NCBI GenBank assembly: GCA_018815245.1
Contig: JAHIXK010000005.1
Location: 1 to 64,000 of the forward strand
Length of the DNA stretch: 64,000 bases
DNA from: Gammaproteobacteria bacterium
GTDB lineage: Bacteria > Pseudomonadota > Gammaproteobacteria > Burkholderiales > Burkholderiaceae_B
Direction: 5' to 3'
Every line of letters begins with the position of its first letter. Position 1 is the first letter of the stretch. Below, one piece after another: positions 1 through 64,000 of this stretch. The notes beneath the pieces were generated by a model. The model worked only from the letters and a program-made list of their open reading frames with translations. It made no database searches and was not told where the DNA came from. A program made the position numbers and the translations under genes.

Positions 1-153
1 GGGTGGCTTGGTTCAATCATCACAGACTAATGGAACCACTGGGCTACATTCCACCCGCCGAAGCAGAGATGATTTATTATCAACAACTCGGTCAGCAGGC
101 CGAACAAACCTGCACTTAAGCAAATTGGCCTCTACGAAAACCGGGGCGGTTCA
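1..153 (+). mobile_element. Right end of an IS3-family insertion sequence
   Basis: The window opens inside the 3' end of an IS3-family transposase. After its stop codon (117-119) the sequence runs into a terminal repeat ending at about 153: GCCTCTACGAAAACC then GGGGCGGTTCA. This is the usual IS3/IS150-type end, which reads TGAACCGCCCC from outside inward. The left end and any target duplication lie outside the window, so the exact boundary rests on resemblance to known IS3 termini. Confidence 0.7.
3..119 (+). CDS. IS3-family transposase OrfB, C-terminal fragment (partial at window edge)
   Basis: Only the last 38 residues are in the window: VAWFNHHRLMEPLGYIPPAE and onward to a TAA at 117-119. 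The pattern W-F-N-x-x-R-L-x-x-x-L-G-Y-x-P-P-A-E is the conserved C-terminal signature of the rve/DDE transposase of IS3-family elements, just past the catalytic glutamate. The protein would catalyse cut-out and circle-mediated insertion of the element together with OrfA. The 5' part is missing because the window starts inside the gene, so it cannot be said whether the copy is intact. Confidence 0.75.
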   Translation: MAWFNHHRLMEPLGYIPPAEAEMIYYQQLGQQAEQTCT

Positions 154-434
154 ATTCCTTTGTTTGGCTAGAGTGTCCTTTTGACCTCACAGAGGCCTTA
201 GAGATTGCCCGACCTGCCCTTGTAGTTGCCTTCGAAAACTCATTAGGTCTGCCAGCATATGAACTTGAATCCCTCCTAGTGAACAAGTCCACTGAAAATT
301 CGCCGATCATAATTTATTCAACCAGCGAGCAAGTGCTGTCCGAGTTCAATAAGAGCCATCGTATATTGGCAATGAATGAGCGCTGGGGGAGCCTTGAAAT
401 TTACGCTTATCTGATTTTAAAGTCGAAGAAATAG
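154..434 (+). pseudogene. 3' remnant of an unknown gene behind the IS3 end
   Basis: An open frame continues from the IS end without an obvious start codon and ends with TAG at 432-434 (about 92 residues, including FVWLECPFDLTEALEIARP and ending EIYAYLILKSKK). It reads like genuine protein sequence and has no start of its own, so it is best explained as the downstream part of a gene interrupted by the IS3-family element. I do not recognise the family. The antisense frame over 116-310 looks less protein-like. The short stretch 435-515 holds nothing I can identify. Confidence 0.4.
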
Positions 435-515
435 GGTGTTTGCGCTAACCCCTTAACAATGTATCTTGTTGAAAATCAGTTAATTCATCTCATTATCATG
501 ATCACAGCATCGAAC

Positions 516-755
516 TCAGTTGTGAGTCCTCTCGCCCAGATATTCCATCTCGTCAAAGATCAGGTTTAGTAACCATTCTCTTTCTTCAGAGGCAGGTAGG
601 TTGTTCAAGGTGTCAAGAAGTTCGGTGTAAGTCATATGGGATAAAAACATTCTAATAATAGCCCGCGCATCTGACTTCGTCGTGATTGAAAATTGAGAAG
701 AATCAGTGTTGCATCTAGATTCTGAGTTTTTATCGTTTGCTTGTTCGCCCATCAA
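516..755 (-). CDS. Hypothetical 79-residue protein
   Basis: A small minus-strand frame encodes 79 residues. The N-terminal third is polar (D/N/S/T rich). The C-terminal two thirds, starting near ARAIIRMFLSHMTYTELLDT, look like amphipathic helices with a conserved-looking LxxLPASEEREWLLNLIFDEM segment. No family is recognised. It stands alone between the IS3 remnant and the phosphatase gene. Composition fits a real gene and the opposite strand has no competing frame, but there is no functional evidence. Confidence 0.45.
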   Translation of the reverse strand: MMGEQANDKNSESRCNTDSSQFSITTKSDARAIIRMFLSHMTYTELLDTLNNLPASEEREWLLNLIFDEMEYLGERTHN

Positions 756-961
756 TAAAACCTATCATAATAATTAGCCACCCCAAAGTCACAATAATGC
801 GATTGTATCCAGTAGCGAGAGGTTTAAGCTTTGATGTTGTACCAACGAATAAAGCTCACCAGTCTACCTAGATATTCGGACATGTCGAAATATCAAAAGT
901 TGCAGTCGATATCATGCCCTAAGAATAAACCAGAACATCAAGTAGTAATACTTCCACTCAA

Positions 962-1425
962 ATGCGTATTTCAAGCTCCCCCCCAATGCCAAATACTGAA
1001 TCTTTCCGTATCTTTTATCTGCTTTACAAAAATCGACCATACTTCACTCACTGGGTGGGCTGGCTCTTATTCGGAACTTTGGTCGTATGTTTGAATCGCT
1101 ACACAAATTGGGATACAGACATAAGCACCATTTTTTTTGATGCGCATTTAAATACCTTTCCCATAAAGCAAAATCTGCTAGTAACCTTGATTTTTCATGA
1201 AGGCATGCGTTGGGGGGCAGCAGCATTATGGCTTGCGCTACTGTTTCTCGCTATGTGCCAGAAATTCAAAGACGTGATTCGCCGGGAAATTGTATATCTT
1301 ATTGTGGTTAGCTTGCTCGCTGCCTTGGTTGTCAGTTTTCTGAAGTCTGAATCAACACATAGTTGCCCCTGGGATCTCGCCCAATATGGTGGCACGGCTG
1401 ATTACAGCCGACTTTTTGAAGATAC
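962..1425 (+). pseudogene. PAP2-family phosphatase, 5' half (split by IS66 element)
   Basis: This is the N-terminal part of a membrane phosphatase of the PAP2 superfamily, which removes phosphate from lipid substrates such as lipid A or undecaprenyl pyrophosphate. Two or three hydrophobic segments are visible around residues 24-44, 78-96 and 106-122. They are followed by K-S-E-S-T-H-S-C-P-W-D-L-x-x-Y-G-G, the form of motif 1 seen in the subgroup that carries CPWDL. The frame is interrupted at 1426 by the IS66 element and resumes at 4582. Joining 962-1425 to 4582-4861 gives an uninterrupted 247-residue frame. The 5' fragment alone would run four bases into the element before a stop and lacks catalytic motifs 2 and 3, so it should be inactive. 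Confidence 0.85.
1418..1425 (+). repeat. 8-bp target site duplication, left copy (GAAGATAC)
   Basis: GAAGATAC lies directly before the left end of the IS66 element and is repeated exactly at 4574-4581 directly after its right end. Eight base pairs is the usual duplication length of the IS66 family, so this fixes both ends of the element and shows a simple transposition event into the phosphatase gene. Confidence 0.95.
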
Positions 1426-1450
1426 GTAAGCCCCCAGCCAACCCATCTTG
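1426..1450 (+). repeat. IS66 left terminal inverted repeat
   Basis: Twenty-five bases from GTAAGCCCCCAGC onward match the reverse complement of 4549-4573 at 23 positions, with mismatches at positions 14 and 20. GTAAG is the characteristic outer end of IS66-family elements. Confidence 0.9.
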
Positions 1451-1477
1451 TTTTGAGTTGCTAGTTTTTGGTTAACT

Positions 1478-1505
1478 CTACTCCACTAATTTTTTGGTGG
1501 AGTAG
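1478..1505 (+). promoter_or_regulatory. Hairpin covering the tnpA ribosome binding site
   Basis: CTACTCCAC (1478-1486) and GTGGAGTAG (1497-1505) form a perfect 9-bp stem around a 10-base T-rich loop. The GGTGGAG ribosome binding site of tnpA (start 1508) lies in the 3' arm. In a transcript entering from outside, the stem would hide the binding site. This is the kind of control known in other insertion sequences to prevent expression from neighbouring promoters. The structure is seen; the regulatory role is inferred. Confidence 0.55.
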
Positions 1506-1507
1506 TC

Positions 1508-1894
1508 ATGACTGAGTTGGTTGTTAAACGCGGACGATCCCGACGCACGCACAGTGAGCAGTTCAAACAAGAGGCTGTTGATCAGTGCACCAGGCCAGGC
1601 ATGTCACTGGCCAATGTGGCGAGGCAGCATGAGTTACATCCCAGTTTGCTGGCACGTTGGGTCAAAGAGCGAGCCGAGCCAGCGAGAATGACCGTGTCAT
1701 CGCAGTCTTCATTGGCGCCCCAGTTTGTTCCCCTGCGTGTCGAGTCAACACAGTGTGCCGAACTGCCGAGATCAACAACGTTGTCGAGAAAGATTGAAGT
1801 CAACATCGATCGCGGCGAATTACGAATTGCATTCAAAGTCGATCCATCGCAAATGGTTGAACTGGGCCAGGTACTGCGCGAGGTGCTGCGTTGA
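1508..1894 (+). CDS. tnpA: IS66 accessory protein TnpA (Orf1)
   Basis: This 128-residue protein is the first gene of the IS66 element. An N-terminal helix-turn-helix of the IS3/IS911 OrfA type spans about residues 10-55 (RRTHSEQFKQEAVDQC, then SLANVARQHELHPSLLARWV), followed by a poorly conserved C-terminal half. TnpA is needed for transposition of IS66-type elements, probably by binding the ends. The start is set by GGTGGAG seven bases upstream. Its TGA overlaps the TTG start of tnpB (TTGA), so the two are translationally coupled. Confidence 0.9.
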   Translation: MTELVVKRGRSRRTHSEQFKQEAVDQCTRPGMSLANVARQHELHPSLLARWVKERAEPARMTVSSQSSLAPQFVPLRVESTQCAELPRSTTLSRKIEVNIDRGELRIAFKVDPSQMVELGQVLREVLR

Positions 1895-2229
1895 TCCGTG
1901 TGGACGCAATCTGGATGAGCACCGCACCATGCGATATGCGTTCTGGCATGGACACTTTGATGAACCAAATTATTGCTGTGTTTGGTGCAGCCCAAGCTCA
2001 CAATGCCTATTTGTTTGCAAACCGCAGTGCCAATCGAATGAAGGTGGTTGTTCATGATGGCTTTGGCGTTTGGTTGTGCAGCCGAAGGCTGCACAAGGGT
2101 AGTTTTAATTGGGGCAAATCGATTGAATCAGGTGCGTCGGTCACACTGTCCACCGAACAATTCAACGCCTTGATTGTGGGGCTTCCCTGGCAACGTCTCG
2201 GCGAATATTCCAGCATCAAATATCTCTGA
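1891..2229 (+). CDS. tnpB: IS66 accessory protein TnpB (Orf2)
   Basis: This 112-residue protein belongs to the IS66 Orf2-like family. The family hallmarks are a basic segment near the start (here diverged to S-T-A-P-C-D-M-R-S-G-M-D-T-L), then VFGAAQAHNAYLFANRSANRMKV-like strands, a W-L-C-x-R-x-L-x-x-G-S-F pair and an L-x-x-x-Q-F-N-A-L-I-x-G-L-P-W C-terminal block. It is required in trans or cis with TnpC for transposition. It starts with TTG inside the tnpA stop and ends 59 bases before the ATG of tnpC. Confidence 0.9.
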   Translation: MIRVDAIWMSTAPCDMRSGMDTLMNQIIAVFGAAQAHNAYLFANRSANRMKVVVHDGFGVWLCSRRLHKGSFNWGKSIESGASVTLSTEQFNALIVGLPWQRLGEYSSIKYL

Positions 2230-2288
2230 ATTTCAATTGGCAAGATTGCCAATAGTTGGCGTGGATGGTGTGTGGCAATATCGGTTTC

Positions 2289-3950
2289 ATGACGCCAAGC
2301 CCCACACCAGAACAGATTGCCAAGATGGACGCAGACCAACTGCGTGCATTGCTGCTGGGGCAGATTCAAATCAATACCCAGTTGCAGCAAACGGTTCAAT
2401 CCAGCAACGCTGTAATACAGGCTAATGAAGCTGCACTTAAGGCCAAAGAAGAGCTGATTAAAGAGCAAGCGATCACCATCAAATACCAAGAGACCGTCCT
2501 CTCCAAAGTGACGCTGGAGTTGGCGCTGCACAAGCGGCTGCGATTCAGTAAAAAAGCTGAATCACTGAGCATTGAGCAACGTCACCTGTTTGATGAAACG
2601 ATGGACGGCGATGTTGCCCAGATTGAGCAGGAAGAACTGGACAAGCTGCCCGAACAGGATAAGGTCGTGGTTACCCGCAGCCTGCAGCCCAAACGCAAAC
2701 CGCTGCCGCCTGAACTGCCCCGCACCGAGACTCGCCATGAACCGGACAGTACCCTGTGCAAATGTGGCTGCCAGTTAAAACGCATTGGCGAGGATGTCGC
2801 CGAGAAACTGGACTATCAGCCTGGCACCTTTAGCGTAGAACGCCACATCCGTGGCAAGTGGGTGTGCGACGAATGCGAGACTCTGATTCAAGCGCCAGTG
2901 CCTGCACATGTGATCGACAAGGGCATGGCCACCACCAACCTGTTGGCCCAAGTGCTGGTGAATAAATTTGCTGATCACCTGCCGCTGTATCGCCAAGAGC
3001 AGATGTTTGACCGCACGGGCTACAAATTATCTGCCAGCACCATGGGCTCATGGGTGGGCCAATGTGGCGCAGCCTTGCAGCCTTTGGTGGATGCACTTCG
3101 AAATGAGATTCTCAAGCAAGGAGTGCTGCATGCTGATGAGACACCGATCACCATGTTGTGCGCCAAGCAAGCCATCAAGACAGGTTCAGCCAGCAAGAAG
3201 GCCTATCTGTGGGCCTATGCCACCACCCAGCATGCCGATATCAAAGCTGTTGTGTTTGACTTCGCTGAAGGTAGAAGCGGTCAACACGCCAAAGCATTTC
3301 TGGAAGGCTGGGGTGGCACACTGATCTGTGACGATTATCAAGGCTACAAAGCCCTGATCAAAGATAACCAGATTACCGAAGCGGCTTGCATGGCCCACGC
3401 ACGGCGCAAGTTCTTCGAGCTCTTTGCTGCCAACAAGAGCCACATTGCCCAAGCTGCACTGGAACAATTCAATGCCATCTACGCCGTTGAGGCCCAGTTA
3501 CAAGACATGCCGCCTGATGAACGACAACACCGACGGCAGGCTGAAATAAAACCGCTGATGGACAAACTTCGACAATGGTTGCTCGACCACAAGATCAAGG
3601 TGCCCGACGGGTCGGGCACGATGAAAGCAATTGATTACAGTTTGAAACGCTGGGATGCACTCACCACATTCCTGGATGATTCACACACGCCCATTGACAA
3701 CAACTGGGTGGAGAACCAGATTCGCCCCATCGCAGTGGGTCGCAAGAACTGGTTGTTTGCCGGAAGCCTGCGCTCGGGCCAACGCAACGCAGCCATCATG
3801 AGCCTGGTTCAATCGGCTAGGCTCAATGGACTGAACCCGCTGGTGTATCTCAAGGACGTGATGGATCGACTGCCCACGCAGCCGTACAGCAGGATCAACG
3901 AGTTGCTGCCGCACAACTGGAAACCTGCGTCGGCATCAATCGAAAGTTAA
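2289..3950 (+). CDS. tnpC: IS66-family transposase TnpC (DDE)
   Basis: This is the catalytic transposase. The N-terminal coiled coil (about 10-75) is followed by a zinc-finger-like CKCGCQL / CDECET pair (zf-IS66), then the DDE_Tnp_IS66 domain. Catalytic-site candidates are the D of VLHADETPI, the D of LICDDYQGYKAL and the E of DNNWVENQIRPIAVGRKNW. A C-terminal IS66_C block (LVQSARLNGLNPLVYLKDVM) closes it. I chose ATG 2289 (MTPSPTPEQIA); an in-frame TTG at 2256 would add 11 residues. Its stop overlaps by four bases the stop of the convergent passenger gene. A decayed copy of its C-terminal block is found at 20831-20890. Confidence 0.92.
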   Translation: MTPSPTPEQIAKMDADQLRALLLGQIQINTQLQQTVQSSNAVIQANEAALKAKEELIKEQAITIKYQETVLSKVTLELALHKRLRFSKKAESLSIEQRHLFDETMDGDVAQIEQEELDKLPEQDKVVVTRSLQPKRKPLPPELPRTETRHEPDSTLCKCGCQLKRIGEDVAEKLDYQPGTFSVERHIRGKWVCDECETLIQAPVPAHVIDKGMATTNLLAQVLVNKFADHLPLYRQEQMFDRTGYKLSASTMGSWVGQCGAALQPLVDALRNEILKQGVLHADETPITMLCAKQAIKTGSASKKAYLWAYATTQHADIKAVVFDFAEGRSGQHAKAFLEGWGGTLICDDYQGYKALIKDNQITEAACMAHARRKFFELFAANKSHIAQAALEQFNAIYAVEAQLQDMPPDERQHRRQAEIKPLMDKLRQWLLDHKIKVPDGSGTMKAIDYSLKRWDALTTFLDDSHTPIDNNWVENQIRPIAVGRKNWLFAGSLRSGQRNAAIMSLVQSARLNGLNPLVYLKDVMDRLPTQPYSRINELLPHNWKPASASIES

Positions 3951-4474
3951 TGCTTGGTCTCTGGATTGCCTAGATTGGCCTCTACTGCATCCCAAGCGTG
4001 AGGCCACTGCAAAGTTCGTTGAGGCATGGTGTTGATCTTCAGGATAATGTCAGTCAAATTGCAGGACTGTAGGCCACCGCCCACCTCGATCATTGCGCGG
4101 TAACAAACAACCAAATCATTGAGCACGCCCAGCACACTTCGACTGTCCGTCTTGGTAAACAAGCCGGAATGATAAGGGGTTAGTGCGGTGTCGATGGCGG
4201 CATCTGAATAGCCTCGCATCTCCAAAAGTTGAGCGATACCGCTCAGCATCATGTTGGGCAAAGTCTTGGCTGTCACCGGTTTCTTGCCCTGGTACATGAT
4301 GAACGACAGATAGGTGTTCTCGCTCATGAAGACAAAGCAATTGTGCCGCCCAACCTTGAATCGATTGATGTACCAATTGCCCAGCGGTGCGGAGGAGGGT
4401 TCAGCCTCAACCAGAGATGCCTTGGACAGTTTCAAAACCTTCTGAATCTCAGCGGTGCACTTTAAATAAAGCAT
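3947..4474 (-). CDS. Passenger gene in IS66 element, DUF6933-like protein
   Basis: A convergent gene fills the space between tnpC and the right inverted repeat. The protein begins MLYLKCTAEIQKVLKL and carries L-G-N-W-Y-I-N-R-F-x-V-G-R-x-N-C-F-V-F-M-S-E-x-T and a late F-T-K-T-D-S-R-S-V-L-G-V-L-N-D block. This pattern matches, as far as I can recall, the small uncharacterised DUF6933 family (often annotated after its LxCT start and G-[DN]-W-Y motif). An upstream ATG at 4504 would add ten residues, but the family starts at M-L-x-L-K-C-T, so 4474 is preferred. It has no known role in transposition and is best seen as cargo. The family name is from memory and moderately certain. Confidence 0.75.
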   Translation of the reverse strand: MLYLKCTAEIQKVLKLSKASLVEAEPSSAPLGNWYINRFKVGRHNCFVFMSENTYLSFIMYQGKKPVTAKTLPNMMLSGIAQLLEMRGYSDAAIDTALTPYHSGLFTKTDSRSVLGVLNDLVVCYRAMIEVGGGLQSCNLTDIILKINTMPQRTLQWPHAWDAVEANLGNPETKH

Positions 4475-4548
4475 TGGATGGTGGGCCTGGACAGGAACAA
4501 ACATGCCGGCAGTTTAAGCAATGCGAAACGGAATGTCCAAATCCAAGT

Positions 4549-4573
4549 CAAGACGGGTTTGCTGGGGGCTTAC
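4549..4573 (-). repeat. IS66 right terminal inverted repeat
   Basis: This is the mirror copy of 1426-1450 (23 of 25 bases), ending GCTGGGGGCTTAC at 4573. The second copy of the GAAGATAC duplication follows at 4574-4581. Confidence 0.9.
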
Positions 4574-4581
4574 GAAGATAC

Positions 4582-4861
4582 GAGGAATTCCGCCAACACT
4601 GGGCCAGGAAAATGTTTTCCCAGTGGGCATGCATCGACAGTATTCATGTGGATTGTTTTGCTATACAGCCCTTTGCCCTGGCTGACCAATCGCCGGAGTC
4701 GCATGTGTATATTGCTGTTCTCGGCAGGGCTGCTAGCAGGTGGAGTTCAAGTCATAAAGGGGGCTCATTTCTTAAGCCATATACTTGCAACCGCATGGAA
4801 TTGTTGGGGAGTCACCCTGATCTGCAGAGAGGTCTATTCCTCAAGGGTGGTTTTTACTTAA
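4582..4861 (+). pseudogene. PAP2-family phosphatase, 3' half
   Basis: This is the continuation of the split phosphatase, read in the frame DTRNSANTGPG. It holds PAP2 motif 2, G-K-C-F-P-S-G-H-A-S with the catalytic His, and motif 3, G-A-H-F-L-S-H-x-x-x-T-A-W, with two transmembrane segments between and after. Both catalytic motifs are therefore here, separated from the N-terminal membrane segments by 3.1 kb of IS66. Precise loss of the element plus one target duplication would restore the gene. It ends at 4861, eight bases before the convergent stop of the next gene. Confidence 0.85.
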
Positions 4862-4869
4862 TTAGGATT

Positions 4870-5793
4870 TTATTTGCGAATATAAGTGTCGTCCATTCTC
4901 AGACAAACTTGTTTTCGACTTTCCAAAACCTGATAGTGGAACTCGATTTCCATATTAAATCTTCGTTCCCATGGCATGTATTTGGCCTGATGATCGAGAT
5001 TCACGAAGTCACTTGGATTAATGTGAAAAGTCTCTTCGTGTGGTTTTCGCGGCACTTGTAGACCGGGCCCAGTACGAGTTGTTTCCATCCGCTCATCTGA
5101 TAAATCGTCAGGGTCAACATCTTCGTTAAATTTGATATCTAGTGGCTGTTCCTGTTCTTTGGATTGATAATCTGAGGATTCACTACGCAATGCCCTGATT
5201 GTTTTTTGACTTATATCATAACTAGTGATTCGGCCTTTAAATTTATAAATGCGAGTCGTATCCTGGAGTCCGCTCACTTGTTCTGCGAGGTGTATTGTAA
5301 GGTCGGTGTTTGGGCCCAAGCCAGAAAACTTAGTCAGCTTGATTTGGTTGTGTTCGACAAGACGTTCAACGACAAATTCGTGAACCTGTTGGGTGATTAT
5401 TTCCTTGGCTAAATGATCAAGTTTAGAGTTGTCGTCCTTACCTATACGGTGAATGCTATTGAGCTTCGGTTCGAACACGACACCTTGTAGGCTTGATACG
5501 ATATCTACGATGTGTTCATCAATCCAATCCAGCCGTTCGAAAATCGCTTCCTCATTTTCCTTTGTCGATGAGATGTGAAAGACAAGTTGCCAATGGCGGA
5601 GGTCACTTTCTGAGTCGCTGAGCAAGTTGCCGACTTCAATTGATCTATCAATTTGATCTCTGTACGTCGCGGCAATTCTGTGGAAAAGTAGTGCCTTCAT
5701 TGTCTTGAACAATTTGGTGCTTTCAGACGCCTGCCCCTCCGTCAGCGATTGAGGATTTTTCACCCTAAGTTTGTGAACGACATAGAAAGTCAT
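4870..5793 (-). CDS. Unknown 307-residue protein, partner of the giant recombinase
   Basis: The ATG follows the stop of the giant gene with no gap (TAA-ATG), and the ribosome binding site GGAGG lies in the last codons of that gene, so translation is coupled. The protein is hydrophilic and mostly helical-looking. It has an N-terminal MTFYVVHKLRVKN strand, a central segment dense in charged residues and an acidic linker near residues 215-240 (KFNEDVDPDDLSDERME). I recognise no domain or catalytic motif. By position it could be an accessory protein for recombination, like the small third gene of Tn554-type modules, or an effector of the cluster. Both ideas are inference only. Confidence 0.75.
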   Translation of the reverse strand: MTFYVVHKLRVKNPQSLTEGQASESTKLFKTMKALLFHRIAATYRDQIDRSIEVGNLLSDSESDLRHWQLVFHISSTKENEEAIFERLDWIDEHIVDIVSSLQGVVFEPKLNSIHRIGKDDNSKLDHLAKEIITQQVHEFVVERLVEHNQIKLTKFSGLGPNTDLTIHLAEQVSGLQDTTRIYKFKGRITSYDISQKTIRALRSESSDYQSKEQEQPLDIKFNEDVDPDDLSDERMETTRTGPGLQVPRKPHEETFHINPSDFVNLDHQAKYMPWERRFNMEIEFHYQVLESRKQVCLRMDDTYIRK

Positions 5794-8700
5794 TTAGTAG
5801 CCTCCTGCCAACAGATGTACGATCAATCCAATCCAGAAAAACTCAGTATTCGAAAAAGGAACGTCTTTCTTTTGACGCTTGACGCCAATGACCCACACTG
5901 TCTCTAAGTCAATATTGAACTTGACTGTTTGACGAACTGGGCCAACTGGTAACCTGAATCGAGTGGTAAGTCCAAGATCTGTCAAAACGTTCCGAATATT
6001 GCATTTTTGACTGTGAGAATTTGACCAAAAGAATAGATCTTTGGAGTCGAATCCAAGGAATTGAAGTAGGTCTAAGATGTGAATGAGATTCACAAGATCT
6101 TTTTCTTTCATCGACTCGCGGATCACATAATGAGCATCCTCTGTGAAGTTACCGAGTGGGTCAAAGTTGGAGTTGAGCTCAAATGGAATTTGTTTAAGGG
6201 CCAATATGTCTGATGTCTTTGCAGGCGTCGCCTGAACTCGGTGGATCAAGTCTGCAGTATCTCCATGATCGGGTAATTGTTTCTCAAGGCGTTCGTAGAA
6301 GGCTCGGCTCAGAAAAATACTGTTCGGTTTTGCGTGAGCGAAGCGGGCAGGACGTAGGCTAGGCGGAAATGATCTAAAGATATTTTCAAGAGGATAGAGC
6401 CGGCTAGCGATTTTCTGATTGGCAGTTGAATAAAGATTTATTGAGTCGCTAGATTGGTTAAGGTAATCAAGTGATCCTAGGATGTAGTCTTTGACGTTAA
6501 AGGTACGCAGCTTTATTGGTTCATCGAGCTGAGGAGCTGGACATTTAAGGCCGTATCTTGAAGTCATTGAGAAGGCGAAACTTTCGCTTTGAACTTCAAT
6601 GTTTCTGAGCGCGATTTCACAAAATTGACTATTGTAAAAGGAGTCGATAACCTCAAACCCGCGATGTGAATAGGTTTCTAGTAGCGTGATTGTTCCCGCA
6701 TGCCCGAGAATTCTGCTGGCGACAAATAGTGTTTTGCGATTTACGCTATCGGGTGTTGTATGAATTAATTGTTCGCCATTCAACGGTTTATCAGGATTAC
6801 AGCAAATTGCACTTTCAAAAAGTCCAAATGTAAGTTCGTCAGCAAAGGTATGTCGAAGGGTGTGAATACTCCCTCTGAAAGTAATATTTCGAATGATTTG
6901 GTTTAGATCCAAACTAATCTCGCGCGCTGAGGACTGAAATAAATCGCCAAGGTAACTTGCTTTCGTTGTTATCGCTCGGTGCTTTATTCTTTGCAGGATT
7001 CCTTTCTCCTCACTTGTAATTCTAGTTTGAGACAACACATAGCGATTTGAAGCAGGAAATTTAGGTCTAAAAACAGAATCGCCCATCACCCTGAGCAGCG
7101 GAGTAGTATCTAGAAGCTGCAGATTGACGGGCTTTAGAAAGAGAGACTCAGTTTTCCTTAGACCAAAACGACGAAGAAGAACAAAAATTGCTTGGAGTGT
7201 TTCAGGTTGGGTTTCTTGAATTTTTTTAAAGATCAGATTTAGCTCTTTTTGAGAAAAGAGATGCGTGGCTGGATTGTAAACCGTACCTAAGTTGTCGAAC
7301 TTCACGGACATCAAAGGATTCAGTTCTGCTAGTTTGGAGAAAAAATCTCTAATTTGACGCAGGTCGTCATGAGCGGATTGCAGGATCTGTTGTCTGTCCA
7401 GAAGATAGCCGTTAACGGTTTCAATTGCCTCATCGAGTTGTTCTTCATCGATTTCGTGCTCGAGGTTGGTCTCTTTAAAGAGATTTCCAATTCTTCCGTA
7501 ATAATTGAGCTTGGTGTTTTTTGCCAAACTTTTTCGTCCAGAGGGCTTTCTACTCTCGATATCCTTGGCATAGCTTAAAAGTGCCGATTTACACAAAGAA
7601 GGTCTTGTTGCGACTTCTTTACTTAGTCTAAGTATCGCGCCAAGGGCGTCATCCATGATCGCTGCAATATGGCTTGCGACAGATTTACACACTAGCCCCT
7701 GTTCATGGAAGTCAGTGGAATTGTCCGGGGTAAAGCTCTCCTCGATGGCTTGGTCATTGCTGCCCCCGGAAAAATTTTCCTTAATTTCGAGTTCTGTGCC
7801 GGCGACAAATGAGCTTGTAGCCGTCGCTTGGGAAGGAGGAGGGGCTTTGTTACCGGTATCGAGATATGCGATCGTATCGGTTGTCACAACTTCATGCGAG
7901 AGATACTTGGTTGTGAGCGCTAGTCGAGCGTTACTTGCCACGTGATCTGTGTCAGGATCAGTGAGTTGTTGAAAGCTTAGATAATTTGAGCTGCGATGCT
8001 TGGTGTCGCCTGAGGCAATCGCGGCCAAACAACCGGGTAATTCGTATAGTTGATAGGATTGCTCAATTTCAGCAAAATAATAAAGCAGGTCTTTTTTGGT
8101 GTTAAGCGATGATCCACTGACTCCGAGGCGATTTATTTTAGCCTGCAGGTCACGCCCTAGTTTTTCTAAATTATTGCTGCTCTGGCGAAAGCTTAGTTGA
8201 TTGACCAGCCGTTCATAATAGTGAATGGACAGGCGATGAAGCTCGTGCCGTCTGACCGAAGCGAGCGGATGGGGCTGCGTATCGACAAAATGAATATCGA
8301 TAAATGTTTTATCGGATATTGTTCCTAGCAGGTAATTTCCTTTTAAAACCTGCTGAATTGCGACTTTGCAAGTAATGCCATTTAGCTTGATTAGAGAGAG
8401 TGCGAATAGAAATTCAAGATTGACCTTTTGTTTTGCCTGTATGTTGGATTGAAGGATCTCCATGACGCCAGGGTGAGACGCTCGATATTCCGAATATTTT
8501 CGACAAAAGTCGATCGGTACTCTCTCGTTGACGGTACGGCCAACATTCGAGAAGGATTTCATGTCCAGGCCTGGTGCCATCTTTCGAAGAAACCGGGTTA
8601 ACTTGTAAAAATAAATGTCAAAGTGAATGCGGTTGCTCAGATCCAGTCGGGCTTGTGTGAGCGCTTTATCAATTCGATCTTGTGTTTTCTCCTCAGCACG

Positions 8701-11229
8701 CAAGCCTTCAATGATCGATAGCGCATCTTGGTAGGCCCTTTCTGCAATTGCCTTATGTAATGATTTATGTTCTGTCCTTCGCAATTGCAAGCCAAAGCGT
8801 TTGGGTATTGACTGCCCTCGCACATCAACGTCTTTGTTACTGAAATCAAAATCAATTGAATCGCCAATATTTAGGAATTCTAGGATCTGATCTGCGAAGT
8901 CGCGTACTTGTTGGTGATCCTTCTTCATTGTTCTGAGGCTTGATGCGCCGTAAACCGGGATCTTGTCGTTTTCGTGGCCTAAAAGCCCATCCACAATATC
9001 TCTATCGGTGATTTTGCAGTGGTTGCTGACAAAATGGCGCAAGAAATTGGCCTGTAAGGTATCGAAACTCCCAAGGAGCGTTACATCCGCAGGAATACCT
9101 TCGATGCCGCCTTCAGTCAGAAAAAAGAAAAATGGGACACCTTGATTGTTTGAATGGGATGGTGCGACAAGTAGTGATTCAATTTGTCTCGAAAGATTTG
9201 GTGTGTTGGTTCGAAGTCGGTTGGCGAGGAGTTTAAGACCATTTCGATAGGTGATGCCGATTTCATCAGAGAGTGATTCACAAAGTGGTACAACACGTCT
9301 TGGCTCACGTAGCAAAACATCTTTGTCATCTACGATGATGAGATCAAAAGCGTCCGTGAACAGATCGAGATCGCAATATGCATCTTTAACTGGGCGCCCG
9401 CCCGTTGTTAGATAGATCCGGAAGATCAAGTAGGTAACCCAAGCATTCCAAGACGTGCGAAGTGATTTGCTATTGATGGTATGCTCTAATTGGCTAACCA
9501 AGATAGCTACATCGGCCCTAAATTTCTCAAGATTAAAAGCGTAGGGTGAGCCAGCGACGTTTTTCTCTCCGTGGATTACTGAATAGTAAGCACATTTCGA
9601 AGGAAGCTCTGATCGAGCGTTTTTTTGTATCAAAATTGCTGCTGATTCTGGATGCCCTTGTGCAAGGAGCATCAGTCGTCGGCTGCTTTGCAGCCAGGCA
9701 TTCGATTCAAACCCGAAGTGAACTTTTACCCGATCAATTTTCTCAGGATCGAACTTTTTCTCAATCGCCAGATCGTAGAGGCTCTCATGGGTTTGAATAT
9801 TCCATTGCTCCTTTAGAAAGTTTTGGAGTTTGGTGGGTAGAGATCTTCGTTCGATCTTATCGGACGGCAAAAGTGTTGAATGAAGAAAAGTCTTTTTGCC
9901 CATATGTTGTAGTGATGGACGCAATCTCCAGATCGCCGATAGATCGTCCATGAGTCCAAACTCCGTTTCTGGCAGATGATGGACTTTAAGTGCTAGTGCA
10001 CCCTCAAGGTTGGCACCGATCTGAAATCCGATCCAAATTAACAGGTCAGCTAAAGTGTCATTGGTGATTTCGTTGGTGCCTCCGGTCTCCAGGGTTGCGT
10101 AGGCACCGATATGTTCAGCCCGAAGCGGCAGGTGTGGGTTGGTCGGGAAATAGGTCGAAAGGTTGAAATCAAGCAGTACCTGCCCAATGGCTTTTGCCTC
10201 TAGCTGAGGGGTGTCTTGATTGTAGTTTCGTCGTCCCTTGGAATGGCCCTCAATATTTGAACCAGATTGATCGTCCGGTTGCGCATTATTGAAGTTCTGT
10301 TTAAAAAGCGCTTTTAACTTTCGGACTTCTTTGCCATCGTCATCGTTTATCCTGTACCTATTCAAATTCAGGGACTGGATCCCTGAAGGAGAGTCTGGAC
10401 CAAAGTAAAGAACAGGTTTTGCAGACGGAGAAAAGAAATTCAAGTAAATCTTCTGAATATTTCTCTGATATTTCGTTTCGTTATCGTTTGGAAGAACAGT
10501 TGTTGATCTTGATAGGCGAAGTTCAGTTTCCAACTTTTCTTTGAATGCTTTTTCACTTTTCGATGGCTTGTCGAAGCGTTGGAATAGATGGATTAGAAAA
10601 TCACGGTTGTGATTTTCGTTTACTGGCGCAAACGTTTGCCGAAGCTCATTGAGAAATTTAAGGTGGGGCATGCGAAATATCACTCTCCCATGGCTAAAGC
10701 AATAGCCTTCAAACAACTGCTTTAATATTAGCAAAGCGGTTTGCGTATAGCCGAAATTGGGATGCTGCTGCCAACTTTGAAAAAGCAGCTCAACAATTGG
10801 GTATTCACCGCGTGAAATTGGCTGAGCTCTGAAAATTGGCCGTTTCGTGTTGATCGTTTGAAATTGCTGATCACATGCCTCGAAAGCATCATAGCGTCGG
10901 ATTATATGTACCAGATGGTGGAGGTTTCTGTAAAAATCGTCCGTGTGCGACCATGCTTGTAAAGTTTCCCTGTATCGCGACGTGCATAGCCAGCCAAGGC
11001 AGTGGTGGAGAAAACCCCCTCCCGCAAATGGGATAGTAATTTCCGATTCAACCTTATGATTACGTAGCCCGTTATGAAGACGTAGATCTTCCCCGATTGC
11101 CCAACTCCGTCTTAAATTGGTTACAAAGTGAGCGGGAAGGTCTATTTTATCGGTTACCGCTGCAAGCGCATCCTCAAACTGGCCACAGTCTTGGATTAGA
11201 TTTGGATTCCAGTTGGGGATATTTTTCAT
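5794..11229 (-). CDS. Giant protein with two tyrosine-recombinase catalytic domains
   Basis: This is a single uninterrupted frame of 1811 codons. Domain A (about 560-790) shows TTGGRPVKDAYCDLD with the box I Arg near 612, NFLRHF (Arg 731, with Asn where His is usual), LLGHEND (His 752) and Tyr 760 in P-V-Y-G, a spacing seen in large integrases of genomic islands. Domain B (about 1210-1540) has a SAM-like helical core-binding region, then RRFGLRKTE (Arg 1358), H-T-L-R-H (1456-1460), ILGHAGT (His 1510) and LLETYSH (Tyr 1520), so a full R-HxxR-H-Y set. The other parts (1-550, 800-1200, 1540-1811) match nothing I know. Typical integrases are 300-500 residues. It lies in a minus-strand cluster after DUF3800, near a tRNA-like end, so an integrase role is likely. 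The 142-bp spacer upstream (11230-11371) holds only small overlapping frames on both strands that I do not trust. Confidence 0.88.
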   Translation of the reverse strand: MKNIPNWNPNLIQDCGQFEDALAAVTDKIDLPAHFVTNLRRSWAIGEDLRLHNGLRNHKVESEITIPFAGGGFLHHCLGWLCTSRYRETLQAWSHTDDFYRNLHHLVHIIRRYDAFEACDQQFQTINTKRPIFRAQPISRGEYPIVELLFQSWQQHPNFGYTQTALLILKQLFEGYCFSHGRVIFRMPHLKFLNELRQTFAPVNENHNRDFLIHLFQRFDKPSKSEKAFKEKLETELRLSRSTTVLPNDNETKYQRNIQKIYLNFFSPSAKPVLYFGPDSPSGIQSLNLNRYRINDDDGKEVRKLKALFKQNFNNAQPDDQSGSNIEGHSKGRRNYNQDTPQLEAKAIGQVLLDFNLSTYFPTNPHLPLRAEHIGAYATLETGGTNEITNDTLADLLIWIGFQIGANLEGALALKVHHLPETEFGLMDDLSAIWRLRPSLQHMGKKTFLHSTLLPSDKIERRSLPTKLQNFLKEQWNIQTHESLYDLAIEKKFDPEKIDRVKVHFGFESNAWLQSSRRLMLLAQGHPESAAILIQKNARSELPSKCAYYSVIHGEKNVAGSPYAFNLEKFRADVAILVSQLEHTINSKSLRTSWNAWVTYLIFRIYLTTGGRPVKDAYCDLDLFTDAFDLIIVDDKDVLLREPRRVVPLCESLSDEIGITYRNGLKLLANRLRTNTPNLSRQIESLLVAPSHSNNQGVPFFFFLTEGGIEGIPADVTLLGSFDTLQANFLRHFVSNHCKITDRDIVDGLLGHENDKIPVYGASSLRTMKKDHQQVRDFADQILEFLNIGDSIDFDFSNKDVDVRGQSIPKRFGLQLRRTEHKSLHKAIAERAYQDALSIIEGLRAEEKTQDRIDKALTQARLDLSNRIHFDIYFYKLTRFLRKMAPGLDMKSFSNVGRTVNERVPIDFCRKYSEYRASHPGVMEILQSNIQAKQKVNLEFLFALSLIKLNGITCKVAIQQVLKGNYLLGTISDKTFIDIHFVDTQPHPLASVRRHELHRLSIHYYERLVNQLSFRQSSNNLEKLGRDLQAKINRLGVSGSSLNTKKDLLYYFAEIEQSYQLYELPGCLAAIASGDTKHRSSNYLSFQQLTDPDTDHVASNARLALTTKYLSHEVVTTDTIAYLDTGNKAPPPSQATATSSFVAGTELEIKENFSGGSNDQAIEESFTPDNSTDFHEQGLVCKSVASHIAAIMDDALGAILRLSKEVATRPSLCKSALLSYAKDIESRKPSGRKSLAKNTKLNYYGRIGNLFKETNLEHEIDEEQLDEAIETVNGYLLDRQQILQSAHDDLRQIRDFFSKLAELNPLMSVKFDNLGTVYNPATHLFSQKELNLIFKKIQETQPETLQAIFVLLRRFGLRKTESLFLKPVNLQLLDTTPLLRVMGDSVFRPKFPASNRYVLSQTRITSEEKGILQRIKHRAITTKASYLGDLFQSSAREISLDLNQIIRNITFRGSIHTLRHTFADELTFGLFESAICCNPDKPLNGEQLIHTTPDSVNRKTLFVASRILGHAGTITLLETYSHRGFEVIDSFYNSQFCEIALRNIEVQSESFAFSMTSRYGLKCPAPQLDEPIKLRTFNVKDYILGSLDYLNQSSDSINLYSTANQKIASRLYPLENIFRSFPPSLRPARFAHAKPNSIFLSRAFYERLEKQLPDHGDTADLIHRVQATPAKTSDILALKQIPFELNSNFDPLGNFTEDAHYVIRESMKEKDLVNLIHILDLLQFLGFDSKDLFFWSNSHSQKCNIRNVLTDLGLTTRFRLPVGPVRQTVKFNIDLETVWVIGVKRQKKDVPFSNTEFFWIGLIVHLLAGGY

Positions 11230-11371
11230 ATGGAGGTGTCCCAGCTTGACAACTTCGTTGCAAATATCGTTACGATTGCACCGAGAAGACTTGATTTGAA
11301 CGAGCTATATCGCTTACACTTCGAACAAGTGGATTGGGGGCTCCCGGTCGGCGCTATAGCCTCGGTGGGTT

Positions 11372-12175
11372 TCATCGGGGCTTTTCGCTTTTTTGGGGTG
11401 GATAAACTTTTAAGCCCCAATTTTCATATCCTTGCCCGACGTTTTTTCGACCTCCAGAGCAATAAAACTTCTCCTTCAAGATTTCAAAAGCAGTGTTTGG
11501 TTGATCGGGGCGCAGAATGTTAAGGCCAATCGGCCTAGCGACGAGGTCAGCCAGTTGCAAGCCAGGGGAATCCACCTTTTTATCCGCAAAAATAATCTCA
11601 AAAGGGAAGTTGATTCCAGCGCGATTTGCGCCATCGGTCATCCGACGAAACTCAAGCTCTAACTCGTCGTCTTCTTTTTTACCTCGACATTCAAAGACTA
11701 CGTGGGTGAGTTGCTTTTGTTGACTCTTCTCCTGCAGGAACTCATAGAGTGTCTCCAAGCAAAAGCCTAGTGCCAAATGATAGGGGTTCTCGTTTTGGTC
11801 GGGCGAGCCTTTGAGTTTTGATTTGTCGATGACACAACTAGCCAGAATAAAGTTGTGGGTCTTGATTAGTTGACTCAGTTCGTCCAGGAATTTGGTTTTT
11901 TGCAGCTTGCTTTTGAAGGTGAATGCGCCTTTTTCTTTTCTGATGTCGTGTTCATGCAGTACAACCAAGTCATGGCCGAAGTGCTGGAACTTGAATTGGT
12001 GCAGTGCGGAAACAACGCGATTGGCGTAATGCCTCTTGTGAAATATGCAAAAGGCAAGGACAAAAATTGGATAGTTTGGATCCAAATTTTGCATGCCATG
12101 GTCACCACTTTCGTCGACATAGACGATGTAGTCACTGAATATGCTGGGTGTGGTTTGGTCGGTTTTGCTGCTCAT
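11372..12175 (-). CDS. DUF3800 family protein
   Basis: This 267-residue protein carries the DUF3800 signature. Near the start is the strand-acid motif Y-I-V-Y-V-D-E-S-G-D-H-G (residues about 17-28). Later come FVLAFCIF, a central HEHDIRK segment and a C-terminal LQLADLVARPIGL block ending near a Tyr/Trp-rich tail. The family has an RNase H-like fold with conserved acidic residues and is common on phages, plasmids and islands, but its activity is unknown. It is the first gene of the minus-strand cluster with the giant recombinase, 142 bp upstream of it, and its start faces the tRNA-like end at 12456. It may take part in processing nucleic acid during recombination or defence; this is inference. 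Confidence 0.85.
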   Translation of the reverse strand: MSSKTDQTTPSIFSDYIVYVDESGDHGMQNLDPNYPIFVLAFCIFHKRHYANRVVSALHQFKFQHFGHDLVVLHEHDIRKEKGAFTFKSKLQKTKFLDELSQLIKTHNFILASCVIDKSKLKGSPDQNENPYHLALGFCLETLYEFLQEKSQQKQLTHVVFECRGKKEDDELELEFRRMTDGANRAGINFPFEIIFADKKVDSPGLQLADLVARPIGLNILRPDQPNTAFEILKEKFYCSGGRKNVGQGYENWGLKVYPPQKSEKPR

Positions 12176-12248
12176 TGTGGTCTCGCAGTGACTTTGAAAA
12201 GTCTGTGACGAACAAAATTCAGTCGCCTACGGATGTGCCGCAAAGTGG

Positions 12249-12293
12249 GCCGAGACTCCAAAAACCACAAAAATAGCGAAATAGTGCCGAGAC
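12249..12293 (+). repeat. Pair of GCCGAGAC direct repeats near the island end
   Basis: GCCGAGAC occurs at 12249-12256 and 12286-12293, 37 bases apart start to start, upstream of DUF3800 and about 140-200 bp from the tRNA-like end. Spaced short repeats near an attachment site can be arm-binding sites of a tyrosine recombinase or operator half-sites. Eight bases is short enough to be chance. Confidence 0.3.
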
Positions 12294-12431
12294 GTTAAAT
12301 GGTGTTATCTCACAGTTTGTGTGTGAAAGCAACAGAGTATAAAAATTCAGAGGGTCTTGAAAGCACCTATTAACGTTGTTTCTGACGAAAATAAGTTAAA
12401 TAAGATACATCTTTTCCCCTTGGCCTCCGAA

Positions 12432-12456
12432 GGTTCGATCCCCGCCAGCCGCACCA
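12432..12456 (+). other. tRNA/tmRNA 3'-end-like sequence, probable attachment site
   Basis: The sequence has a T-loop GGTTCGATCC, then CCCGC, a seven-base acceptor-like strand CAGCCGC and ACCA ending at 12456. This is the layout of a tRNA or tmRNA 3' end. The matching 5' half is not there: the bases before the T-loop (CGAAG) do not pair with CCCGC, and no D-arm or anticodon arm precedes it. A lone 3' end from T-loop to CCA is what remains at the far side of an island integrated into a tRNA-type gene. The intact gene would then lie left of the window. The stretch 12176-12547 otherwise holds no gene I can support. Confidence 0.5.
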
Positions 12457-12547
12457 TTACATACATCTGGTGATCCCAATCCCCGTTTTTTGACACTGCT
12501 CCCGCCACGGGCTTGAATGGCGAGTTGTTCACTTCCCTGCTTAGCCC

Positions 12548-12853
12548 ATGTTCAATTCCAGCTTCGGCAAACTTTCATTGACCCAGCCTGCGTTTTACAT
12601 ACCCCTGCCCCAGCATTCGCTGGTCGACGTCATTGCCCACAGCTACGGTATTTTGCCTGGGCAAGAACCGGTGTTTTCGGTGTTGCTGGATTACCTGCTT
12701 GCACTGAACCCCACCGTGAAAAACCCACGCATTGCCCTGGGCAGCCATGCTCCGCGCACGCTCGACTTTATTTCACACGACCCACAAACCATTCTGTGCA
12801 TGAACCCCGAGGTGGTGAAGGCCCGCATACGGCGGGTGGTGGGGTGCTGTTGA
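12548..12853 (+). CDS. Hypothetical 101-residue protein
   Basis: A GC-rich frame of 101 codons starts MFNSSFGKLSLTQPAFYIPL and ends VVKARIRRVVGCC. Composition resembles the backbone rather than the AT-rich DNA to its left, and the middle (SLVDVIAHSYGILPGQEPV, ALGSHAPRTLDFISHDPQT) looks like real protein. No family is recognised. The stop comes just after a basic segment and a low-complexity GGTGG run, so it may be a truncated version of a longer protein. An overlapping frame at 12517-12942 looks like a shadow. Confidence 0.4.
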   Translation: MFNSSFGKLSLTQPAFYIPLPQHSLVDVIAHSYGILPGQEPVFSVLLDYLLALNPTVKNPRIALGSHAPRTLDFISHDPQTILCMNPEVVKARIRRVVGCC

Positions 12854-12938
12854 CTGGGTTTGGCGCAATGGGGGCGTGTGGGAAGATTGGTTGGGGAGTT
12901 GACTTGGTAAGTCCTTCTGGAATTGGGCAACTGTGTAA

Positions 12939-13322
12939 ATGAGTGATTTATTTATTCACATCCTTTTTGCAAGCATCTTGTTGATCGCAGTTTTGCTCCC
13001 CGCAAGCTGGGTGCTTCTTACTTGGATTACACCTAGATCGGTTATCGATCGCTATGTGAGTCCCCCATATTTCAGCGAGTTTGAAGCAATTGCATATCAA
13101 TATTTTCCGACTAGTTTGATTCGAACCATGCTTTTCAGCATGGCGATCTCCGTTCCAGTTTGTAGGCGAATCAGGAAGTTTGGCGACATGCACAAGCACG
13201 TGCCATTGTGGTTCAACCTTGCATGCAGGTTTTATGTGTACGGAATTCTTGGCTATTCGTTCCTATGCATTTTCGTGATAATCGGTTTGGTGGTTCTGGC
13301 TGAATTTGGTGTTAATGGGTAG
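12939..13322 (+). CDS. Hypothetical integral membrane protein, 127 residues
   Basis: The protein has a strongly hydrophobic N-terminal segment (about 5-30, IHILFASILLIAVLLPASWV), a second weaker one around 61-72 (LIRTMLFSMAIS), and two close C-terminal segments (about 95-122, YVYGILGYSFLCIFVIIGLVV). This gives three or four membrane passes with a short basic loop (RRIRKFGDMHKH). No family is recognised. It lies just upstream of another small membrane protein gene with 9 bp between, so the two may be co-transcribed. Base composition is more AT-rich than the backbone. Confidence 0.55.
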   Translation: MSDLFIHILFASILLIAVLLPASWVLLTWITPRSVIDRYVSPPYFSEFEAIAYQYFPTSLIRTMLFSMAISVPVCRRIRKFGDMHKHVPLWFNLACRFYVYGILGYSFLCIFVIIGLVVLAEFGVNG

Positions 13323-13331
13323 GCGTTTGCA

Positions 13332-13544
13332 ATGAAAACTACTTCCTCGCGCGCACTGTTGTTCGCGAGCGTTTTCGTCTACTTCATCTGTCTTACTCAA
13401 CCAGGGTTCTACGCTGGTAGCGAAGAGCCTGTATTTGGTCCAGGGATAGGCCTCTTGTTGATCGGGTGGTTTGCTATTGGAAGCGGCGCGGGTTTTTCGT
13501 GGTTAGCCAATCCAGTGTTGTTTCTAGTTTGGAACTTTGCATGA
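13332..13544 (+). CDS. Small membrane protein, probably frameshifted near its C-terminus
   Basis: The frame encodes 70 residues with an N-terminal hydrophobic segment (ALLFASVFVYFICLTQ), then GFYAGSEEPVFGPGIGLLLIGWFAI and FSWLANPVLFLVWNF. This arrangement of helices with a W-x-A-N-P-x-L motif is typical of a small family of bacterial membrane proteins that normally go on with one more helix. That helix is present in another frame just downstream: 13546-13638 reads GYGRGYWLWLVSAVLALLSA to a TAA. A one-base indel near 13540 therefore probably truncates the protein. A natural separate short gene is the alternative. Confidence 0.5.
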   Translation: MKTTSSRALLFASVFVYFICLTQPGFYAGSEEPVFGPGIGLLLIGWFAIGSGAGFSWLANPVLFLVWNFA

Positions 13545-13637
13545 AGTGACGGGTTACGGGCGTGGGTACTGGCTGTGGTTAGTCAGTGCCGTGTTGGCTT
13601 TGCTATCGGCTATCGCCATAGAGGTAAGTGAGAAGTA

Positions 13638-13868
13638 ATGACGTTCTCGCAAATAGGAAAAGGCATTGGTTTTTCAAGCATAAAGTTTCGAGAGCATCGC
13701 TTCGATTGCATTTTCATTTTTAAATGTTGTGTACTGGCTGGAAAAGCAGGGGCGCTGCCAGCGAGATGGCTGGAAAAATACCGTGACCCCCCAAAATGCA
13801 GGGTTGTGAAAATTCACATACCGCTGAAACGTAGATTCAGCGGGGTTCTACGGCAACTCAAAAAGTGA
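13638..13868 (+). CDS. Doubtful 76-residue hypothetical protein
   Basis: The start overlaps the TAA that ends the displaced third helix (TAATG). The protein is basic with no recognisable motif, and its Cys/Arg/Lys-rich make-up could be non-coding sequence read by chance. It is listed because no better frame covers the interval. Confidence 0.22.
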   Translation: MTFSQIGKGIGFSSIKFREHRFDCIFIFKCCVLAGKAGALPARWLEKYRDPPKCRVVKIHIPLKRRFSGVLRQLKK

Positions 13869-14183
13869 TGTGCGTTTGCAGAACGCGACCACAGCTTGCC
13901 GCACTTTACAAAGTTATTTACATTCAAGTCGCAGTTACTTACTTGTTAAATGTTGTTAAACCGGCTGGGGTATTGGTCGGCGGTAGCTATGGTGGGTTGC
14001 AATTTTTTGCTGCGGTGTGCAATTGGTCAAGCAAGCGCGGCGAGTTTCCGGTTTTGGTTATACCGCTTCCAGGCAGGGTATTTTTGTGAAACCCAAGGCT
14101 GGATAAAGGATTTGGCAGACCGGGAGGGTTTGGTAGGTGGTGTTCGGATAAATGGATATCGCCGTTATTGTTCGATAAAACTA
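13869..14183 (+). other. Stretch without a convincing gene
   Basis: Two overlapping plus-strand frames (13865-14089 and 13950-14201) cross this interval, but neither has a ribosome binding site or a protein-like pattern I trust. It may be a degraded first cassette of the integron-type array, because it ends in a GTTAGGC core. Confidence 0.4.
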
Positions 14184-14190
14184 GTTAGGC
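14184..14190 (+). other. Isolated integron core site GTTAGGC
   Basis: GTTAGGC followed by GGTACAAATG marks the left junction of the first clear cassette. The complete attC6 site at 18698 has nearly the same setting (GTTAGGC CGTACAAATG). No matching left half (GCCTAAC type) is evident upstream, so this is either the surviving right half of a decayed attC or the edge of the array. Confidence 0.45.
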
Positions 14191-14197
14191 GGTACAA

Positions 14198-14785
14198 ATG
14201 ACCAGATCTGCATACCTACGCACCGACGAGCAAGAGGAGGCCGTTCGCTCCCTCGAATGGGCAGAGTTGCAGGCCAGGACATTGGCTATCGACGCGTACG
14301 CATGGAAGTGGGTTCTGATCGCGCTCCACAACGCCATGCAAGGCTTTATGGTGCTCGCCCTCTGGAACGGCAACGGACTACTGGCACTACGCCCAAAAGT
14401 TGCGAAGAAGTGGCTGGAGGCCTACGAAACCGGTGGTCAGTTTCCCGCCGAGAAGTTGGATGAGTTCTTGAATCTGTACCTCAAGATCAAGGATCCGGAG
14501 AACTTCCACACTCTCGGAGCTGGTCCGTTCGTGCCCACAAGCACCCACGACCAGAGCATGAACTACCTGAATGAGTTCAGAAACATGTTCACCCACTTCA
14601 CGCCCAAAGGCTGGTCTCTCGAACTTGCGGGATTGCCCAGAATCTGTCTCGACACCCTGGAAATCATGAACTTCCTGGGCCTTCAAACAACAGCAGTGCT
14701 TTGGTACAAACCAACACGGCGGACCCGCGCCGACAGGGCGTTGAAGAGAATGACCAAGACGCTCCTGAAACTGAGCGCGCAGTGA
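14198..14785 (+). CDS. Cassette-borne hypothetical protein with HEPN-like R-x4-H motif
   Basis: This 195-residue protein has an N-terminal segment rich in helices (EWAELQARTLAIDAYAWKWV) and a central E-F-R-N-M-F-T-H-F-T-P-K-G-W block near residue 130. R-N-M-F-T-H fits the R-x4-6-H active-site signature of HEPN RNases. The gene starts 7 bp after a GTTAGGC core and ends just before a full attC (14787-14849), so it is one integron cassette. HEPN proteins often act as toxins or in antiviral systems. No neighbouring antitoxin is present in the cassette. The family link rests on the motif and helical pattern only. Confidence 0.7.
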   Translation: MTRSAYLRTDEQEEAVRSLEWAELQARTLAIDAYAWKWVLIALHNAMQGFMVLALWNGNGLLALRPKVAKKWLEAYETGGQFPAEKLDEFLNLYLKIKDPENFHTLGAGPFVPTSTHDQSMNYLNEFRNMFTHFTPKGWSLELAGLPRICLDTLEIMNFLGLQTTAVLWYKPTRRTRADRALKRMTKTLLKLSAQ

Positions 14786-14786
14786 C

Positions 14787-14849
14787 GCCTAACCCTGCGC
14801 TCAAGCGGGACTGCGCAAAAGCGCGCAGCCGCTTACCTTTACGTTAGGC
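14787..14849 (+). other. attC site 1
   Basis: GCCTAAC (14787-14793) and GTTAGGC (14843-14849) are fully complementary core sites. They enclose a 49-base imperfect palindrome (GCGCTCAAGCGG / CCGCTTACC, with CTGCGC / GCGCAG at the tip). Length 63 bp. This is a classic compact attC recombined by integron integrases as a folded single strand. Confidence 0.9.
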
Positions 14850-14880
14850 AGCACGATTCCAATTTTGGGGAGGTTCGAAG

Positions 14881-15405
14881 ATGGCAAGCAAGTTTCTTGG
14901 CGTTGATGGCAAGTACCATCCCGCCGGGTCATTTCTCGGCACTGACGGAAAGTACCATCCGGGGGGCTACTTCGTAGGTTCCGACGGGAAGTACCATCCG
15001 CCCGGTTCGTTCCTCGGGGCAGACGGGAAGTACCATCGTGCTGGGGAGTTCGTTGGTTCGGATGGGCGGTATCACCCGAAAGGCCAATTTCCTGGGAGCG
15101 ACGGTAAGTACCATCCGGCGGGTTCCTTCCCTGGGATGGACGGCAAGTACCACCCGCCGGGAGCATTTCCTGGAACCGATGGGAAATATCACCCGCAGGG
15201 CAGCTTCCTCGGGACTGATGGTCGTTACCATGCCTCGGGATCCTTCGTAGGTACGGACGGTCGCTACCACTTGCCCGGCGCGTTTCTCGGGACAGACGGA
15301 AAGTATCACCCGCAACATTCCTTTTTAGGTGTTCACGGTCAATACGTTGAACCCGAGGGTGCCGGTGAGAGGGAACGCGCGAATCAAAACGGCCTTGAGT
15401 GCTGA
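14881..15405 (+). CDS. Cassette protein made of 11 tandem 13-residue repeats (F-x-G-x-D-G-K-Y-H-P)
   Basis: This 174-residue protein is almost entirely repeat. After MASK come 11 units of the form F-[LVP]-G-x-D-G-[KR]-Y-H-x-x-G-x (residues 5-147), then a diverged twelfth unit (FLGVHGQYVEPEG) and a short polar tail. There is no signal peptide or membrane segment. Asp-Gly, Tyr and His recur at fixed 13-residue spacing, which suggests a repeat fold such as a beta solenoid or a multivalent metal- or ligand-binding surface. I do not recognise the family. A GGGGAGG ribosome binding site precedes the ATG by six bases. It is the sole gene of a cassette between attC1 and attC2. Confidence 0.8.
   Translation: MASKFLGVDGKYHPAGSFLGTDGKYHPGGYFVGSDGKYHPPGSFLGADGKYHRAGEFVGSDGRYHPKGQFPGSDGKYHPAGSFPGMDGKYHPPGAFPGTDGKYHPQGSFLGTDGRYHASGSFVGTDGRYHLPGAFLGTDGKYHPQHSFLGVHGQYVEPEGAGERERANQNGLEC
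14893..15321 (+). repeat. 39-bp coding tandem repeat, 11 units
   Basis: Eleven back-to-back 39-bp units encode the 13-residue motif. The strings GACGG(A/G/C)AAGTA(C/T)CA recur at this period. Units vary mainly at third codon positions and at the variable residues, which points to selection on the protein rather than recent DNA-level duplication. Confidence 0.9.
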
Positions 15406-15409
15406 TGCT

Positions 15410-15502
15410 GCCTAACAGGTCGTTCGACACGGACGCCCGACGGCGGCCGTTCGCTTCGCTTCGGTCCTTTCCGCCGGTCGCCGGTCAACTCCGACGTTAT
15501 GG
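15410..15502 (+). other. attC site 2
   Basis: GCCTAAC (15410-15416) opens and GTTATGG (15496-15502) closes a 93-bp imperfect palindrome with a long internal stem (GGTCGTTCGACACGG, GCGGCCGTTCGCTTCG, GGTCGCCGGTCAACTCCGAC). The right core differs from the left at two bases, as is common between cassettes. Confidence 0.85.
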
Positions 15503-16041
15503 CTGTGATATCAATGAGCGATAAACTCATACACCTCAAGTGGGTTTTGGTTGATCAAATTGCGGACCTTACAATTGCCACTGCGGCTATACGAAATCAC
15601 ATTTCTGGTTCTGAATTTGATCCGCATAGTCAATACACCATCACCTACTTCCGGATGTGCAGCACATCCTTAATCATTACGCTAAGCAAGCTGTTTGAAG
15701 CATTGCAGCACTACGGGAAGGAAATTAATTCATTTCCTGAACCCATCAGAGGCAATCTAATCTCCCTTAGGCGTGACATTGAAAACAAGAAAATATTTCA
15801 ATTTAGAAGCAAGTACTCGGCGCATGTCATAGATGACGACACAAAAACACCTATCAGCTTGGCAGAGGGGGAGCGTAGATACAAAGACATCGTCGGGGAA
15901 ACAAGTGGGGATCTTTTGAATTTCTGTGACTGGATCTGCCCAGACGATTATCAACAAAAACCAGAGAGTGTCATATCCATCGTAATGAAAGCAAGAGATC
16001 ACTGTTTAAGTGTCGTCGGATCATGCACACATCGGCCATAA
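15499..16041 (+). CDS. Cassette-borne HEPN-like protein (AbiU2-type resemblance)
   Basis: This 180-residue helical protein contains the block F-R-S-K-Y-S-A-H-V-I-D-D-D near residue 112, an R-x5-H motif of the kind used by HEPN RNases. Its surroundings (AEGERRYKDIVGETSGDLLNF later on) resemble AbiU2-like abortive infection proteins. The first ATG at 15499 overlaps the attC2 core; an ATG at 15514 (MSDKLIHLKW) is a possible alternative start. The cassette runs from attC2 to attC3. Function as an RNase toxin or defence protein is inferred from the motif. Confidence 0.7.
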   Translation: MAVISMSDKLIHLKWVLVDQIADLTIATAAIRNHISGSEFDPHSQYTITYFRMCSTSLIITLSKLFEALQHYGKEINSFPEPIRGNLISLRRDIENKKIFQFRSKYSAHVIDDDTKTPISLAEGERRYKDIVGETSGDLLNFCDWICPDDYQQKPESVISIVMKARDHCLSVVGSCTHRP

Positions 16042-16129
16042 CAATTCGCTCAAGCGGACGGTCTGAAGCTGCGCCTCAGGTTCCCTCCGAGCTACGTGCT
16101 TCAGCCGCCCCTTAGCTCAAACGTTAGAG
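16036..16129 (+). other. attC site 3
   Basis: CCATAAC (16036-16042) pairs loosely with GTTAGAG (16123-16129). Inner arms are CAATTCGCTCAAGCGGACGG and GCCGCCCCTTAGCTCAAAC, with GAAGC / GCTTC nearer the tip. Length 94 bp. Confidence 0.8.
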
Positions 16130-16133
16130 GTCT

Positions 16134-16685
16134 ATGAAGCTTATGCAAATGACAACACAAGAATTAATTGAAAAATTCTGCATGAACACTCTCAGTGCCA
16201 CAGGCATGCTTTACAGAGAGAAGTTATACGGACAGATGCTGGTTCTACTGTATTCATCCATCGACTCTATGGGCCTACTTGACGCCCCTCCGACTCAAGC
16301 AAGCGCATCAGGGGAATCTTTCAAAAATTGGGTAAAAAAAAACTTACTAACATACCCCGGTCTTGAATATAACGAGGTTGACCTTTGGGCAGCTCGTTGC
16401 GCTGTCCTGCACACCTTCACCTCAGAGTCCGACTTATCGAAAGGTGGTAAAGCAAGGGAGGTTCAGTATTACTCCGGCCCCAAAGACTCGCCCATGGCTC
16501 AAGCTTTTGTCGCCGCCACAAAAGCCATCGACAACGGCAAGCACGTCCCGGCCCATATTGAAGCTACTTACCTTGCATTCCTAGAGGCACTTAAAGTCTT
16601 CCCACAAGACCTTCTAAATAATTGCGGTAAAGATCCAGCATATGAAGCCAGGCTCAAAAAAGTTTTGCAGCAGTTCGCGTTGTAG
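16134..16685 (+). CDS. Cassette-borne HEPN-like hypothetical protein
   Basis: This protein has 183 residues. The N-terminal pattern Y-G-Q-M-L-V-L-L-Y-S-S-I-D and the central D-L-W-A-A-R-C-A-V-L-H-T-F-T-S-E-S-D-L-S-x-G-G-K-A-R block match a widespread bacterial hypothetical family whose R-C-x-x-L-H is an R-x4-H HEPN-type motif. The C-terminal third is a helical tail. It is the sole gene of its cassette between attC3 and attC4. The start overlaps the end of attC3 closely, leaving almost no leader, as is usual for cassettes. Function is unknown; an RNase-like role is possible. Confidence 0.72.
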   Translation: MKLMQMTTQELIEKFCMNTLSATGMLYREKLYGQMLVLLYSSIDSMGLLDAPPTQASASGESFKNWVKKNLLTYPGLEYNEVDLWAARCAVLHTFTSESDLSKGGKAREVQYYSGPKDSPMAQAFVAATKAIDNGKHVPAHIEATYLAFLEALKVFPQDLLNNCGKDPAYEARLKKVLQQFAL

Positions 16686-16687
16686 TC

Positions 16688-16776
16688 CTCTAACAATGCG
16701 CTCAAATGCCGCTCACTTCGTTCGCTGGACAGCCAAAAGCTGCGCTTTCGTCTGCCCGTTAGCTTAATCGTTATAT
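16688..16776 (+). other. attC site 4
   Basis: CTCTAAC (16688-16694) and GTTATAT (16770-16776) enclose AATGCGCTCAAATGCCG and CCCGTTAGCTTAATC arms with a central AAGCTGCGCTTT hairpin. Length 89 bp. Confidence 0.8.
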
Positions 16777-16824
16777 TTCACGGCTTAATCAGCATCAGCG
16801 TCAACATTAAATGGACAGAAATTT

Positions 16825-18360
16825 ATGAAATTAGGGTTTTTCTTTGGTGCAGGTGCTGAAGTTGGTTATGGGTTGCCTACAGGCGGTAAATTTGCAATTG
16901 ACCTTTTTCGTCAAGATGTAAGCGCACATAAACAGTCACTTCGACAACAATTAGGGCAAATAAACCCTCTGACTAATTATGCTACTGAATGGTTGCCAGA
17001 GAAATATGCGACACAAAGAATTCATGCATTTGGCAAAAATGAATTTACTAATTTAATTGAATCATCGATTGAATATAGAAAATCAGAAATAATTCGAAGA
17101 TTAAATAACTTCGACGAAGAAGCCGAGCATGCTATTTCACAACTAGGACTTACCAAGCAAAATGTAGTAGATAAGTTTGGGGCGGAAATGGATACTCAAT
17201 ACGGAGAGCTACTGTATTCGACCGCTGTCCGAATGAATCCTATATTGGCAAATGAGGTAAGGTTGTTTGGTAGTGAGTTTTACTCAGCAATTTTGAGCAT
17301 TATTAGCTGTAAAGAAAATGCTGCTAATCTTCAAAGATATGCTGGGGCATTCTTACAGTTGTTAGTGGGCGCACATGGTCAAGATTTGGTCCAGAGACTG
17401 AACCAAGAGCTATTTGAAGCAGCACCAGATAATATTCCTATCTTCGATGATGTGAGTGGAATGTTTAAGCTCGAATTTAGTCGTGCAGGGTTAACAGCTT
17501 TAGAATTGTTATTGGAGAAAAAGCGAGAATACGATACAGTTGATGGCACGATAAGTGATCTTTTATCTGCCATATCGCAACAGCTTTTAGAGAATGTATT
17601 TACCACGGTTCTCGATTATCAGTCGCTGATTGATAGCCATTTCAGGTATTTATTTTCACCAAAAACTGAATGGGCTAAGTTTTCAAAAATGGTGGTTTTT
17701 TTAAGGGCTACACGAGAATATATAATCAAGCAACTGGAGGATGCAGGGGGACTTCCTAATAATGGTTATTATCACGATCTCCAGCGATGTGCTGAGCTAG
17801 ATATTGAGATAGGGGCTATAGGTACTGCTAATTACAATAGTTTAGTTGAAAACATCTCCAGAGATCTAGATTTTGATATTCCAGCTGTTCACCATTTAAA
17901 TGGTGGGGTCTGTGATTACTATAATCCATATAAAAACTCGGTTATTTCTTGTGCCACTGAAGAGGATGTTCCGACAGATCAAATTCATGTACCGTTTATA
18001 TTAACTCAAAGTGGACTAAAACCACTTACTTCTGTAGATATGTCTAGGCGCTATGTGGGCTTGTTTGATGAGTATCTTACCTGTGATGCAATAATTGTCA
18101 TAGGGTATGGTTTTAATATCGATGATAGTCATATCAATGGGCTGTTTAGACAGCTAATTGAAGACAATAATAAGAATTTATTTTGGATTTGCCTCAGTAC
18201 GGATGGTTCTGCGGAAATTCAAAAAAGCAGACTGGTTAAGAAACTTCGAATAAGTGCAGAGAATAGAGATAAGGTTAATGTAATTCCAGTAGCCCCTTCT
18301 GAAAGAACAGTTGATGATTCTAATTGGTTGGATATTTTGAAATTACAGCTTTCTCAATAA
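16825..18360 (+). CDS. Cassette-borne SIR2-like protein
   Basis: This 511-residue protein is visibly more AT-rich than its neighbours. It has a sirtuin-type NAD-binding start, G-F-F-F-G-A-G-A-E-V-G-Y-G-L-P-T-G-G-K-F (residues 4-23). Later come G-T-A-N-Y-N-S-L-V-E (the T-x-N-Y-D position), H-H-L-N-G-G and a C-terminal V-I-G-Y-G-F-N-I-D-D-S-H-I-N. These four blocks in this order define the SIR2-like domain of prokaryotic defence proteins such as ThsA and DSR types, which degrade NAD+ on phage infection. The middle 250 residues are helical and unmatched. It is the only gene in its cassette and has no second protein next to it, so if it is a defence NADase it acts alone or with a partner elsewhere. 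Confidence 0.82.
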   Translation: MKLGFFFGAGAEVGYGLPTGGKFAIDLFRQDVSAHKQSLRQQLGQINPLTNYATEWLPEKYATQRIHAFGKNEFTNLIESSIEYRKSEIIRRLNNFDEEAEHAISQLGLTKQNVVDKFGAEMDTQYGELLYSTAVRMNPILANEVRLFGSEFYSAILSIISCKENAANLQRYAGAFLQLLVGAHGQDLVQRLNQELFEAAPDNIPIFDDVSGMFKLEFSRAGLTALELLLEKKREYDTVDGTISDLLSAISQQLLENVFTTVLDYQSLIDSHFRYLFSPKTEWAKFSKMVVFLRATREYIIKQLEDAGGLPNNGYYHDLQRCAELDIEIGAIGTANYNSLVENISRDLDFDIPAVHHLNGGVCDYYNPYKNSVISCATEEDVPTDQIHVPFILTQSGLKPLTSVDMSRRYVGLFDEYLTCDAIIVIGYGFNIDDSHINGLFRQLIEDNNKNLFWICLSTDGSAEIQKSRLVKKLRISAENRDKVNVIPVAPSERTVDDSNWLDILKLQLSQ

Positions 18361-18365
18361 ATGAA

Positions 18366-18437
18366 ATATAACAAGCCACTGCACTCGGAAATTTTACTCG
18401 CTCCGCTCCCAAAATTCCGGTGAGTGGGGCGTTAGAA
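18366..18437 (+). other. attC site 5
   Basis: ATATAAC (18366-18372) and GTTAGAA (18431-18437) enclose complementary arms GCCACTGCACTCGGAATTTT and AAAATTCCGGTGAGTGGGGC. Length 72 bp. The inner stem GGAATTTT / AAAATTCC is perfect. Confidence 0.82.
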
Positions 18438-18481
18438 GGTAGTCGCACACTATAATTTTCAAACCAAGAAGGAGAGCATTT

Positions 18482-18616
18482 ATGGCACTTAAACCTGGAC
18501 CAAAGCCGATAGCAAAATCAACAGGGAAGCCGGATCAGCGTCGCCGTGATAACAAAACCACACCAGGGAATACACCATCCCTCAAACCTAGCAATCCCCC
18601 CAAAAAAAGTAAATGA
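18482..18616 (+). CDS. Cassette-borne 44-residue Lys/Pro-rich peptide
   Basis: A short frame (MALKPGPKPIAKSTGKPDQR ... PSNPPKKSK) has a strong ribosome binding site, AAGGAGAG, seven bases upstream of its ATG. It is the only frame between attC5 and attC6, so it is almost surely the cassette product. It is basic (mostly Lys, Arg, Pro), with no hydrophobic core and likely unstructured. It could bind nucleic acid or ribosomes. Similar K-P-G-P-K-P peptides are common as small unannotated cassette genes. No function is known to me. Confidence 0.65.
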   Translation: MALKPGPKPIAKSTGKPDQRRRDNKTTPGNTPSLKPSNPPKKSK

Positions 18617-18637
18617 CAGGCGGCTCGCTAATTTGCC

Positions 18638-18704
18638 CTTCTACCCCGGCAGTCGAGCGGACCTGCGCGAAATGCCGCGCAGGCCGCTCACTTCTACGTT
18701 AGGC
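18638..18704 (+). other. attC site 6
   Basis: The right core GTTAGGC is at 18698-18704. The left core is degenerate (CTTCTAC at 18638-18644). Arms GTCGAGCGGACCTGCGCG and CGCGCAGGCCGCTCAC pair well, with GAAAT at the tip. About 67 bp. The left boundary is less certain. Confidence 0.7.
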
Positions 18705-18711
18705 CGTACAA

Positions 18712-19683
18712 ATGCATGTCTTCATAGACACCAACATCCTGCTTAACTTCTTTCATTTTTCGAAAGACGAGTTAGACGCGCTCAACGATGTCTTTGCCTC
18801 GCACGAACACGGCGCGGCGAAGGTACATCTGACACAGCAAGTCTGCGACGAGTTCAAGCGCAACCGTGAGAACAAAATAAAGGACGCACTGAGGCGCTTC
18901 AAGGAGATCAAGTTCGCCGCGCAATTGCCCTCGTTCATGAAAGCCTACGAGGAATACAACGCGATCCGAAAGTTAAGCGCTGAACTACAAGGCTTGACGA
19001 AAACGATCGCTGAGAAGGTGGACGCAGACATTGTTGCCAAGCGACTGGTCGCCGATAACCTCATCTCGGACATCTTCGGTAAGGCCGAGATCATTCCGAC
19101 TTCGCCGGAGGTGTATGCCTCGGCAAGCATGCGGCTGACCATTGGCAACCCACCAGGCAAGGGTGGTTCAATTGGCGATTCAATCAACTGGACGGTGTTA
19201 TTACAGACGGTACCGAATGGAGAGCCTCTTCATGTCATTAGCGAAGATGGCGACTTCTACTCAACCCTAAATGAAGACGCCGCCCACCCCTTCCTCGCGG
19301 AGGAGTGGCAAACCCGCAAGGGTTCATCACTTCATGTATACCGAACGCTTTCAACGTTCATGAAAGAGCACTTCGATGGAGTTGCTTTTCCTTTTGATCG
19401 TACAAAAGAAGTTCTTATAGATGATCTGTCGGCATCTAGCAACTTTGCAAACACACATTACCTCATTGCCAAGCTCGAAGCTTTTTCGTACTTTTCGGCA
19501 AAGGAGGTTGAGCGAATTATGGCTGCTGCGGTGGAGAACGGTCAGTTCGGATGGATTGCCACAGATAGCGATGTATCCGACTTCCTGAACCGTGTCGCGG
19601 TTCCACGAATTGGTAGCCTGACAGATCCTGAGCAAATTAAAGTGTTGCAACGCGTCATTGATGAACAACGCGAACGGTCTTAG
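18712..19683 (+). CDS. PIN-domain protein (DUF4935 type), last cassette of the array
   Basis: This 323-residue protein starts M-H-V-F-I-D-T-N-I-L-L-N-F-F-H-F, the strand-1 acidic motif of PIN RNases. A further acidic cluster, H-V-I-S-E-D-G-D-F-Y, lies near residue 180. Order and length match the DUF4935 PIN family, known from defence and integron contexts. The C-terminal half (about 215-323) is helical and unmatched. It begins 8 bp after the core of attC6. After its stop there is only GCGGCCTCATTAGAG, not a full attC, so the array ends here or its last attC was lost. Confidence 0.8.
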   Translation: MHVFIDTNILLNFFHFSKDELDALNDVFASHEHGAAKVHLTQQVCDEFKRNRENKIKDALRRFKEIKFAAQLPSFMKAYEEYNAIRKLSAELQGLTKTIAEKVDADIVAKRLVADNLISDIFGKAEIIPTSPEVYASASMRLTIGNPPGKGGSIGDSINWTVLLQTVPNGEPLHVISEDGDFYSTLNEDAAHPFLAEEWQTRKGSSLHVYRTLSTFMKEHFDGVAFPFDRTKEVLIDDLSASSNFANTHYLIAKLEAFSYFSAKEVERIMAAAVENGQFGWIATDSDVSDFLNRVAVPRIGSLTDPEQIKVLQRVIDEQRERS

Positions 19684-19725
19684 CGTGCGGCCTCATTAGA
19701 GTTTCCGAAGTAATCCTTGCCTCAA

Positions 19726-19743
19726 TGTATCCGTTTGGATACA
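19726..19743 (+). promoter_or_regulatory. Palindromic operator upstream of higBA
   Basis: TGTATCC-GTTT-GGATACA is a perfect 7-bp inverted repeat about 10 bp before the HigB start. Toxin-antitoxin operons of this type are repressed by their antitoxin through such palindromes, so this is the likely autoregulatory site. Confidence 0.65.
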
Positions 19744-19752
19744 CTTTGAGTT

Positions 19753-20049
19753 ATGATCTCATTTCAACGCACATCAGAATTTGACGCATGGCTTAAGGCA
19801 TTGCGTGATCCGATCGGGAAAGCTCGAATAATTTCAAGAATTCGGTCAGCTGAAGCCGGAAATTTCGGTGATTGTGAACCCGTCGGCGAAGGTGTTTCTG
19901 AGATGAGAATTCATTGCGGGCCGGGTTATCGGGTTTATTACTCGCGCAAAGGCGATGTGACTTACCTGTTGCTTTGCGGTGGAAATAAATCGACACAGAA
20001 AAGTGACATCAAACAGGCCAAAGCTTTGCTTAAGGGTTATGAGGGTTAA
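19753..20049 (+). CDS. higB: HigB/RelE-type addiction module toxin
   Basis: This 98-residue toxin matches the short addiction-module killer family related to RelE. It has F-D-A-W-L-K-A-L-R-D near the start, A-R-I-I-S-R-I-R-S-A-E-A-G-N-F-G-D, then E-M-R-I-H-C-G-P-G-Y-R-V-Y-Y and L-L-L-C-G-G-N-K-S-T-Q-K-x-D-I-x-x-A. Members cut mRNA on the ribosome. Toxin comes before antitoxin, three bases apart, as in higBA. It lies just beyond the cassette array; toxin-antitoxin pairs are frequent stabilisers near integron cassettes, though no attC flanks this pair. Confidence 0.88.
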   Translation: MISFQRTSEFDAWLKALRDPIGKARIISRIRSAEAGNFGDCEPVGEGVSEMRIHCGPGYRVYYSRKGDVTYLLLCGGNKSTQKSDIKQAKALLKGYEG

Positions 20050-20052
20050 GGC

Positions 20053-20343
20053 ATGAAAAAGAAACTTGCGACATTTGATGCAGCCGAATATCTCGATAGC
20101 GAGGAAGTTATCGCAGAGTACCTGAACGCGGCGCTAGAAGACGAAAACCCAGATGTTTTTCTCATAGCCATTGGCGATGTAGCGAAAGCTCGTGGAATGA
20201 CGCAACTTGCAAAAGACACCGGATTGGCGAGGGAAAGCTTGTACAAGGCATTGGCTCCGGGAGCAAAACCAAGGTACGACACAGTCTTGAAATTGATCCG
20301 TGCATTGGGTGTTGAACTACACACATCCCCCGCTCATAAATGA
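20053..20343 (+). CDS. higA: HigA-type antitoxin
   Basis: This 96-residue antitoxin of the addiction module antidote family has an N-terminal F-D-A-A-E-Y-L-D-S-E-E-V-I-A-E-Y-L segment and a helix-turn-helix from about 45 to 90 (VAKARGMTQLAKDTGLARES, LYKALAPGAKPRYDT). It neutralises the upstream toxin and probably represses the operon at the 19726-19743 palindrome. The start is three bases after the toxin stop. Confidence 0.88.
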   Translation: MKKKLATFDAAEYLDSEEVIAEYLNAALEDENPDVFLIAIGDVAKARGMTQLAKDTGLARESLYKALAPGAKPRYDTVLKLIRALGVELHTSPAHK

Positions 20344-20376
20344 ATGTCGGTAACTCTAACTTGTCGATGCAGCAGA

Positions 20377-20393
20377 CCCGCCTGAACGGCGGG
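20377..20393 (+). terminator. Hairpin after higA, possible weak terminator
   Basis: CCCGCC-TGAAC-GGCGGG forms a GC-rich stem 34 bp after the antitoxin stop, extendable by AGCA / TGCT with a two-base bulge. There is no T-run behind it, so it is not a textbook intrinsic terminator. A preceding CTCTAAC (20354-20360) recalls an attC left core, but no right core fits. Confidence 0.3.
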
Positions 20394-20451
20394 CTTGCTG
20401 ATCTCAGGCGTTGATCACGTCGGGCTATGTCATCTTTTCACAGTACTTCGC

Positions 20452-20670
20452 ATGACCAATCAACAACCAAAAAATCCCCTGCACGGCGTGCCACTGGAAA
20501 CGGTGGTCGAAAGGCTTGTGGAGCATTACGGCTGGGAAGCGCTTGCCAGCAGAATCAATATCAATTGTTTTAAGAACGAGCCTTCGGTCAAGTCGAGTTT
20601 GAAATTTTTGCGGCGAACGCCATGGGCACGCGAGCAGGTGGAGTCTTTGTACCTCGCTACTTTTTCATGA
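20452..20670 (+). CDS. VF530 family DNA-binding protein (DUF2132)
   Basis: This 72-residue protein nearly defines the family: [13 protein letters not shown]-x-L-E-T, H-Y-G-W-E-x-L, C-F[14 protein letters not shown], T-P-W-A-R-E-x-V-E-x-L-Y. The VF530 fold resembles a small helical DNA-binding domain and the role in the cell is unknown. The ATG at 20452 is chosen because the family begins with this M-T-N-Q-Q; an upstream start at 20395 would add 19 residues not seen in the family. Confidence 0.88.
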
Positions 20671-20830
20671 AGGCCTGTTCACATTAACGAATTCAGGGTC
20701 GCTTGGCATCGTGGCATCTATTGCGGATAAGGCCTAACTCTTCCATCGGGCGGCATTGTTCGTAAATGACTATCAACACCCATGTCAATTGATCGAATTG
20801 CGGTTGAAAGGCGTATGCTCGAACCTGGTT

Positions 20831-20890
20831 CTGGTGCAATCGACCAAACTCAATGGTCTGAACCCTTTGGGATACTTAAAAGACGTGATG
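20831..20890 (+). pseudogene. Decayed IS66 transposase C-terminal fragment
   Basis: LVQSTKLNGLNPLGYLKDVM is encoded here and matches the C-terminal block of the intact TnpC at 3807-3866 (LVQSARLNGLNPLVYLKDVM) at 17 of 20 residues. The frame breaks soon after. A displaced PENFKNEKLFVDASNF-like tail (to about 20960) may be a shifted version of the transposase end. No other part of the element survives in the 20671-21025 gap, which otherwise holds no gene. Confidence 0.65.
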
Positions 20891-21025
20891 GCTTTTATGA
20901 TCCAGAGAATTTCAAGAACGAGAAACTTTTTGTCGATGCCAGCAATTTTCATGTTTGTACGTCATTGTCGATTTCTCGATGCCCCATTCGACTATTAAGG
21001 CAGGATCAACATTAAGGAGATTGTT

Positions 21026-21484
21026 ATGTCGAATGAAACAGGTACAGTTAAGTTACATCGGGTAATGCGGGCGCCAGCCGAGCGGGTTTACAAGGCGTTT
21101 ACAGACAAAAGTGCCTTGGAATGCTGGCTTCCGCCGTACGGATTCACCGGCACTGTCCATGAAATAGACGTTCGCGTGGGCGGTGGCTACAGAATGTCTT
21201 TCACGAACTTCAGCACCGGTGGCAGCCATTCGTTTGCAGTGAAGTACATTGAACTGGTGGCCAACGAGCGCATTCGCCACACCGATCGATTTGATGACGA
21301 AAACCTTCCCGGCGAAATGGTCGTTACAATCGATCTTAAAACCGTTTCATGCGGAACGGATATCCGCATTGTTCAGGAAGGGATCCCCTCGGTCATTCCG
21401 GTCGAAATGTGTTACCTGGGGTGGCAAGAATCACTGGAGCAGCTTGCCAGGCTGGTTGAGCCCGATATTCCTGACAATGGGTGA
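21026..21484 (+). CDS. SRPBCC / AHSA1-type domain protein
   Basis: This 152-residue protein belongs to the activator of Hsp90 ATPase homologue 1-like group of START/SRPBCC folds. Seen are an N-terminal L-H-R-V-M-R-A-P-A-E-R-V-Y-K-A-F-T-D-x-x-A-L-x-x-W-L-P-P, then G-G-x-Y-R-M-S-F, E-L-V-A-N-E-R-I-R-H-T-D-R-F-D-D and a C-terminal G-W-Q-E-S-L-E-Q-L-A-R-L-V-E helix. Such proteins bind small hydrophobic ligands; the ligand here is unknown. An AAGGAGA ribosome binding site lies just upstream. Confidence 0.85.
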   Translation: MSNETGTVKLHRVMRAPAERVYKAFTDKSALECWLPPYGFTGTVHEIDVRVGGGYRMSFTNFSTGGSHSFAVKYIELVANERIRHTDRFDDENLPGEMVVTIDLKTVSCGTDIRIVQEGIPSVIPVEMCYLGWQESLEQLARLVEPDIPDNG

Positions 21485-21511
21485 CTGAAGTGTTACTTCT
21501 TCGGGGGCATT

Positions 21512-22108
21512 TTGCGCACAAACTACGTACTGATTGACTACGAAAACGTGCAGCCAGAAGCAATGTCTGCACTTAACAAAGAACACTTCAAGGTGATCGT
21601 TTTTGTTGGTGCAAACCAGGCCAAAGTTACTTTTGAAGTGGCATCCGTGCTTCAACACATGGGGCAGCGGGCCGAGTACATCAAAATCTCTGGTATTGGC
21701 TCAAATGCTCTCGATTTTCACATTGCATACTACATCGGGCTTCTGGCAAGCAAAGAGCCCGATGCCTGTTTTCACATCGTCTCAAAGGATACGGGCTTTG
21801 ATCCCCTGATCCAACACCTTAAAACCAAAAAGGTATGGGTTTCCCGATGCAACGATGTGACGGAAATCCAGACCGTGAAGGTTTCAAGTTCCAAATCACC
21901 CAGCGATAAAGTTGCGGTCATTGTGGCGGACTTGAAGCGAAGAGGTGCGTCGCGGCCGCGGGCTGTCAAAACGCTTGCAAGCTCCATTAACTCAATATTC
22001 AAGAAGCAACTTACCGAGCAGGAAATTCAGCTGTTGCTGGGTGAGCTTAGGGAACAAGGGATAATCAGTATCGTGGGGACAAAAGTTTCCTACACGTTGC
22101 CAGATTGA
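21512..22108 (+). CDS. NYN/PIN-type nuclease domain protein
   Basis: This 198-residue protein has T-N-Y-V-L-I-D-Y-E-N-V-Q-P near the start (acidic strand-1 motif of NYN/PIN domains) and an L-D-F-H-I-A-Y-Y-I-G and H-I-V-S-K-D-T-G-F-D-P-L-I-x-H-L block, the second and third acidic positions. A C-terminal winged-helix-like tail (about 130-198) carries SRPRAVKTLASSI. RNA cleavage is the known activity of the fold. The start codon is TTG at 21512, supported by a GGGGG run eight bases upstream. Confidence 0.8.
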   Translation: MRTNYVLIDYENVQPEAMSALNKEHFKVIVFVGANQAKVTFEVASVLQHMGQRAEYIKISGIGSNALDFHIAYYIGLLASKEPDACFHIVSKDTGFDPLIQHLKTKKVWVSRCNDVTEIQTVKVSSSKSPSDKVAVIVADLKRRGASRPRAVKTLASSINSIFKKQLTEQEIQLLLGELREQGIISIVGTKVSYTLPD

Positions 22109-22276
22109 TTTTTCCAATATATAAAAAGGCGTCGACTGCTGGATGGGCAGGATCGACTTTACCAAGCGAAAATACATGAGTTGCAGCGTGCATCCGCCGT
22201 GCAAGCAAGGCAACTGGCTCATAAATGGTGCGAATAACGCGGCGACCTTTGACCAACACACCCAGGAGCTTTGTCA

Positions 22277-22555
22277 ATGAGACCGGCAACAAAAGCGAAA
22301 CTCTTGCGGGCGATCGCTTCGCTTTGCGGCGTTGCAGCGCTGGGGCTTGCCGTGCTGGCATTCATGCTGATAAAAGACGGTGCGTACCCACCCGAGGGCA
22401 CTGGCTCCTTGGGCCACGTTGGTATGGTTATCGCCGGCATGATTGCCGCGTTTCTTGGCGTTTTTTGTGCTGGCCTGGTTCTTGTCTGCGCCTCCAAAGT
22501 CAAAGCCATAGAAAATGCAAACAAGTCCATTTCAAGCCGTGGGTTAAGTGACTAA
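22277..22555 (+). CDS. Small two-helix membrane protein
   Basis: This 92-residue protein has two transmembrane segments, about 10-33 (AIASLCGVAALGLAVLAFML) and 49-74 (GMVIAGMIAAFLGVFCAGLV), joined by a glycine/proline loop, with a basic C-terminus. The ATG at 22277 is preferred over an in-frame TTG at 22271 because AGGAG sits eight bases before it. No family is recognised. The intergenic stretch before it (22109-22276) shows no gene. Confidence 0.65.
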   Translation: MRPATKAKLLRAIASLCGVAALGLAVLAFMLIKDGAYPPEGTGSLGHVGMVIAGMIAAFLGVFCAGLVLVCASKVKAIENANKSISSRGLSD

Positions 22556-22606
22556 CATGCCGTCAACTACTGGTTTGAACCGGGCATTATTTTTTCGGAG
22601 TAGGTT

Positions 22607-22942
22607 GTGCCACATTGCATAGTCGAACATTCGGCATCATTGAATGGCGATTTGATCTTGCCGCAGGTATTTTCAGGTGCCATGAAATCACAGCTGTTTG
22701 AAGCAGATGGCAGTGATATAAAAACAAGAGCTGTTGCGTATCAAAGTTATTTTACTGGTCAGGTAAAGTCTGATTTTGTGCATGTGGTTTTAAAAATGTT
22801 GTCAGGAAGAACCCCTGAGCAGAAGAAAGGGCTGTCAAATTTAGTGTTGGCGAATCTCCAAAAACTTGAATTCCAAGGTTGCTCGTTGACTGTCGAAGTT
22901 GTTGACATTGATCGCGCCAGTTATTCAAAGTTGATTGCTTAA
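22607..22942 (+). CDS. 5-carboxymethyl-2-hydroxymuconate isomerase family protein
   Basis: This 111-residue protein begins with a GTG codon and reads M-P-H-C-I-V-E-H-S, the invariant start of the CHMI family, whose N-terminal proline is the catalytic base in this tautomerase-like fold. Later come D-I-K-T-R-A-V-A-Y-Q-S-Y, F-V-H-V-V-L-K-M-L-S-G-R-T-P-E-Q-K and L-T-V-E-V-V-D-I-D-R-A-S-Y-x-K. In homoprotocatechuate breakdown the enzyme isomerises 5-carboxymethyl-2-hydroxymuconate. No other genes of that pathway are near, so the substrate here is uncertain. Confidence 0.85.
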   Translation: MPHCIVEHSASLNGDLILPQVFSGAMKSQLFEADGSDIKTRAVAYQSYFTGQVKSDFVHVVLKMLSGRTPEQKKGLSNLVLANLQKLEFQGCSLTVEVVDIDRASYSKLIA

Positions 22943-23017
22943 ACAGAGCAAGTTGCTTTGCGATTGTGGCCTTCGCTGGCAAACTACTGTTCAGGGTCAG
23001 GTCACCGCACAACCAAA

Positions 23018-23518
23018 ATGACTGTACTCCCCGACCTTCTTCAGCCTGATCTGGAAATTGTTTTTTGCGGAACAGCCCCAGGCACTGTTTCCGCTCGCCG
23101 TGGCGCCTACTACGCTGGCCCCGGCAATGCCTTTTGGCCCACCTTGTTCGAGGTTGGGCTTACCCCCATGCGCATTGTTCCCGACGAATATCCAACCATC
23201 ACGCAGTTCGGTTTGGGCCTGACTGATTTGGCCAAGCATGTATACGGTGCAGACAGTGTGCTGACCGCAACAGATTTTGGCCGTGATGAACTTCGCGCAA
23301 AAATTCTGCACTATCGCCCCCGAATACTGGCGTTTACCAGCAAGCGTGCTGGCCAGGAATTCCTTGGCAGCTCAGTTTCGTATGGTTTGCAGGAAGAGAA
23401 GATTGGCAGCACAATGCTTTTTGTTTTAACCTCGCCATCGGGGTTGGCAAGGCGGCATTGGAACGTGCAACCATGGCGCGATTTGGCCATGTTGCAATGC
23501 TCTACAAAGGGGGGCTGA
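23018..23518 (+). CDS. mug: Mismatch-specific uracil/thymine DNA glycosylase (Mug/TDG family)
   Basis: This 166-residue protein removes uracil or thymine from G:U or G:T mispairs by base excision. It carries the family motif I-V-F-C-G-T-A-P-G-x-x-S-A (residues about 14-26), A-Y-Y-A-G-P-G-N-A-F-W-P, the G-L-G-L-T-D-L-A-K block and the C-terminal L-T-S-P-S-G-L-A-R motif that contacts DNA. ATG 23018 gives the usual length; an upstream ATG at 22958 would add 20 unrelated residues. Confidence 0.85.
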   Translation: MTVLPDLLQPDLEIVFCGTAPGTVSARRGAYYAGPGNAFWPTLFEVGLTPMRIVPDEYPTITQFGLGLTDLAKHVYGADSVLTATDFGRDELRAKILHYRPRILAFTSKRAGQEFLGSSVSYGLQEEKIGSTMLFVLTSPSGLARRHWNVQPWRDLAMLQCSTKGG

Positions 23519-23523
23519 TCATC

Positions 23524-23946
23524 ATGAAACCACGCATTTCAGTCATCACGCTTGGTGTTGAAAACCTTGAGCGTGCCGTGCATTTTTACCGCGATGGATT
23601 GGGCTTTGAAACCGACGGCATTGTTGGTCAGGAATTCGAGCACGGTGCCGTGGCATTTTTCGATTTGCACCATGGCCTGAAGTTGGCGCTTTGGCCGCGC
23701 AACAGCATTGCGCATGACACCGGGCTTCAACAAAATGCACCCTGCATTACAGGCTTTACACTGGGGCACAACGTGGCTTCAAAACAAGAAGTGGATTTCG
23801 TGATGCAACAGGCTGAGTTGGCTGGGGCCGTTGTGGTGAAGCCTGCACAAGACACGTTTTGGGGCGGCTATGCAGGTTACTTCCAGGACCCAGACGAACA
23901 TGTTTGGGAAGTGGTGTGGAACCCGCAGTGGTTGCCGGTGGAGTAG
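23524..23946 (+). CDS. VOC family protein (glyoxalase/dioxygenase fold)
   Basis: This 140-residue protein contains paired beta-alpha-beta modules: ISVITLGVENLERAVHFYRD near the start and D-F-V-M-Q-Q-A-E-L-A-G later, with metal-site-like H and E positions (D-P-D-E-H-V-W-E-V-V-W-N-P at the C-terminus). The specific reaction cannot be read from the sequence. It starts five bases after mug and is probably co-transcribed. ATG 23524 is chosen because the fold begins with M-K-P-R-I-S-V-I. Confidence 0.82.
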   Translation: MKPRISVITLGVENLERAVHFYRDGLGFETDGIVGQEFEHGAVAFFDLHHGLKLALWPRNSIAHDTGLQQNAPCITGFTLGHNVASKQEVDFVMQQAELAGAVVVKPAQDTFWGGYAGYFQDPDEHVWEVVWNPQWLPVE

Positions 23947-23952
23947 TGCTTT

Positions 23953-24744
23953 TTAGTTGCTTGGCGCTTGATCGGGTTCCGGAAACAAGAACTTCTTCCC
24001 TGTTTTTCTTTCAAGTTTCCAGATGATGTAGAACCACAGGTAGAAGCCTTGAACCAGCCGCGCGGCCGCATAGGCACTCAGCACCAATCCAAGGCTTCCT
24101 ATGAACCAGTATTTAAAAAGGTCGATAGGTAGGTAGGATTTAAAATCTGTCGATATAAACTCGTAAAAACTACCGATTGCAATAAATGTGTAAATCCAGT
24201 TCGTTGTGATTTGCTGAGAAAGGTTTAATGTAACATTCCCATTAAATTCGTTGATTGGTCTTTTAAGTTCAAAAATATTCTCTTTTTCAATATAGTTTTT
24301 TTCAATAAGCCTCTTGTTTTTTACTCTTTTAATAGCTGCTAGGTAAATTTGAATTAGCCAAGCAGAAAAACCAATTATTGTAATGACTGTTAGAAAAAAA
24401 CCGTCTTTCTTTGCAAGAAAATAAATAACTGAGCAAATTAAGCATGTTGCCAATACCATCGATGTCATAAGTCCAACTAATAGATAGAAATGTCTAATTC
24501 TAATAATCTGTTTTGGTACTAGATAGCTAAGAATTATAGAGCCAGTGACAATCGTTCCACTTATCCACAACGTAAGTTTTAAGTGTTCGATACTGATAAT
24601 TTTGTCAGAAAAACTGAGGCCCAGTATTATCAATGACATAAAGCCAGAAATTATGCCGATTGTTGGTATTCCAAAGCGTAATACCCAAGGTATATCGTGA
24701 TACATAGGAAAAGGTGGTGTTTTACTCAAGGCGCAACTCCCCAT
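23953..24744 (-). CDS. Polytopic membrane protein, candidate immunity protein of the PAAR module
   Basis: This 263-residue protein has about six hydrophobic segments: near 22-46, 56-76, 86-110, 118-136, 186-204 and 215-240. A charged loop (KRVKNKRLIEKNYIEKENIF) follows the fourth segment. It overlaps the end of the effector-like gene upstream by 19 bases; a second ATG (24705, MYHDIPWVLR) would remove the overlap. The gene is clearly AT-rich against its neighbours, a common sign of effector/immunity exchange. Position directly after a PAAR protein and a hydrophobic effector candidate suggests inner-membrane immunity. No family is recognised. Confidence 0.7.
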   Translation of the reverse strand: MGSCALSKTPPFPMYHDIPWVLRFGIPTIGIISGFMSLIILGLSFSDKIISIEHLKLTLWISGTIVTGSIILSYLVPKQIIRIRHFYLLVGLMTSMVLATCLICSVIYFLAKKDGFFLTVITIIGFSAWLIQIYLAAIKRVKNKRLIEKNYIEKENIFELKRPINEFNGNVTLNLSQQITTNWIYTFIAIGSFYEFISTDFKSYLPIDLFKYWFIGSLGLVLSAYAAARLVQGFYLWFYIIWKLERKTGKKFLFPEPDQAPSN

Positions 24745-26066
24745 CCAAAATCGCTTTGTGTTAAGGCACTATATCCGTCATAGTCACTAGGGTGTTTTTT
24801 TGTCAGGTAAGTTGCAGCGTTGCTGATTGCAGATTTAATAGCGCTGCTGGATTCTAGTTCTTTATCTAGCCAATCGATTCCATAAGTGACCATGGCGGTT
24901 ATAATAATTGTGCCGACGACAATTACTGAGATCGGGATTGCAGCTGTCGCGACCAAGCCAAAGACTAACGTAAATCCAGCCATCGCCACAGCAGTAAGTG
25001 CAGCAACTATCCCGGCCTTTACCAAGTTCACACCTACCCTGCTCATCAAATCCAGCACGCTTGACTTCGGTTTTCCCGTTGCCGGGTCTATTTGATCGTA
25101 GTCGCCAATCCATTCGGCCACATCCGTGAAAATGCTGAATACGATTCCGACCGCACCCAGTTTTTTGAAAGTGCTTTTAGTCGCGTTCCATGCTGCGTGT
25201 CGAATACCATTTGCAGTTCCAGCACCATTCGTGATCGTGAGAACAACAGGGTTGTCGGCCAGATAGCGCGTGCCTTTCAACAGTTCGCGGATCTTGTGGT
25301 TGCCGGTGAAAATAACGTCATACACGGCTTCACCACTTTTTCGAATTCGCTTCTTCAAGTAGAACCTTTGGCCGTTCAGTTCACGAATCCATTTTTGATT
25401 TTCCAAACCATAGACACCTGCGCCCACCAATTGCCCCAACAACCAGTTTCGCGTCACAACGCCGTTGGTATCAATTGCGGTTTCATTTCCACCCGAGGCG
25501 AAAAAGTCCAGAATTTCCTTGGGTGTTTGCATACCCTGGTTTTTTACTTCCATCACATGCATGGTTTGCATGTCCTCAAGCAGTTCCTGGCTTACTGATC
25601 GCGGGCTACTACTGGTTGCGGTATTCATGCCACCGGCCATTTGTATCGACACAATCAGGGGTGCGGGTTTTCCTTCCGGGTTTTGCGCAGTGCAGGTAAA
25701 CGGGTCAATCTTGTTGGGTTCGTATTGCGCAATCAGTTGACCGCCTTTTTTCAACAGCAGCTTGCCTGCAAAAGTACGGGCCACCCACAGGTGAAGCCTT
25801 TCGCCGTCTTGAAACTGAATCGGGGTGTGCGGCATGACCAAGTGGCCATCGCGTTCGCTGTAAAAATGGCTTTTCTCTGATTCAACCGTGTAGCTGGCAC
25901 CACTGCCCAGTTTGATGTCAAACACCACATCGCGGTGTTTGCGCAGCACCACCCGCAACTTGGGTTTGGTGCGCACGCAACGAATTGGTTCGCCTGGCAG
26001 GTCGATGCAGGTGACCTGTGTGTCCTTGTCCACTTCCAGCACGGACGGCTTCTTCAAATTCCCCAT
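24726..26066 (-). CDS. Candidate type VI secretion effector with hydrophobic C-terminal region
   Basis: This protein has 446 residues. The N-terminal half is beta-rich (about 15-150, HRDVVFDIKLGSGASYTVES and similar). It is followed by QELLEDMQTMHVMEV and a central domain around 200-290. A strongly hydrophobic, Ala/Val/Ile/Gly-rich stretch sits near 350-410 (VAALTAVAMAGFTLVFGLVA, then ISVIVVGTIIITAMVTYGID) and a polar tail closes it. Tandem hydrophobic segments near the C-terminus are typical of pore-forming or membrane-disrupting effectors. The gene lies five bases after a PAAR gene and before a membrane protein gene, the usual effector-immunity order. Its activity is inferred, not shown. 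Confidence 0.7.
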   Translation of the reverse strand: MGNLKKPSVLEVDKDTQVTCIDLPGEPIRCVRTKPKLRVVLRKHRDVVFDIKLGSGASYTVESEKSHFYSERDGHLVMPHTPIQFQDGERLHLWVARTFAGKLLLKKGGQLIAQYEPNKIDPFTCTAQNPEGKPAPLIVSIQMAGGMNTATSSSPRSVSQELLEDMQTMHVMEVKNQGMQTPKEILDFFASGGNETAIDTNGVVTRNWLLGQLVGAGVYGLENQKWIRELNGQRFYLKKRIRKSGEAVYDVIFTGNHKIRELLKGTRYLADNPVVLTITNGAGTANGIRHAAWNATKSTFKKLGAVGIVFSIFTDVAEWIGDYDQIDPATGKPKSSVLDLMSRVGVNLVKAGIVAALTAVAMAGFTLVFGLVATAAIPISVIVVGTIIITAMVTYGIDWLDKELESSSAIKSAISNAATYLTKKHPSDYDGYSALTQSDFGWGVAP

Positions 26067-26071
26067 GCCAC

Positions 26072-26602
26072 TTATTCCTTCGATGTTCTGTCGGTTTGCT
26101 CGCCACGCGCAAAACCTTGCGGGGCTTTGTCAAACTTTGCTTTGCCTTCGCCGTCCAGCGTTTGTTCAAGCGTTTCCTGGTTGAATTTGAATTTCACGGC
26201 CTCGCCCGCTTTGGGTGGTTCGCCATCGGCATCCACAAATTCCACTTCCCAAGGGGTGGGTGGCTTTGAGTTCAATGTGGGGTCGGTGATGGCGTTGTAA
26301 TCGGCAGGTGGGGCGGGCGGCGCTGGTGTTGCAGATGCAATCAAGGTGGCGCCGCAGGCTGTTTTGTGGCCGTGCAGGGCCACTTGCATGTAGTTGTCGG
26401 TCATGAAGGGGTGCCCTTCGACGATCGGGAAGACGTGGGGCTTGCAAATGGGGCAGGTGGTCATGTCGCCTACCCGTGCAATTGGAATGTTGCCCGGCCC
26501 AAAAAACGTGGTGGGGCTGCCTGAAATCACTTTGCCGCCGTGGCTGGTGGTGTCGCCCACCACAACCTGCGCCCTGCCATCAATCAGCATTCTTGCTGCC
26601 AT
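26072..26602 (-). CDS. PAAR-domain protein (type VI secretion spike tip)
   Basis: This protein has 176 residues. The PAAR domain covers about 1-95, with repeated G-G-x-V-I-S-G-S-x-T-x-F, P-I-A-R-V-G-D-M-T-T-C-P-I-C and a G-H-K-T-A-C-G-A closing motif whose Cys and His residues bind zinc at the tip. A Pro-rich linker and a second small domain (about 115-170, VEFVDADGEPPKAGEAVKFK) follow. PAAR proteins sharpen the VgrG spike and carry effectors. ATG 26602 is chosen because GGGGAA precedes it closely. No vgrG or other secretion genes are in the window, so this is an orphan module. Confidence 0.88.
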   Translation of the reverse strand: MAARMLIDGRAQVVVGDTTSHGGKVISGSPTTFFGPGNIPIARVGDMTTCPICKPHVFPIVEGHPFMTDNYMQVALHGHKTACGATLIASATPAPPAPPADYNAITDPTLNSKPPTPWEVEFVDADGEPPKAGEAVKFKFNQETLEQTLDGEGKAKFDKAPQGFARGEQTDRTSKE

Positions 26603-26680
26603 CGTATTCCCCGTTGTTTGCATCTTAGCCTGACAGTATTTCGCAGGCCTTGTAATTCAACAAATCGAGGGATGTCTGGC

Positions 26681-26699
26681 CCATCACCCTAGGTGATGG
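26681..26699 (+). promoter_or_regulatory. Perfect 8-bp inverted repeat between divergent operons
   Basis: CCATCACC-CTA-GGTGATGG lies between the PAAR gene (minus strand) and the GntR gene (plus strand). It has no T-run on either side, so it is more likely a protein-binding site than a terminator. Which regulator binds is unknown. Confidence 0.4.
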
Positions 26700-26797
26700 A
26701 ACGGGATCGCCAAACCTGCAGAGTGCGCGGTTCTTGCCAAAGAAAGTGCAGTGGTACACGATTGCACTATTTACCACCCATTTTGAACAGCAGGCCA

Positions 26798-27484
26798 ATG
26801 AAGGTTATCAACGACACCACACCCAGCGAACGCAAAACAGCGGCGGCCGATGCCTATGAGCTAATCCGCGAGCGAATTCTTGAAGGCGCGTACCAGCCGC
26901 ATGAATACATTCGCGAGTCGGCGGTGGCTGCAGAACTGAAGATAAGCCGCACCCCGGTGCGGGAGGCTTTGCGGGAATTAATTTCGGAAGGCTGGCTGGA
27001 GGCAATTCCACACGCGGGTGCCCGGGTGGTTGAATGGACGCACCGCGATGCTTGCGAGGTGTTTGAAATTCGCCTGGTGCTGGAACCCCTGGCGGTGGCA
27101 GCCGCCTGCCAGCACATTGATGGGGTGCAACTTCAGCACCTGAAGCAGCTTGCACTGCAGATGGAAAAACTGGTGCGTGACATGCCGCAGGATGTGGACG
27201 TTCGCAATGAAGTGTCCAAGCTGAATCACGAATTTCACCGCATTCTGATTGAATCGAGCGGCAATCAGCGGCTAAGCCAGCTGTTGTCCAATATCGTTCC
27301 GAATTCAGTCATACGCCGCAACATGGGGCAGTACAAGCGCGAACATTTGCAGCGCAGCATGCAACACCATGCAGAGATTCTGCAAGCACTGGAGGCCCGA
27401 AATGCGGCCTGGGCCGAGTGCATGATGCGCACCCATTTGCTGGCTGCGCGTGAACTGCATACACAGTTTTCTGACGGGGTGTAA
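26798..27484 (+). CDS. GntR-family transcriptional regulator (FadR/FCD subfamily)
   Basis: This 228-residue protein has a winged helix-turn-helix at about 15-80 (AYELIRERILEGAYQPHEYI, ESAVAAELKISRTPVREALR) and a helical FCD ligand-binding domain at 90-220. The FCD domain has E-I-R-L-V-L-E-P-L-A, N-H-E-F-H-R-I-L and H-H-A-E-I-L-Q-A-L blocks that supply metal/acid-binding Asp and His residues. FCD regulators sense carboxylic acids. It sits just upstream of and co-directional with a CoA-transferase / TRAP / lyase / LeuCD operon and probably controls it through repeats in the intergenic region. Confidence 0.9.
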   Translation: MKVINDTTPSERKTAAADAYELIRERILEGAYQPHEYIRESAVAAELKISRTPVREALRELISEGWLEAIPHAGARVVEWTHRDACEVFEIRLVLEPLAVAAACQHIDGVQLQHLKQLALQMEKLVRDMPQDVDVRNEVSKLNHEFHRILIESSGNQRLSQLLSNIVPNSVIRRNMGQYKREHLQRSMQHHAEILQALEARNAAWAECMMRTHLLAARELHTQFSDGV

Positions 27485-27493
27485 TTTGACAGG

Positions 27494-27564
27494 ATTGTAT
27501 GCAACTTGCTTAAAAAATGCTTGAAAAATGAGGTTTAAGGGTTTCCTTTTTAAAAATTGTATGC
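27494..27564 (+). promoter_or_regulatory. Paired ATTGTATGC repeats, candidate GntR operators
   Basis: ATTGTATGC occurs at 27494-27502 and again at 27556-27564, 62 bases apart, each followed by a TTGC a few bases on. TTGTATGC-type half sites resemble the TTGTATACAA operators of FCD-type GntR proteins. They lie between the regulator and the CoA-transferase gene, and a 62-bp spacing (about six helical turns) would allow looping. Confidence 0.45.
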
Positions 27565-27664
27565 GATATTGCAAAAAATCGTTCAATAAATAAAAAGGCT
27601 GCCCGCCCTTGGAAACGTCTTGGGGCACGCAGGAGACACGCTGTGCAGCCGATATATCGAGACC

Positions 27665-28879
27665 ATGGAAACTACAAACACGGCGTCCGGGCTGCCGCTT
27701 TCGGACATCAAAGTCATTGAGCTGGGCCAGTTGATTGCAGGCCCTTACTGTGGGCAGGTGCTGGCTGATTTTGGTGCCGATGTTCTGAAAATTGAACCCC
27801 CTGGCAAGGGCGATGCCATGCGCCAATGGGGGCAAAGCGACCCCAGCGGCAAACCCATTTGGTGGAATGTGATTGCCCGCAACAAGCGGTCAATGACGCT
27901 CGACCTTCGCAAGGAAGCGGGCCAGAATGTGTTGCGCAAGCTGATCAGGCATGTGGATGTGTTGATCGAAAACTTCCGCCCCGGCACGCTCGAAAAATGG
28001 GGTCTTGGTTACGAGGCTCTTTCTGAAATCAATCCAAAACTGATCATGGTGCGCGTCACCGGGTTTGGGCAAGACGGCCCTTATTCCCAGCGCGCCGGGT
28101 ACGCTTCAGTGTGTGAAGCCATGGGCGGTTTGCGTTACGTGTCGGGCTACCCTGACCGGCCGCCCGTGCGCGTGGGCATTTCGCTGGGCGATACCCTGGC
28201 TGGTTTGCATGCGGCCTTGGGGGCCATGATGGCATTGCATGACCGTTCACGAACTGGACACGGTCAGGTTGTGGACAGCAGCATTTTTGAATCGGTTTTT
28301 GGCATGATGGAAAGTATCATTCCCGATTACGTGCTGGCTGGCAAAGTGCGCGAACGAAGCGGAAGCTTCCTGCCCGGCATTGCCCCTTCGAATGCGTACC
28401 CTGCAAGCGATGGCCGCGATGTGGTGATCGGTGCCAATCAGGACACTGTGTTTTCCCGCCTGTGCGAAGTGATGGGGCAGCCTGGGTTGGCGCAAGATCC
28501 GCGCTTTGTTTCGCACCGCGCACGCGGCGACAATCAGGCCGAGCTAGATGCAATTGTCGCCAATTGGACCCGGACCTTGCCCGCCAAACAAATTGTGGAT
28601 TTGCTCGCGGCAGCGGGTGTTCCCTGCAGTTTGATCTACAGCGCACCAGAAATGCTGGACGATGAACACTTCCGCGCTCGCCAGTCCATCGTGAATGTCG
28701 AAGACTCACAGGGGCAAGTCATTCCCATGCAAAACGTATTTCCGCGTTTGTCCAGATCGCCGGGCAAGGTTCGCAGTGCGGGGCCGGCCCTTGGGGCAAA
28801 TACTGATCATGCGCTACAGCAATGGCTCGGCATGAGTTCCTCTGAAATTGAAACCCTGCGCACAGCAGGCGTTATTTGA
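27665..28879 (+). CDS. CaiB/BaiF family (type III) CoA-transferase
   Basis: This 404-residue enzyme moves CoA between carboxylic acids. Seen are the N-terminal V-I-E-L-G-Q-L-I-A-G-P-Y-C, the G-A-D-V-L-K-I-E-P-P-G-K-G-D nucleotide-contact block, L-I-E-N-F-R-P-G-T-L-E-x-W-G-L-G, and Asp176 in G-I-S-L-G-D-T-L-A-G, the position that forms the covalent acyl anhydride. Context (TRAP carrier, HMG-CoA-lyase-like enzyme, LeuCD) suggests activation of a C5/C6 hydroxy-dicarboxylate such as citramalate, or of itaconate or mesaconate. The start is METTNT at 27665; an upstream in-frame start at 27620 is less likely. Confidence 0.88.
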   Translation: METTNTASGLPLSDIKVIELGQLIAGPYCGQVLADFGADVLKIEPPGKGDAMRQWGQSDPSGKPIWWNVIARNKRSMTLDLRKEAGQNVLRKLIRHVDVLIENFRPGTLEKWGLGYEALSEINPKLIMVRVTGFGQDGPYSQRAGYASVCEAMGGLRYVSGYPDRPPVRVGISLGDTLAGLHAALGAMMALHDRSRTGHGQVVDSSIFESVFGMMESIIPDYVLAGKVRERSGSFLPGIAPSNAYPASDGRDVVIGANQDTVFSRLCEVMGQPGLAQDPRFVSHRARGDNQAELDAIVANWTRTLPAKQIVDLLAAAGVPCSLIYSAPEMLDDEHFRARQSIVNVEDSQGQVIPMQNVFPRLSRSPGKVRSAGPALGANTDHALQQWLGMSSSEIETLRTAGVI

Positions 28880-28892
28880 ACGGCGCATCAAG

Positions 28893-30185
28893 ATGTTTGA
28901 ACCCTTTGTAGTGTTGGTTGTTTTGCTGGTGATGATCGGAATTGGCTTTCCGATTTTTCTTGCCCTGGGTTTGTCGGGCCTGCTTGGCTTTTATATGGCC
29001 AAAGGGTCGTTGGCATTTTTCTTCGCACCGTCTTCCTTGTTCGGGCAACTCAATAGTTTTGAATTGATTGCACTACCACTGTTTGTGTTGATGGGCAATT
29101 TGCTGTCGGCCACACCAGTGGGCAGCAGCCTGTTTGTTGCCGCCACGCGTTGGTTGAACTGGTTGCGCGGAAGTTTGGCAATTTCCTCTGTGGGTGCATC
29201 GGCCATGTTTGGTGCGGTGTCGGGGGTAAGCATTGCCGGTGTTGCGGCCATTGGTTCCATCGCTGTGCCGCAAATGCTGGAACGTGGGTACAGCCGCCGC
29301 CTTGCTGCGGGTTCGGTGGTTACTGCGGGCGCGTTGGCCATGTTGATACCACCCAGTGTGCCCTTCATTATTTATGGCGCGGTGTCCGGTGTGTCGGTGG
29401 GTGATCTTTTTATCGGTGGCATTATTCCCGGCATTGTGCTCGCCCTGGCACTGTCGCTTTACATTTACCTGCGCGTGTTGGTCAACCCGCACGAAGCACC
29501 ACCGGATCACACCAGATACACCTGGGCAGAACGTTTCGAGAGCCTGGGGAATATTTGGCATTCCGCGCTTCTTGTGTTGATTGTGCTGGGTTCCATCTAT
29601 TCAGGCATGGCCACCCCCAGTGAAGCCGCCGGCATTGGTGCAATGGGTGCCTTGTTCATCGCGGGGGCAATTTTCCGCATGCTGACCTGGCGCAAATTCA
29701 TCGACATACTTGCTTCGTCAGCGCGTGTCAGCGGTGCAATTCTTCTGATTATGGGTGCCGCAAAAATTTTCGGTGACTACCTGAATTTGGTGCGTGTACC
29801 GCAAGCCCTTACTGATTTGCTGGTGGGTTCACAAATGCCGGGCTGGGCCATCTTGCTGGGCATCATGTTGTTGCTGGTGTTGCTGGGCATGTTGGTGGAT
29901 GCGGTGTCGCTGATCGTGGTGACCACACCAATTTTGTTGCCCGTCATTGTTGCGCTGGGCTACGACCCGCTGTGGTTCGGCATTGTTATGGTTTTGAATT
30001 TGGAAATTGCGGTGGTCACTCCACCGGTGGGGTTGAATTTGTATGCCCTTCGGGGGGTATGCCCGGATTTGCGGATCGAGGAAATCATCCGCAGTGCCAT
30101 CCCGTTCGTGATGGTGCAATTTTTGGTGTTGATGGTGTTTGTATTGTTCCCGCAGCTCAGTTTGTGGCTACCCGGTTTGATATGA
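28893..30185 (+). CDS. TRAP transporter large permease (DctM family)
   Basis: This 430-residue membrane protein has about 12 transmembrane segments. It carries the DctM repeats F-P-I-F-L-A-L-G-L-S-G, L-P-L-F-V-L-M-G-N-L-L, the G-A-V-S-G-V-S-I-A-G-V-A-A-I-G-S-I-A-V-P-x-M region, L-I-P-P-S-V-P-F-I-I-Y-G and the C-terminal P-P-V-G-L-N-L-Y. It moves a dicarboxylate with sodium, together with the small permease and binding protein encoded downstream. It starts 13 bases after the CoA-transferase. The order M-P-Q is less common than P-Q-M. Confidence 0.92.
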   Translation: MFEPFVVLVVLLVMIGIGFPIFLALGLSGLLGFYMAKGSLAFFFAPSSLFGQLNSFELIALPLFVLMGNLLSATPVGSSLFVAATRWLNWLRGSLAISSVGASAMFGAVSGVSIAGVAAIGSIAVPQMLERGYSRRLAAGSVVTAGALAMLIPPSVPFIIYGAVSGVSVGDLFIGGIIPGIVLALALSLYIYLRVLVNPHEAPPDHTRYTWAERFESLGNIWHSALLVLIVLGSIYSGMATPSEAAGIGAMGALFIAGAIFRMLTWRKFIDILASSARVSGAILLIMGAAKIFGDYLNLVRVPQALTDLLVGSQMPGWAILLGIMLLLVLLGMLVDAVSLIVVTTPILLPVIVALGYDPLWFGIVMVLNLEIAVVTPPVGLNLYALRGVCPDLRIEEIIRSAIPFVMVQFLVLMVFVLFPQLSLWLPGLI

Positions 30186-30228
30186 CACCCTGCACCTGAC
30201 AATAACCACAAGGAAGGAGAGAGACATC

Positions 30229-31272
30229 ATGGATACAAAGCGCAGAGAAACGCTGAAATTTGGAGTTGGCGCCGCTGCCCTCGCGGTGACCGGTGCAGGC
30301 AGTTTGTTGCCCCAGCGGGCAATGGCGGCCACCAAGTTGACAGGGGTGTATTACATTCCGCCCTCGTATGGCGACCTTAGTTATGGCCCGGATGGTTTTG
30401 TCAGCCTGGTGAAGAAAAACAGTGGCGGCAAGGTGGAGATTGATTACTACCCGGCAAGCCAGTTGGTGAAAGCCGATGAACAACTGCCCGCTTTGCGTTC
30501 ACGGTCCGTTGATTTGATGTTTCACACCGTGTCGTACATTACGCGGTCTGTGCCAGTGTTGGGCATCACGGGTTTGCCCGGCATTGTGGGCGAGTTGTAT
30601 GCACACCCCGAGCGGCTGGCCAAGGGCAGCCCGCTGTTCGAATTGATCAACACCCAGTTGGCCAAGGAAAACCTGTACATGTTGAGTGCGGGTGGCGGCT
30701 TGTTTGAACCGGAATTCATCTGGAGCACCAAAGCCAATCCTGTCCGTTCGCTTGCCGAGTTGCAAGGCAAGAAAGTGCGGGTGGTGGGTTTCGAAGCGAC
30801 GCAGGCCTTGGCCACTTTCAGGTCTTCCGCCGTGCGTGTACCGTCGTCTGAAACTTATCTGGCTTTGCAGCGTGGCACTGTAGATGCCGGGGTGTTCAAC
30901 ATTTCCACTGTGGTGGGCCGAAGCCTGCAAGAACAACTGGCCTACTGTCTGAAAATTCCGACCACCGGTTATGCAATTTGCCCGTTCATGTTGCGCGACC
31001 GTTGGGACAAGCTGGACCCCGATGCCAAGGCTGCACTTGAAAGCGCAAGCGCATGGTACGAGGCCAATTTCGCCAAAAATGCCAACCAGAACGTATATCC
31101 CAAGCAGCATTGGCCCAAGGTAAAACAGGCGGGCGTTCAAGTGATCGAGCCCAGCGCGGACGATCTGAAAAAGTTTGACGCTGCAGCTCTGGCGGTGTGG
31201 GACGAGTGGAAAAAACAGGTGGGTGAAGAACTGGGTAACCGTGCCATTGCCTTGGCCCTGGGCAAGGCTTAA
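30229..31272 (+). CDS. TRAP transporter substrate-binding protein (DctP family)
   Basis: This 347-residue periplasmic protein has a twin-arginine-like signal (TKRRETLKFGVGAAALAV, cleavage after A-M-A-A near residue 35). The DctP body includes L-V-K-K-N-S-G-G-K-V-E-I-D-Y-Y-P-A-S-Q-L, A-E-L-Q-G-K-K-V-R-V-V-G-F-E-A and P-S-S-E-T-Y-L-A-L-Q-R-G-T-V-D-A-G-V, where an Arg (in V-R-V) normally binds the substrate carboxylate. A strong AAGGAGAG ribosome binding site precedes it. It delivers ligand to the DctQM pair. Confidence 0.92.
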   Translation: MDTKRRETLKFGVGAAALAVTGAGSLLPQRAMAATKLTGVYYIPPSYGDLSYGPDGFVSLVKKNSGGKVEIDYYPASQLVKADEQLPALRSRSVDLMFHTVSYITRSVPVLGITGLPGIVGELYAHPERLAKGSPLFELINTQLAKENLYMLSAGGGLFEPEFIWSTKANPVRSLAELQGKKVRVVGFEATQALATFRSSAVRVPSSETYLALQRGTVDAGVFNISTVVGRSLQEQLAYCLKIPTTGYAICPFMLRDRWDKLDPDAKAALESASAWYEANFAKNANQNVYPKQHWPKVKQAGVQVIEPSADDLKKFDAAALAVWDEWKKQVGEELGNRAIALALGKA

Positions 31273-31290
31273 AGGGAAACAGGAGATTCA

Positions 31291-31785
31291 ATGAGCTTGC
31301 TCACACTTACAGCTTGGCGGGGCATGCACGCCTTGCTTCGGGGCACATCGATTGCGGTGTTGTTGTTCATGATGCTCAGCATTTTCTACGACACCGTGAT
31401 GCGATATCTGTTTTCTGCCCCCACAAGCTGGAGTCTGGAAATCAATTCCTTCCTGATTGTGTACATGGCTGTAATGGGGGCGGCTGAAGCGCAGCGCGCC
31501 CAAGCCCACATTCGAATCGACCTGTTTTCTGAGCGCTGTTCCGACCGGGGCAAAGCCCTTGTCGGCATTCTGACCAGTGCGTTTGGCTTGGTATTTTGCA
31601 GCATCATGGTGTGGCGCGGTTTCATTATGGCGTCGCAAGCTCTGGAGTTTGGCGAGCGTGTGTCCAGCGATTTTGGAACGCCCATGGTCATTCCCTTTGC
31701 AATGCTTCCCTTGGGGTTTGGTGCATTGGGTTTGCAGTTTCTGGTCGATTTAGTGACGGATGTCAAAAAGTTGCTGAAAACCTGA
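31291..31785 (+). CDS. TRAP transporter small permease (DctQ family)
   Basis: This 164-residue protein has four transmembrane segments (about 15-38, 52-70, 92-112, 128-152) and the DctQ features F-Y-D-T-V-M-R-Y-L-F near residue 32, W-S-L-E-I-N-S-F-L-I and a basic R-A-Q-A-H-I-R-I-D-L-F loop. It completes the TRAP carrier with the large permease and binding protein. Confidence 0.9.
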   Translation: MSLLTLTAWRGMHALLRGTSIAVLLFMMLSIFYDTVMRYLFSAPTSWSLEINSFLIVYMAVMGAAEAQRAQAHIRIDLFSERCSDRGKALVGILTSAFGLVFCSIMVWRGFIMASQALEFGERVSSDFGTPMVIPFAMLPLGFGALGLQFLVDLVTDVKKLLKT

Positions 31786-31832
31786 TTCGGCTGCTTCAAC
31801 CGGATTTGGTGATGTGCAGGAGGTGTTGTTCA

Positions 31833-32786
31833 ATGAGTGAAATATCCAGCGTAGTTCGGAAAGCAAGTCGGGTTGAAATTGTTGAAGTGGCACCACGCGA
31901 TGGCTTTCAATCGATTTCTAACCCGTTGCCCACTGCGGACAAAGCCCGGTGCATTGAGGCATTGATTCATGCGGGGGTACGCCGCATTGAAATTGGTTCG
32001 TTTGTCAGCCCGAAAGCCATTCCACAGATGGCCGATACAGCTGATTTGTTCAGGCAATTCTGCGATGTGCCGGGCTTGCGTTTGTCGGCTTTGGTGCCCA
32101 ATTTGCGCGGTGCCGACAATGCTCTGGAAGCGGGGGTGAATGAACTGGTGTATGTGGTGTCGGTTTCGGAAACGCACAATCAAAAAAACGTGCGCCAATC
32201 CGTAGATGCTTCGCTGGACGGTTTGGCCAATATTGCACAACGCGTGCGCGAGCATGCTGGTGAATCCCGCCCAGCCATGCGTCTGGATTTGGGCACCAGT
32301 TTTGATTGCCCTTACGATGGGCTGGTCAGTTGGCAGCAGGTTTCAGCAGTGCTTGAAAAGGCACTGCAGCTGACACAGGGCATTAACCTGGAGGTGGCTT
32401 TTTGCGATACCACAGGGCGGGCAACGCCTTGGCAGGTGGCCGATTATTTTCTGAATCTTCAGCGGATGCATGGCAAGTCGGGCATTGCCTGGGCTTTTCA
32501 TGGCCATGATACCTATGGCATGGGCGTGGCCAATGCACTGTTTGCCATTCAACATGGTGCCACTGTGCTGGACGCTTCTGCAGCAGGTTTGGGTGGTTGC
32601 CCTTTTGCGCCGGGTGCTACTGGCAACACCGCCACTGAAGACCTTGTGTATGCCTTGAATGGTGCAAACATTCAGTGTGGCATTGATTTGAACCAATTGC
32701 TTGAGGCGGCGGATTTGATCGCCAGCTTGCCCGGTGGCCAAACCGCAAGCCACCTGAGGCATGTGCCCAGGCAACGCATTGCGTAG
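31833..32786 (+). CDS. HMG-CoA lyase-like enzyme (candidate citramalyl-CoA or HMG-CoA lyase)
   Basis: This 317-residue TIM-barrel lyase belongs to the HMGL-like family. It has E-V-A-P-R-D-G-F-Q (catalytic Arg and metal-binding Asp), [21 protein letters not shown] (metal-binding HxH) and [14 protein letters not shown], the signature loop with the catalytic Cys. It splits a 3-hydroxy-3-methyl acyl-CoA into acetyl-CoA and a keto acid. CAGGAGG precedes the ATG at 31833. With a CoA-transferase and LeuCD-like hydratase beside it, citramalyl-CoA (to pyruvate and acetyl-CoA) is as likely a substrate as HMG-CoA. Confidence 0.88.
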
Positions 32787-32797
32787 CAGGTGTGAAC

Positions 32798-34222
32798 ATG
32801 CAGGCAAAAACACTTCTTGAGAAGTTGTGGGATCGCCACCTGGTGATGCCACCCCCCAAAGGCCAGGAAGATGGCCCCAACTTGCTGTACGTGGACCGAC
32901 ATCTGGTTTACGAAGTGACCAGCCCGCAGGCGTTTGAAAGCATGCGCCTGCAGCATCGAAAGCCGCACCGCCCCAGCACTGTGCTGGCCACGGCGGATCA
33001 CAATGTGCCCACGGTGGATCGAAAGCGTGGCATTGCCGATGCGTTTTCCCGTGCCCAGGTGGCGCAGCTTGAACGCAATTGCGACGAATTTGGAATCACG
33101 CTGTTCGATTTGAATGACAAGCGCCAGGGGATCATTCATGTGATCGGCCCGGAGCAGGGGGCCACCTTGCCCGGAATGACGGTGGTGGCCGGTGATTCCC
33201 ACACCTGCACGCACGGTGCCTTCGCTGCACTGGCTTTTGGTGTGGGTACTTCGGAAGTGGAACATGTGTTGGCCACCCAGTGCCTGGCTGTTCCGAAAAT
33301 GCGCGCGATGCTGGTCAATATTGAAGGTCAACTCCCCGGCATGGTGACTGCAAAAGATTTGGTGTTGTCCCTGATCGGAAAAATTGGCACGGCGGGTGCC
33401 ACTGGTTTTGCAATTGAATTTGCAGGCAGTACGGTGCGCAATTTAAGCATGGAAGCCCGCATGACCCTGTGCAACATGGCCATTGAAGCGGGCGCGCGGG
33501 TTGGTCTGGTGGCGGTGGATGAAACCACCATTGATTACCTGAAAGGGCGCCCTTATGCGCCTGCTGGCGAGATGTGGAACAAGGCAGTGGCCTATTGGCA
33601 CACATTGCATTCAGACCGTGGCGCGAAGTTTGACCGGGTGGTGCATGTGGATGCAGCCACGGTGCGCCCCATGGTGACCTGGGGCACGTCACCGGAAATG
33701 GTGGCTGATGTAAATGCATCGGTGCCGTTGCTTAATGAAATCAATGACCCTGTGAAACGACAGGCCACAGCCGCCGCATTGCAGTACATGGACATCAAGC
33801 CGGGCACGAAGTTGACTGATTTGTGGCTGGACAAAGTGTTCATCGGTTCGTGCACGAATTCGCGCATTGAAGACCTTCGGCTGGCCGCACGCGTTTTGAA
33901 AGGGCGCAAAGTTCACCCCGGCATTGTGCAGGCTTTGGCTGTTCCGGGTTCAGGGCTTGTGAAGGCACAGGCAGAAGCGGAGGGGTTGCATTGCGTGTTT
34001 TTGGAGGCGGGTTTCGAGTGGCGCGAGCCCGGTTGCTCCATGTGCCTGGGCATGAATGAAGACCACCTGTTGCCCGGTGAGCGTTGTGCCTCTACGTCAA
34101 ACCGCAATTTCGAAGGCAGGCAAGGCACGGGTGGAAGAAGCCACTTGGTCAGCCCGGCGATGGCTGCCGCTGCCGCAGTGTATGGGCATTTTGTGGATGT
34201 AACAATTCTGGATTTGCATTGA
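32798..34222 (+). CDS. leuC: LeuC-like aconitase-family hydratase, large subunit
   Basis: This 474-residue protein has [11 protein letters not shown] (first iron-sulphur Cys and active-site His), [12 protein letters not shown] (a C-T-N-[SGR] Cys) and [11 protein letters not shown] (last Cys), so a full [4Fe-4S] cluster set. It pairs with the small subunit 13 bases downstream. In leucine synthesis the complex isomerises isopropylmalate. Here the gene lies in a catabolic operon without leuB or leuA, so it may act as a hydratase on citraconate, mesaconate or a similar C5 acid. ATG 32798 is preferred over GTG 32792. Confidence 0.88.
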
Positions 34223-34235
34223 AACGGGGAACGCG

Positions 34236-34868
34236 ATGAAACCATTTACTTCACTGCACAGCTTGGTTGTTCCTGTGAACCGTTCCAATGTCGACACGGA
34301 TGCGCTCATCCCCAAGCAATACATCAAGATGGTGGAACGTACTGGTTTTGGCCGCTACCTGTTCGATGAATGGCGCTACCTGGACAAAGGCTATCCAGGT
34401 ATTGAGGAACACGCGCGGCAGAAAAATCCAGAATTCAGCCTTAATCAGGCTCGGTACAAGGGTGCGAAAATATTGATTGCGCAAGACAACTTCGGTTGCG
34501 GCTCCAGCCGTGAACATGCTGTTTGGGCACTCGACGATTACGGTATTCGCGCCATTGTCGCTCCAAGTTTTGCTGAAATTTTTTACGCAAACTGTTTCAA
34601 GAATGGTGTTTTGCCGATTAGCCTGCCTGCGGATTTAGTGAACCAGATCATGGTCAAGGCACTGGAACGCGAGGGCTACTCCTTGACCATCGATTTGCCA
34701 CAGCAATTGATTCTGGAAGACAATGCACAGCATCACTTTGACATTGATCCGTATTACAAATCACGTTTGATCCAGGGGTTAGACGACATCGACATTACCC
34801 TGGGTAATGTCGACCGCATCGAAGCCTACGAAATGGCACGCCGCAAGCTTGAGCCATGGCTTTTCTAG
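34236..34868 (+). CDS. leuD: LeuD-like aconitase-family hydratase, small subunit
   Basis: This 210-residue swivelling domain subunit has V-V-P-V-N-R-S-N-V-D-T-D-A-L-I-P-K-Q-Y near the start, and N-F-G-C-G-S-S-R-E-H-A-V-W-A-L, the substrate-binding serine loop, followed by I-V-A-P-S-F-A-E-I-F-Y-A-N. It is full length and forms the dehydratase with the LeuC-like subunit. It is the last gene of the operon. Its stop overlaps by four bases the stop of the convergent secretin gene. Confidence 0.88.
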   Translation: MKPFTSLHSLVVPVNRSNVDTDALIPKQYIKMVERTGFGRYLFDEWRYLDKGYPGIEEHARQKNPEFSLNQARYKGAKILIAQDNFGCGSSREHAVWALDDYGIRAIVAPSFAEIFYANCFKNGVLPISLPADLVNQIMVKALEREGYSLTIDLPQQLILEDNAQHHFDIDPYYKSRLIQGLDDIDITLGNVDRIEAYEMARRKLEPWLF

Positions 34869-36754
34869 TAATACAAAAACTCCAACGCCTCTCTCAACCG
34901 GTCCCCGGTGGATCTCATTCGTTCCCAGCGTTCCATGGTCACGTCGCCTTGCCTGAATTCGCGGAAGAAGTCGTTGGAATCCAGCTGAGTCATCACCGCT
35001 TCAATATTGCCGGGCATGGTGTTTGAAAAACCGAACTTGTCGCGCAACATTTTCATGCGGTTGTCCATTGAATCGCTTTCGCGGTTGGCATCATTGGAAA
35101 TTTGCACGGGTGAACGTGGCGTCACCAAAATAAGCACCGAGCGTTGCAGGTCGTTGGTTCGTTTGTTCGAGAACAAATATTGCAGGCCGGGTACGTCTTG
35201 CAGACCGGGGACACCGTCACGGTTGCTGGCGCTCGATTTTTCGCTCAAGCCACTTAGCACCAGTGTGTCGCCCAGGTTCATCACCACGTTTGCGTTGGCG
35301 GTGGTTTCGCCAATTTCAATTTGGTATGCCACGCGCGGGTTCTCGGTGGTTGCGTTCAGGTTGGTGCGTTGGGCTTCCACTTTCAGTTGTATGCGGCCTT
35401 GCGGCAGGAATACCGGCGTTACTGCCAGCTTGATACCAATGCGTTTTTCCAGCGGCACCACGGTGGTACCACCTTGCACGCTGGTGGAAACAAAGCCTGC
35501 ACTCAAATTCGTACCCGAGAAAAATTCTGAAGGTAAACCTTCAATGGCGGCCAGCGTTGGGCGTGCCAGCACTTCATTCAGCGAACTGTTGGCGTTGGCA
35601 ATGTTCAGCGAATACGATAAGGCCGGAATGGTCACCGCGCGGGTAATGGCGGTGCTTACATCGGCAGCGCCACCGTTGGTCACTGTTGAGTTATTCACAC
35701 GCGAATAGGCGGCCACATTGCCCGCCACATTGCCCAGTTGCAGGGTGAGTGCATTTAGCAGGTTCACGCCTTTGGATGTAGAAATCAGTTCTTGTGTGGA
35801 CAGCAACACCACGTCAATCAGCAACATGCGCGGGCCACTGGCGGCATCGGCTACCGCAGGTGCGGGTGCTTGCGCCACCGGCACACTTTCAACGGCCGCA
35901 TCGGGTTCAGGCGCGGGTTTTGAAGGCTTGGGGTAGGGTACGGCTGGCAAGTCAAAAGCCTGTGCCAGTTGTTCAGGTTGTTGTTTCAGTGAAACTGGTT
36001 GGTTGCTGTAAAAACTTTTCCATTGCGCCACACGGCGGTCGGCGCGTTGAACTTCTGGCCCACCCTGGTAAAAAGAATTCAGAATGTCGCGCATGTATTC
36101 GGCTTGCGTAAAATTGCCACAAGATGCATACACTGCAATGCTTGAACGGATGAATCCGTGCGAGCTTATTTCAGACACTTTTCTGAACTGGTCGGCCATG
36201 GCACAGGCGGTTTTTGCATCGCCTGTCACATACGAAGCCACCATCAATCCGTAAGCCGACACGGCACTGTCGGGGGTTAGTAAAAGTACTTCCGAGAAGG
36301 CACGCTTCGCTTTGTCAAATTGCTTCAGGTCCATGTGGGCCAGGCCCAGAAATTCCTGTGCAATCCAGTTGCTGGGGTCAATGCGCAAGGCTTGTTCGTA
36401 GCCTTCCTGGGCCATTTCGCCTTTTTGCGTGTCGCCTTGGCGGGCTTGCAGGTGGTACACAAAACCATTCAAAAAATGCAAATGTGAATTGCGCGGATCT
36501 AGCTGCAAAGCCTCGTTCACCGCGAAATGCGCCTGGGGCAATTCAAGGCGTTTGATGTACTTCACCGCCTCGGTTACCTTCGCCAGCATTTCTGAATCTC
36601 GCATGTTGGCGGGTACCAGTGGTACCTCCTTCACCATGTCGACAAAAGAACGCGCTGCGTTTTGTTCGGCCGCCGCCGGGTTTGCAATGCACAAGGCCAG
36701 TGTCACGGCAGCAGCCAATTTGCCAAGGCGTGCGTTTGGAATGAATCTGCTCAT
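34865..36754 (-). CDS. TPR-containing secretin-family outer membrane protein
   Basis: This 629-residue protein has a signal peptide (AAAVTLALCIANPAAAEQ). A tetratricopeptide region spans about 55-200 (repeats around AHFAVNEALQLDPRNSHLHF and EQALRIDPSNWIAQEFLGLA). A Pro/Ala-rich linker near 275-305 is followed by the secretin (type II/III secretion) domain at about 310-565. That domain has LPSEFFSGT, the V-V-P-L-E-K-R-I-G-I-K-L-A-V-T-P strand, V-E-A-Q-R-T-N-L-N and the family C-terminal motif V-P-G-L-Q-D-V-P-G-L-Q-Y-L-F-S. A 60-residue tail follows. Secretins form large outer membrane gates. It starts three bases after the stop of the lectin-like protein gene, so it may export that protein. 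Confidence 0.85.
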   Translation of the reverse strand: MSRFIPNARLGKLAAAVTLALCIANPAAAEQNAARSFVDMVKEVPLVPANMRDSEMLAKVTEAVKYIKRLELPQAHFAVNEALQLDPRNSHLHFLNGFVYHLQARQGDTQKGEMAQEGYEQALRIDPSNWIAQEFLGLAHMDLKQFDKAKRAFSEVLLLTPDSAVSAYGLMVASYVTGDAKTACAMADQFRKVSEISSHGFIRSSIAVYASCGNFTQAEYMRDILNSFYQGGPEVQRADRRVAQWKSFYSNQPVSLKQQPEQLAQAFDLPAVPYPKPSKPAPEPDAAVESVPVAQAPAPAVADAASGPRMLLIDVVLLSTQELISTSKGVNLLNALTLQLGNVAGNVAAYSRVNNSTVTNGGAADVSTAITRAVTIPALSYSLNIANANSSLNEVLARPTLAAIEGLPSEFFSGTNLSAGFVSTSVQGGTTVVPLEKRIGIKLAVTPVFLPQGRIQLKVEAQRTNLNATTENPRVAYQIEIGETTANANVVMNLGDTLVLSGLSEKSSASNRDGVPGLQDVPGLQYLFSNKRTNDLQRSVLILVTPRSPVQISNDANRESDSMDNRMKMLRDKFGFSNTMPGNIEAVMTQLDSNDFFREFRQGDVTMERWERMRSTGDRLREALEFLYY

Positions 36755-36757
36755 GAT

Positions 36758-39502
36758 TTAACGTGGCCCTGTGGAGGTGAATGTAAGGCGGTCCATTGAT
36801 GAACCCGCCCGCCCACGCATGCAACCCAGTTTTTCGCCAGGTGTTACCGTATATACGCCGGGGCTTCCACCGCCCCCGCCGTAGGGGCCATACTTCACAC
36901 CTGTGTTGGTGGTGAAGCTGACCTGGTCGACCATGCTGCCGTTGCGGTAATCCACCCGCACGATGTATTGGCCGTTGGGCAGAGTAACATCGACATTCCA
37001 GCCATTTCCGCCGCCTTGGCGGGGCGCCCAACCGCTGGGGTATTGGAATTGTACGCGGTCAACCAGGCGGCCTGCACCAATCCGGAAGCCTGTGACTTGC
37101 TGGTTTTTACAGGTGGCCATGTCACTCCAGGCGCCACCCCCGCCGCCGCCCACACGGGCAGGTCCGGAAACAGGTCCGCTGCCTGCGATGGTGGCCTGGG
37201 TGCTGCGGCCTTCGTCTTCGCCGTTGTCAAACCAATGGTCGATTGCCGCTTCGTAATTTTCCTGGCCGAATGCGTTTTGCAAATCGGTGTATCTGTCCAT
37301 GTAGCCATGCAGGCTGAAACCGGCGCTGCCTTGGCGGCCTTGTTCAATGCCGTAGTTCAGCCAATGATTGGTAACACACAGCCGGTCGCCCAGTTTGCAC
37401 AGGCTTTGTACATCGGTGTAGCGGTGCCAGTAGAACGAGGCTCCGAATTCCGGGCTGCCCTGGCGGCCCTCTTGAAAACCGTTGTCACGCCAGTGGGTTG
37501 ACAAGTCTACTTTGGCCTTCACCACGTCGGGCGCATTGTCATAGTAAAAGTCCCAATCAAACACCGAGGCTGCAAAACGAATGTCGGGTGCTGGTTTGCG
37601 CTTTTTCTTTTTGCCCAGTTTCTTGAAGGCATTGCCCGCGTCGTTGAATGCTTTATTGGCTGCACTGGTGCTGGAATTGGCAACGTTGCGTACGGCGTCC
37701 TTGGTTTTGTTGTACTCGCGTTGTGCGGCTTCTGCCTGTTTCTTTGCTTCATTGGCAGCAGCCTCAGCCTGTTTCTTGGCTTCTGCTTCAGCTGCAGCGG
37801 CAGCATTGGCAATTTTCTTCAGTTCTGCATTGGCAGCTGCAGCGGTGTAGCCGCTCAGGTTTTTGTATTCGCCTGCAATTTTCTTGTAAGCGGCTTCAAG
37901 CTGCGCACCAATACAGCCTTGAATTTTAGACGGGTCTACGTTCACGCCCGCGTGCGCATCGAATACATCAGATAAATTGGTGGTGGGCACAATGGCCACC
38001 TCGCCATTGATCTCAAATGGATTAACACAGGTCGAGTTGACCGAGATACGCATGTTGGTTGGGCCATAACCTACTTCTATTTTTTGGCCAGCAATGTTGC
38101 CCATCATGGCGATTTCTTGCTTGGTTTGGTTAATTGTCCAGGATTGGGCCATGTTGAAATTGACTTTGCCCAGTGGCCCGATTTTGAGCGTGATAGCCCG
38201 ACCCACTTCAGCATTCAACCCGGCAAGGCCTGCCGAGGCCTGCAACCAACCCATTTCCTGGCCCAGCACTTTCACGTTGCCTGCGGCATACATCAGGGGG
38301 CCGTTATCTGCCAAAGGGCCCAGCAGCAGGAAGTTGAAGTATTTGTTGTCGGTGGGGAAGGGTTTGGTGTTGTCACCAAACACATAGTCGGGCGCGGGGT
38401 TGGGGTTGCGCATTTGCATGGCCGACAAGGGTTTGACCATGGTCAGCAACGCGCCTTTGAACGAGTCGATGCCTTTGATGAAACCGCCGCCGTGTTTTTT
38501 CAAGCGCGGGTCAGGCGAGGCCATGGCCACCATCACATGTGCAGCGTCTTCCATGGTGAAAGTTGTCGGGGTTGCCATGCGAAAGCTGAAGTCAGCCAGG
38601 TCCATGTAGCCGGCAGGGGTCAGGGGGGTCTGGAACTGCATCAGTACTTTTTTATCTTTGGCACCACTGAAATACGCATTGCCCTTGTAGCCAAAGGTCA
38701 ATGCGTTGTTGATAAAAAATGTGGCATCGGTCAGCCGCATTTGCGGCATACCCATTTTAACCATCGAGCCCGGGCCAAACTGGAATTCAACAAAAGCCTC
38801 GGGGCTTAGTGCATCAGCACCGGCTTTTTTCATTGTTTCGCCATGGGCTACGGCATCGGCAGCAGCTGCGCCTGTGCCAGCACCACCTGCCAGGTCGGTG
38901 GGAATAGGCATAACCACAGCAGCGCGCATCAGCATGTTGCTGACATCGGCGCCCAAGCTGGCCATGGCCAGCTTGAACGCGCCACCCACATTGGCCCGAG
39001 CGGCCACCTGCACGCCACTTGAGAACGTCAGGGAATTCATGTTGAAGTATTTGTCGCGCACCACATCGCGCAGCGCCTGCGGCATCTTGATCACATCAAG
39101 GTTGTAGTCAGTGGTGGAAATAGAAATCATCGGTGTGCTAACTGATGTTTGGCCCAACACGTCTTGTACTTTTTTACTCAAAATCGCAGGCATTTCAAGC
39201 GACTTGTCTACAACCAGCAGCAAGGTTTGCTGCGATGTTCCACTGGTGAAGAAGTACAGCTGCAAGGGGCCCGACTTGGTCATGTAACAACCGGTCAAAT
39301 TGTTGCCGCAGGTGGTTTTCTCAAGCGAAGCGATCATGCCCTGCACATCGTCTTTGATGCCGGCTATTGGCAAACCGTGCAACATCTTCTTCAGGCTGGG
39401 TGTTATTTCAGGTGCGTCTTTGGCATGTACAGGTGCGCACAGTGCCAGCATGCCTGCGAACAGAAAACTGGCCTTGAGCCGATGGTTTCGATTGGGGATC
39501 AT
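36758..39502 (-). CDS. Large secreted protein with jacalin-like lectin domain
   Basis: This 914-residue protein has a signal peptide (LFAGMLALCAPVHA), a long unrecognised N-terminal region (about 30-540) and an Ala/Lys/Glu-rich helical stretch at about 545-640 (AAAAEAEAKKQAEAAANEAK type) ending in KKKKRK. About three repeats with a H-W-x-x-x-G-x-x-E-G-R-x-G/S consensus occupy 655-770. The C-terminal part (about 795-914) looks like a jacalin-type lectin: G-F-R-I-G-A-G-R-L-V-D-R-V-Q-F-Q-Y, Y-G-P-Y-G-G-G-G-G and C-M-R-G-R-A-G-S-S-M-D-R-L-T-F. The domain is known for binding sugars. Function may be adhesion or carbohydrate binding outside the cell. Confidence 0.8.
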   Translation of the reverse strand: MIPNRNHRLKASFLFAGMLALCAPVHAKDAPEITPSLKKMLHGLPIAGIKDDVQGMIASLEKTTCGNNLTGCYMTKSGPLQLYFFTSGTSQQTLLLVVDKSLEMPAILSKKVQDVLGQTSVSTPMISISTTDYNLDVIKMPQALRDVVRDKYFNMNSLTFSSGVQVAARANVGGAFKLAMASLGADVSNMLMRAAVVMPIPTDLAGGAGTGAAAADAVAHGETMKKAGADALSPEAFVEFQFGPGSMVKMGMPQMRLTDATFFINNALTFGYKGNAYFSGAKDKKVLMQFQTPLTPAGYMDLADFSFRMATPTTFTMEDAAHVMVAMASPDPRLKKHGGGFIKGIDSFKGALLTMVKPLSAMQMRNPNPAPDYVFGDNTKPFPTDNKYFNFLLLGPLADNGPLMYAAGNVKVLGQEMGWLQASAGLAGLNAEVGRAITLKIGPLGKVNFNMAQSWTINQTKQEIAMMGNIAGQKIEVGYGPTNMRISVNSTCVNPFEINGEVAIVPTTNLSDVFDAHAGVNVDPSKIQGCIGAQLEAAYKKIAGEYKNLSGYTAAAANAELKKIANAAAAAEAEAKKQAEAAANEAKKQAEAAQREYNKTKDAVRNVANSSTSAANKAFNDAGNAFKKLGKKKKRKPAPDIRFAASVFDWDFYYDNAPDVVKAKVDLSTHWRDNGFQEGRQGSPEFGASFYWHRYTDVQSLCKLGDRLCVTNHWLNYGIEQGRQGSAGFSLHGYMDRYTDLQNAFGQENYEAAIDHWFDNGEDEGRSTQATIAGSGPVSGPARVGGGGGGAWSDMATCKNQQVTGFRIGAGRLVDRVQFQYPSGWAPRQGGGNGWNVDVTLPNGQYIVRVDYRNGSMVDQVSFTTNTGVKYGPYGGGGGSPGVYTVTPGEKLGCMRGRAGSSMDRLTFTSTGPR

Positions 39503-39681
39503 GAAAGCTGCCTTTTAATTGTTGTTGATGCGTTATGCTGAACAGCAAGTCGCTTGGGGTGTGGCGTAGTTGTGAGAACATCATTTCACCGTACCTGGAT
39601 TCACAACCAAGGAATAAGCCATGAAACCTGCGGCTACTCGGGATATCACATAAAAAGGTGACAAATTTTGAAGGCGCAGTC

Positions 39682-40236
39682 ATGAATTTTCTTGGTCGAA
39701 TGTTGGTGGTTTGGTGTGTGGCTTTGCCGGGAATGTCGGCCGTGGCGGCCAGTGATTCAGGGCCACTTCAAACCATTGAATCGCTCGATGTACCCCGGTA
39801 CATGGGCACCTGGTATGAAGTTGCGAAGTACCCCAACCGTTTTCAGAAACAGTGCGTGCGCAACACTACTGCGCAATACGCATTGCAAAAAGACGGCACG
39901 TTGAAAGTACTCAACCGCTGCCAGTTGGCCAGTGGCGACATGGATGAAGCTGAAGGCCAGGCCCGGCAAATTGGCGGCATGAAATCGCCCAAACTGGAAG
40001 TGCGCTTTGCACCTGCGTGGTTAAGCTGGCTGCCCATGGTGTGGGGCAATTACTGGGTAATTGATCTGGATTCGGATTACCAACTGGTGGCTGTTAGCGA
40101 ACCCAAGCGAGAATTCCTTTGGGTGTTGGCCCGCACGCAACAGGTGGACAAGGCCAAATACGATGCGCTGCTGCAACGCCTGAACGCCAAGGGGTTTGAT
40201 TTGAGCAGGCTGGAGCTTTCGCCGCAGGGCGGCTAG
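39682..40236 (+). CDS. blc: Bacterial lipocalin (Blc family)
   Basis: This 184-residue protein has a signal sequence (FLGRMLVVWCVALPGMSAVA) with no clear lipobox Cys, so it is probably periplasmic. The lipocalin core has the signature G-T-W-Y-E-V-A-K-Y-P-N-R-F-Q, the N-R-C-x-L strand, N-Y-W-V-I-D-L-D-S-D-Y and a closing V-L-A-R-T-Q-Q-V-D helix. Lipocalins carry small hydrophobic molecules such as fatty acids or lysophospholipids. The ATG at 39682 is chosen over 39658 because the signal peptide begins there. Confidence 0.88.
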   Translation: MNFLGRMLVVWCVALPGMSAVAASDSGPLQTIESLDVPRYMGTWYEVAKYPNRFQKQCVRNTTAQYALQKDGTLKVLNRCQLASGDMDEAEGQARQIGGMKSPKLEVRFAPAWLSWLPMVWGNYWVIDLDSDYQLVAVSEPKREFLWVLARTQQVDKAKYDALLQRLNAKGFDLSRLELSPQGG

Positions 40237-40245
40237 GCACTGGGG

Positions 40246-40644
40246 CTACCAAATGGTATTCACGTGCGGATAGGCTTGAATTTTTTCGTCGGCAGTAATC
40301 AACGCCAAACCCATGGTGCGCGCAGTTGCAACAATTATTCTGTCGGCCGGGTCTTTGTGAAACTCGCCAGGAAGGCGAACGCTTTCAATTGCAATCTTGT
40401 TATTGACCGGTTGAAAACGGATTGCATCGATTTCGCTGATCTTGCCTAGCCAGGACTCCACATCCAGCGAGAGAATCAATCGTTCGCGTTCAACCAGCAT
40501 GGCAATTTCCCATGTGCTAATTGCCGACACCCAAATTTCACCACGATCCAATTCTTCGGTAATGCGCTTCATGGCCTTTTTGCTGATCATTTGGCGTGCG
40601 CCCGTTGCCAGCCACACCAGCACATGGGTATCGATTGCGATCAT
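40246..40644 (-). CDS. vapC: VapC-type PIN-domain toxin
   Basis: This 132-residue toxin has I-A-I-D-T-H-V-L-V-W-L (first acidic residue), V-S-A-I-S-T-W-E-I-A-M-L (second) and H-K-D-P-A-D-R-I-I-V-A-T-A-R (third), with I-T-A-D-E-K-I (fourth). It is an RNase that cuts RNA such as tRNA, held by the antitoxin. Its ATG overlaps the antitoxin stop by four bases (ATGA), a standard coupled pair. The end lies close to the lipocalin stop. Confidence 0.9.
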   Translation of the reverse strand: MIAIDTHVLVWLATGARQMISKKAMKRITEELDRGEIWVSAISTWEIAMLVERERLILSLDVESWLGKISEIDAIRFQPVNNKIAIESVRLPGEFHKDPADRIIVATARTMGLALITADEKIQAYPHVNTIW

Positions 40645-40874
40645 CGAGCTGCATCCCAGTCGTCTTCGCCAACGGGGTCTGTGGGTGCAACGTACCGCAC
40701 CACCGTGTCGCGTAACACATCGAAAGGATTTGCTTTTGCCTGTTTGAACGGCTTGACTTCCAGTGTGGGAACACCATGGTCGGTAATAATTACCGACTCG
40801 CCTGTGGCCTCAACTTGCCTGAAGAATTCAAGCGCCTTGGCTTTGAATTGAGACTTCGATACTTGAATTGACAT
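40641..40874 (-). CDS. Phd/YefM-type antitoxin
   Basis: This 77-residue antitoxin has an N-terminal S-Q-F-K-A-K-A-L-E-F-F-R-Q-V-E-A-T-G-E and I-T-D-H-G-V-P-T-L-E-V-K-P, the Phd/YefM DNA-binding fold. A C-terminal acidic tail wraps the toxin. The pair VapC-like toxin plus Phd-like antitoxin is common. It represses its own promoter, which contains a palindrome at 40890-40907. Confidence 0.88.
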   Translation of the reverse strand: MSIQVSKSQFKAKALEFFRQVEATGESVIITDHGVPTLEVKPFKQAKANPFDVLRDTVVRYVAPTDPVGEDDWDAAR

Positions 40875-40889
40875 AAAACGCCTATGGTC

Positions 40890-40907
40890 ATGTGATTATA
40901 GTCACAT
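40890..40907 (-). promoter_or_regulatory. Promoter and operator of the Phd/VapC pair
   Basis: The palindrome ATGTGA-TTATAG-TCACAT, read on the minus strand, contains a perfect TATAAT -10 box 16-25 bases before the antitoxin start. A TTGCGACA-like -35 region lies upstream. Binding of the antitoxin here would block RNA polymerase, giving autoregulation. The start region of the riboswitch transcript lies on the other side. Confidence 0.6.
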
Positions 40908-40997
40908 TTTATGTTCTTTGTCGCAAACATGCAAATTCGTGGTGCCTCCACCAACAAAAAAGCCAATTTCCCCCCGCACTACTGCGATACAATACCT

Positions 40998-41180
40998 GCG
41001 TTGGTGCTCTTGGAACGGTCCACGTTCTGAAGTTAAACGGGAAGCTCTTTTGCGCTGCCCCCGCAACGGTACGCAGACAAGCCTTGTGCTTGGCTTTCAT
41101 CAAAAACCATTGGGTGTTTTCAAACGCCTGAGAAGGGGATGAAGGTAAGTCTGCCAGCCCGGATACCGGCCAACAACGGG
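40998..41180 (+). ncRNA. Cobalamin (B12) riboswitch
   Basis: Upstream of btuB the leader shows the conserved parts of an adenosylcobalamin-type riboswitch in order: a first stem around GGTGCTCTTGGAAC, the core string GAAGTTAAACGGGAAGC, the GCTGCCCCCGCAACGGTA block and the B12-box end GCCAGCCCGGATACCGGCC. When the vitamin binds, the leader folds so that the ribosome binding site or elongation is shut. This couples the uptake and salvage operon to cell B12. About 70 bp of leader separate it from the BtuB start. Confidence 0.92.
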
Positions 41181-41253
41181 GTGTGCCGTAGGCGCACTGT
41201 GTCCCATGCACTGTCGGGGAAGGCGGTGAGGGTACTCTTCAATCAACTTTACA

Positions 41254-43113
41254 ATGAACTCAATTCGCTTGGGCGGGCTTTTGCTTGCCACACCGGCGGC
41301 CATTGCGGCCGCCTTTCCTGCATTTGCGCAAGATTCCAGAATTTTTGAACCTGTGGTGGTGACCGCCACCCGCACTGAACAGCCCATCACCGAAGTGTTG
41401 GCCGATGTCACGGTGATTGACCGGGAAACGCTGGATCGTGCCGGGCAAACTTCACTGCGTGAACTGTTGGCTCAACAGCCGGGCGTACAAATGTCGTCCA
41501 ACGGCAGTTACCGTTCGAACACCAATGTGTTTTTGCGCGGCGCATCCGCCACACAAACCATTTTGTTGGTCGACGGCGTGCGCGTGGGTTCTGCAACCAA
41601 TGGTGGTCTTTCGCTGGAAACCATTCCGCTTGAATCCATCGAGCGCATCGAGATTTTGCGTGGTGCTGCTTCGGCCTTGTACGGCCCCGATGCAGTGGGT
41701 GGGGTGATTCAAATCATCACGCGGCAAGCAGGCACGCCCCGGCGGTCTGTCAGCGTGGGTGTGGGCACCGATGGCCAGCGCTTGGGCGCGGCGCACTTTG
41801 GTGGCAAGATCGGCATGTTTGGTTACAGCCTTGGCTTTTCGCATGAACGTGGCACAGGCATTGATGCGAAAACACCCGCTGCATCGGGTTTGAATCCGGA
41901 TGAAGACCGTTTTGAAGCCAGTAGCCTTAATTTCAGTTTGGTGGCCGACGTACACACGGATCACCAACTGAAGTTTCAATCGCTGTACAGCAAAGGTCGG
42001 TACGGTTTTGACGGCAACCCATCCCCCAACCCGCTGGGTTTGAATTCCATGAATAGCGAGGCAATTGCCAATCCAGAAGTGAACCAGTCCAGCCTGCAAT
42101 GGGTGGCAAAGTGGGTTCCTCGTTGGAAGTCCACCGTGTTGGTCGCGCAGTCCGATGACAAGTCTGTTAACGAGTTCCGCCGCCTGTCCGATGGCGCAGA
42201 GGCGGGCACTGCCAAGTTCAACACCAAGCGTGACCAGTACAGCTGGCAAAACGATATTTCTTTTGGCAGCGATGTGCTTACGGTGTTGGGCGAGCAGCGC
42301 AGGGAAGAAGTGGACAGCACCACGAACTACCCTGTGAAGTCCCGCACCATTGATGGTTTCATGGCCTCTTATGCCTTGAACCGCGATCAGTGGGACGCGC
42401 TTGGCGTGCTGCGCAGCGACGACAATTCCCAGTTCGGGCGTTTCAACAACTATGCCTTGTCGGCTGGTTACAAACTGAATTCACAATGGCGTTTGGTGGG
42501 CAGTGTGGGCAGCAGCTTTCAAGCACCGACCTTCAACCAGTTATATTTCCCCGGGTTTGGCAATCCGGATTTGCAACCCCAGCGCAGCCGCGCCAAAGAA
42601 CTGGGTGTGAAGTACGCAGCCGCAGCCATGGCCGCCAGCGCGGTGGTGTATGAAAACAGGGTGCAGGGTTTCATTACGCCGTCGACGAATGTGCAATCGG
42701 CCCGTGCCACCTTGCGTGGTGCCACATTCGCGGTGGACCGCCAGTTCGACACAGTGTTGGTCAAAGCTTCCTACGATTACACCGACCCCAAAACCGAGCC
42801 CGACAACAAGCGCATTGTGCGCATTGCCCGCCACGTATTCAATTTAAACTTGAGCCGTGAAACCGGTCCCTGGCAGTACTATGGCGAATTGAAACTAGCC
42901 AGCGACCGTGAAGACAGGGCGATTCGTTTCAGCGATCCCAACATTGAACTGGGCGGTTATGGTTTGTTGAATGCCGGTGTAAGCCGCAAGTTGAATCAGG
43001 ATTTGTCCGTGTCGGCCCGCTTGAACAACATCACTGACAAAACCTATTCACTGGCCAATGGCTTTACTACACCGGGACGAAACCTGTTTGTGTCTGCCAA
43101 CTATTCTTTTTAA
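41254..43113 (+). CDS. btuB: TonB-dependent vitamin B12 receptor (BtuB)
   Basis: This 619-residue outer membrane receptor has a signal peptide (LLLATPAAIAAAFPAFAQ) and a TonB-box-like start (VVVTATRTEQPI). The plug domain (about 30-150) has V-N-V-F-L-R-G-A-S-A-T-Q-like and R-I-E-I-L-R-G-A-A-S-A-L-Y-G-P-D-A-V-G-G-V-I motifs. A 22-strand barrel ends in the typical C-terminal N-L-F-V-S-A-N-Y-S-F. It is the first gene under the cobalamin riboswitch and imports corrinoids with TonB energy. Position and size match BtuB. Confidence 0.93.
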   Translation: MNSIRLGGLLLATPAAIAAAFPAFAQDSRIFEPVVVTATRTEQPITEVLADVTVIDRETLDRAGQTSLRELLAQQPGVQMSSNGSYRSNTNVFLRGASATQTILLVDGVRVGSATNGGLSLETIPLESIERIEILRGAASALYGPDAVGGVIQIITRQAGTPRRSVSVGVGTDGQRLGAAHFGGKIGMFGYSLGFSHERGTGIDAKTPAASGLNPDEDRFEASSLNFSLVADVHTDHQLKFQSLYSKGRYGFDGNPSPNPLGLNSMNSEAIANPEVNQSSLQWVAKWVPRWKSTVLVAQSDDKSVNEFRRLSDGAEAGTAKFNTKRDQYSWQNDISFGSDVLTVLGEQRREEVDSTTNYPVKSRTIDGFMASYALNRDQWDALGVLRSDDNSQFGRFNNYALSAGYKLNSQWRLVGSVGSSFQAPTFNQLYFPGFGNPDLQPQRSRAKELGVKYAAAAMAASAVVYENRVQGFITPSTNVQSARATLRGATFAVDRQFDTVLVKASYDYTDPKTEPDNKRIVRIARHVFNLNLSRETGPWQYYGELKLASDREDRAIRFSDPNIELGGYGLLNAGVSRKLNQDLSVSARLNNITDKTYSLANGFTTPGRNLFVSANYSF

Positions 43114-43130
43114 GGGGTGAAACCTGATTG

Positions 43131-43706
43131 ATGCACATGCTTGCCCGTTCCGAACTAATTCTGGGTGGCCAGCGCAGCGGTAAATCGCGCCGCGCTGAAA
43201 ACCTGGCCATAGAATGGCTTGCAGCCAGCCCGGAACGGCAAGCCGTGCTGGTGGCCACAGCCCATGTTGGCGACGATGAAATGCAGCAACGCATTGTGCA
43301 GCATCAGCTTGATCGCGCCCGGCGCGTGCCGCGTTTGGCGGCCGTTGAGGAAAGCCTGTACTTGCCGGCAGCCTTGAAATTGCACAGCACCGACAACACC
43401 CTTTTGATCGTGGATTGTTTAACCCTGTGGCTGGTGAACTGGTTGATGCCGCCTCCCGGTGTGCCCGCACCTGCGCAAGGTTTTCACCACACTGTTGAGC
43501 AACTGGTTCACACGCTGCACGGCTTGCCCGGGCCCGTGGTGCTGGTCAGCAATGAAATTGGTTTGGGTGTTGTGCCCATGGGCAAGGAAGTGCGCCATTA
43601 CGTCGATGAACTGGGGCGATTGAACCAAACGATGGCCGATGCATGTGAACGGCTTACCTTGATGGTGGCTGGGCAGGCGCTGTTTGTGAAAGGGGCACCC
43701 GCATGA
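43131..43706 (+). CDS. cobU: Adenosylcobinamide kinase / adenosylcobinamide-phosphate guanylyltransferase
   Basis: This 191-residue bifunctional enzyme phosphorylates adenosylcobinamide and adds GMP, giving AdoCbi-GDP, the acceptor for the lower ligand. It has a P-loop G-G-Q-R-S-G-K-S-R-R-A-E, then A-T-A-H-V-G-D-D-E-M-x-x-R-I (family site of the GMP-linked His region) and L-V-S-N-E-I-G-L-G-V-V-P-M. ATG 43131 is taken over the adjacent TTG 43128. Its stop overlaps the next ATG by four bases. Confidence 0.9.
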   Translation: MHMLARSELILGGQRSGKSRRAENLAIEWLAASPERQAVLVATAHVGDDEMQQRIVQHQLDRARRVPRLAAVEESLYLPAALKLHSTDNTLLIVDCLTLWLVNWLMPPPGVPAPAQGFHHTVEQLVHTLHGLPGPVVLVSNEIGLGVVPMGKEVRHYVDELGRLNQTMADACERLTLMVAGQALFVKGAPA

Positions 43707-44560
43707 AAATACCTGGTGCACGGTGCGCAATCGCTTTTCTGTTCGCATTGTGGACGTGGTCCGCACAAGCGGCGCCGCAACGCATTGTCAGCCTGTTGCC
43801 TTCCCTCACTGAAAGTGTGTGTGCGCTTGGGCAGTGCAGCCGGCTGGTGGGTGTGGACCGTTATTCCAACTGGCCGGCTTCCGTGCAGAAATTGCCGCGC
43901 GTGGGTGGCGGTATCGACCCCAATATTGAAGCCATTGTGGCCTTAAAACCAGATTTGGTGTTGATGGCGGAATCGTCACGCGCAGCAGAACGCTTGCAGG
44001 CACTGGGCCTGAAGGTGTTGATGCTGGAACCTAAAACCCACGAACAGGTGCAGGTGGTGATTGCAAAAGTGGGGCAGGCTTTGGGCCTTCCCCCAGCGAA
44101 GGCTGAGCAGGTGTGGAAGGAAGTGGATGCAGGTGTGTCTGCGGCGGCAAGTTCCCTGCCTGAACATGCACGCGGCATTCGTGTGTACTTTGAAGTGAAC
44201 CGTGCACCCTATGCTGCAGGTGAGTCGTCTTTCATTGGGCAAACGCTGAAGCGCTTGGGCGCAGGCAATGTGGTGCCCGCTGAACTGGGGCCATTTCCAA
44301 AACTCAACCCGGAATTTGTGGTGCGTGCCAACCCGGATTTGATCATGGTGGGGCAGCGCAATGTGCAAGGCATGACCGAACGGCCCGGTTGGCAGCGCCT
44401 GCGTGCAGTGCGCGAACAACGCATTTGTATTTTCAACAGCGACGATGAAGACGCCATTGTGCGCCCCGGCCCCCGCATGGCCGACGGTGCCCGCTTGCTG
44501 GCGCAGTGCATTCTGAAACACAGCAGCGCAGCACCAACAAGCCCGGGTGGCGCTTTATGA
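43703..44560 (+). CDS. btuF: Cobalamin ABC transporter substrate-binding protein
   Basis: This 285-residue periplasmic protein has a signal peptide (IAFLFALWTWSAQAA). Its two-lobed helical-backbone SBP fold has R-I-V-S-L-L-P-S-L-T-E-S-V-C-A-L-G near the start, G-G-I-D-P-N-I-E-A-I-V-A-L-K-P-D-L-V-L and N-P-D-L-I-M-V-G. It delivers corrinoid to the permease and ATPase encoded next. ATGA overlap at both ends shows coupling. Confidence 0.88.
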   Translation: MKIPGARCAIAFLFALWTWSAQAAPQRIVSLLPSLTESVCALGQCSRLVGVDRYSNWPASVQKLPRVGGGIDPNIEAIVALKPDLVLMAESSRAAERLQALGLKVLMLEPKTHEQVQVVIAKVGQALGLPPAKAEQVWKEVDAGVSAAASSLPEHARGIRVYFEVNRAPYAAGESSFIGQTLKRLGAGNVVPAELGPFPKLNPEFVVRANPDLIMVGQRNVQGMTERPGWQRLRAVREQRICIFNSDDEDAIVRPGPRMADGARLLAQCILKHSSAAPTSPGGAL

Positions 44561-45543
44561 ATACCCGTGCAAGCCTGTGGCTGGGGGTGTTGCTGCTGGC
44601 CTTAAGCCTGTTGTTGTGCGCCCTTGGTTTGGGTGTGGGCAGCACGGGTCTTGAATCGGTGTGGCGCATGTGGGGCGACCCGGTTGCCAGCCAGATTGTT
44701 CTCGACATTCGCGCCCCCCGTACACTGGGTGCCTGGGCAGCAGGTGCCCTGCTTGGGCTGGCTGGTGCGGTGGCGCAAGGCTTGTTTCGCAACCCCTTGG
44801 CTGATCCGTTTTTGTTGGGCAGTGCATCGGGGGCTTCGCTGGCGGTGGCCGTTTCGCTGGCCGCATTGGGCGTGTCCCCATTCGCCGAGGCGTGGGTGGT
44901 GCGGCTGGGTTTGACTGGCGCTGCTTTTGTGGGTGCGGTGGGTGCGGTGTTGCTAACACTTACCCTGGCCAAAGGCGTGCAGCACACATTGCGTTTGCTG
45001 TTGGCCGGTGTGGTGGTGGGCATGGTGCTGGGTGCGCTTACGTCGCTCATCACCATTGCGGTGCCGCAAACCTTGCAGGCCATGCAAGCGTTCATTCTGG
45101 GTTCCACCGGTTTTGTGGGTTGGCAGTCGCTGGGCATCATGTTGCTTTCCGGCGTGTTGTGCCTGGGGGTGGCCTGGGCTTTTTCCCGCACGCTTGATGC
45201 GCTCACCCTGGGTGAAAGCACCGCCCAAAGCCTGGGCCTGCCCCTGCGCCCTGCGCGCATGGCGCTGATCGCCGTGGTGGCTTTGGCCACCGGCACTGCT
45301 GTTGCCCACACAGGCCTGATCGCCTTTGTGGGTTTGGCTGCGCCGCATTTGGTGCGCGCCGCCGTGCGCACAACCTATGCCCAGCTGGTGGTGTTGGCCA
45401 GTTTGATGGGCGGTGTGTTGCTGTTGGCTGCGGATATTCTGGCGCGGGGCTTGATTGCGCCGCAGGAAATCCCCGTGGGCGTGCTGACCGCCACGCTGGG
45501 TGGCGGCTATTTGCTGTGGCTGATGCACAGAAGGGCGGGGTGA
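44557..45543 (+). CDS. btuC: Cobalamin ABC transporter permease (BtuC, FecCD family)
   Basis: This 328-residue protein has about ten transmembrane segments. FecCD markers are R-A-P-R-T-L-G-A-W-A-A-G-A-L-L-G-L-A-G-A, N-P-L-A-D-P-F-L-L-G-S-A-S-G-A, G-L-I-A-F-V-G-L-A-A-P-H-L-V-R and E-I-P-V-G-V-L-T-A-T-L-G, which contacts the ATPase. The start (ATGA overlap with btuF) is fixed by the coupling. It forms the membrane path for vitamin B12. Confidence 0.92.
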   Translation: MNTRASLWLGVLLLALSLLLCALGLGVGSTGLESVWRMWGDPVASQIVLDIRAPRTLGAWAAGALLGLAGAVAQGLFRNPLADPFLLGSASGASLAVAVSLAALGVSPFAEAWVVRLGLTGAAFVGAVGAVLLTLTLAKGVQHTLRLLLAGVVVGMVLGALTSLITIAVPQTLQAMQAFILGSTGFVGWQSLGIMLLSGVLCLGVAWAFSRTLDALTLGESTAQSLGLPLRPARMALIAVVALATGTAVAHTGLIAFVGLAAPHLVRAAVRTTYAQLVVLASLMGGVLLLAADILARGLIAPQEIPVGVLTATLGGGYLLWLMHRRAG

Positions 45544-45550
45544 AGTGGAC

Positions 45551-46339
45551 ATGAACAAACTTGCCGCGTTTGAAGTGAATGATTTGTGTGTGTCGCTGGG
45601 CGCTGCCCGGCAGGCACGCCCAGTATTACAGCAACTGAACGCACGTATTGAAACGGGCCGCTGGACCTGTGTGGTGGGCCCCAATGGCGCTGGCAAATCC
45701 ACTTTTCTGCGTGCATTGGCCGGGCTTGTGCCCACGCAGCAAGGCCATGTCAAGGTGAATGGAAAAGACTTGCACAGCTATGCGCATCGCGAACGCGCCA
45801 GAACAGTTGCATGGCTTGCGCAGGGCGGGGCCGATCAGGCAGCCGACGATTTAAGCACCTACGACATCGTGATGCTGGGCCGTTTTCCCCACTTGCCCTG
45901 GTTAAGCCCGCCCGGCCCGGCCGACCACGCAGCCGTGCAGCAGGCCATGGAACAAACCCGTGTGTGGGAATGGCGCAGCCGCTTGCTGGGCAGCCTTTCC
46001 GGTGGCGAACGCCAGCGCGTGTTGCTGGCCCGCCTGTTGGCTGTTCAGGCCGACATTGTGTTGATGGATGAGCCCCTGGCCAACCTCGACCCGCCGCACC
46101 AGGCCGACTGGATAGCGCTGGTGCGCAGCCTGGTGGCCCAAGGCCGCACCGTGGTCACCGTGTTGCATGAAATTTCCCTGGCCTTGCTGGCCGACGACCT
46201 GTTGGTGATGCAGGCAGGCCAGTTGCAGTATTCAGGCCCCAGCCACCAACCAGCGGCACACCACGCCTTGCAAACTGTGTTCGATCATCGACTTTCCATT
46301 CACCAGGTGAACAACCGTTGGCTTGTGTTGCCAACCTGA
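45551..46339 (+). CDS. btuD: Cobalamin ABC transporter ATP-binding protein
   Basis: This 262-residue ATPase has Walker A G-P-N-G-A-G-K-S-T-F, the Q-loop region W-L-A-Q-G-G, signature L-S-G-G-E-R-Q-R-V-L-L-A-R, Walker B D-I-V-L-M-D-E-P-L-A-N-L-D and an H-loop at V-L-H-E-I-S. It powers import through BtuC. ATG 45551 is preferred; GTG 45545 would add two residues. It follows btuC by seven bases. Confidence 0.92.
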   Translation: MNKLAAFEVNDLCVSLGAARQARPVLQQLNARIETGRWTCVVGPNGAGKSTFLRALAGLVPTQQGHVKVNGKDLHSYAHRERARTVAWLAQGGADQAADDLSTYDIVMLGRFPHLPWLSPPGPADHAAVQQAMEQTRVWEWRSRLLGSLSGGERQRVLLARLLAVQADIVLMDEPLANLDPPHQADWIALVRSLVAQGRTVVTVLHEISLALLADDLLVMQAGQLQYSGPSHQPAAHHALQTVFDHRLSIHQVNNRWLVLPT

Positions 46340-46356
46340 CCGCGAGAGAAAACCCC

Positions 46357-46938
46357 ATGCAAATTGAAACGCCCCCCACCGAAAAACGCTACGACCGCCC
46401 CGAGGGCGAAAGGCGCGGCCTGATCATCGTGAACACCGGCGATGGCAAAGGCAAAAGCACGGCTGCATTCGGCCTGGCCATGCGCGCATTTGGCCGCACC
46501 CATGTGCACGGCAAGCTCGTGAAAATTTACCAGTTCATGAAAGTGCCCAGTGCGCGGTTTGGTGAGCACCGGGCGCTGGAGCAACTGGGTTTGTCCATCG
46601 AAGGACTGGGCGATGGTTTTAGCTGGAAAAGCAAAGACATCGAGCATTCCGCGAAATTGGCCTGCGACGGCTGGGCCAAGGCCCGCGACACGATTCTGGG
46701 TGGCGAACATTTCATGGTGGTTCTGGATGAATTGACCTACGGTTTGATCTACGGTTGGATACCACTGGAGGACGTGCTGCAAACCCTGCGTGACCGACCC
46801 AAGGACGTGCATGTGGTGATCACCGGGCGGCGCTGCCCACAGGAGGTGATCGATATGGCCGACACGGTGACCGAGATGACCATGGTCAAACATGCATTCA
46901 AGGCGGGTATTCCCGCGCAGCGTGGCATTGAGGATTGA
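46357..46938 (+). CDS. cobO: Corrinoid adenosyltransferase (CobO/CobA type)
   Basis: This 193-residue enzyme adds the 5'-deoxyadenosyl group to reduced corrinoids using ATP. It has an unusual P-loop N-T-G-D-G-K-G-K-S-T-A-A, Y-Q-F-M-K (the corrinoid side), V-V-L-D-E-L-T-Y-G-L-I-Y-G-W (Walker B-like) and I-T-G-R-R-C-P. Salvaged cobinamide or cobyrate must be adenosylated before CobU can act, so it fits the order. ATG 46357 is chosen over 46318 by homology. Confidence 0.92.
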   Translation: MQIETPPTEKRYDRPEGERRGLIIVNTGDGKGKSTAAFGLAMRAFGRTHVHGKLVKIYQFMKVPSARFGEHRALEQLGLSIEGLGDGFSWKSKDIEHSAKLACDGWAKARDTILGGEHFMVVLDELTYGLIYGWIPLEDVLQTLRDRPKDVHVVITGRRCPQEVIDMADTVTEMTMVKHAFKAGIPAQRGIED

Positions 46939-46948
46939 AGCAATACGC

Positions 46949-47671
46949 ATGGACAAAACCAAGCCCGCCCTGATTGAAGCCGCGCCTTTCACCCCCAGTG
47001 AATCGGCTGCAGTGTACCGCGCCATTCGAGAGCGGCGCGACATGCGCCACTTTTGTGGCGGGCAGGTGGACACCGATGTGTTGCAGCGTTTGTTGTGTGC
47101 GGCCCACCACGCACCTAGCGTGGGTTACATGCAGCCTTGGCGCTTCATTCGAATTCAAAACCACGACACACGTGTGCGCCTGCATGCGCTGGTTGAGGCT
47201 GAACGCATTCAAACCGCCCGTGCATTGGGGCAACGCGAAAGCGAATTCATGCAACTGAAAGTGCAAGGCATTCTGGAGGCCGCCGAAGTGTTGGTGGTGG
47301 CGTTGGTCGATGGCCGGGAACGCCATGTTTTTGGCAGGCGAACCATGCCTGAAATGGATTTGGCTTCGGCCGCATGTGCGATTCAAAATCTTTGGCTGGC
47401 CGCACGTGTAGAAGGTTTGGGCATGGGCTGGGTGTCGCTGTTTGAGCCCGCCGAACTGGCAGCGTTGCTGGGCTTGCCTGAAGGCGCCAGCCCGGTTGCC
47501 GTGCTGTGCCTGGGGCCGGTTGAAGGCTATTACGCAGAACCCATGCTGGCGCAACAACACTGGGCCCAATGCGAGGCCTTGTCGGGTTTGGTGTTTGACG
47601 ACACCTGGGGCGAGGCCAGTGCCTTGTTCGCGCATCAGGCCACCTCATCGCAAGCCAAAGGGGAGGACTAG
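46949..47671 (+). CDS. bluB: 5,6-dimethylbenzimidazole synthase (BluB)
   Basis: This 240-residue flavin enzyme of the nitroreductase fold cuts reduced FMN to make the lower ligand 5,6-dimethylbenzimidazole with oxygen. Key blocks are A-I-R-E-R-R-D-M-R-H-F (FMN phosphate), A-A-H-H-A-P-S-V-G-Y-M-Q-P-W-R-F (BluB-specific) and L-G-M-G-W-V-S. Presence of bluB means the organism can make its own lower ligand when oxygen is available. ATG 46949 fits the family start. Confidence 0.92.
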   Translation: MDKTKPALIEAAPFTPSESAAVYRAIRERRDMRHFCGGQVDTDVLQRLLCAAHHAPSVGYMQPWRFIRIQNHDTRVRLHALVEAERIQTARALGQRESEFMQLKVQGILEAAEVLVVALVDGRERHVFGRRTMPEMDLASAACAIQNLWLAARVEGLGMGWVSLFEPAELAALLGLPEGASPVAVLCLGPVEGYYAEPMLAQQHWAQCEALSGLVFDDTWGEASALFAHQATSSQAKGED

Positions 47672-47673
47672 CC

Positions 47674-48633
47674 ATGTGGTTTGCCGCCACCCCCGTTGAT
47701 ATTTTGGCCGGTGCCATGTTGGTGGCTTTGTTGCTGGATTATTGTTTCGGTGAACCACCGGTTCGCTGGCACCCAGTGGTGTGGATGGGCAGTTATCTGG
47801 GGCGGACAGGCCGCTTGTTTGCACCCGAAATCGGCAAACCATCCCCCAGCGTAATGGCCCAATTTATTGCCGGCGCCGTGGCGTGGTGTGTGGGTGTGGT
47901 GGGGGTGTTCACATTGGCAGCGGTGTTGTCGATGTGGGTGGCACAGGCACACTGGGTGTTTCAGGTGCTGCTGCTGGGACTGTTGTTCAAACCCATGATG
48001 GCCTGGCGGGTGCTGCGTGACGAAGTACGCAATGTTGAACAGGCCCTGCAAGGTTCATTGCGACAAGGTCAGCAACAGGTGGCACGTTTGGTCAGCCGCG
48101 ATGTAAACAGCCTGAGTGAGGCGCAGGTTCGACAGGCCGCCATTTCCACACTCGCAGAAAATTTAAATGACTCCGTGGTTGCACCGCTGTTTTGGTTTGC
48201 CCTGCTGGGTTTGCCAGGTGCAGCGGTTTATCGTTTCGCCAATACGGCTGATGCCATGTGGGGCTACCGGGGTGAACGCGCCGGGCGCACTTGGACCTGG
48301 GCAGGCAAGTGGGCCGCACGCGCAGACGATGTGTTTTCATGGGTACCGGCCCGCATCACCGCCTTGCTGATTTGCCTGTTGTTCAAAGGCCGGGGCCTGT
48401 TTCAATTGCCCGGCGTTGCGCAGCAAACCCCTTCACCCAATGGCGGTTGGCCCATGGGGGCATTGGCTTTGGGAATGAATATTCGCCTCGAAAAAAAAGG
48501 GGTGTATTGTTTGAATGTGCAAGGCGAAGTACCACGCAGTGGTCACATCGAAGCGGCCTTGCATGCCTGTGCACAAGTGGTGGTATTCATTGCAGTTATT
48601 TGCATGGTGGCTGTTTTGTGGGGGGTGACATGA
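47674..48633 (+). CDS. cbiB: Adenosylcobinamide-phosphate synthase (CbiB/CobD)
   Basis: This 319-residue inner membrane protein attaches aminopropanol phosphate (from threonine) to adenosylcobyrate. It has D-Y-C-F-G-E-P-P-V-R-W-H-P-V-V-W-M-G near the start, L-V-S-R-D-V-N-S-L-S-E-A-Q-V and S-T-L-A-E-N-L-N-D-S-V-V-A-P-L-F-W, and A-N-T-A-D-A-M-W-G-Y. Four or more hydrophobic segments are present. It overlaps the next gene by four bases. Confidence 0.92.
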   Translation: MWFAATPVDILAGAMLVALLLDYCFGEPPVRWHPVVWMGSYLGRTGRLFAPEIGKPSPSVMAQFIAGAVAWCVGVVGVFTLAAVLSMWVAQAHWVFQVLLLGLLFKPMMAWRVLRDEVRNVEQALQGSLRQGQQQVARLVSRDVNSLSEAQVRQAAISTLAENLNDSVVAPLFWFALLGLPGAAVYRFANTADAMWGYRGERAGRTWTWAGKWAARADDVFSWVPARITALLICLLFKGRGLFQLPGVAQQTPSPNGGWPMGALALGMNIRLEKKGVYCLNVQGEVPRSGHIEAALHACAQVVVFIAVICMVAVLWGVT

Positions 48634-49622
48634 ACACACGCATACATGGCGGTACCGACGAACATGGGCCTGTGCCCTTTGATTTTTCCAGCAATGCCAA
48701 TGCCGTGGGGCCTTGCCCTGCTGTGTTGAATGCAGTTCAGCAGGCGGATGCACTGCGCTACCCAGACCCGAGTTACACAACTTTGCGCACCGCGCTGGCC
48801 AGGTTTCACGACGTGGACGAATCCAGAATTGTGGTGGCAGGCAGCGCCAGTGAATTCATTCAGCGCCTGACCACCTGCCTGTGGCGAAAGGGTTGCAATT
48901 CTTATTGGGTGCCGCAACATGCCTATGGCGATTATGCACACGCCGCGCAGGTGTGGGACATGGAACTTGTTGACGATGTAAGCCGGGCAGGTTTGGTGTG
49001 GTTGTGCAACCCTTCAAGCCCCTTGGGGCAGGCGGAATCGACCGATCTGTTGAAGGTTGTAGAGGATCACCCCGACGTTGTTGCCGTGCTGGATTGCGCT
49101 TACGAACCCTTGTGCCTGGATGAACAGGCCCGTGCAACCGTGCAACAGCGAGACCACTTGTGGCAACTGTGGTCGCCCAACAAAGCACTGGGCATGACCG
49201 GGGTTCGGGGTGCTTACGCCATTGCACCCATGGGCGAAAGCCGTGCAGTGTGCGCCCTCAACAGCCTTGCGCCTTCCTGGCTTATCGGCACGCACGGGCA
49301 GGCCATGTTGCATGCCTGGACCCTGCCGGAAACACAAAGCTGGCTGGCCGAAAGCCGCAGCGTGCTGGCGCAATGGAAACGGGATCTGCTTGATTGCCTT
49401 CACCAGCAGGGTTGGGAAACCATGCCCAGCATTGCCTCCTTTGTGTGCGCCAAGGCACCTTGCGAAATTGATGAAGTGCACTTGCGCTCGCGCGGCATCA
49501 AGCTGCGCGATGCCACCTCGTTTGGTTTGCCCGGCTGGTGGCGCTTGTGCGCCCAAGGGCCGCAGGCCATGGCTGCACTTTCAAGCGCACTTGAACACCA
49601 TGCACGGCAGGGCCAGGCATGA
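48630..49622 (+). CDS. cobD: L-threonine-O-3-phosphate decarboxylase (PLP enzyme for aminopropanol)
   Basis: This 330-residue fold-type I aminotransferase-like protein has F-S-S-N-A-N-A-V-G-P (family N-x-N-P-x-G form), V-W-L-C-N-P-S-S-P-L-G-Q, D-C-A-Y-E-P-L (PLP-contact Asp) and W-S-P-N-K-A-L-G-M-T-G-V-R, where Lys binds PLP. It decarboxylates threonine phosphate to 1-amino-2-propanol phosphate for CbiB. It is called cobC in Pseudomonas naming and cobD in Salmonella naming. Start 48630 by ATGA overlap with cbiB. Confidence 0.88.
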   Translation: MNTRIHGGTDEHGPVPFDFSSNANAVGPCPAVLNAVQQADALRYPDPSYTTLRTALARFHDVDESRIVVAGSASEFIQRLTTCLWRKGCNSYWVPQHAYGDYAHAAQVWDMELVDDVSRAGLVWLCNPSSPLGQAESTDLLKVVEDHPDVVAVLDCAYEPLCLDEQARATVQQRDHLWQLWSPNKALGMTGVRGAYAIAPMGESRAVCALNSLAPSWLIGTHGQAMLHAWTLPETQSWLAESRSVLAQWKRDLLDCLHQQGWETMPSIASFVCAKAPCEIDEVHLRSRGIKLRDATSFGLPGWWRLCAQGPQAMAALSSALEHHARQGQA

Positions 49623-51082
49623 CAGCTGTGTGTGTCATGGTATTGGGCACCAGCAGTGGCGCTGGCAAAAGCTGGGTGACCACGGCACTGTGCCGCCATT
49701 ACGCACGCATGGGTTTGAAGGTGGCTCCCTTCAAGGCACAAAACATGAGCAACAACGCCCGTGTGGTGGCGGGTTTGCATGGCAGTGAAGGCGAAATTGG
49801 TTCGGCTCAGTATTTCCAGGCGCTGGCCGCCTGTTGTGAACCCCATGTACAGATGAACCCGGTGTTGCTAAAACCCGAAGCCGACACCAAAAGCCAGGTG
49901 GTGGTGCTGGGGAAAGTGGACCCGGCGTTGAGCAAAACCCCGTGGCGGGAACGCAGCGCCAAAGTGTGGCCGCACATCCTGGCGGCACTGGATGCATTGC
50001 GAGCCGACCACGACGTAGTGGTGATCGAGGGAGCGGGTTCGCCCGCAGAAATCAACCTGCACGCCAGTGACATTGTGAACATGCGCGTGGCAGTGTACAC
50101 ACAGGCGCGTTGCCTGCTGGTTACCGACATTGACCGTGGCGGGGCCTTTGCCCACTTGTACGGAACATGGGCTTTGTTGCCCCCGCAGGAACGTGCCTTG
50201 ATCCGTGGTTTCGTGTTGAACAAATTTCGGGGCGATGCTGCGTTGCTGGCCCCAGCGCCTGAACAGCTGCAGCAGTTGACCGGTGTGCCCACGGTGGCCG
50301 CCCTGCCCATGTGGCTTCAGCATGGTTTGCCGGAAGAAGATGGTGTGTTCGACGACCGCAGCCGTTCCACCGGCAGCGTGCGCACCACCATTGCAGTGCT
50401 GGCTTTTCCGCGCATCAGTAATCTGGATGAATTCCAGTCCTTGAAAAACATGCCCGGTGTGCGTTTGGTGTGGGCCCGCACGCCTGCCGATTGTGCGGGG
50501 GCTGACTGGATTATTCTGCCGGGTTCCAAGCACACCACGGCCGATTTGAAGTGGCTGAGGGAGCAGGGCTTGGATCAAACCATCGCTGCCCATGCCGATC
50601 AGGGCAAGCCGGTGCTGGGAATTTGTGGCGGTTTGCAAATGCTGGGCGAAGCGCTGGTGGATGCGCACGGCATTGATGGCAATGCACCGGGCTTGGGGCT
50701 ATTGCCTTTGGTGACTTATTTCGAGCCCGACAAAACAGTGCGCCGCGCCACGCTGCTTTTTGGCGCTGTGACAGGCCCTTGGGCTGCGTTGACGCAACAG
50801 ATGGTGAATGGTTATGAAATTCACCATGGGCGCACGGTGCAACACCCCGCGCTGGCGCAAACCGGTCAGCTTGCCCGCGAAGTGCTGCCCGGTTTGGGTT
50901 GGCAAAATAGGGCGGGCAATGTGCTGGGTGTGTATGTGCATGGCTTGTTTGAAGACCCCGTGGTGTTGGCCGCATTGTTTGGTGCACAAGCGCCAACGCT
51001 GGAAAGTGTTTTCAACGGGCTGGCTGATTATTTGGCTTTGCATGTTCAACCGGGCGTGTTGAATGCGCTTATCGAACCTTAA
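49619..51082 (+). CDS. cobQ: Cobyric acid synthase (CobQ/CbiP)
   Basis: This 487-residue glutamine amidotransferase amidates four carboxylates of adenosylcobyrinic acid a,c-diamide. An N-terminal dethiobiotin-synthase-like domain has G-T-S-S-G-A-G-K-S (P-loop) and K-A-Q-N-M-S-N-N-A. The C-terminal GATase domain has V-L-G-I-C-G-G-L-Q-M-L-G (nucleophile Cys) and Y-E-I-H-H-G-R. No earlier corrin-ring genes (cobB/cbiA or methylases) are in the window, so either they lie elsewhere or the strain salvages late intermediates. Confidence 0.93.
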   Translation: MTAVCVMVLGTSSGAGKSWVTTALCRHYARMGLKVAPFKAQNMSNNARVVAGLHGSEGEIGSAQYFQALAACCEPHVQMNPVLLKPEADTKSQVVVLGKVDPALSKTPWRERSAKVWPHILAALDALRADHDVVVIEGAGSPAEINLHASDIVNMRVAVYTQARCLLVTDIDRGGAFAHLYGTWALLPPQERALIRGFVLNKFRGDAALLAPAPEQLQQLTGVPTVAALPMWLQHGLPEEDGVFDDRSRSTGSVRTTIAVLAFPRISNLDEFQSLKNMPGVRLVWARTPADCAGADWIILPGSKHTTADLKWLREQGLDQTIAAHADQGKPVLGICGGLQMLGEALVDAHGIDGNAPGLGLLPLVTYFEPDKTVRRATLLFGAVTGPWAALTQQMVNGYEIHHGRTVQHPALAQTGQLAREVLPGLGWQNRAGNVLGVYVHGLFEDPVVLAALFGAQAPTLESVFNGLADYLALHVQPGVLNALIEP

Positions 51083-51102
51083 TTTTCAGGTACCACCTAA
51101 CC

Positions 51103-52155
51103 ATGCCATTTGATTTGCCTTGTGTCGAAAACCCTCTCGATGAAAGCCTGCGCGCACGGCTTCAAACACGGATTGACAACAAAACCAAGCCGATTGGTTC
51201 ATTGGGTCGGCTTGAGGCGCTGGCTGTTCACCTTGGCATGGCCTTGGGCACTGAAAGCCCGGTTCTGGAACAGCCGCAATTGCTGGTGTTTGCAGCCGAC
51301 CATGGTTTGGTGCAGCGTGGGGTGTCCGCGTACCCCGGCGATGTAACCTGGCAAATGGTGGAAAACTTTTTGGCGGGTGGCGCGGCTGTCAGCGTGCTGG
51401 CACGCCAGCATGGCCTGAATTTGGGCGTGGTCGATTGTGGTGTGCGCCACGATTTCGCGGCACGCCCCGGGCTTCACCTGTGCAAAGTGGCACATGGCAC
51501 AGCCGACAGCTTTGAAGGCCCGGCCATGTCGATACAGCAATGCGAACAGGCAATGCACAATGGCGTTGAACTGCTGCGTGGCCTGCCCGGCAATGTGTTG
51601 TTGCTGGGTGAAATGGGCATAGGTAATACATCGGCTGCTTCACTGCTCATGGCCCGTTTCACCGGGCGCGACATTGCTGAATGCACGGGCGCAGGCACTG
51701 GTTTGAATGCCGACGCTGTTCAGCGCAAGGCAAGCATATTGCGGGAAGTGCTGCATCGCCATGAGAATACCGAATCACCCATGGAGATTCTTGCCGCCAT
51801 GGGCGGGTTCGAAATTGCCACCATGGTGGGGGCGGTGTTGCAAGCGGCCAGCGAGCGCCGTGTGGTGGTGGTGGATGGTTTTATTGCCACGGCAGCAGTG
51901 CTGGTTGCCCACGCAATGTGCCCCAATGTGTTGGCGTATTGTGTTTTTGCGCATCAATCGGGCGAGCAGGGCCACCGCAACATGCTCAAATACTTGAACG
52001 CGCAGCCCTTGCTTGATCTCGGGATGCGCTTGGGCGAAGGCTCTGGCGCGGCCCTGGCCTGGCCACTGCTGGTGTCGGCTTGCAGCATACTGCGCGACAT
52101 GGCGAGCTTCGATTCAGCCGGCGTGTCGCGCGCTGGCGATTCAACACAGGCGTAA
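51103..52155 (+). CDS. cobT: Nicotinate-nucleotide:dimethylbenzimidazole phosphoribosyltransferase
   Basis: This 350-residue enzyme makes alpha-ribazole phosphate from dimethylbenzimidazole and nicotinate mononucleotide. Blocks seen are T-K-P-I-G-S-L-G-R-L-E, F-A-A-D-H-G-L-V-x-x-G-V-S-A-Y-P, G-E-M-G-I-G-N-T-S-A-A-S, C-T-G-A-G-T-G and the active-site region G-F-E-I-A-T-M-V-G-A. It follows cobQ by 20 bp and works with BluB (supplier of the base) and CobS (final joining). Confidence 0.93.
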   Translation: MPFDLPCVENPLDESLRARLQTRIDNKTKPIGSLGRLEALAVHLGMALGTESPVLEQPQLLVFAADHGLVQRGVSAYPGDVTWQMVENFLAGGAAVSVLARQHGLNLGVVDCGVRHDFAARPGLHLCKVAHGTADSFEGPAMSIQQCEQAMHNGVELLRGLPGNVLLLGEMGIGNTSAASLLMARFTGRDIAECTGAGTGLNADAVQRKASILREVLHRHENTESPMEILAAMGGFEIATMVGAVLQAASERRVVVVDGFIATAAVLVAHAMCPNVLAYCVFAHQSGEQGHRNMLKYLNAQPLLDLGMRLGEGSGAALAWPLLVSACSILRDMASFDSAGVSRAGDSTQA

Positions 52156-52161
52156 TTTCCC

Positions 52162-52992
52162 ATGCTTGAACTGCTCACCCAATTCATTCGCCACTATCTG
52201 CTTGCCGTGCAGTTTTTTACGCGTATTCCGGTCACAGGCAAGTTGGCTGAATGGGTGGGTTTTTCACCAGCCATGCTGCGTGCCAGTGCTGCACATTTTC
52301 CCGGTGTAGGCTGGCTGGTTGGCGCAAGCAGCGCTGCGGTGTTGTGGGGTTTGGCGCGGGCTTTGCCGGAAGTACCCGCTTCAAGCTGGGTGGCTTCAGT
52401 GTTGTGCACCGTGTTCAGTGTGTTGCTGACAGGCGCATTTCATGAAGACGGTTTGGCCGACACGGTCGATGGTTTGGGCGGCAGCAGCAACCGCGAACGT
52501 GCGCTGGACATCATGAAAGATTCCCGAGTGGGCACCTACGGCGCACTGGCGCTGGTGTTGATCGTGTTGCTTAAAGTCGGTTTGCTGGCCATGTTGCTGC
52601 AACTGGCTACCTTGCCCGCAGCCGCAGCAACTGTGTTTGGGGCGCATGTGGTGTCGCGCCTCATGCCACTGTTCATTATTCGCGGTTTGCCGCATGTGGG
52701 CGACACGCAGCAATCCAAATCCAAACCACTGGCCGATCAAATTGGCAATGGCAGTTTGTTGGCGGCTACGGTGTGGACCGGGTTGGCATTGGGCCTGCTA
52801 TACAGGCTTGCACCGGACATGCCTTGGTGGGCTGCCGTGCTGGGTTCGGCCTTGGCACTGGCATGGATGTGGCGCTTGCTTCAGCGCAGGCTGGGCGGTT
52901 TTACTGGCGACGGTTTGGGGGCCACACAACAATTGTGTGAGGTGGCTTTTTACCTTGGCTTGTTGTTGGCCTGGCCACTGCGTGCTGTGTGA
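52162..52992 (+). CDS. cobS: Adenosylcobinamide-GDP ribazoletransferase (cobalamin synthase)
   Basis: This 276-residue inner membrane enzyme joins AdoCbi-GDP and alpha-ribazole (phosphate). It has A-V-Q-F-F-T-R-I-P-V near the start, A-F-H-E-D-G-L-A-D-T-V-D-G-L-G-G (metal-binding acidic motif), I-M-K-D-S-R-V-G-T-Y-G-A and R-L-M-P-L-F-I. Five or more membrane segments. It ends on the first base of the phosphatase ATG. Confidence 0.92.
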   Translation: MLELLTQFIRHYLLAVQFFTRIPVTGKLAEWVGFSPAMLRASAAHFPGVGWLVGASSAAVLWGLARALPEVPASSWVASVLCTVFSVLLTGAFHEDGLADTVDGLGGSSNRERALDIMKDSRVGTYGALALVLIVLLKVGLLAMLLQLATLPAAAATVFGAHVVSRLMPLFIIRGLPHVGDTQQSKSKPLADQIGNGSLLAATVWTGLALGLLYRLAPDMPWWAAVLGSALALAWMWRLLQRRLGGFTGDGLGATQQLCEVAFYLGLLLAWPLRAV

Positions 52993-53546
52993 TGAAACTG
53001 TGGTTGATTCGCCATGCCCCGGTGCTGTTACCTGCTGGTATTTGCTATGGCGCAAGCGATGTGCTGGCCGATGACGACGCCAGCCTGCAAGCAGCCCGAG
53101 AAGCGGCAGCACAATTGCCCGCTGGTTTGCCCGCAAGGGTTTCCGGATTAAAGCGTGCGCAACAACTGGCAAAGCATCTGGCCGTGCTGCGGCCTGATCT
53201 TCCAGCGGCCATTGTGGACCCCCGCTTAAATGAAATGAACTTTGGTTGCTGGGAAATGCAAGCGTGGAATACAGTGCCACAAGCTGCCTTCGACGCCTGG
53301 CTGGCTGATTTTGATCACCATTGTTTTGGTGGCGTTGAAAGCACGCACAGGGTGTTGCAACGCGTGGGGCAGGCATTGAAGGGCATGCAAAGCGATGAAC
53401 TTTGGATTACCCACGCAGGCGTAGTTCGTGCGGTGCAGTGGATTGTTGAACATGGTTTTGCGCCCGTTCAACAAGCTGCAGACTGGCCTGCCACCGTAGT
53501 GGAGCCGGGTGGGTTGTTGACGCTGAAAATTTCAGCGCCGGATTAA
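52992..53546 (+). CDS. cobC: Alpha-ribazole phosphatase-type histidine phosphatase (CobC)
   Basis: This 184-residue histidine phosphatase removes phosphate from alpha-ribazole phosphate or adenosylcobalamin phosphate. It has L-W-L-I-R-H-A-P-V (catalytic His, with Arg) rather than the usual R-H-G, then N-E-M-N-F-G-C-W-E (catalytic acid) and W-I-T-H-A-G-V-V-R (second His). It is last in the B12 operon and ends one base before the convergent glycosyltransferase gene. Confidence 0.88.
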   Translation: MKLWLIRHAPVLLPAGICYGASDVLADDDASLQAAREAAAQLPAGLPARVSGLKRAQQLAKHLAVLRPDLPAAIVDPRLNEMNFGCWEMQAWNTVPQAAFDAWLADFDHHCFGGVESTHRVLQRVGQALKGMQSDELWITHAGVVRAVQWIVEHGFAPVQQAADWPATVVEPGGLLTLKISAPD

Positions 53547-55445
53547 TCAGTTTTTCCACCGCCCCTGCGCTTCAATCATCAACCCCCTTGGCCCGCGCAC
53601 TTCGCCCTGGTTCGCATACGCCCAGTTCAAGGCTTTGCACATTTCATCGGAAAACTCGTTCTCGTTTTGCTGGTGCAAGTCCATGAATTGTTTGGACGCC
53701 ACCATGGCCCGAAGTTCCTCAAGCAAACCCGGTTCATTGATGTAGCGCACCACACCGTTAACATAGTTTTCAACGGAGTCGGCAACACAATATTCGGCCA
53801 GACCCAGCGAGGCCAGAATGTCGTAGTCGCTGCGCGAATGGGGTTCTGCGCCAATCAGGCTCACCACAGGCAAGCCCAGCACCATGCAATCGATGGTGGA
53901 TGTGGCATTGCCAAACGGGAACGGGCTAAGCGCAAGGTGGTTTTGATTCAGCAGGTTCAGGTAGGCTTCGTAGCCAGTGCGGCGTGCCACCACGGCGGTG
54001 GGAAAGTATTTCTGCAGGCGGCGTTCCGTGGACAAATGTCCCACCCCATATTCATTGGGGAAGAACATGAACCGCACGGGCTTGGTTGACAGCCGTTCGA
54101 TTTCCTTCAGTGCGGTCACAAAACTCAAATTGATTTTCATGACATTGCAAGGCACTGCAATTGAAACCATAGAATCATCAAGTACGGGCGGAGGCGGCAG
54201 CTTCAGGTCTTGATGCGCTTCGGCCACATTGCCGACTTCGCTTTCCAGAATCAGCATGTTTTCGTTCACCACACCGGGGCCGCCAAACACGCGACTGGTC
54301 ACAAAGGCCATGTCCATTTCCGTGCTGTGGCTGGTCGCCGGGTGGCCAAAACTCATCGTTTGCAAGGGCGCCCAACGCAGGTTGGCAAGCGATATGCCCC
54401 ACGAGCGCATGCCCACGCTCATGAACCACGCAATGTCTGGTGTGCATTGGTTCAATACGGGCTGCAGGTTCATTTCATCGTCGGGCACTTCAATGAATTC
54501 ATCAAACAGGCTGATGGATTGCTCGTCCACATCCGCTTTCATCGACACCATCACCAGGTAATAATCCTGCCTCAGGCGTTTGATCATCGGTGCGTACCAG
54601 CGGTACATGGCATGCACCGATTTAAACGTTTCCGCGATCACGGCCACCACGGGTTTGTTGTCCACATTGCCGGCATGCCTTACGCTGCCAGCAGGTTTGG
54701 CTTGAATACCCTTGGCCTTGTGCACGCGCTTGAACCAGTTGTTCAGGTGTTTTTTGATGTCGTGTTTGCGGGTCGACGTGCTGTAGCTGCACAGCATCCA
54801 GATGTTGGAAATCAATGCGCGGTATTGGTCGAGTGGGCGCAGTGAATCATAAGGGTTGTATTCTTCCAGCAGAAAGGTGCGGCCTGCGTCGCCAGTCAGT
54901 GTCAGGGGCAAACGGTCCAGCAACAAACCGATGGCCAGCAGCGCTGCCGTTTCAGAATTTTCCAGTGTCAGTTCAACCAGGTCGCTTGCTTCCAGGTCGC
55001 CCACACCGGCCAGCAACACGGCACGCACCATGGCGGGGTTGTCGCTCAGGTGTTTGGTTTTTTTATCGCGTGCTTTTTGCAGCAGCATTTGCAAGGTGGC
55101 CCTGTTGCCGCCGTAGCCAGACACTTCAAACACATAGCTCATGAAGCGTTTTTGTTTGGTCAGCACCAGCACGCTGTTCAGGCTCAGGGTGTGTTTCACA
55201 TCGGTCAACACGTTCACATACAATGCGGCAAACCGGGTGCACAATTCCGTGGTGCCTTGAATGTTCAATTGCATCAAACTGGCGTAGGGTTTGTTCTGGC
55301 ATTCGTTCACCAACACGGCAAGCTGGTTGATGGTTTTTTCCGGGTCTTGCCGCTGCAGGTAGGCACTGTTTTCAATCGCTTGCAACTTGATGTCGATTTC
55401 ATTGAACAGCGGTTGCAGTTGTTCTTCAAGGCTGGGTGTGGTCAT
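53547..55445 (-). CDS. HMW1C-like cytoplasmic glycosyltransferase (GT41)
   Basis: This 632-residue protein has an all-helical N-terminal domain (about 1-260) and a GT-B C-terminal part. The C-terminal part has L-R-W-A-P-L-Q-T-M-S-F-G-H-P-A-T-S-H-S (the sugar-nucleotide cleft), F-F-P-N-E-Y-G-V-G, L-S-P-F-P-F-G-N-A-T-S-T-I-D and L-G-L-P-V-V-S-L-I-G. These blocks match HMW1C-type N-glycosyltransferases, related to OGT/SPINDLY, which attach glucose to Asn in adhesins. It is the last gene of a minus-strand operon with sugar-modifying enzymes. The start MTTPSLEEQL at 55445 leaves 13 bp to the gene before. Confidence 0.8.
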   Translation of the reverse strand: MTTPSLEEQLQPLFNEIDIKLQAIENSAYLQRQDPEKTINQLAVLVNECQNKPYASLMQLNIQGTTELCTRFAALYVNVLTDVKHTLSLNSVLVLTKQKRFMSYVFEVSGYGGNRATLQMLLQKARDKKTKHLSDNPAMVRAVLLAGVGDLEASDLVELTLENSETAALLAIGLLLDRLPLTLTGDAGRTFLLEEYNPYDSLRPLDQYRALISNIWMLCSYSTSTRKHDIKKHLNNWFKRVHKAKGIQAKPAGSVRHAGNVDNKPVVAVIAETFKSVHAMYRWYAPMIKRLRQDYYLVMVSMKADVDEQSISLFDEFIEVPDDEMNLQPVLNQCTPDIAWFMSVGMRSWGISLANLRWAPLQTMSFGHPATSHSTEMDMAFVTSRVFGGPGVVNENMLILESEVGNVAEAHQDLKLPPPPVLDDSMVSIAVPCNVMKINLSFVTALKEIERLSTKPVRFMFFPNEYGVGHLSTERRLQKYFPTAVVARRTGYEAYLNLLNQNHLALSPFPFGNATSTIDCMVLGLPVVSLIGAEPHSRSDYDILASLGLAEYCVADSVENYVNGVVRYINEPGLLEELRAMVASKQFMDLHQQNENEFSDEMCKALNWAYANQGEVRGPRGLMIEAQGRWKN

Positions 55446-55458
55446 TGTCGTGAAGTTC

Positions 55459-56580
55459 TCAGTGTGCAAGTTCAATGGTACGCCCGGTGGCGGAAGCCTG
55501 CGCAATGGCCTGGCTCAGGGTCAGCCCCTCGGCGGCAACGCCCGTGGATAGTGTGTAGGCGTTCAGTTTTTCGTCGCGCATGGCTTGTGCAATGTCGGCG
55601 TAGTAATTCGCAAAGGCTTCAATGAAACCCGAGGGGTGGCCTGCCTTGAAGCGGTTGTAGCGGGGCTGTGCGGTAATGGTGCAGTCAGTTGAAATGCGGT
55701 CAAGCAGCATGCGGTTTCCAGCTTCGTCTGCAGCCTCGATTAGTTCCGGTTGTTCCTGGTGCCATTGCAAACTGCCTTTGGTGCCAAATACGCGAATGCG
55801 CAAACCATTGCGGTAACCCAACACGGCCTTGCCGTACCACGCGTTCACCATCAGGTTGTTGCTGTATTGAATCACTGCGTCCACCTCATCAATCAAACCG
55901 GGGGCCACATTCGTGATGGCGCGTTGCCATGCGCTTACGGCAAGCGGCGTGTTGCCGCACACAAAATTTACCAGGCTGTGCAGGTGCACGAACAGGTCGA
56001 GCGACACGCAGCTGATGTCGCCGTCTTCAAGCCGCCAGGCCTGAATGGCGTGGGTTTTTTTTTGGTTGCTCAGCCGCATGTAGGAATCTTGCGGCATTTC
56101 CACCATCACCTTGAACACGCTGCCAATGGCACCACTTTCCACGCGGCGTTTCATCTCGCGCACAGCCGGGTAGCCGGTGTAATTGAAAATTGAAAACACC
56201 CGGGTGTTGTCGGGTTTTACGCGGGTCAGCAATTCTTTGCATTCCTGCACATTGGCCAGCAGGGGTTTGTCTGAAATAACGCGCAAGTTGTGGTCGAGTG
56301 CCAAGTGGATGTACTGCGCATGCGACTTGATCGGCGTGGCGATCACCACGGCATCCACTTCGTCGGCCACTGCATCAATCAACGCTTCCGCGCTGGGGTA
56401 AAGTTTGTGGGCTGGCACGTTGTACTGGCGGCCCGATTCGGCATTGAATTCCGCGTTGCGGCTAAAGCAGCCCGCCACCAAGTCAAATTCGTTGTCCATT
56501 TTCATGGCAATTTCATGCACACGGCCCACTGCTGAATTTACACCACCGCCTATCATGGCGACCTTGATGGGTTTGTTCAT
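55459..56580 (-). CDS. Gfo/Idh/MocA family oxidoreductase
   Basis: This 373-residue NAD(P)-dependent sugar dehydrogenase-like protein has a Rossmann start K-V-A-M-I-G-G-G-x-N-S-A-V-G-R, A-V-V-I-A-T-P-I-K-S-H, and V-I-S-D-K-P-L-L-A-N, the E-K-P motif in a D-K-P form with the catalytic Lys. The C-terminal part is the usual beta sheet domain. Such enzymes oxidise or isomerise nucleotide-linked or free sugars and inositol. It lies between the ATP-grasp gene and the glycosyltransferase. ATG 56580 is preferred over TTG 56586. Confidence 0.88.
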   Translation of the reverse strand: MNKPIKVAMIGGGVNSAVGRVHEIAMKMDNEFDLVAGCFSRNAEFNAESGRQYNVPAHKLYPSAEALIDAVADEVDAVVIATPIKSHAQYIHLALDHNLRVISDKPLLANVQECKELLTRVKPDNTRVFSIFNYTGYPAVREMKRRVESGAIGSVFKVMVEMPQDSYMRLSNQKKTHAIQAWRLEDGDISCVSLDLFVHLHSLVNFVCGNTPLAVSAWQRAITNVAPGLIDEVDAVIQYSNNLMVNAWYGKAVLGYRNGLRIRVFGTKGSLQWHQEQPELIEAADEAGNRMLLDRISTDCTITAQPRYNRFKAGHPSGFIEAFANYYADIAQAMRDEKLNAYTLSTGVAAEGLTLSQAIAQASATGRTIELAH

Positions 56581-56604
56581 ATTCAATGTCCTTTGTGTGT
56601 GGCT

Positions 56605-57750
56605 TTAACCATTGAAGGTGTAAAGCCTGCGCTGTATGGCGTGGCTGGCCAGTGTTTGAAGTTCAGCTGCATTGGCGCAGCGCGCAAACAGCAGGGCCAT
56701 GCGGCCCACCGGGCTGGGCGCAATGAAGTCGCCTGTGGCGGCAATGGGCACCCAGCGCTCCATGTGCACCGGGTGGTTAAAGTGCAGGTGCTGCAACAAC
56801 CCTTCATGCGGCAAGGTCAGGGTGTGACGTAAAATATAATGTTGTTTCAATGCGCCGGGCGCGGCACGCTGGCCTAGAAAGCCTTTGGCGTAACTGGCCA
56901 CATAGGGCAGGCCGGTTGAAAGTTCAATCAGCTGGCTGTACAAATCGCCGGGGCAGCGGCGGGTAATTTCAACCAGCCAGAATTCATCGCCCTTCAGCAA
57001 AAACTGGGTGTGCACCAGACCATCGCAAAGGCGCAGGCTTTGCGCCAGATGCTCAATTTCACGGCGAATGCGGGTGTGTACCTCGGCAGGAAAGTCGATT
57101 GCAAGGTGGCTGGTGTCGACCACAAAGCGGTTCGCCGATCCGTGTTCAATCACCATGAAGTCTTGCACCAAGCGGCCATTGGCCACGAAGGCCGAATGGC
57201 TGTACAGCTGGCCGTCCACGTACTCTTCCACCAGGCAATCGCCACTTTTTGATTCTGCTTTGGCGCTTTCAATGGCGCGTGCCAGTTGCGTGGTTTCGCC
57301 CGCCTGCACCACGGTAATGCCATGGCCGCTGTAGGCGTCGACCGGCTTTACAATCACAGCGCGGTCGGGCACTTCGTCAGTGCCAAACACATGCGGCACC
57401 GACAAACCTTCGCGCTGCGCATAGCTGCGAAATTTTTGTTTGTGGTTGATGGTTTCTGTGGCTTCAAGGCGGTCAATGCCTGGGAAGTGCAAGGTTTCAG
57501 ACACTTCTGCGCAAGAATAGTACGATCTGTCGTTGCAGCCCGGCACCAGGTATTCAACGCCAAGCCGCGTGCACAAATCGGCCAGTGCCGCAGGGTTGGA
57601 ATAATCCAGTTGCTGGTAACCGGGTGTGGCCTTGGCCAAAAAGTCGTTGGGTTTGCCGCCCGCAAACATGACCGTGTGCCCGGCATTGCGCAGGTAGTTC
57701 AGGATGGGCCCTGAGGAAAAATTGGTGTCAACCAACAGCACCTTAGCCAC
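56605..57750 (-). CDS. ATP-grasp family ligase
   Basis: This 381-residue protein has an N-terminal preATP-grasp domain (KVLLVDTNFSSGPILNYL). The ATP-grasp fold has A-V-I-V-K-P-V-D-A-Y-S-G-H-G-I (ATP-binding strand and glycine loop), C-L-V-E-E-Y-V-D-G-Q and E-F-W-L-V-E-I-T-R-R-C-P-G-D (metal-binding Glu). The family joins a carboxylate to an amine or thiol through an acyl phosphate. It overlaps the aminotransferase gene by eight bases. In this setting it may add an amino acid or acyl group to an amino sugar. Confidence 0.85.
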   Translation of the reverse strand: MAKVLLVDTNFSSGPILNYLRNAGHTVMFAGGKPNDFLAKATPGYQQLDYSNPAALADLCTRLGVEYLVPGCNDRSYYSCAEVSETLHFPGIDRLEATETINHKQKFRSYAQREGLSVPHVFGTDEVPDRAVIVKPVDAYSGHGITVVQAGETTQLARAIESAKAESKSGDCLVEEYVDGQLYSHSAFVANGRLVQDFMVIEHGSANRFVVDTSHLAIDFPAEVHTRIRREIEHLAQSLRLCDGLVHTQFLLKGDEFWLVEITRRCPGDLYSQLIELSTGLPYVASYAKGFLGQRAAPGALKQHYILRHTLTLPHEGLLQHLHFNHPVHMERWVPIAATGDFIAPSPVGRMALLFARCANAAELQTLASHAIQRRLYTFNG

Positions 57751-58891
57751 GGCTGGCCTCGTCGATAATCACACAAACACGGGCCACGTCTTCAAGCGGC
57801 AGGTCCGGGTAAATGGGCAGGCACAACACCTGTTCAGCGGCTTTGTGCGCATGGGGCAAACGGCGCGGTGCGGCTGAGGGCAGGCCACGGTACATGGGCA
57901 TGCTGCTGATCAGCGGGAAAAAATAACGGCGGCCATTCACGCCGTGTTCCTGCAAACGGGCATACAGCGCATCGCGTGTAATGGGGTAGTGGCCTGTCAC
58001 AAAAACAGGGAAGTAAGCACCGTTCCATTCAACACTTTCCGGCACCGCCATGTGTTCAATGCCGGGCACATTGGCCAGCAATTCGCGGTAAAGGGCTTGA
58101 ATGCGGTGGCGTTTTTCAATGGCCTGGTCCACGTACTTCAATTGCAACAGGCCGAATGCCGCGTTCAATTCACTCATTTTGCCGTTGATGCCGGGGGCCA
58201 TCACGGTGACCTCGTTGGCGAAGCCAAAGTTTTTCAGGTAATCGATGCGCTGCTTTGTTTTTTCATCTTTACAAACAATGGCACCGCCTTCAAAGGTGTT
58301 GAACACCTTGGTGGCATGCAGGCTGAGCACGGACAAATCGCCCGCGTTTAAAATGCTCTCGCCGTTTTGCTTCACGCCAAAAGCGTGGGCAGCGTCGTAA
58401 ATCACTTTCAGGCCATACACATCGGCAATGCGTTGAATCTCAATGGTGTTGGCGGGCAGGCCATAACAGTGCACCGGCATGATGGCACTGGTTTGTGGGG
58501 TAATGGCTTCTTCAATGCGGCGTGGGTCAAGGTTCAGGGTGATCGGGTCCACATCGACAAACACGGGCTGCAGGTCGTTCCACAACAGGGAATGGCTGGT
58601 GCACACGAATGAATAGGGCGTGGTGATGACCTCGCCTTGAATGCGCAGGGCTTTCAGCGCGGTCATCAGGGCGATGGTGCCGTTGCAAAACAGGGAAAGA
58701 AACGGCACGCCAAGGTATTCACACAAGGCTTTTTCAAGCTGCTGGTGGTACGGCCCGTTGTTGGTCAGGGTTTTGCTGTCCCAAATTTGTTCCAGATAGG
58801 GAATGAACTCCGCAAGCGGCGGCAGCGCGGGCTGCGTCACAAAAATTTTCCGATCGTCCATTCCCAAGCCTTTCTGTTTGATTTTCTTCAT
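57743..58891 (-). CDS. DegT/DnrJ/EryC1/StrS-family sugar aminotransferase
   Basis: This 382-residue PLP enzyme has N-N-G-P-Y-H-Q-Q-L-E, E-V-I-T-T-P-Y-S-F-V, I-Y-D-A-A-H-A-F-G (PLP Asp), L-H-A-T-K-V-F-N-T-F-E-G-G-A-I (PLP Lys) and a late Y-F-P-V. It transfers an amino group to a keto-sugar nucleotide. It is the first gene of the minus-strand sugar operon; a second start at 58861 is possible. It diverges from uppP, with 179 bp between. Confidence 0.9.
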   Translation of the reverse strand: MKKIKQKGLGMDDRKIFVTQPALPPLAEFIPYLEQIWDSKTLTNNGPYHQQLEKALCEYLGVPFLSLFCNGTIALMTALKALRIQGEVITTPYSFVCTSHSLLWNDLQPVFVDVDPITLNLDPRRIEEAITPQTSAIMPVHCYGLPANTIEIQRIADVYGLKVIYDAAHAFGVKQNGESILNAGDLSVLSLHATKVFNTFEGGAIVCKDEKTKQRIDYLKNFGFANEVTVMAPGINGKMSELNAAFGLLQLKYVDQAIEKRHRIQALYRELLANVPGIEHMAVPESVEWNGAYFPVFVTGHYPITRDALYARLQEHGVNGRRYFFPLISSMPMYRGLPSAAPRRLPHAHKAAEQVLCLPIYPDLPLEDVARVCVIIDEASRG

Positions 58892-59070
58892 TATGTAGCC
58901 AAGGGCGTGTGATCATTTGTTAAATATCAGGCCTCTTTCCCCTCCAGAAAAATGTTTTCACCCATTCAGGCTTGCTATAGTGGCGCATTGAAAACGCACC
59001 AACAATGGCCTGTTCCGTTGTGTTTTTGGTGTATTCCGCTCATTTTTCCATCATTTACCAGGAATTTGCC

Positions 59071-59940
59071 ATGTTTGTTGCCAGCAACGGTGTGGGTTGG
59101 CTTGAAGCCGTTATTTTAGGGCTCATTCAGGGGTTGACTGAATTTCTGCCCATTTCTTCAAGTGCTCACCTTCGCATTCTTGGCCCCATGCTGCCCTCCG
59201 GGCTTGATCCCGGCTCTGCTTTCACTGCCATTACCCAATTGGGCACCGAACTGGCGGTGCTGGTGTATTTCCGGCAAGACATTGCCCGAATATTTCTGGC
59301 CTGGTGTGGGTCGTTCAAGCGCAATGCGGCCCGTGGCGCACCCCGTAGTGCGCCGATGAATCCCGATGCCCGTTTGGGCTGGCTGGTGATTGTGGGTACC
59401 TTGCCTATTGCGGCGCTTGGTTTGTTGTTTCAGGACATGATTGAAACCTACCTGCGCAATTTGTACCTGACCGCCATCATGCTTATTGTGTTTGGCCTCA
59501 TCCTTGGTTTTGCCGACAAGGTGGGCAAGCGCCAAACCGAGCTGCGCGACATGACCTGGCGCAACGGCATTGTGTTTGGTTTTGCGCAAGCGCTGGCGCT
59601 TATTCCCGGTGTTAGCCGTTCAGGCGGAACCATTACGGCGGGCTTGCTGATGGGCTACACCCGCGAGGCCGCAGCGCGTTATTCATTCCTGCTGGCGGTG
59701 CCTGCGGTGTTTGCTTCCGGCTTTTACCAGTTGTACAAAAGCTGGGGTGTGGCAGGCCCTGTCAGCCCGGCCAACACTGCGCTGGCCACTTTCATCGCCT
59801 TCTTTGTGGGCTACGCGGTGATTGTGTGGTTCCTGAAAATTGTCAGCACGCGCGGCTACGGTTTGTTTGTGTTGTACCGGGTAGCGCTGGGTGTGGTGGT
59901 GTTGGCGCTGTTGGCCGCTGGGGTGTTGCAGCCCCTGTAA
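59071..59940 (+). CDS. uppP: Undecaprenyl-diphosphate phosphatase (UppP/BacA)
   Basis: This 289-residue inner membrane enzyme recycles the C55 lipid carrier of peptidoglycan and glycan synthesis. It has [18 protein letters not shown] (active Glu/Ser/His motif) and a second motif [11 protein letters not shown]. About seven membrane segments are present. CAGGAA precedes the ATG. An upstream in-frame ATG at 59005 would add 22 residues and is less likely. A TATAGT -10-like box lies near 58976. Confidence 0.95.
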
Positions 59941-59959
59941 AGTTGAACAAGGAATTTTC

Positions 59960-61339
59960 ATGCAGGTGTTGTGGTTCAAACGGGATTTGCGTTTAAGCGA
60001 CCACCTGCCGCTGTTTGAAGCCATGCGCAATGCCAAGCACCATGGCCTGGTGTTGCCGCTTTACATTCATGAACCCACCCAAATTGCTGATTTGCACACC
60101 GCACGCCAACACCAATTGTTTGTGCATGAGTGCCTGGATGACCTGCACCAGCAGTTCAACGCCGTGGGGGGTTACCTGCACGAAGAACTGGGCGAGGCCG
60201 TTGATGTGTTGGCCGCCCTGCATGCGCAATTCAGATTCTCCCACTTGTGGGCGCATCAGGAAACCACGCAACTTGCACAATACAAGCGCGACCAATCTGT
60301 GGCCGCGTGGTGCAAAAGCACTGGTGTGGCATTCATTGAATTGCCCCAGAACAATGTGCAACGTGCCGCACATTGCACAAACCCGCACGGCGAAAAAGCC
60401 AGCTTTCAAGCTTACCTTGACCGCGCTGCGCAAGAAGAAATCAAGAACCCGGCGGGGCGAAATTTACAGGCTTTCTTCGCACCCAGACCCCCACAAGAAT
60501 TGAATCGCGCCACCGTGCCACTGGCCGCAGGCGTTGACAAGCCCCTGCGCATGAAAGGCGGGCGAGCGCAGGCGCGTACCGTGGCCGCAAAATTTTTCAC
60601 ACCGGCAAAACTGAAAAGTTATCCCTTCTCAATTTCGAGTCCCTTGAAGGCGTGGAATGGTTGCTCACGCTTGTCGCCTTACCTGGCGTACGGCGTGGTC
60701 AGCGACCGCGAAGTGCTGCAAAAACTGAACGCGCTGGTGAACACCGTGCACGGGCAGGGCGATGCGCCATTGATTTCGAAAGTGGAAGACGCCGCGCGTT
60801 TTTTTGTAGACAGGCTGATATGGCGGCAAGGCTACTTTCAGCAGTTCGAGAACCACACGGGTTTGGAAACGGACGCGTTTTATGCAAACGAACCTGCTGA
60901 AACGGATGAAGAATTTCTAAGCGCCTGGCAGCAAGGCAAAACCGGCTTTGCCTACATCGATGCCTTGCAACGTTGCCTGTTTCAAACAGGTTGGCTGAAC
61001 ATGCGGGCGCGGGCCACGCTGGTGTCATTTGCTTGCGTTCAACTGGGCCTGCCCTGGCAGCCAGTGGCCTTGTACCTGGCGCAGCAGTTTCTTGATTTTG
61101 AGCCCGCCATTCACTATGGGCAGGTGCGCATTGCATCGGGCACCAGTCACTTTTCTCAAATGCTGGTGTACGACCCGGTGAAACAGCAGTTGGAGCAAGA
61201 CCCCAAAGGCGAATTCGTTCGCCGCTGGTTGCCTGAATTTGACACGCCCAATTTTTCGCCACCGATTGTCGACAATGCAGAATCGTTAAAGCAGGGCAAG
61301 GCACGCCTTCACGCCATGCGCACCAACAAATTGCTATAG
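59960..61339 (+). CDS. Deoxyribodipyrimidine photolyase/cryptochrome family protein
   Basis: This 459-residue flavoprotein has V-L-W-F-K-R-D-L-R-L-S-D-H at the start (antenna domain, about 1-130). The FAD domain follows, with S-R-L-S-P-Y-L-A-Y-G, W-Q-Q-G-K-T-G-F-A-Y-I-D-A, Q-T-G-W-L-N-M-R-A-R and the Y-D-P-V-K-Q segment. Photolyases repair UV pyrimidine dimers with blue light. The G-Q-V-R-I-A-S-G-T-S block in place of N-N-W-Q-W resembles a less studied subgroup, so substrate is not certain. AAGGAA precedes the ATG. Its stop overlaps the convergent TetR gene by six bases. Confidence 0.88.
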   Translation: MQVLWFKRDLRLSDHLPLFEAMRNAKHHGLVLPLYIHEPTQIADLHTARQHQLFVHECLDDLHQQFNAVGGYLHEELGEAVDVLAALHAQFRFSHLWAHQETTQLAQYKRDQSVAAWCKSTGVAFIELPQNNVQRAAHCTNPHGEKASFQAYLDRAAQEEIKNPAGRNLQAFFAPRPPQELNRATVPLAAGVDKPLRMKGGRAQARTVAAKFFTPAKLKSYPFSISSPLKAWNGCSRLSPYLAYGVVSDREVLQKLNALVNTVHGQGDAPLISKVEDAARFFVDRLIWRQGYFQQFENHTGLETDAFYANEPAETDEEFLSAWQQGKTGFAYIDALQRCLFQTGWLNMRARATLVSFACVQLGLPWQPVALYLAQQFLDFEPAIHYGQVRIASGTSHFSQMLVYDPVKQQLEQDPKGEFVRRWLPEFDTPNFSPPIVDNAESLKQGKARLHAMRTNKLL

Positions 61340-62002
61340 CCTGGTGTTTCCCTTCAACCCCGCGCTTACATAGTCGTGAAACAGCCTGCGCATTTCCTTC
61401 GGCCCGTCGGCCTGGCTGACCAGGGGCAACAAGCGTTCGTCGTGCATCACCATGGAAAAATCGGCCAGCCCGTGAATGGCGGTGTTCACTGCCAAATGAA
61501 TTTTGAAGCGCAATTGGGTTTCAGAATAGTGTGGCAACAGTTGCAGCAGGGTGGGTGTGAACACAGCCATGTAAGGATTGAAAAACCGGGTCAGGAAACG
61601 CTGCCCCTGTTCGCCGGTCTGCCAGGTAAGGCGCGATAAAAACTGAATGCAGGTGGCCCCGGTTTCGCCGCTGGCAAACAGCCGTAGAAACGGGTCGAAA
61701 ATCAGTTCACTCAAGCGAGTCCACTCGCGGTGCTCGGGCAAGCCCAGCGCGAACTCGGCATGCGCCTGTTTGCAATACACATCAAGTTGACCGGTCACGA
61801 AGTCCACCACTTCTTCGACCAGTCGTTCTTTGCTTTTGAAGTGGTAATGCACCGCCGAGCGGTTGCCTTGGCCCGACAACTGGCGAATCTTGCTGAGGGT
61901 TACGCCTTCGATGCCGTGCAGGGCAAATTCATTCAATGCAATCCGTAACAGCCGTTCGCGAGTATCAACAACAGAATGGGCAGAATCGGCAGGTTTATTC
62001 AT
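61334..62002 (-). CDS. TetR-family transcriptional regulator
   Basis: This 222-residue regulator has a TetR helix-turn-helix over about 15-62: RLLRIALNEFALHGIEGVTL, then Q-G-N-R-S-A-V-H-Y-H-F-K-S-K-E-R-L. The C-terminal ligand domain is variable. It is divergent from the lipoprotein gene, and a perfect palindrome lies between them at 62039-62058, so it most likely represses that operon and itself. The effector is unknown. Confidence 0.9.
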   Translation of the reverse strand: MNKPADSAHSVVDTRERLLRIALNEFALHGIEGVTLSKIRQLSGQGNRSAVHYHFKSKERLVEEVVDFVTGQLDVYCKQAHAEFALGLPEHREWTRLSELIFDPFLRLFASGETGATCIQFLSRLTWQTGEQGQRFLTRFFNPYMAVFTPTLLQLLPHYSETQLRFKIHLAVNTAIHGLADFSMVMHDERLLPLVSQADGPKEMRRLFHDYVSAGLKGNTRL

Positions 62003-62038
62003 GTGTTTGTTTTTGTGAGTAATTTTCCGCTTGCCTGA

Positions 62039-62058
62039 ATTAATACCTTGGTATTAAT
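62039..62058 (+). promoter_or_regulatory. Palindromic operator between TetR and lipoprotein genes
   Basis: ATTAATACC-TT-GGTATTAAT is a perfect 20-bp palindrome 37 bp before the TetR start and 46 bp before the lipoprotein start. The size and position are typical for a TetR dimer site. Confidence 0.7.
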
Positions 62059-62103
62059 CTAGAGTGATTAAATACACTATAACTACAAAATCAGGAGACA
62101 TGC

Positions 62104-63552
62104 GTGAAACTTGTTCAAGTATTCACGGCAGGATTGTCGTTGCTTGCCTTGGCGGTTTTGGGGGCCTGCTCGTCAGAAGACGCGCCCGCCAATGATACGG
62201 CGGCCGTGTCGTCCAGCTCAAGCAACGTGCTCACCAGCGAATCGCTAATGCAAGCCATGGGCAATGAAAGCCCGTTGGGGCTTGGCTGCGGCTGGGTTGC
62301 TGCGTCTGATCCGGACAAAGCCAACGTCGCGTTTCCCGACAGTGAAGCCAAATATTGGGTGGCCGCCGCGCCCGTGTCGCCACAAACCCGTTTGCGCATT
62401 GACGGGCGTTATCCCGATGCGCGTTACTTTTCATACAACGCTTACGATGTGGCTCTCCGGCCTACCGATGCAATTGCCGATTTTGAATTAAGCCCCGCAG
62501 GCCGCGGTGGAAACCCCTTTCTGCGCAAAGGCGCAAAGCCGGGTGGGCAGTACACGGCGTATCTGGAATATGGTGTGTCGCCCACGCAAAGTTCAGAGGT
62601 GCCCAGAAAACAGAATACTTTTTACACCGGCGAGATTGGTTTGGGTCCGCTGGGCGTGCCCAATGGCCTGGCGCTTTTCATTTACCGGGTGTATGTGTCG
62701 AATGCGGGTGAATTCATGGACGGGGGTGTGGGCTTGCCCACCCTGACGCTTGAAACCGCCGATGGCAGCCGCGTGCTGGGTACCCTGCCCAACTGTGCCG
62801 AACCGACCCTGCCCAACGGTGGTGGCGCACTGCCCGTGCTGGGCTTGAATGAACTGCTGCTGGGGCTTGATTACCCCAACCAACTGGCGCTGCCTTTTCC
62901 AACAGCCACCAACCCGCCGACCACCGCCAGGTTTTATAGCCTGGGCGACACTGCGTTCCGTATTGCCAGCAACGTAACCGGGCAAGACACCAACGCAGTG
63001 GGTGGACGTGTTGACTCGGGTTCGGGCGGGTTTCTGAGCAATGTGCACAATGCCTACACCAGTACTGCATTTGACCGCAGTGGTGGCAGCATTGCCTTGG
63101 TTCGGGCCAAAGCACCCAGCTACCGTGGGCAGCCCGGTGTTGAATTCAAAGAAGAACAACTGCGCTATTGGTCATTGTGCGCCAATGAATTTGCCACCCA
63201 GCGTTTCACCGATTGTGCCGCAGACCACCAAGTGCCGCTGGATGATTCCGGCTACTTCACCGTCGTCATTTCCGACACCGCAGACAGGCCCGCCAATGCG
63301 ACCGCAGAAAACGGTTTTGTGTGGCTGCCATGGGGCCCTTATCCCGACCAGGTTTTGTTGTACCGCCACATGTTGCACAACCCGGATTTCGGGCAGGCTA
63401 TTCAAAATGTGCCAAAGGGTACGCCATTGCAAACGGTGATGGGTGAATTCACGCCCAAGGGCGTGTACTGTAAGCCTGAAGTATTTGTACAAAGCAACCG
63501 CAGCAGCGAGGTGTTCGCACTGTGTGAACAAGATCAAAACACCAATCGATAA
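62104..63552 (+). CDS. Putative secreted lipoprotein, 482 residues
   Basis: The protein starts with a GTG codon behind CAGGAGA and has a lipoprotein signal (GLSLLALAVLGAC, lipobox L-G-A-C near residue 22) followed by a Ser-rich linker. The mature part is beta-rich: R-I-D-G-R-Y-P-D-A-R-Y-F-S-Y-N-A-Y-D and F-I-Y-R-V-Y-V-S-N. It has Cys pairs and a C-terminal V-W-L-P-W-G-P-Y-P-D-Q-V-L-L-Y-R-H-M. I do not recognise a named family, though similar lipoproteins occur near DUF1329 proteins. It is the first gene of an operon under the TetR palindrome. Confidence 0.75.
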   Translation: MKLVQVFTAGLSLLALAVLGACSSEDAPANDTAAVSSSSSNVLTSESLMQAMGNESPLGLGCGWVAASDPDKANVAFPDSEAKYWVAAAPVSPQTRLRIDGRYPDARYFSYNAYDVALRPTDAIADFELSPAGRGGNPFLRKGAKPGGQYTAYLEYGVSPTQSSEVPRKQNTFYTGEIGLGPLGVPNGLALFIYRVYVSNAGEFMDGGVGLPTLTLETADGSRVLGTLPNCAEPTLPNGGGALPVLGLNELLLGLDYPNQLALPFPTATNPPTTARFYSLGDTAFRIASNVTGQDTNAVGGRVDSGSGGFLSNVHNAYTSTAFDRSGGSIALVRAKAPSYRGQPGVEFKEEQLRYWSLCANEFATQRFTDCAADHQVPLDDSGYFTVVISDTADRPANATAENGFVWLPWGPYPDQVLLYRHMLHNPDFGQAIQNVPKGTPLQTVMGEFTPKGVYCKPEVFVQSNRSSEVFALCEQDQNTNR

Positions 63553-63578
63553 CCATTCATCAATGAGGAGACAATGAA

Positions 63579-64000
63579 ATGGCAGTTCAAAAGTTAAAGT
63601 ACGGTGTGCTGGCCGCAGCAATTATTTTGGGAAGTGGCGCAGCACTGGCCAGCGACCTGTCCGAGTTGGGCAAAAGCCTGACGCCGATCGGTGCAGAGAA
63701 GAAGGGCAACGCGGAAGGCACCATTCCGGAATGGACCGGCGGCATGATAACTCCGCCCAAAGGGTTCGACCCGGCCAAGGGCTACATCAATCCGTTCGCG
63801 GACGAAAAACCTTTGTTCACCATCTCGGCCGCCAACATGGAGCAATACAAGGCCAACCTTACTCCAGGTCAAATGGAAATGATGAAGCGTTACCCCACGT
63901 ACAAAATGAATGTGTACAAAACCCACCGCACAGCGGGTTATCGCCAGTCGGTTTACGACAACGCCAAGGCCGAAGCCCCCAACGTGAAGTTGGTTGAAAA
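63579..64000 (+). CDS. DUF1329 family outer membrane-associated protein (partial at window end)
   Basis: The first 140 residues are present. A signal peptide (GVLAAAIILGSGAALASD) is followed by L-T-P-I-G-A-E-K-K-G-N-A-E-G-T-I-P-E-W-T-G-G, the hallmark start of DUF1329 proteins (LolA/LolB-like fold), then K-P-L-F-T-I-S-A-A-N-M-E-Q-Y and P-T-Y-K-M-N-V-Y-x-T-H-R-T-A. Full members have about 450 residues and often pair with DUF1302 barrels in operons for hydrophobic compound uptake. The ATG at 63579 is chosen because an earlier ATG at 63574 opens a frame of only seven codons. The rest lies outside the window. Confidence 0.88.
   Translation, partial: MAVQKLKYGVLAAAIILGSGAALASDLSELGKSLTPIGAEKKGNAEGTIPEWTGGMITPPKGFDPAKGYINPFADEKPLFTISAANMEQYKANLTPGQMEMMKRYPTYKMNVYKTHRTAGYRQSVYDNAKAEAPNVKLVE

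Follow-up and report, generated by a model that had tools for sequence, protein, structure and literature searches.

Among described integrative elements, those nearest in gene content to the locus analyzed here are the strand-biased circularizing integrative elements (SEs) and the GInts. According to the text available for the SE paper, an SE carries IntA, Tfp, IntB and Srap, encoded in a single operon at its left end, and the authors report SEs in Gammaproteobacteria only (PMC10214605). The set consists of two catalytic tyrosine recombinases (YRs), Tfp, which has a YR fold without the catalytic motif, and a small protein, and is reported to be needed for recombination (PMC10214605). GInts carry ginABCD, of which ginABC are consecutive, and in the text available their three YR-type proteins and one small protein are reported to be needed for recombination; the first Arg is described as absent from GinC (PMC5385486). 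The GInts described are flanked by 10-11 nt imperfect repeats, and the main text of that paper does not contain the word tRNA (PMC5385486).

The locus compared with these systems lies in a 64,000-nt stretch of DNA (the window) and contains a giant gene whose product carries two YR domains, A and B; the pair is called AB below. Taken with a conventional integrase and a small gene, AB would form a set of the kind described for SEs and GInts, in another arrangement, directed to tRNA genes where ends were identified and, in some lineages, fused; by description, AB itself would compare with IntB/Tfp of SEs and GinB/GinC of GInts. The likeness to SEs, as far as the available description goes, consists of two catalytic YRs, a YR-fold protein that lacks the catalytic motif, and one additional protein, located at an element end; in role, domain A would resemble Tfp as described. 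In contrast to the operon intA-tfp-intB-srap, however, the conventional integrase here lies at the opposite end of the island, outside the AB operon, so that the gene layout is not that of an SE. Furthermore, the targets found here are tRNA genes, which the main text of the SE paper does not mention (PMC10214605), and A, here fused to B, keeps R, K, R and H. Like the GInts as described, the locus has the form of an island, a variable cargo and three proteins of YR type besides a small one. It differs from them in that A keeps the first Arg (43/43), which GinC reportedly lacks, and has no conserved Tyr, and in having two YR-type genes or a fusion, with the integrase apart or convergent in 17/20 cases; three consecutive YR-type genes plus ginD were not found, and the layout is therefore not that of a GInt. 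The IntBPP-1 subgroup with PF12167, in the text available for PMC8138268, resembles the conventional integrase of one Limnobacter genome (G005; PF12167 plus PF00589) but not the giant protein, which has no PF12167 match and in which A and B are divergent and of far greater size. Gamma-Mobile-Trio, mentioned in PMC12715929, and RIT elements and Tn554, both mentioned in PMC10214605, are similar in being mobile elements, and RIT and Tn554 also in having several recombinases. In the literature searched, which covered few subscription journals, no description of such fused or inactive recombinases was found.

The giant gene and its neighbours in Limnobacter

The giant gene occupies 5794..11229 on the minus strand, starts with ATG and encodes 1811 aa, the coordinates and length agreeing with an earlier note made from the window sequence. 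A tblastn search of 149 related genomes detected full-length orthologues in five other Limnobacter genomes, with identities of 92, 89, 89, 89 and 61%. Matches were obtained in 7/149 genomes, including the window's own, the weaker ones being G092 and a second locus in G005. A scan of named contigs returned the same five genomes and the second locus, all of them Limnobacter: L. alexandrii LZ-4, L. sp. 130, the metagenome-assembled genome (MAG) CACIAM 66H1, L. sp. MED105 and L. humi. In comparison with one orthologue the dN/dS ratio of the giant gene was 0.21, and with a pair of identical orthologues it was 0.19; with the same orthologues the values were 0.21 and 0.19 for the A core and 0.13 and 0.17 for the B core. 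Because full-length copies exist in five genomes and dN/dS is 0.19-0.21, the ORF is a real gene and no chance frame.

A 267-aa DUF3800 gene (11372..12175, minus strand; PF12686, E 1.4e-20) lies upstream of the giant gene, and a 307-aa gene with no assigned function (4870..5793, minus strand) lies immediately 3' of it. Both neighbours are present in six Limnobacter copies, and the order DUF3800, giant, 307 aa was constant in 6/6. A Pfam scan of the window giant gave no family match, and none to PF12167 either; P0001 alone as a query matched nothing in plasmids, phages or viral contigs, and an Rfam search over 4500-13500 with E up to 0.1 gave no match. None of the proteins scanned matched a Gmt-named NCBIfam model; to our knowledge, NCBIfam holds Gmt models.

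The second locus of G005 (L010 5827-12051 on G005 C38) encodes another fused giant (P0004, 1707 aa) with 20% identity and a 359-aa downstream gene. No empty site was found for the P0004 locus; in 4/4 genomes compared, the adjoining gene cluster starts just upstream of a reductase, and the DNA before this cluster differs among the four.

Elsewhere in the window, an IS66-family element (1508-3950; PF03050, E 3.9e-101) lies apparently within a PAP2-like phosphatase gene, with a PF01569 match on one part (4478-4861) and none on the other (962-1429). An ORF of 174 aa on the plus strand (14881-15405) contains repeats of DGKYHPxGxFxG, and its match to DUF5633 was weak and below the cut-off.

Fused and split AB pairs and their catalytic residues

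To the window protein were added A cores from profile searches of 399 genomes at the order level, 369 at the class level and 398 at the phylum level, and of a plasmid collection; the phylum-level loci are among the matches listed. In all, 43 A cores were compared, and adjacency was counted by hand: in 13 cases A and B lie in a single ORF, in 27 the gene immediately downstream encodes B, and three A cores lie at contig ends. Split pairs have A before B, frequently overlapping, and fused chains are about 1680-1940 residues long. In at least 2/13 fused cases (L093, L105) the gene is broken before the A core and not between A and B, and one B gene (L099) has no adjacent A. A short gene frequently precedes A; the 16 compared encode 158-240 aa and fall into several unlinked sequence clusters. 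Annotated plasmid relatives are named "tyrosine-type recombinase/integrase", "site-specific integrase" or "integrase".

Judged by these sequence comparisons, the giant is shown to be a natural fusion of two YRs that many relatives encode as adjacent genes, and the AB family is a broad one, existing sometimes as one protein and sometimes as two. This agrees with the earlier idea of a single-chain version of a multi-recombinase set, and the homologue search also bore out a conserved full-length fusion located at an island end. In the best tree of 41 B cores, the fused and split states need three changes, and a single origin of the fusion was set aside on that account, although one origin may still apply; 19/38 inner branches are open.

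The residue counts exclude the near-identical Acinetobacter plasmids L161-L165, the partial proteins L208 and L214 and the integrases; L102 is included in them and absent from the A4 and A5 alignments. Matches not taken up were G551, G757, G533, G193, G326, G1023, G1062, G1080 and G1130 C11, and G193 and G326, whose frames span 196 and 306 aa, do not figure among the AB genomes. All residues named in the earlier note were found at their numbers in the translation and the alignments.

The domain B core (residues 1229-1543; 6601..7545, minus strand) contains the conserved set R1358, K1390, H1456, R1459, H1510 and Y1520, present in 41, 41, 36, 41, 40 and 41 of 41 cores, respectively. A profile of 19 B cores matched solved chains of a XerC-like protein (7.8e-12) and XerA (3.2e-11), and also Int and Cre, and Pfam detected PF00589 above the cut-off in the B region of two distant full-length relatives, P0004 and P0005. 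By profile, domain B is a member of the tyrosine recombinase superfamily with the R-K-H-R-H-Y set, and the near invariance of this set over 41 cores argues that B is retained as an enzyme.

The domain A core (residues 564-795; 8845..9540, minus strand) keeps R612 (43/43), K636 (42/43), R645 (43/43), N728xxR731 (N728 38/42, R731 43/43) and H752 (42/42). A profile of 21 A cores matched XerD (5dcf, 1.4e-10; 1a0p, 1.7e-10), a XerC-like protein (4a8e, 5.3e-8) and XerA (4.8e-5). In hhalign, the A family aligned to PF12167-type integrases with E 2.4e-5 and with the TGxR, RH and GH motifs in register, compared with 0.32 for reversed A. The four nearest A members alone gave a weak alignment to the integrases (0.008), a seven-row A1 alignment against one integrase was uninformative, and A against B directly gave a probability of 2% (E 0.022). 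Pfam did not detect domain A in the window giant or in the relatives scanned, 2/21 A cores weakly matched an integrase family in PHROGs, and the A1 profile had no match in viral contigs or among solved structures. On the strength of the profiles, domain A is a homologue of the YR catalytic domain, and the matches of the two regions to XerD, XerC-like, XerA, Int and Cre proteins support the earlier identification of both as YR domains.

Tyr760 of domain A is not conserved. Tyr occupies this column in 3/42 A cores, namely the window protein and the split A proteins L096 and L146, and among the 13 fused proteins it is found there only in the window. Within the Limnobacter alignment Tyr760 is present in 5/5 rows; P0004 has His and P0005 has Trp. 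The column aligned by hhalign with the integrase Tyr is 763, where 10/42 A cores have Tyr, all of them split (0/13 fused); this Tyr might serve as the nucleophile in those ten proteins. Motif II of domain A starts with Asn in 38/42 cores and not with His, and the H-to-Y spacing is 8 in A against 10 in B. As read from these alignments, A is kept as a domain with a basic pocket (Arg/Lys/Arg/His) and without a conserved nucleophilic Tyr. Catalysis by A in Limnobacter is unlikely, although conceivable because all five Limnobacter rows have Tyr760. The earlier note had described two complete active sites and had itself named variation of Tyr760 among homologues as telling against them; with Tyr in 3/42, this part of its interpretation falls, while two YR domains in one chain, a conserved fusion and a position at an island end stand.

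tRNA islands and the companion integrase

The distal att site (12420..12456, plus strand) is a 37-bp 3' segment of tRNA-Arg(CCG), so that the island end was correctly placed at 12456. In this segment TTGGCCTCCGAA runs directly into GGTTCGATCCCCGCCAGCCGCACCA, whereas the intact tRNA has 13 bp between the two. The non-coding stretch between the DUF3800 gene and this site (12176..12419) contains a block that is conserved also in the 61% copy, and no inverted repeat was detected in it at the settings used. From about 12335 to 12419, two quite different versions exist (the window and G004 versus G005, G011 and G012) in modules that are otherwise 92-99% identical. In the window genome the intact tRNA lies on another contig, 4.6 kb from that contig's end.

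Complete islands, extending from the intact tRNA-Arg(CCG) to its 3' fragment, were found in G005, G011 and G014 (39.1, 39.1 and 40.5 kb), and in all three the giant gene adjoins the distal att fragment. The islands of G005 and G011, which are two species, are 99.95% identical over 39,287 bp and 100% identical in the AB module, whereas identity falls to 83% in the DNA that precedes the tRNA, and the right flanks differ from the first bases past CCA. Such an island between such left flanks indicates, at the sequence level, that the unit moved recently between species. G004 carries the module at 99.4% identity with a third kind of right flank. The cargo varies; at the DNA level, G014 matches G005 only over 2.5 kb on the left and at the right end.

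The 13 bp after TTGGCCTCCGAA are missing from the att segments of G000, G004, G005, G011 and G012, and 14 bp are missing in L. humi (G014); the att segment of G013 has no gap. L. humi has CTGGCC in its own tRNA and TTGGCC in the att segment, and this part of the segment is therefore likely to be element-derived. A crossover in the anticodon loop of the Limnobacter islands was considered and dropped, since the near-identical modules of G004, G005 and G011 have the same gap and different right flanks, which a crossover on the right-hand side of the gap explains more simply. In G013 the tRNA segment at an island end is complete (L056 1-260, G013 C194); the contig stops about 0.2 kb into the island, and the giant gene was not found in that genome.

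In other lineages, G342 has a 39-kb island at tRNA-Pro with both ends and the att segment 195 bp before A. The 37-kb island of G718, at tRNA-Arg and likewise with both ends, has AB and the att segment 8 kb apart. In G1130 the small gene that precedes A has a tRNA-Val segment 176 bp upstream of it. For the island of G469 the distal att site was not found, and in G092 it was found only as a remnant. In the DNA stretches taken, tRNA genes were present near AB at 3/43 loci (one with an att copy), at 0/15 loci in another set and in 4/20 further flanks.

All three complete Limnobacter islands have a conventional integrase on the tRNA side, with PF12167 matches at those places; the G005 protein matches PF12167 and PF00589. 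G005, G011 and G014 therefore carry tRNA-borne integrative islands with a PF12167 integrase. The earlier suggestion that the giant is the integrase of the island was right as to position, but its role as the integrase is doubtful since these islands encode the PF12167 and PF00589 integrase as well. The window's own assembly has no PF12167 match. The distance from integrase to tRNA is 6.8 kb in G005 and G011, 3.6 kb in G014 and 18 kb in G718. A further feature common to G005, G011 and G014 is a pair of genes before the integrase (g5 5717-6704); one, starting MCGRYV, is like SOS-response-associated peptidases and the other is like a Cro-type regulator by sequence likeness.

At the order level, PF12167 was detected in 50/399 genomes, comprising 11/13 AB genomes and 39/386 others (Fisher p 2.7e-9), the two draws of 399 genomes being taken as the same from their counts and handles. 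Where AB and an integrase lie on one contig, they are convergent in 17/20 cases, tandem in two (G932, G1010) and divergent in one (G853); against a rough expectation of 25%, this hand count gives a binomial p of 3e-8. The distances range from under 0.1 kb to about 70 kb, up to which pairs were taken, and the long ones may not represent one element. G011 was not counted apart from G005, and the integrases of the widest set were found with a profile of seven such integrases and not with PF12167 itself. In G342 the integrase counted was the one next to the tRNA, the nearest integrase being divergent and outside the att sites. G012 was left out of the count: its integrase and AB lie near opposite contig ends and would belong to one island only if the contig were circular, and no overlap of the ends was found. 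As a whole, AB is often at the opposite island end from the ordinary integrase and, since the two are convergent, both would flank attP in a circular form.

Possible roles of the AB pair

Tyrosine recombinases act as tetramers of which only half the subunits cut at a time, and it is a long-standing question what determines the inactive half. In pairing an active recombinase with one that looks inactive, this conserved family may be a natural system in which the asymmetry is hard-wired. From the gene arrangement and the analogy with known sets, we propose, with about as much confidence as doubt, that AB is an accessory recombination module, in which a catalytic YR and a Tyr-less YR work with the conventional integrase on the att sites. 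The island is predicted to circularize, and it follows from the map that attP would then be bordered by the integrase side and by the DUF3800-AB operon. AB would be a second recombinase acting with the conventional integrase on the island att sites: B would provide an additional strand-exchange enzyme, A could be a DNA-binding, non-cutting subunit that shapes the synapse, and fusion would keep A and B at 1:1 within one complex. More tentatively, and on balance doubtfully, the parts around attP in tRNA islands may form a four-part machine, with the integrase on one side and the small protein, the Tyr-less YR, still with its phosphate-binding pocket, and the catalytic YR on the other; if so, the chain fused in some lineages would be a natural covalent heterodimer that could fix which synaptic subunits cut. 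AB would also make these islands recognizable by a second marker in addition to the integrase, both in Limnobacter and elsewhere in the phylum.

A role of AB in island movement is likely, judging from sequence; against it speak the occurrence of AB on plasmids, the few tRNAs near AB, and PF12167 without AB. An alternative is that AB is a passenger system with its own site beside its operon, resolving multimers or exchanging cargo for the replicon, in excised islands as in plasmids, while the conventional integrase alone moves the island. Plasmids of Acinetobacter, Vibrio and Sphingobium carry AB, and the parts of them that were read contain no such integrase. On the Acinetobacter plasmids a 1681-aa fused relative forms a two-gene block of about 6 kb (L148 1549-7740; L161-L165), the surrounding DNA of which differs across the six stretches read. 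No other integrase is annotated in these stretches, and in 3/6 of them (L148, L164, L165) a replication initiation gene lies about 1.6-5 kb upstream. The homologous block has a sharp edge about 150 bp before the operon, and an imperfect inverted repeat in this upstream region could represent AB's own site; no such repeat was found in front of the window, L. humi or G342 copies. P0011 as a query had no match in phages. Considering that AB occurs without the integrase on plasmids and PF12167 without AB in 39/386 genomes, neither strictly needs the other. Against a passenger system, AB co-occurs with PF12167-type integrases and faces them convergently, and we consider this explanation rather unlikely.

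The proposed accessory role must also be weighed against a directionality factor or regulator that binds beside attP and biases excision versus integration, with cutting by B dispensable. The proximity of the operon's first gene to the att segment (176-244 bp in Limnobacter, G342 and G1130) would suit such a factor, but the catalytic Tyr of B, kept in 41/41 cores with the other residues nearly so, would not be needed by a pure DNA-binding protein. Moreover, the recombination directionality factors known to us are small proteins, unlike AB, and this alternative appears improbable.

A defence or other non-recombination system, in which the YR domains serve as DNA binders, is very unlikely. DUF3800 is linked with defence loci, so the Limnobacter neighbour and the island setting would fit, yet PADLOC identified 0/6 proteins (the giant, its two neighbours, P0004 and one split pair), and the three upstream genes scanned from other lineages (P0009, L106, L202) have no DUF3800, since they match no Pfam family.

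The least credible alternative is that in Limnobacter domain A is catalytic as well as B, with Tyr760 as the nucleophile of A, which would agree with Tyr760 in all five Limnobacter rows, the conserved R, K, R and H and the A core dN/dS of about 0.2, but is opposed by Tyr in 3/42 at column 760, the H-to-Y distance (8 in A, 10 in B), the Asn that replaces the motif II His, and a fused set of 13 in which Tyr occurs at 760 only in the window and at 763 in none.
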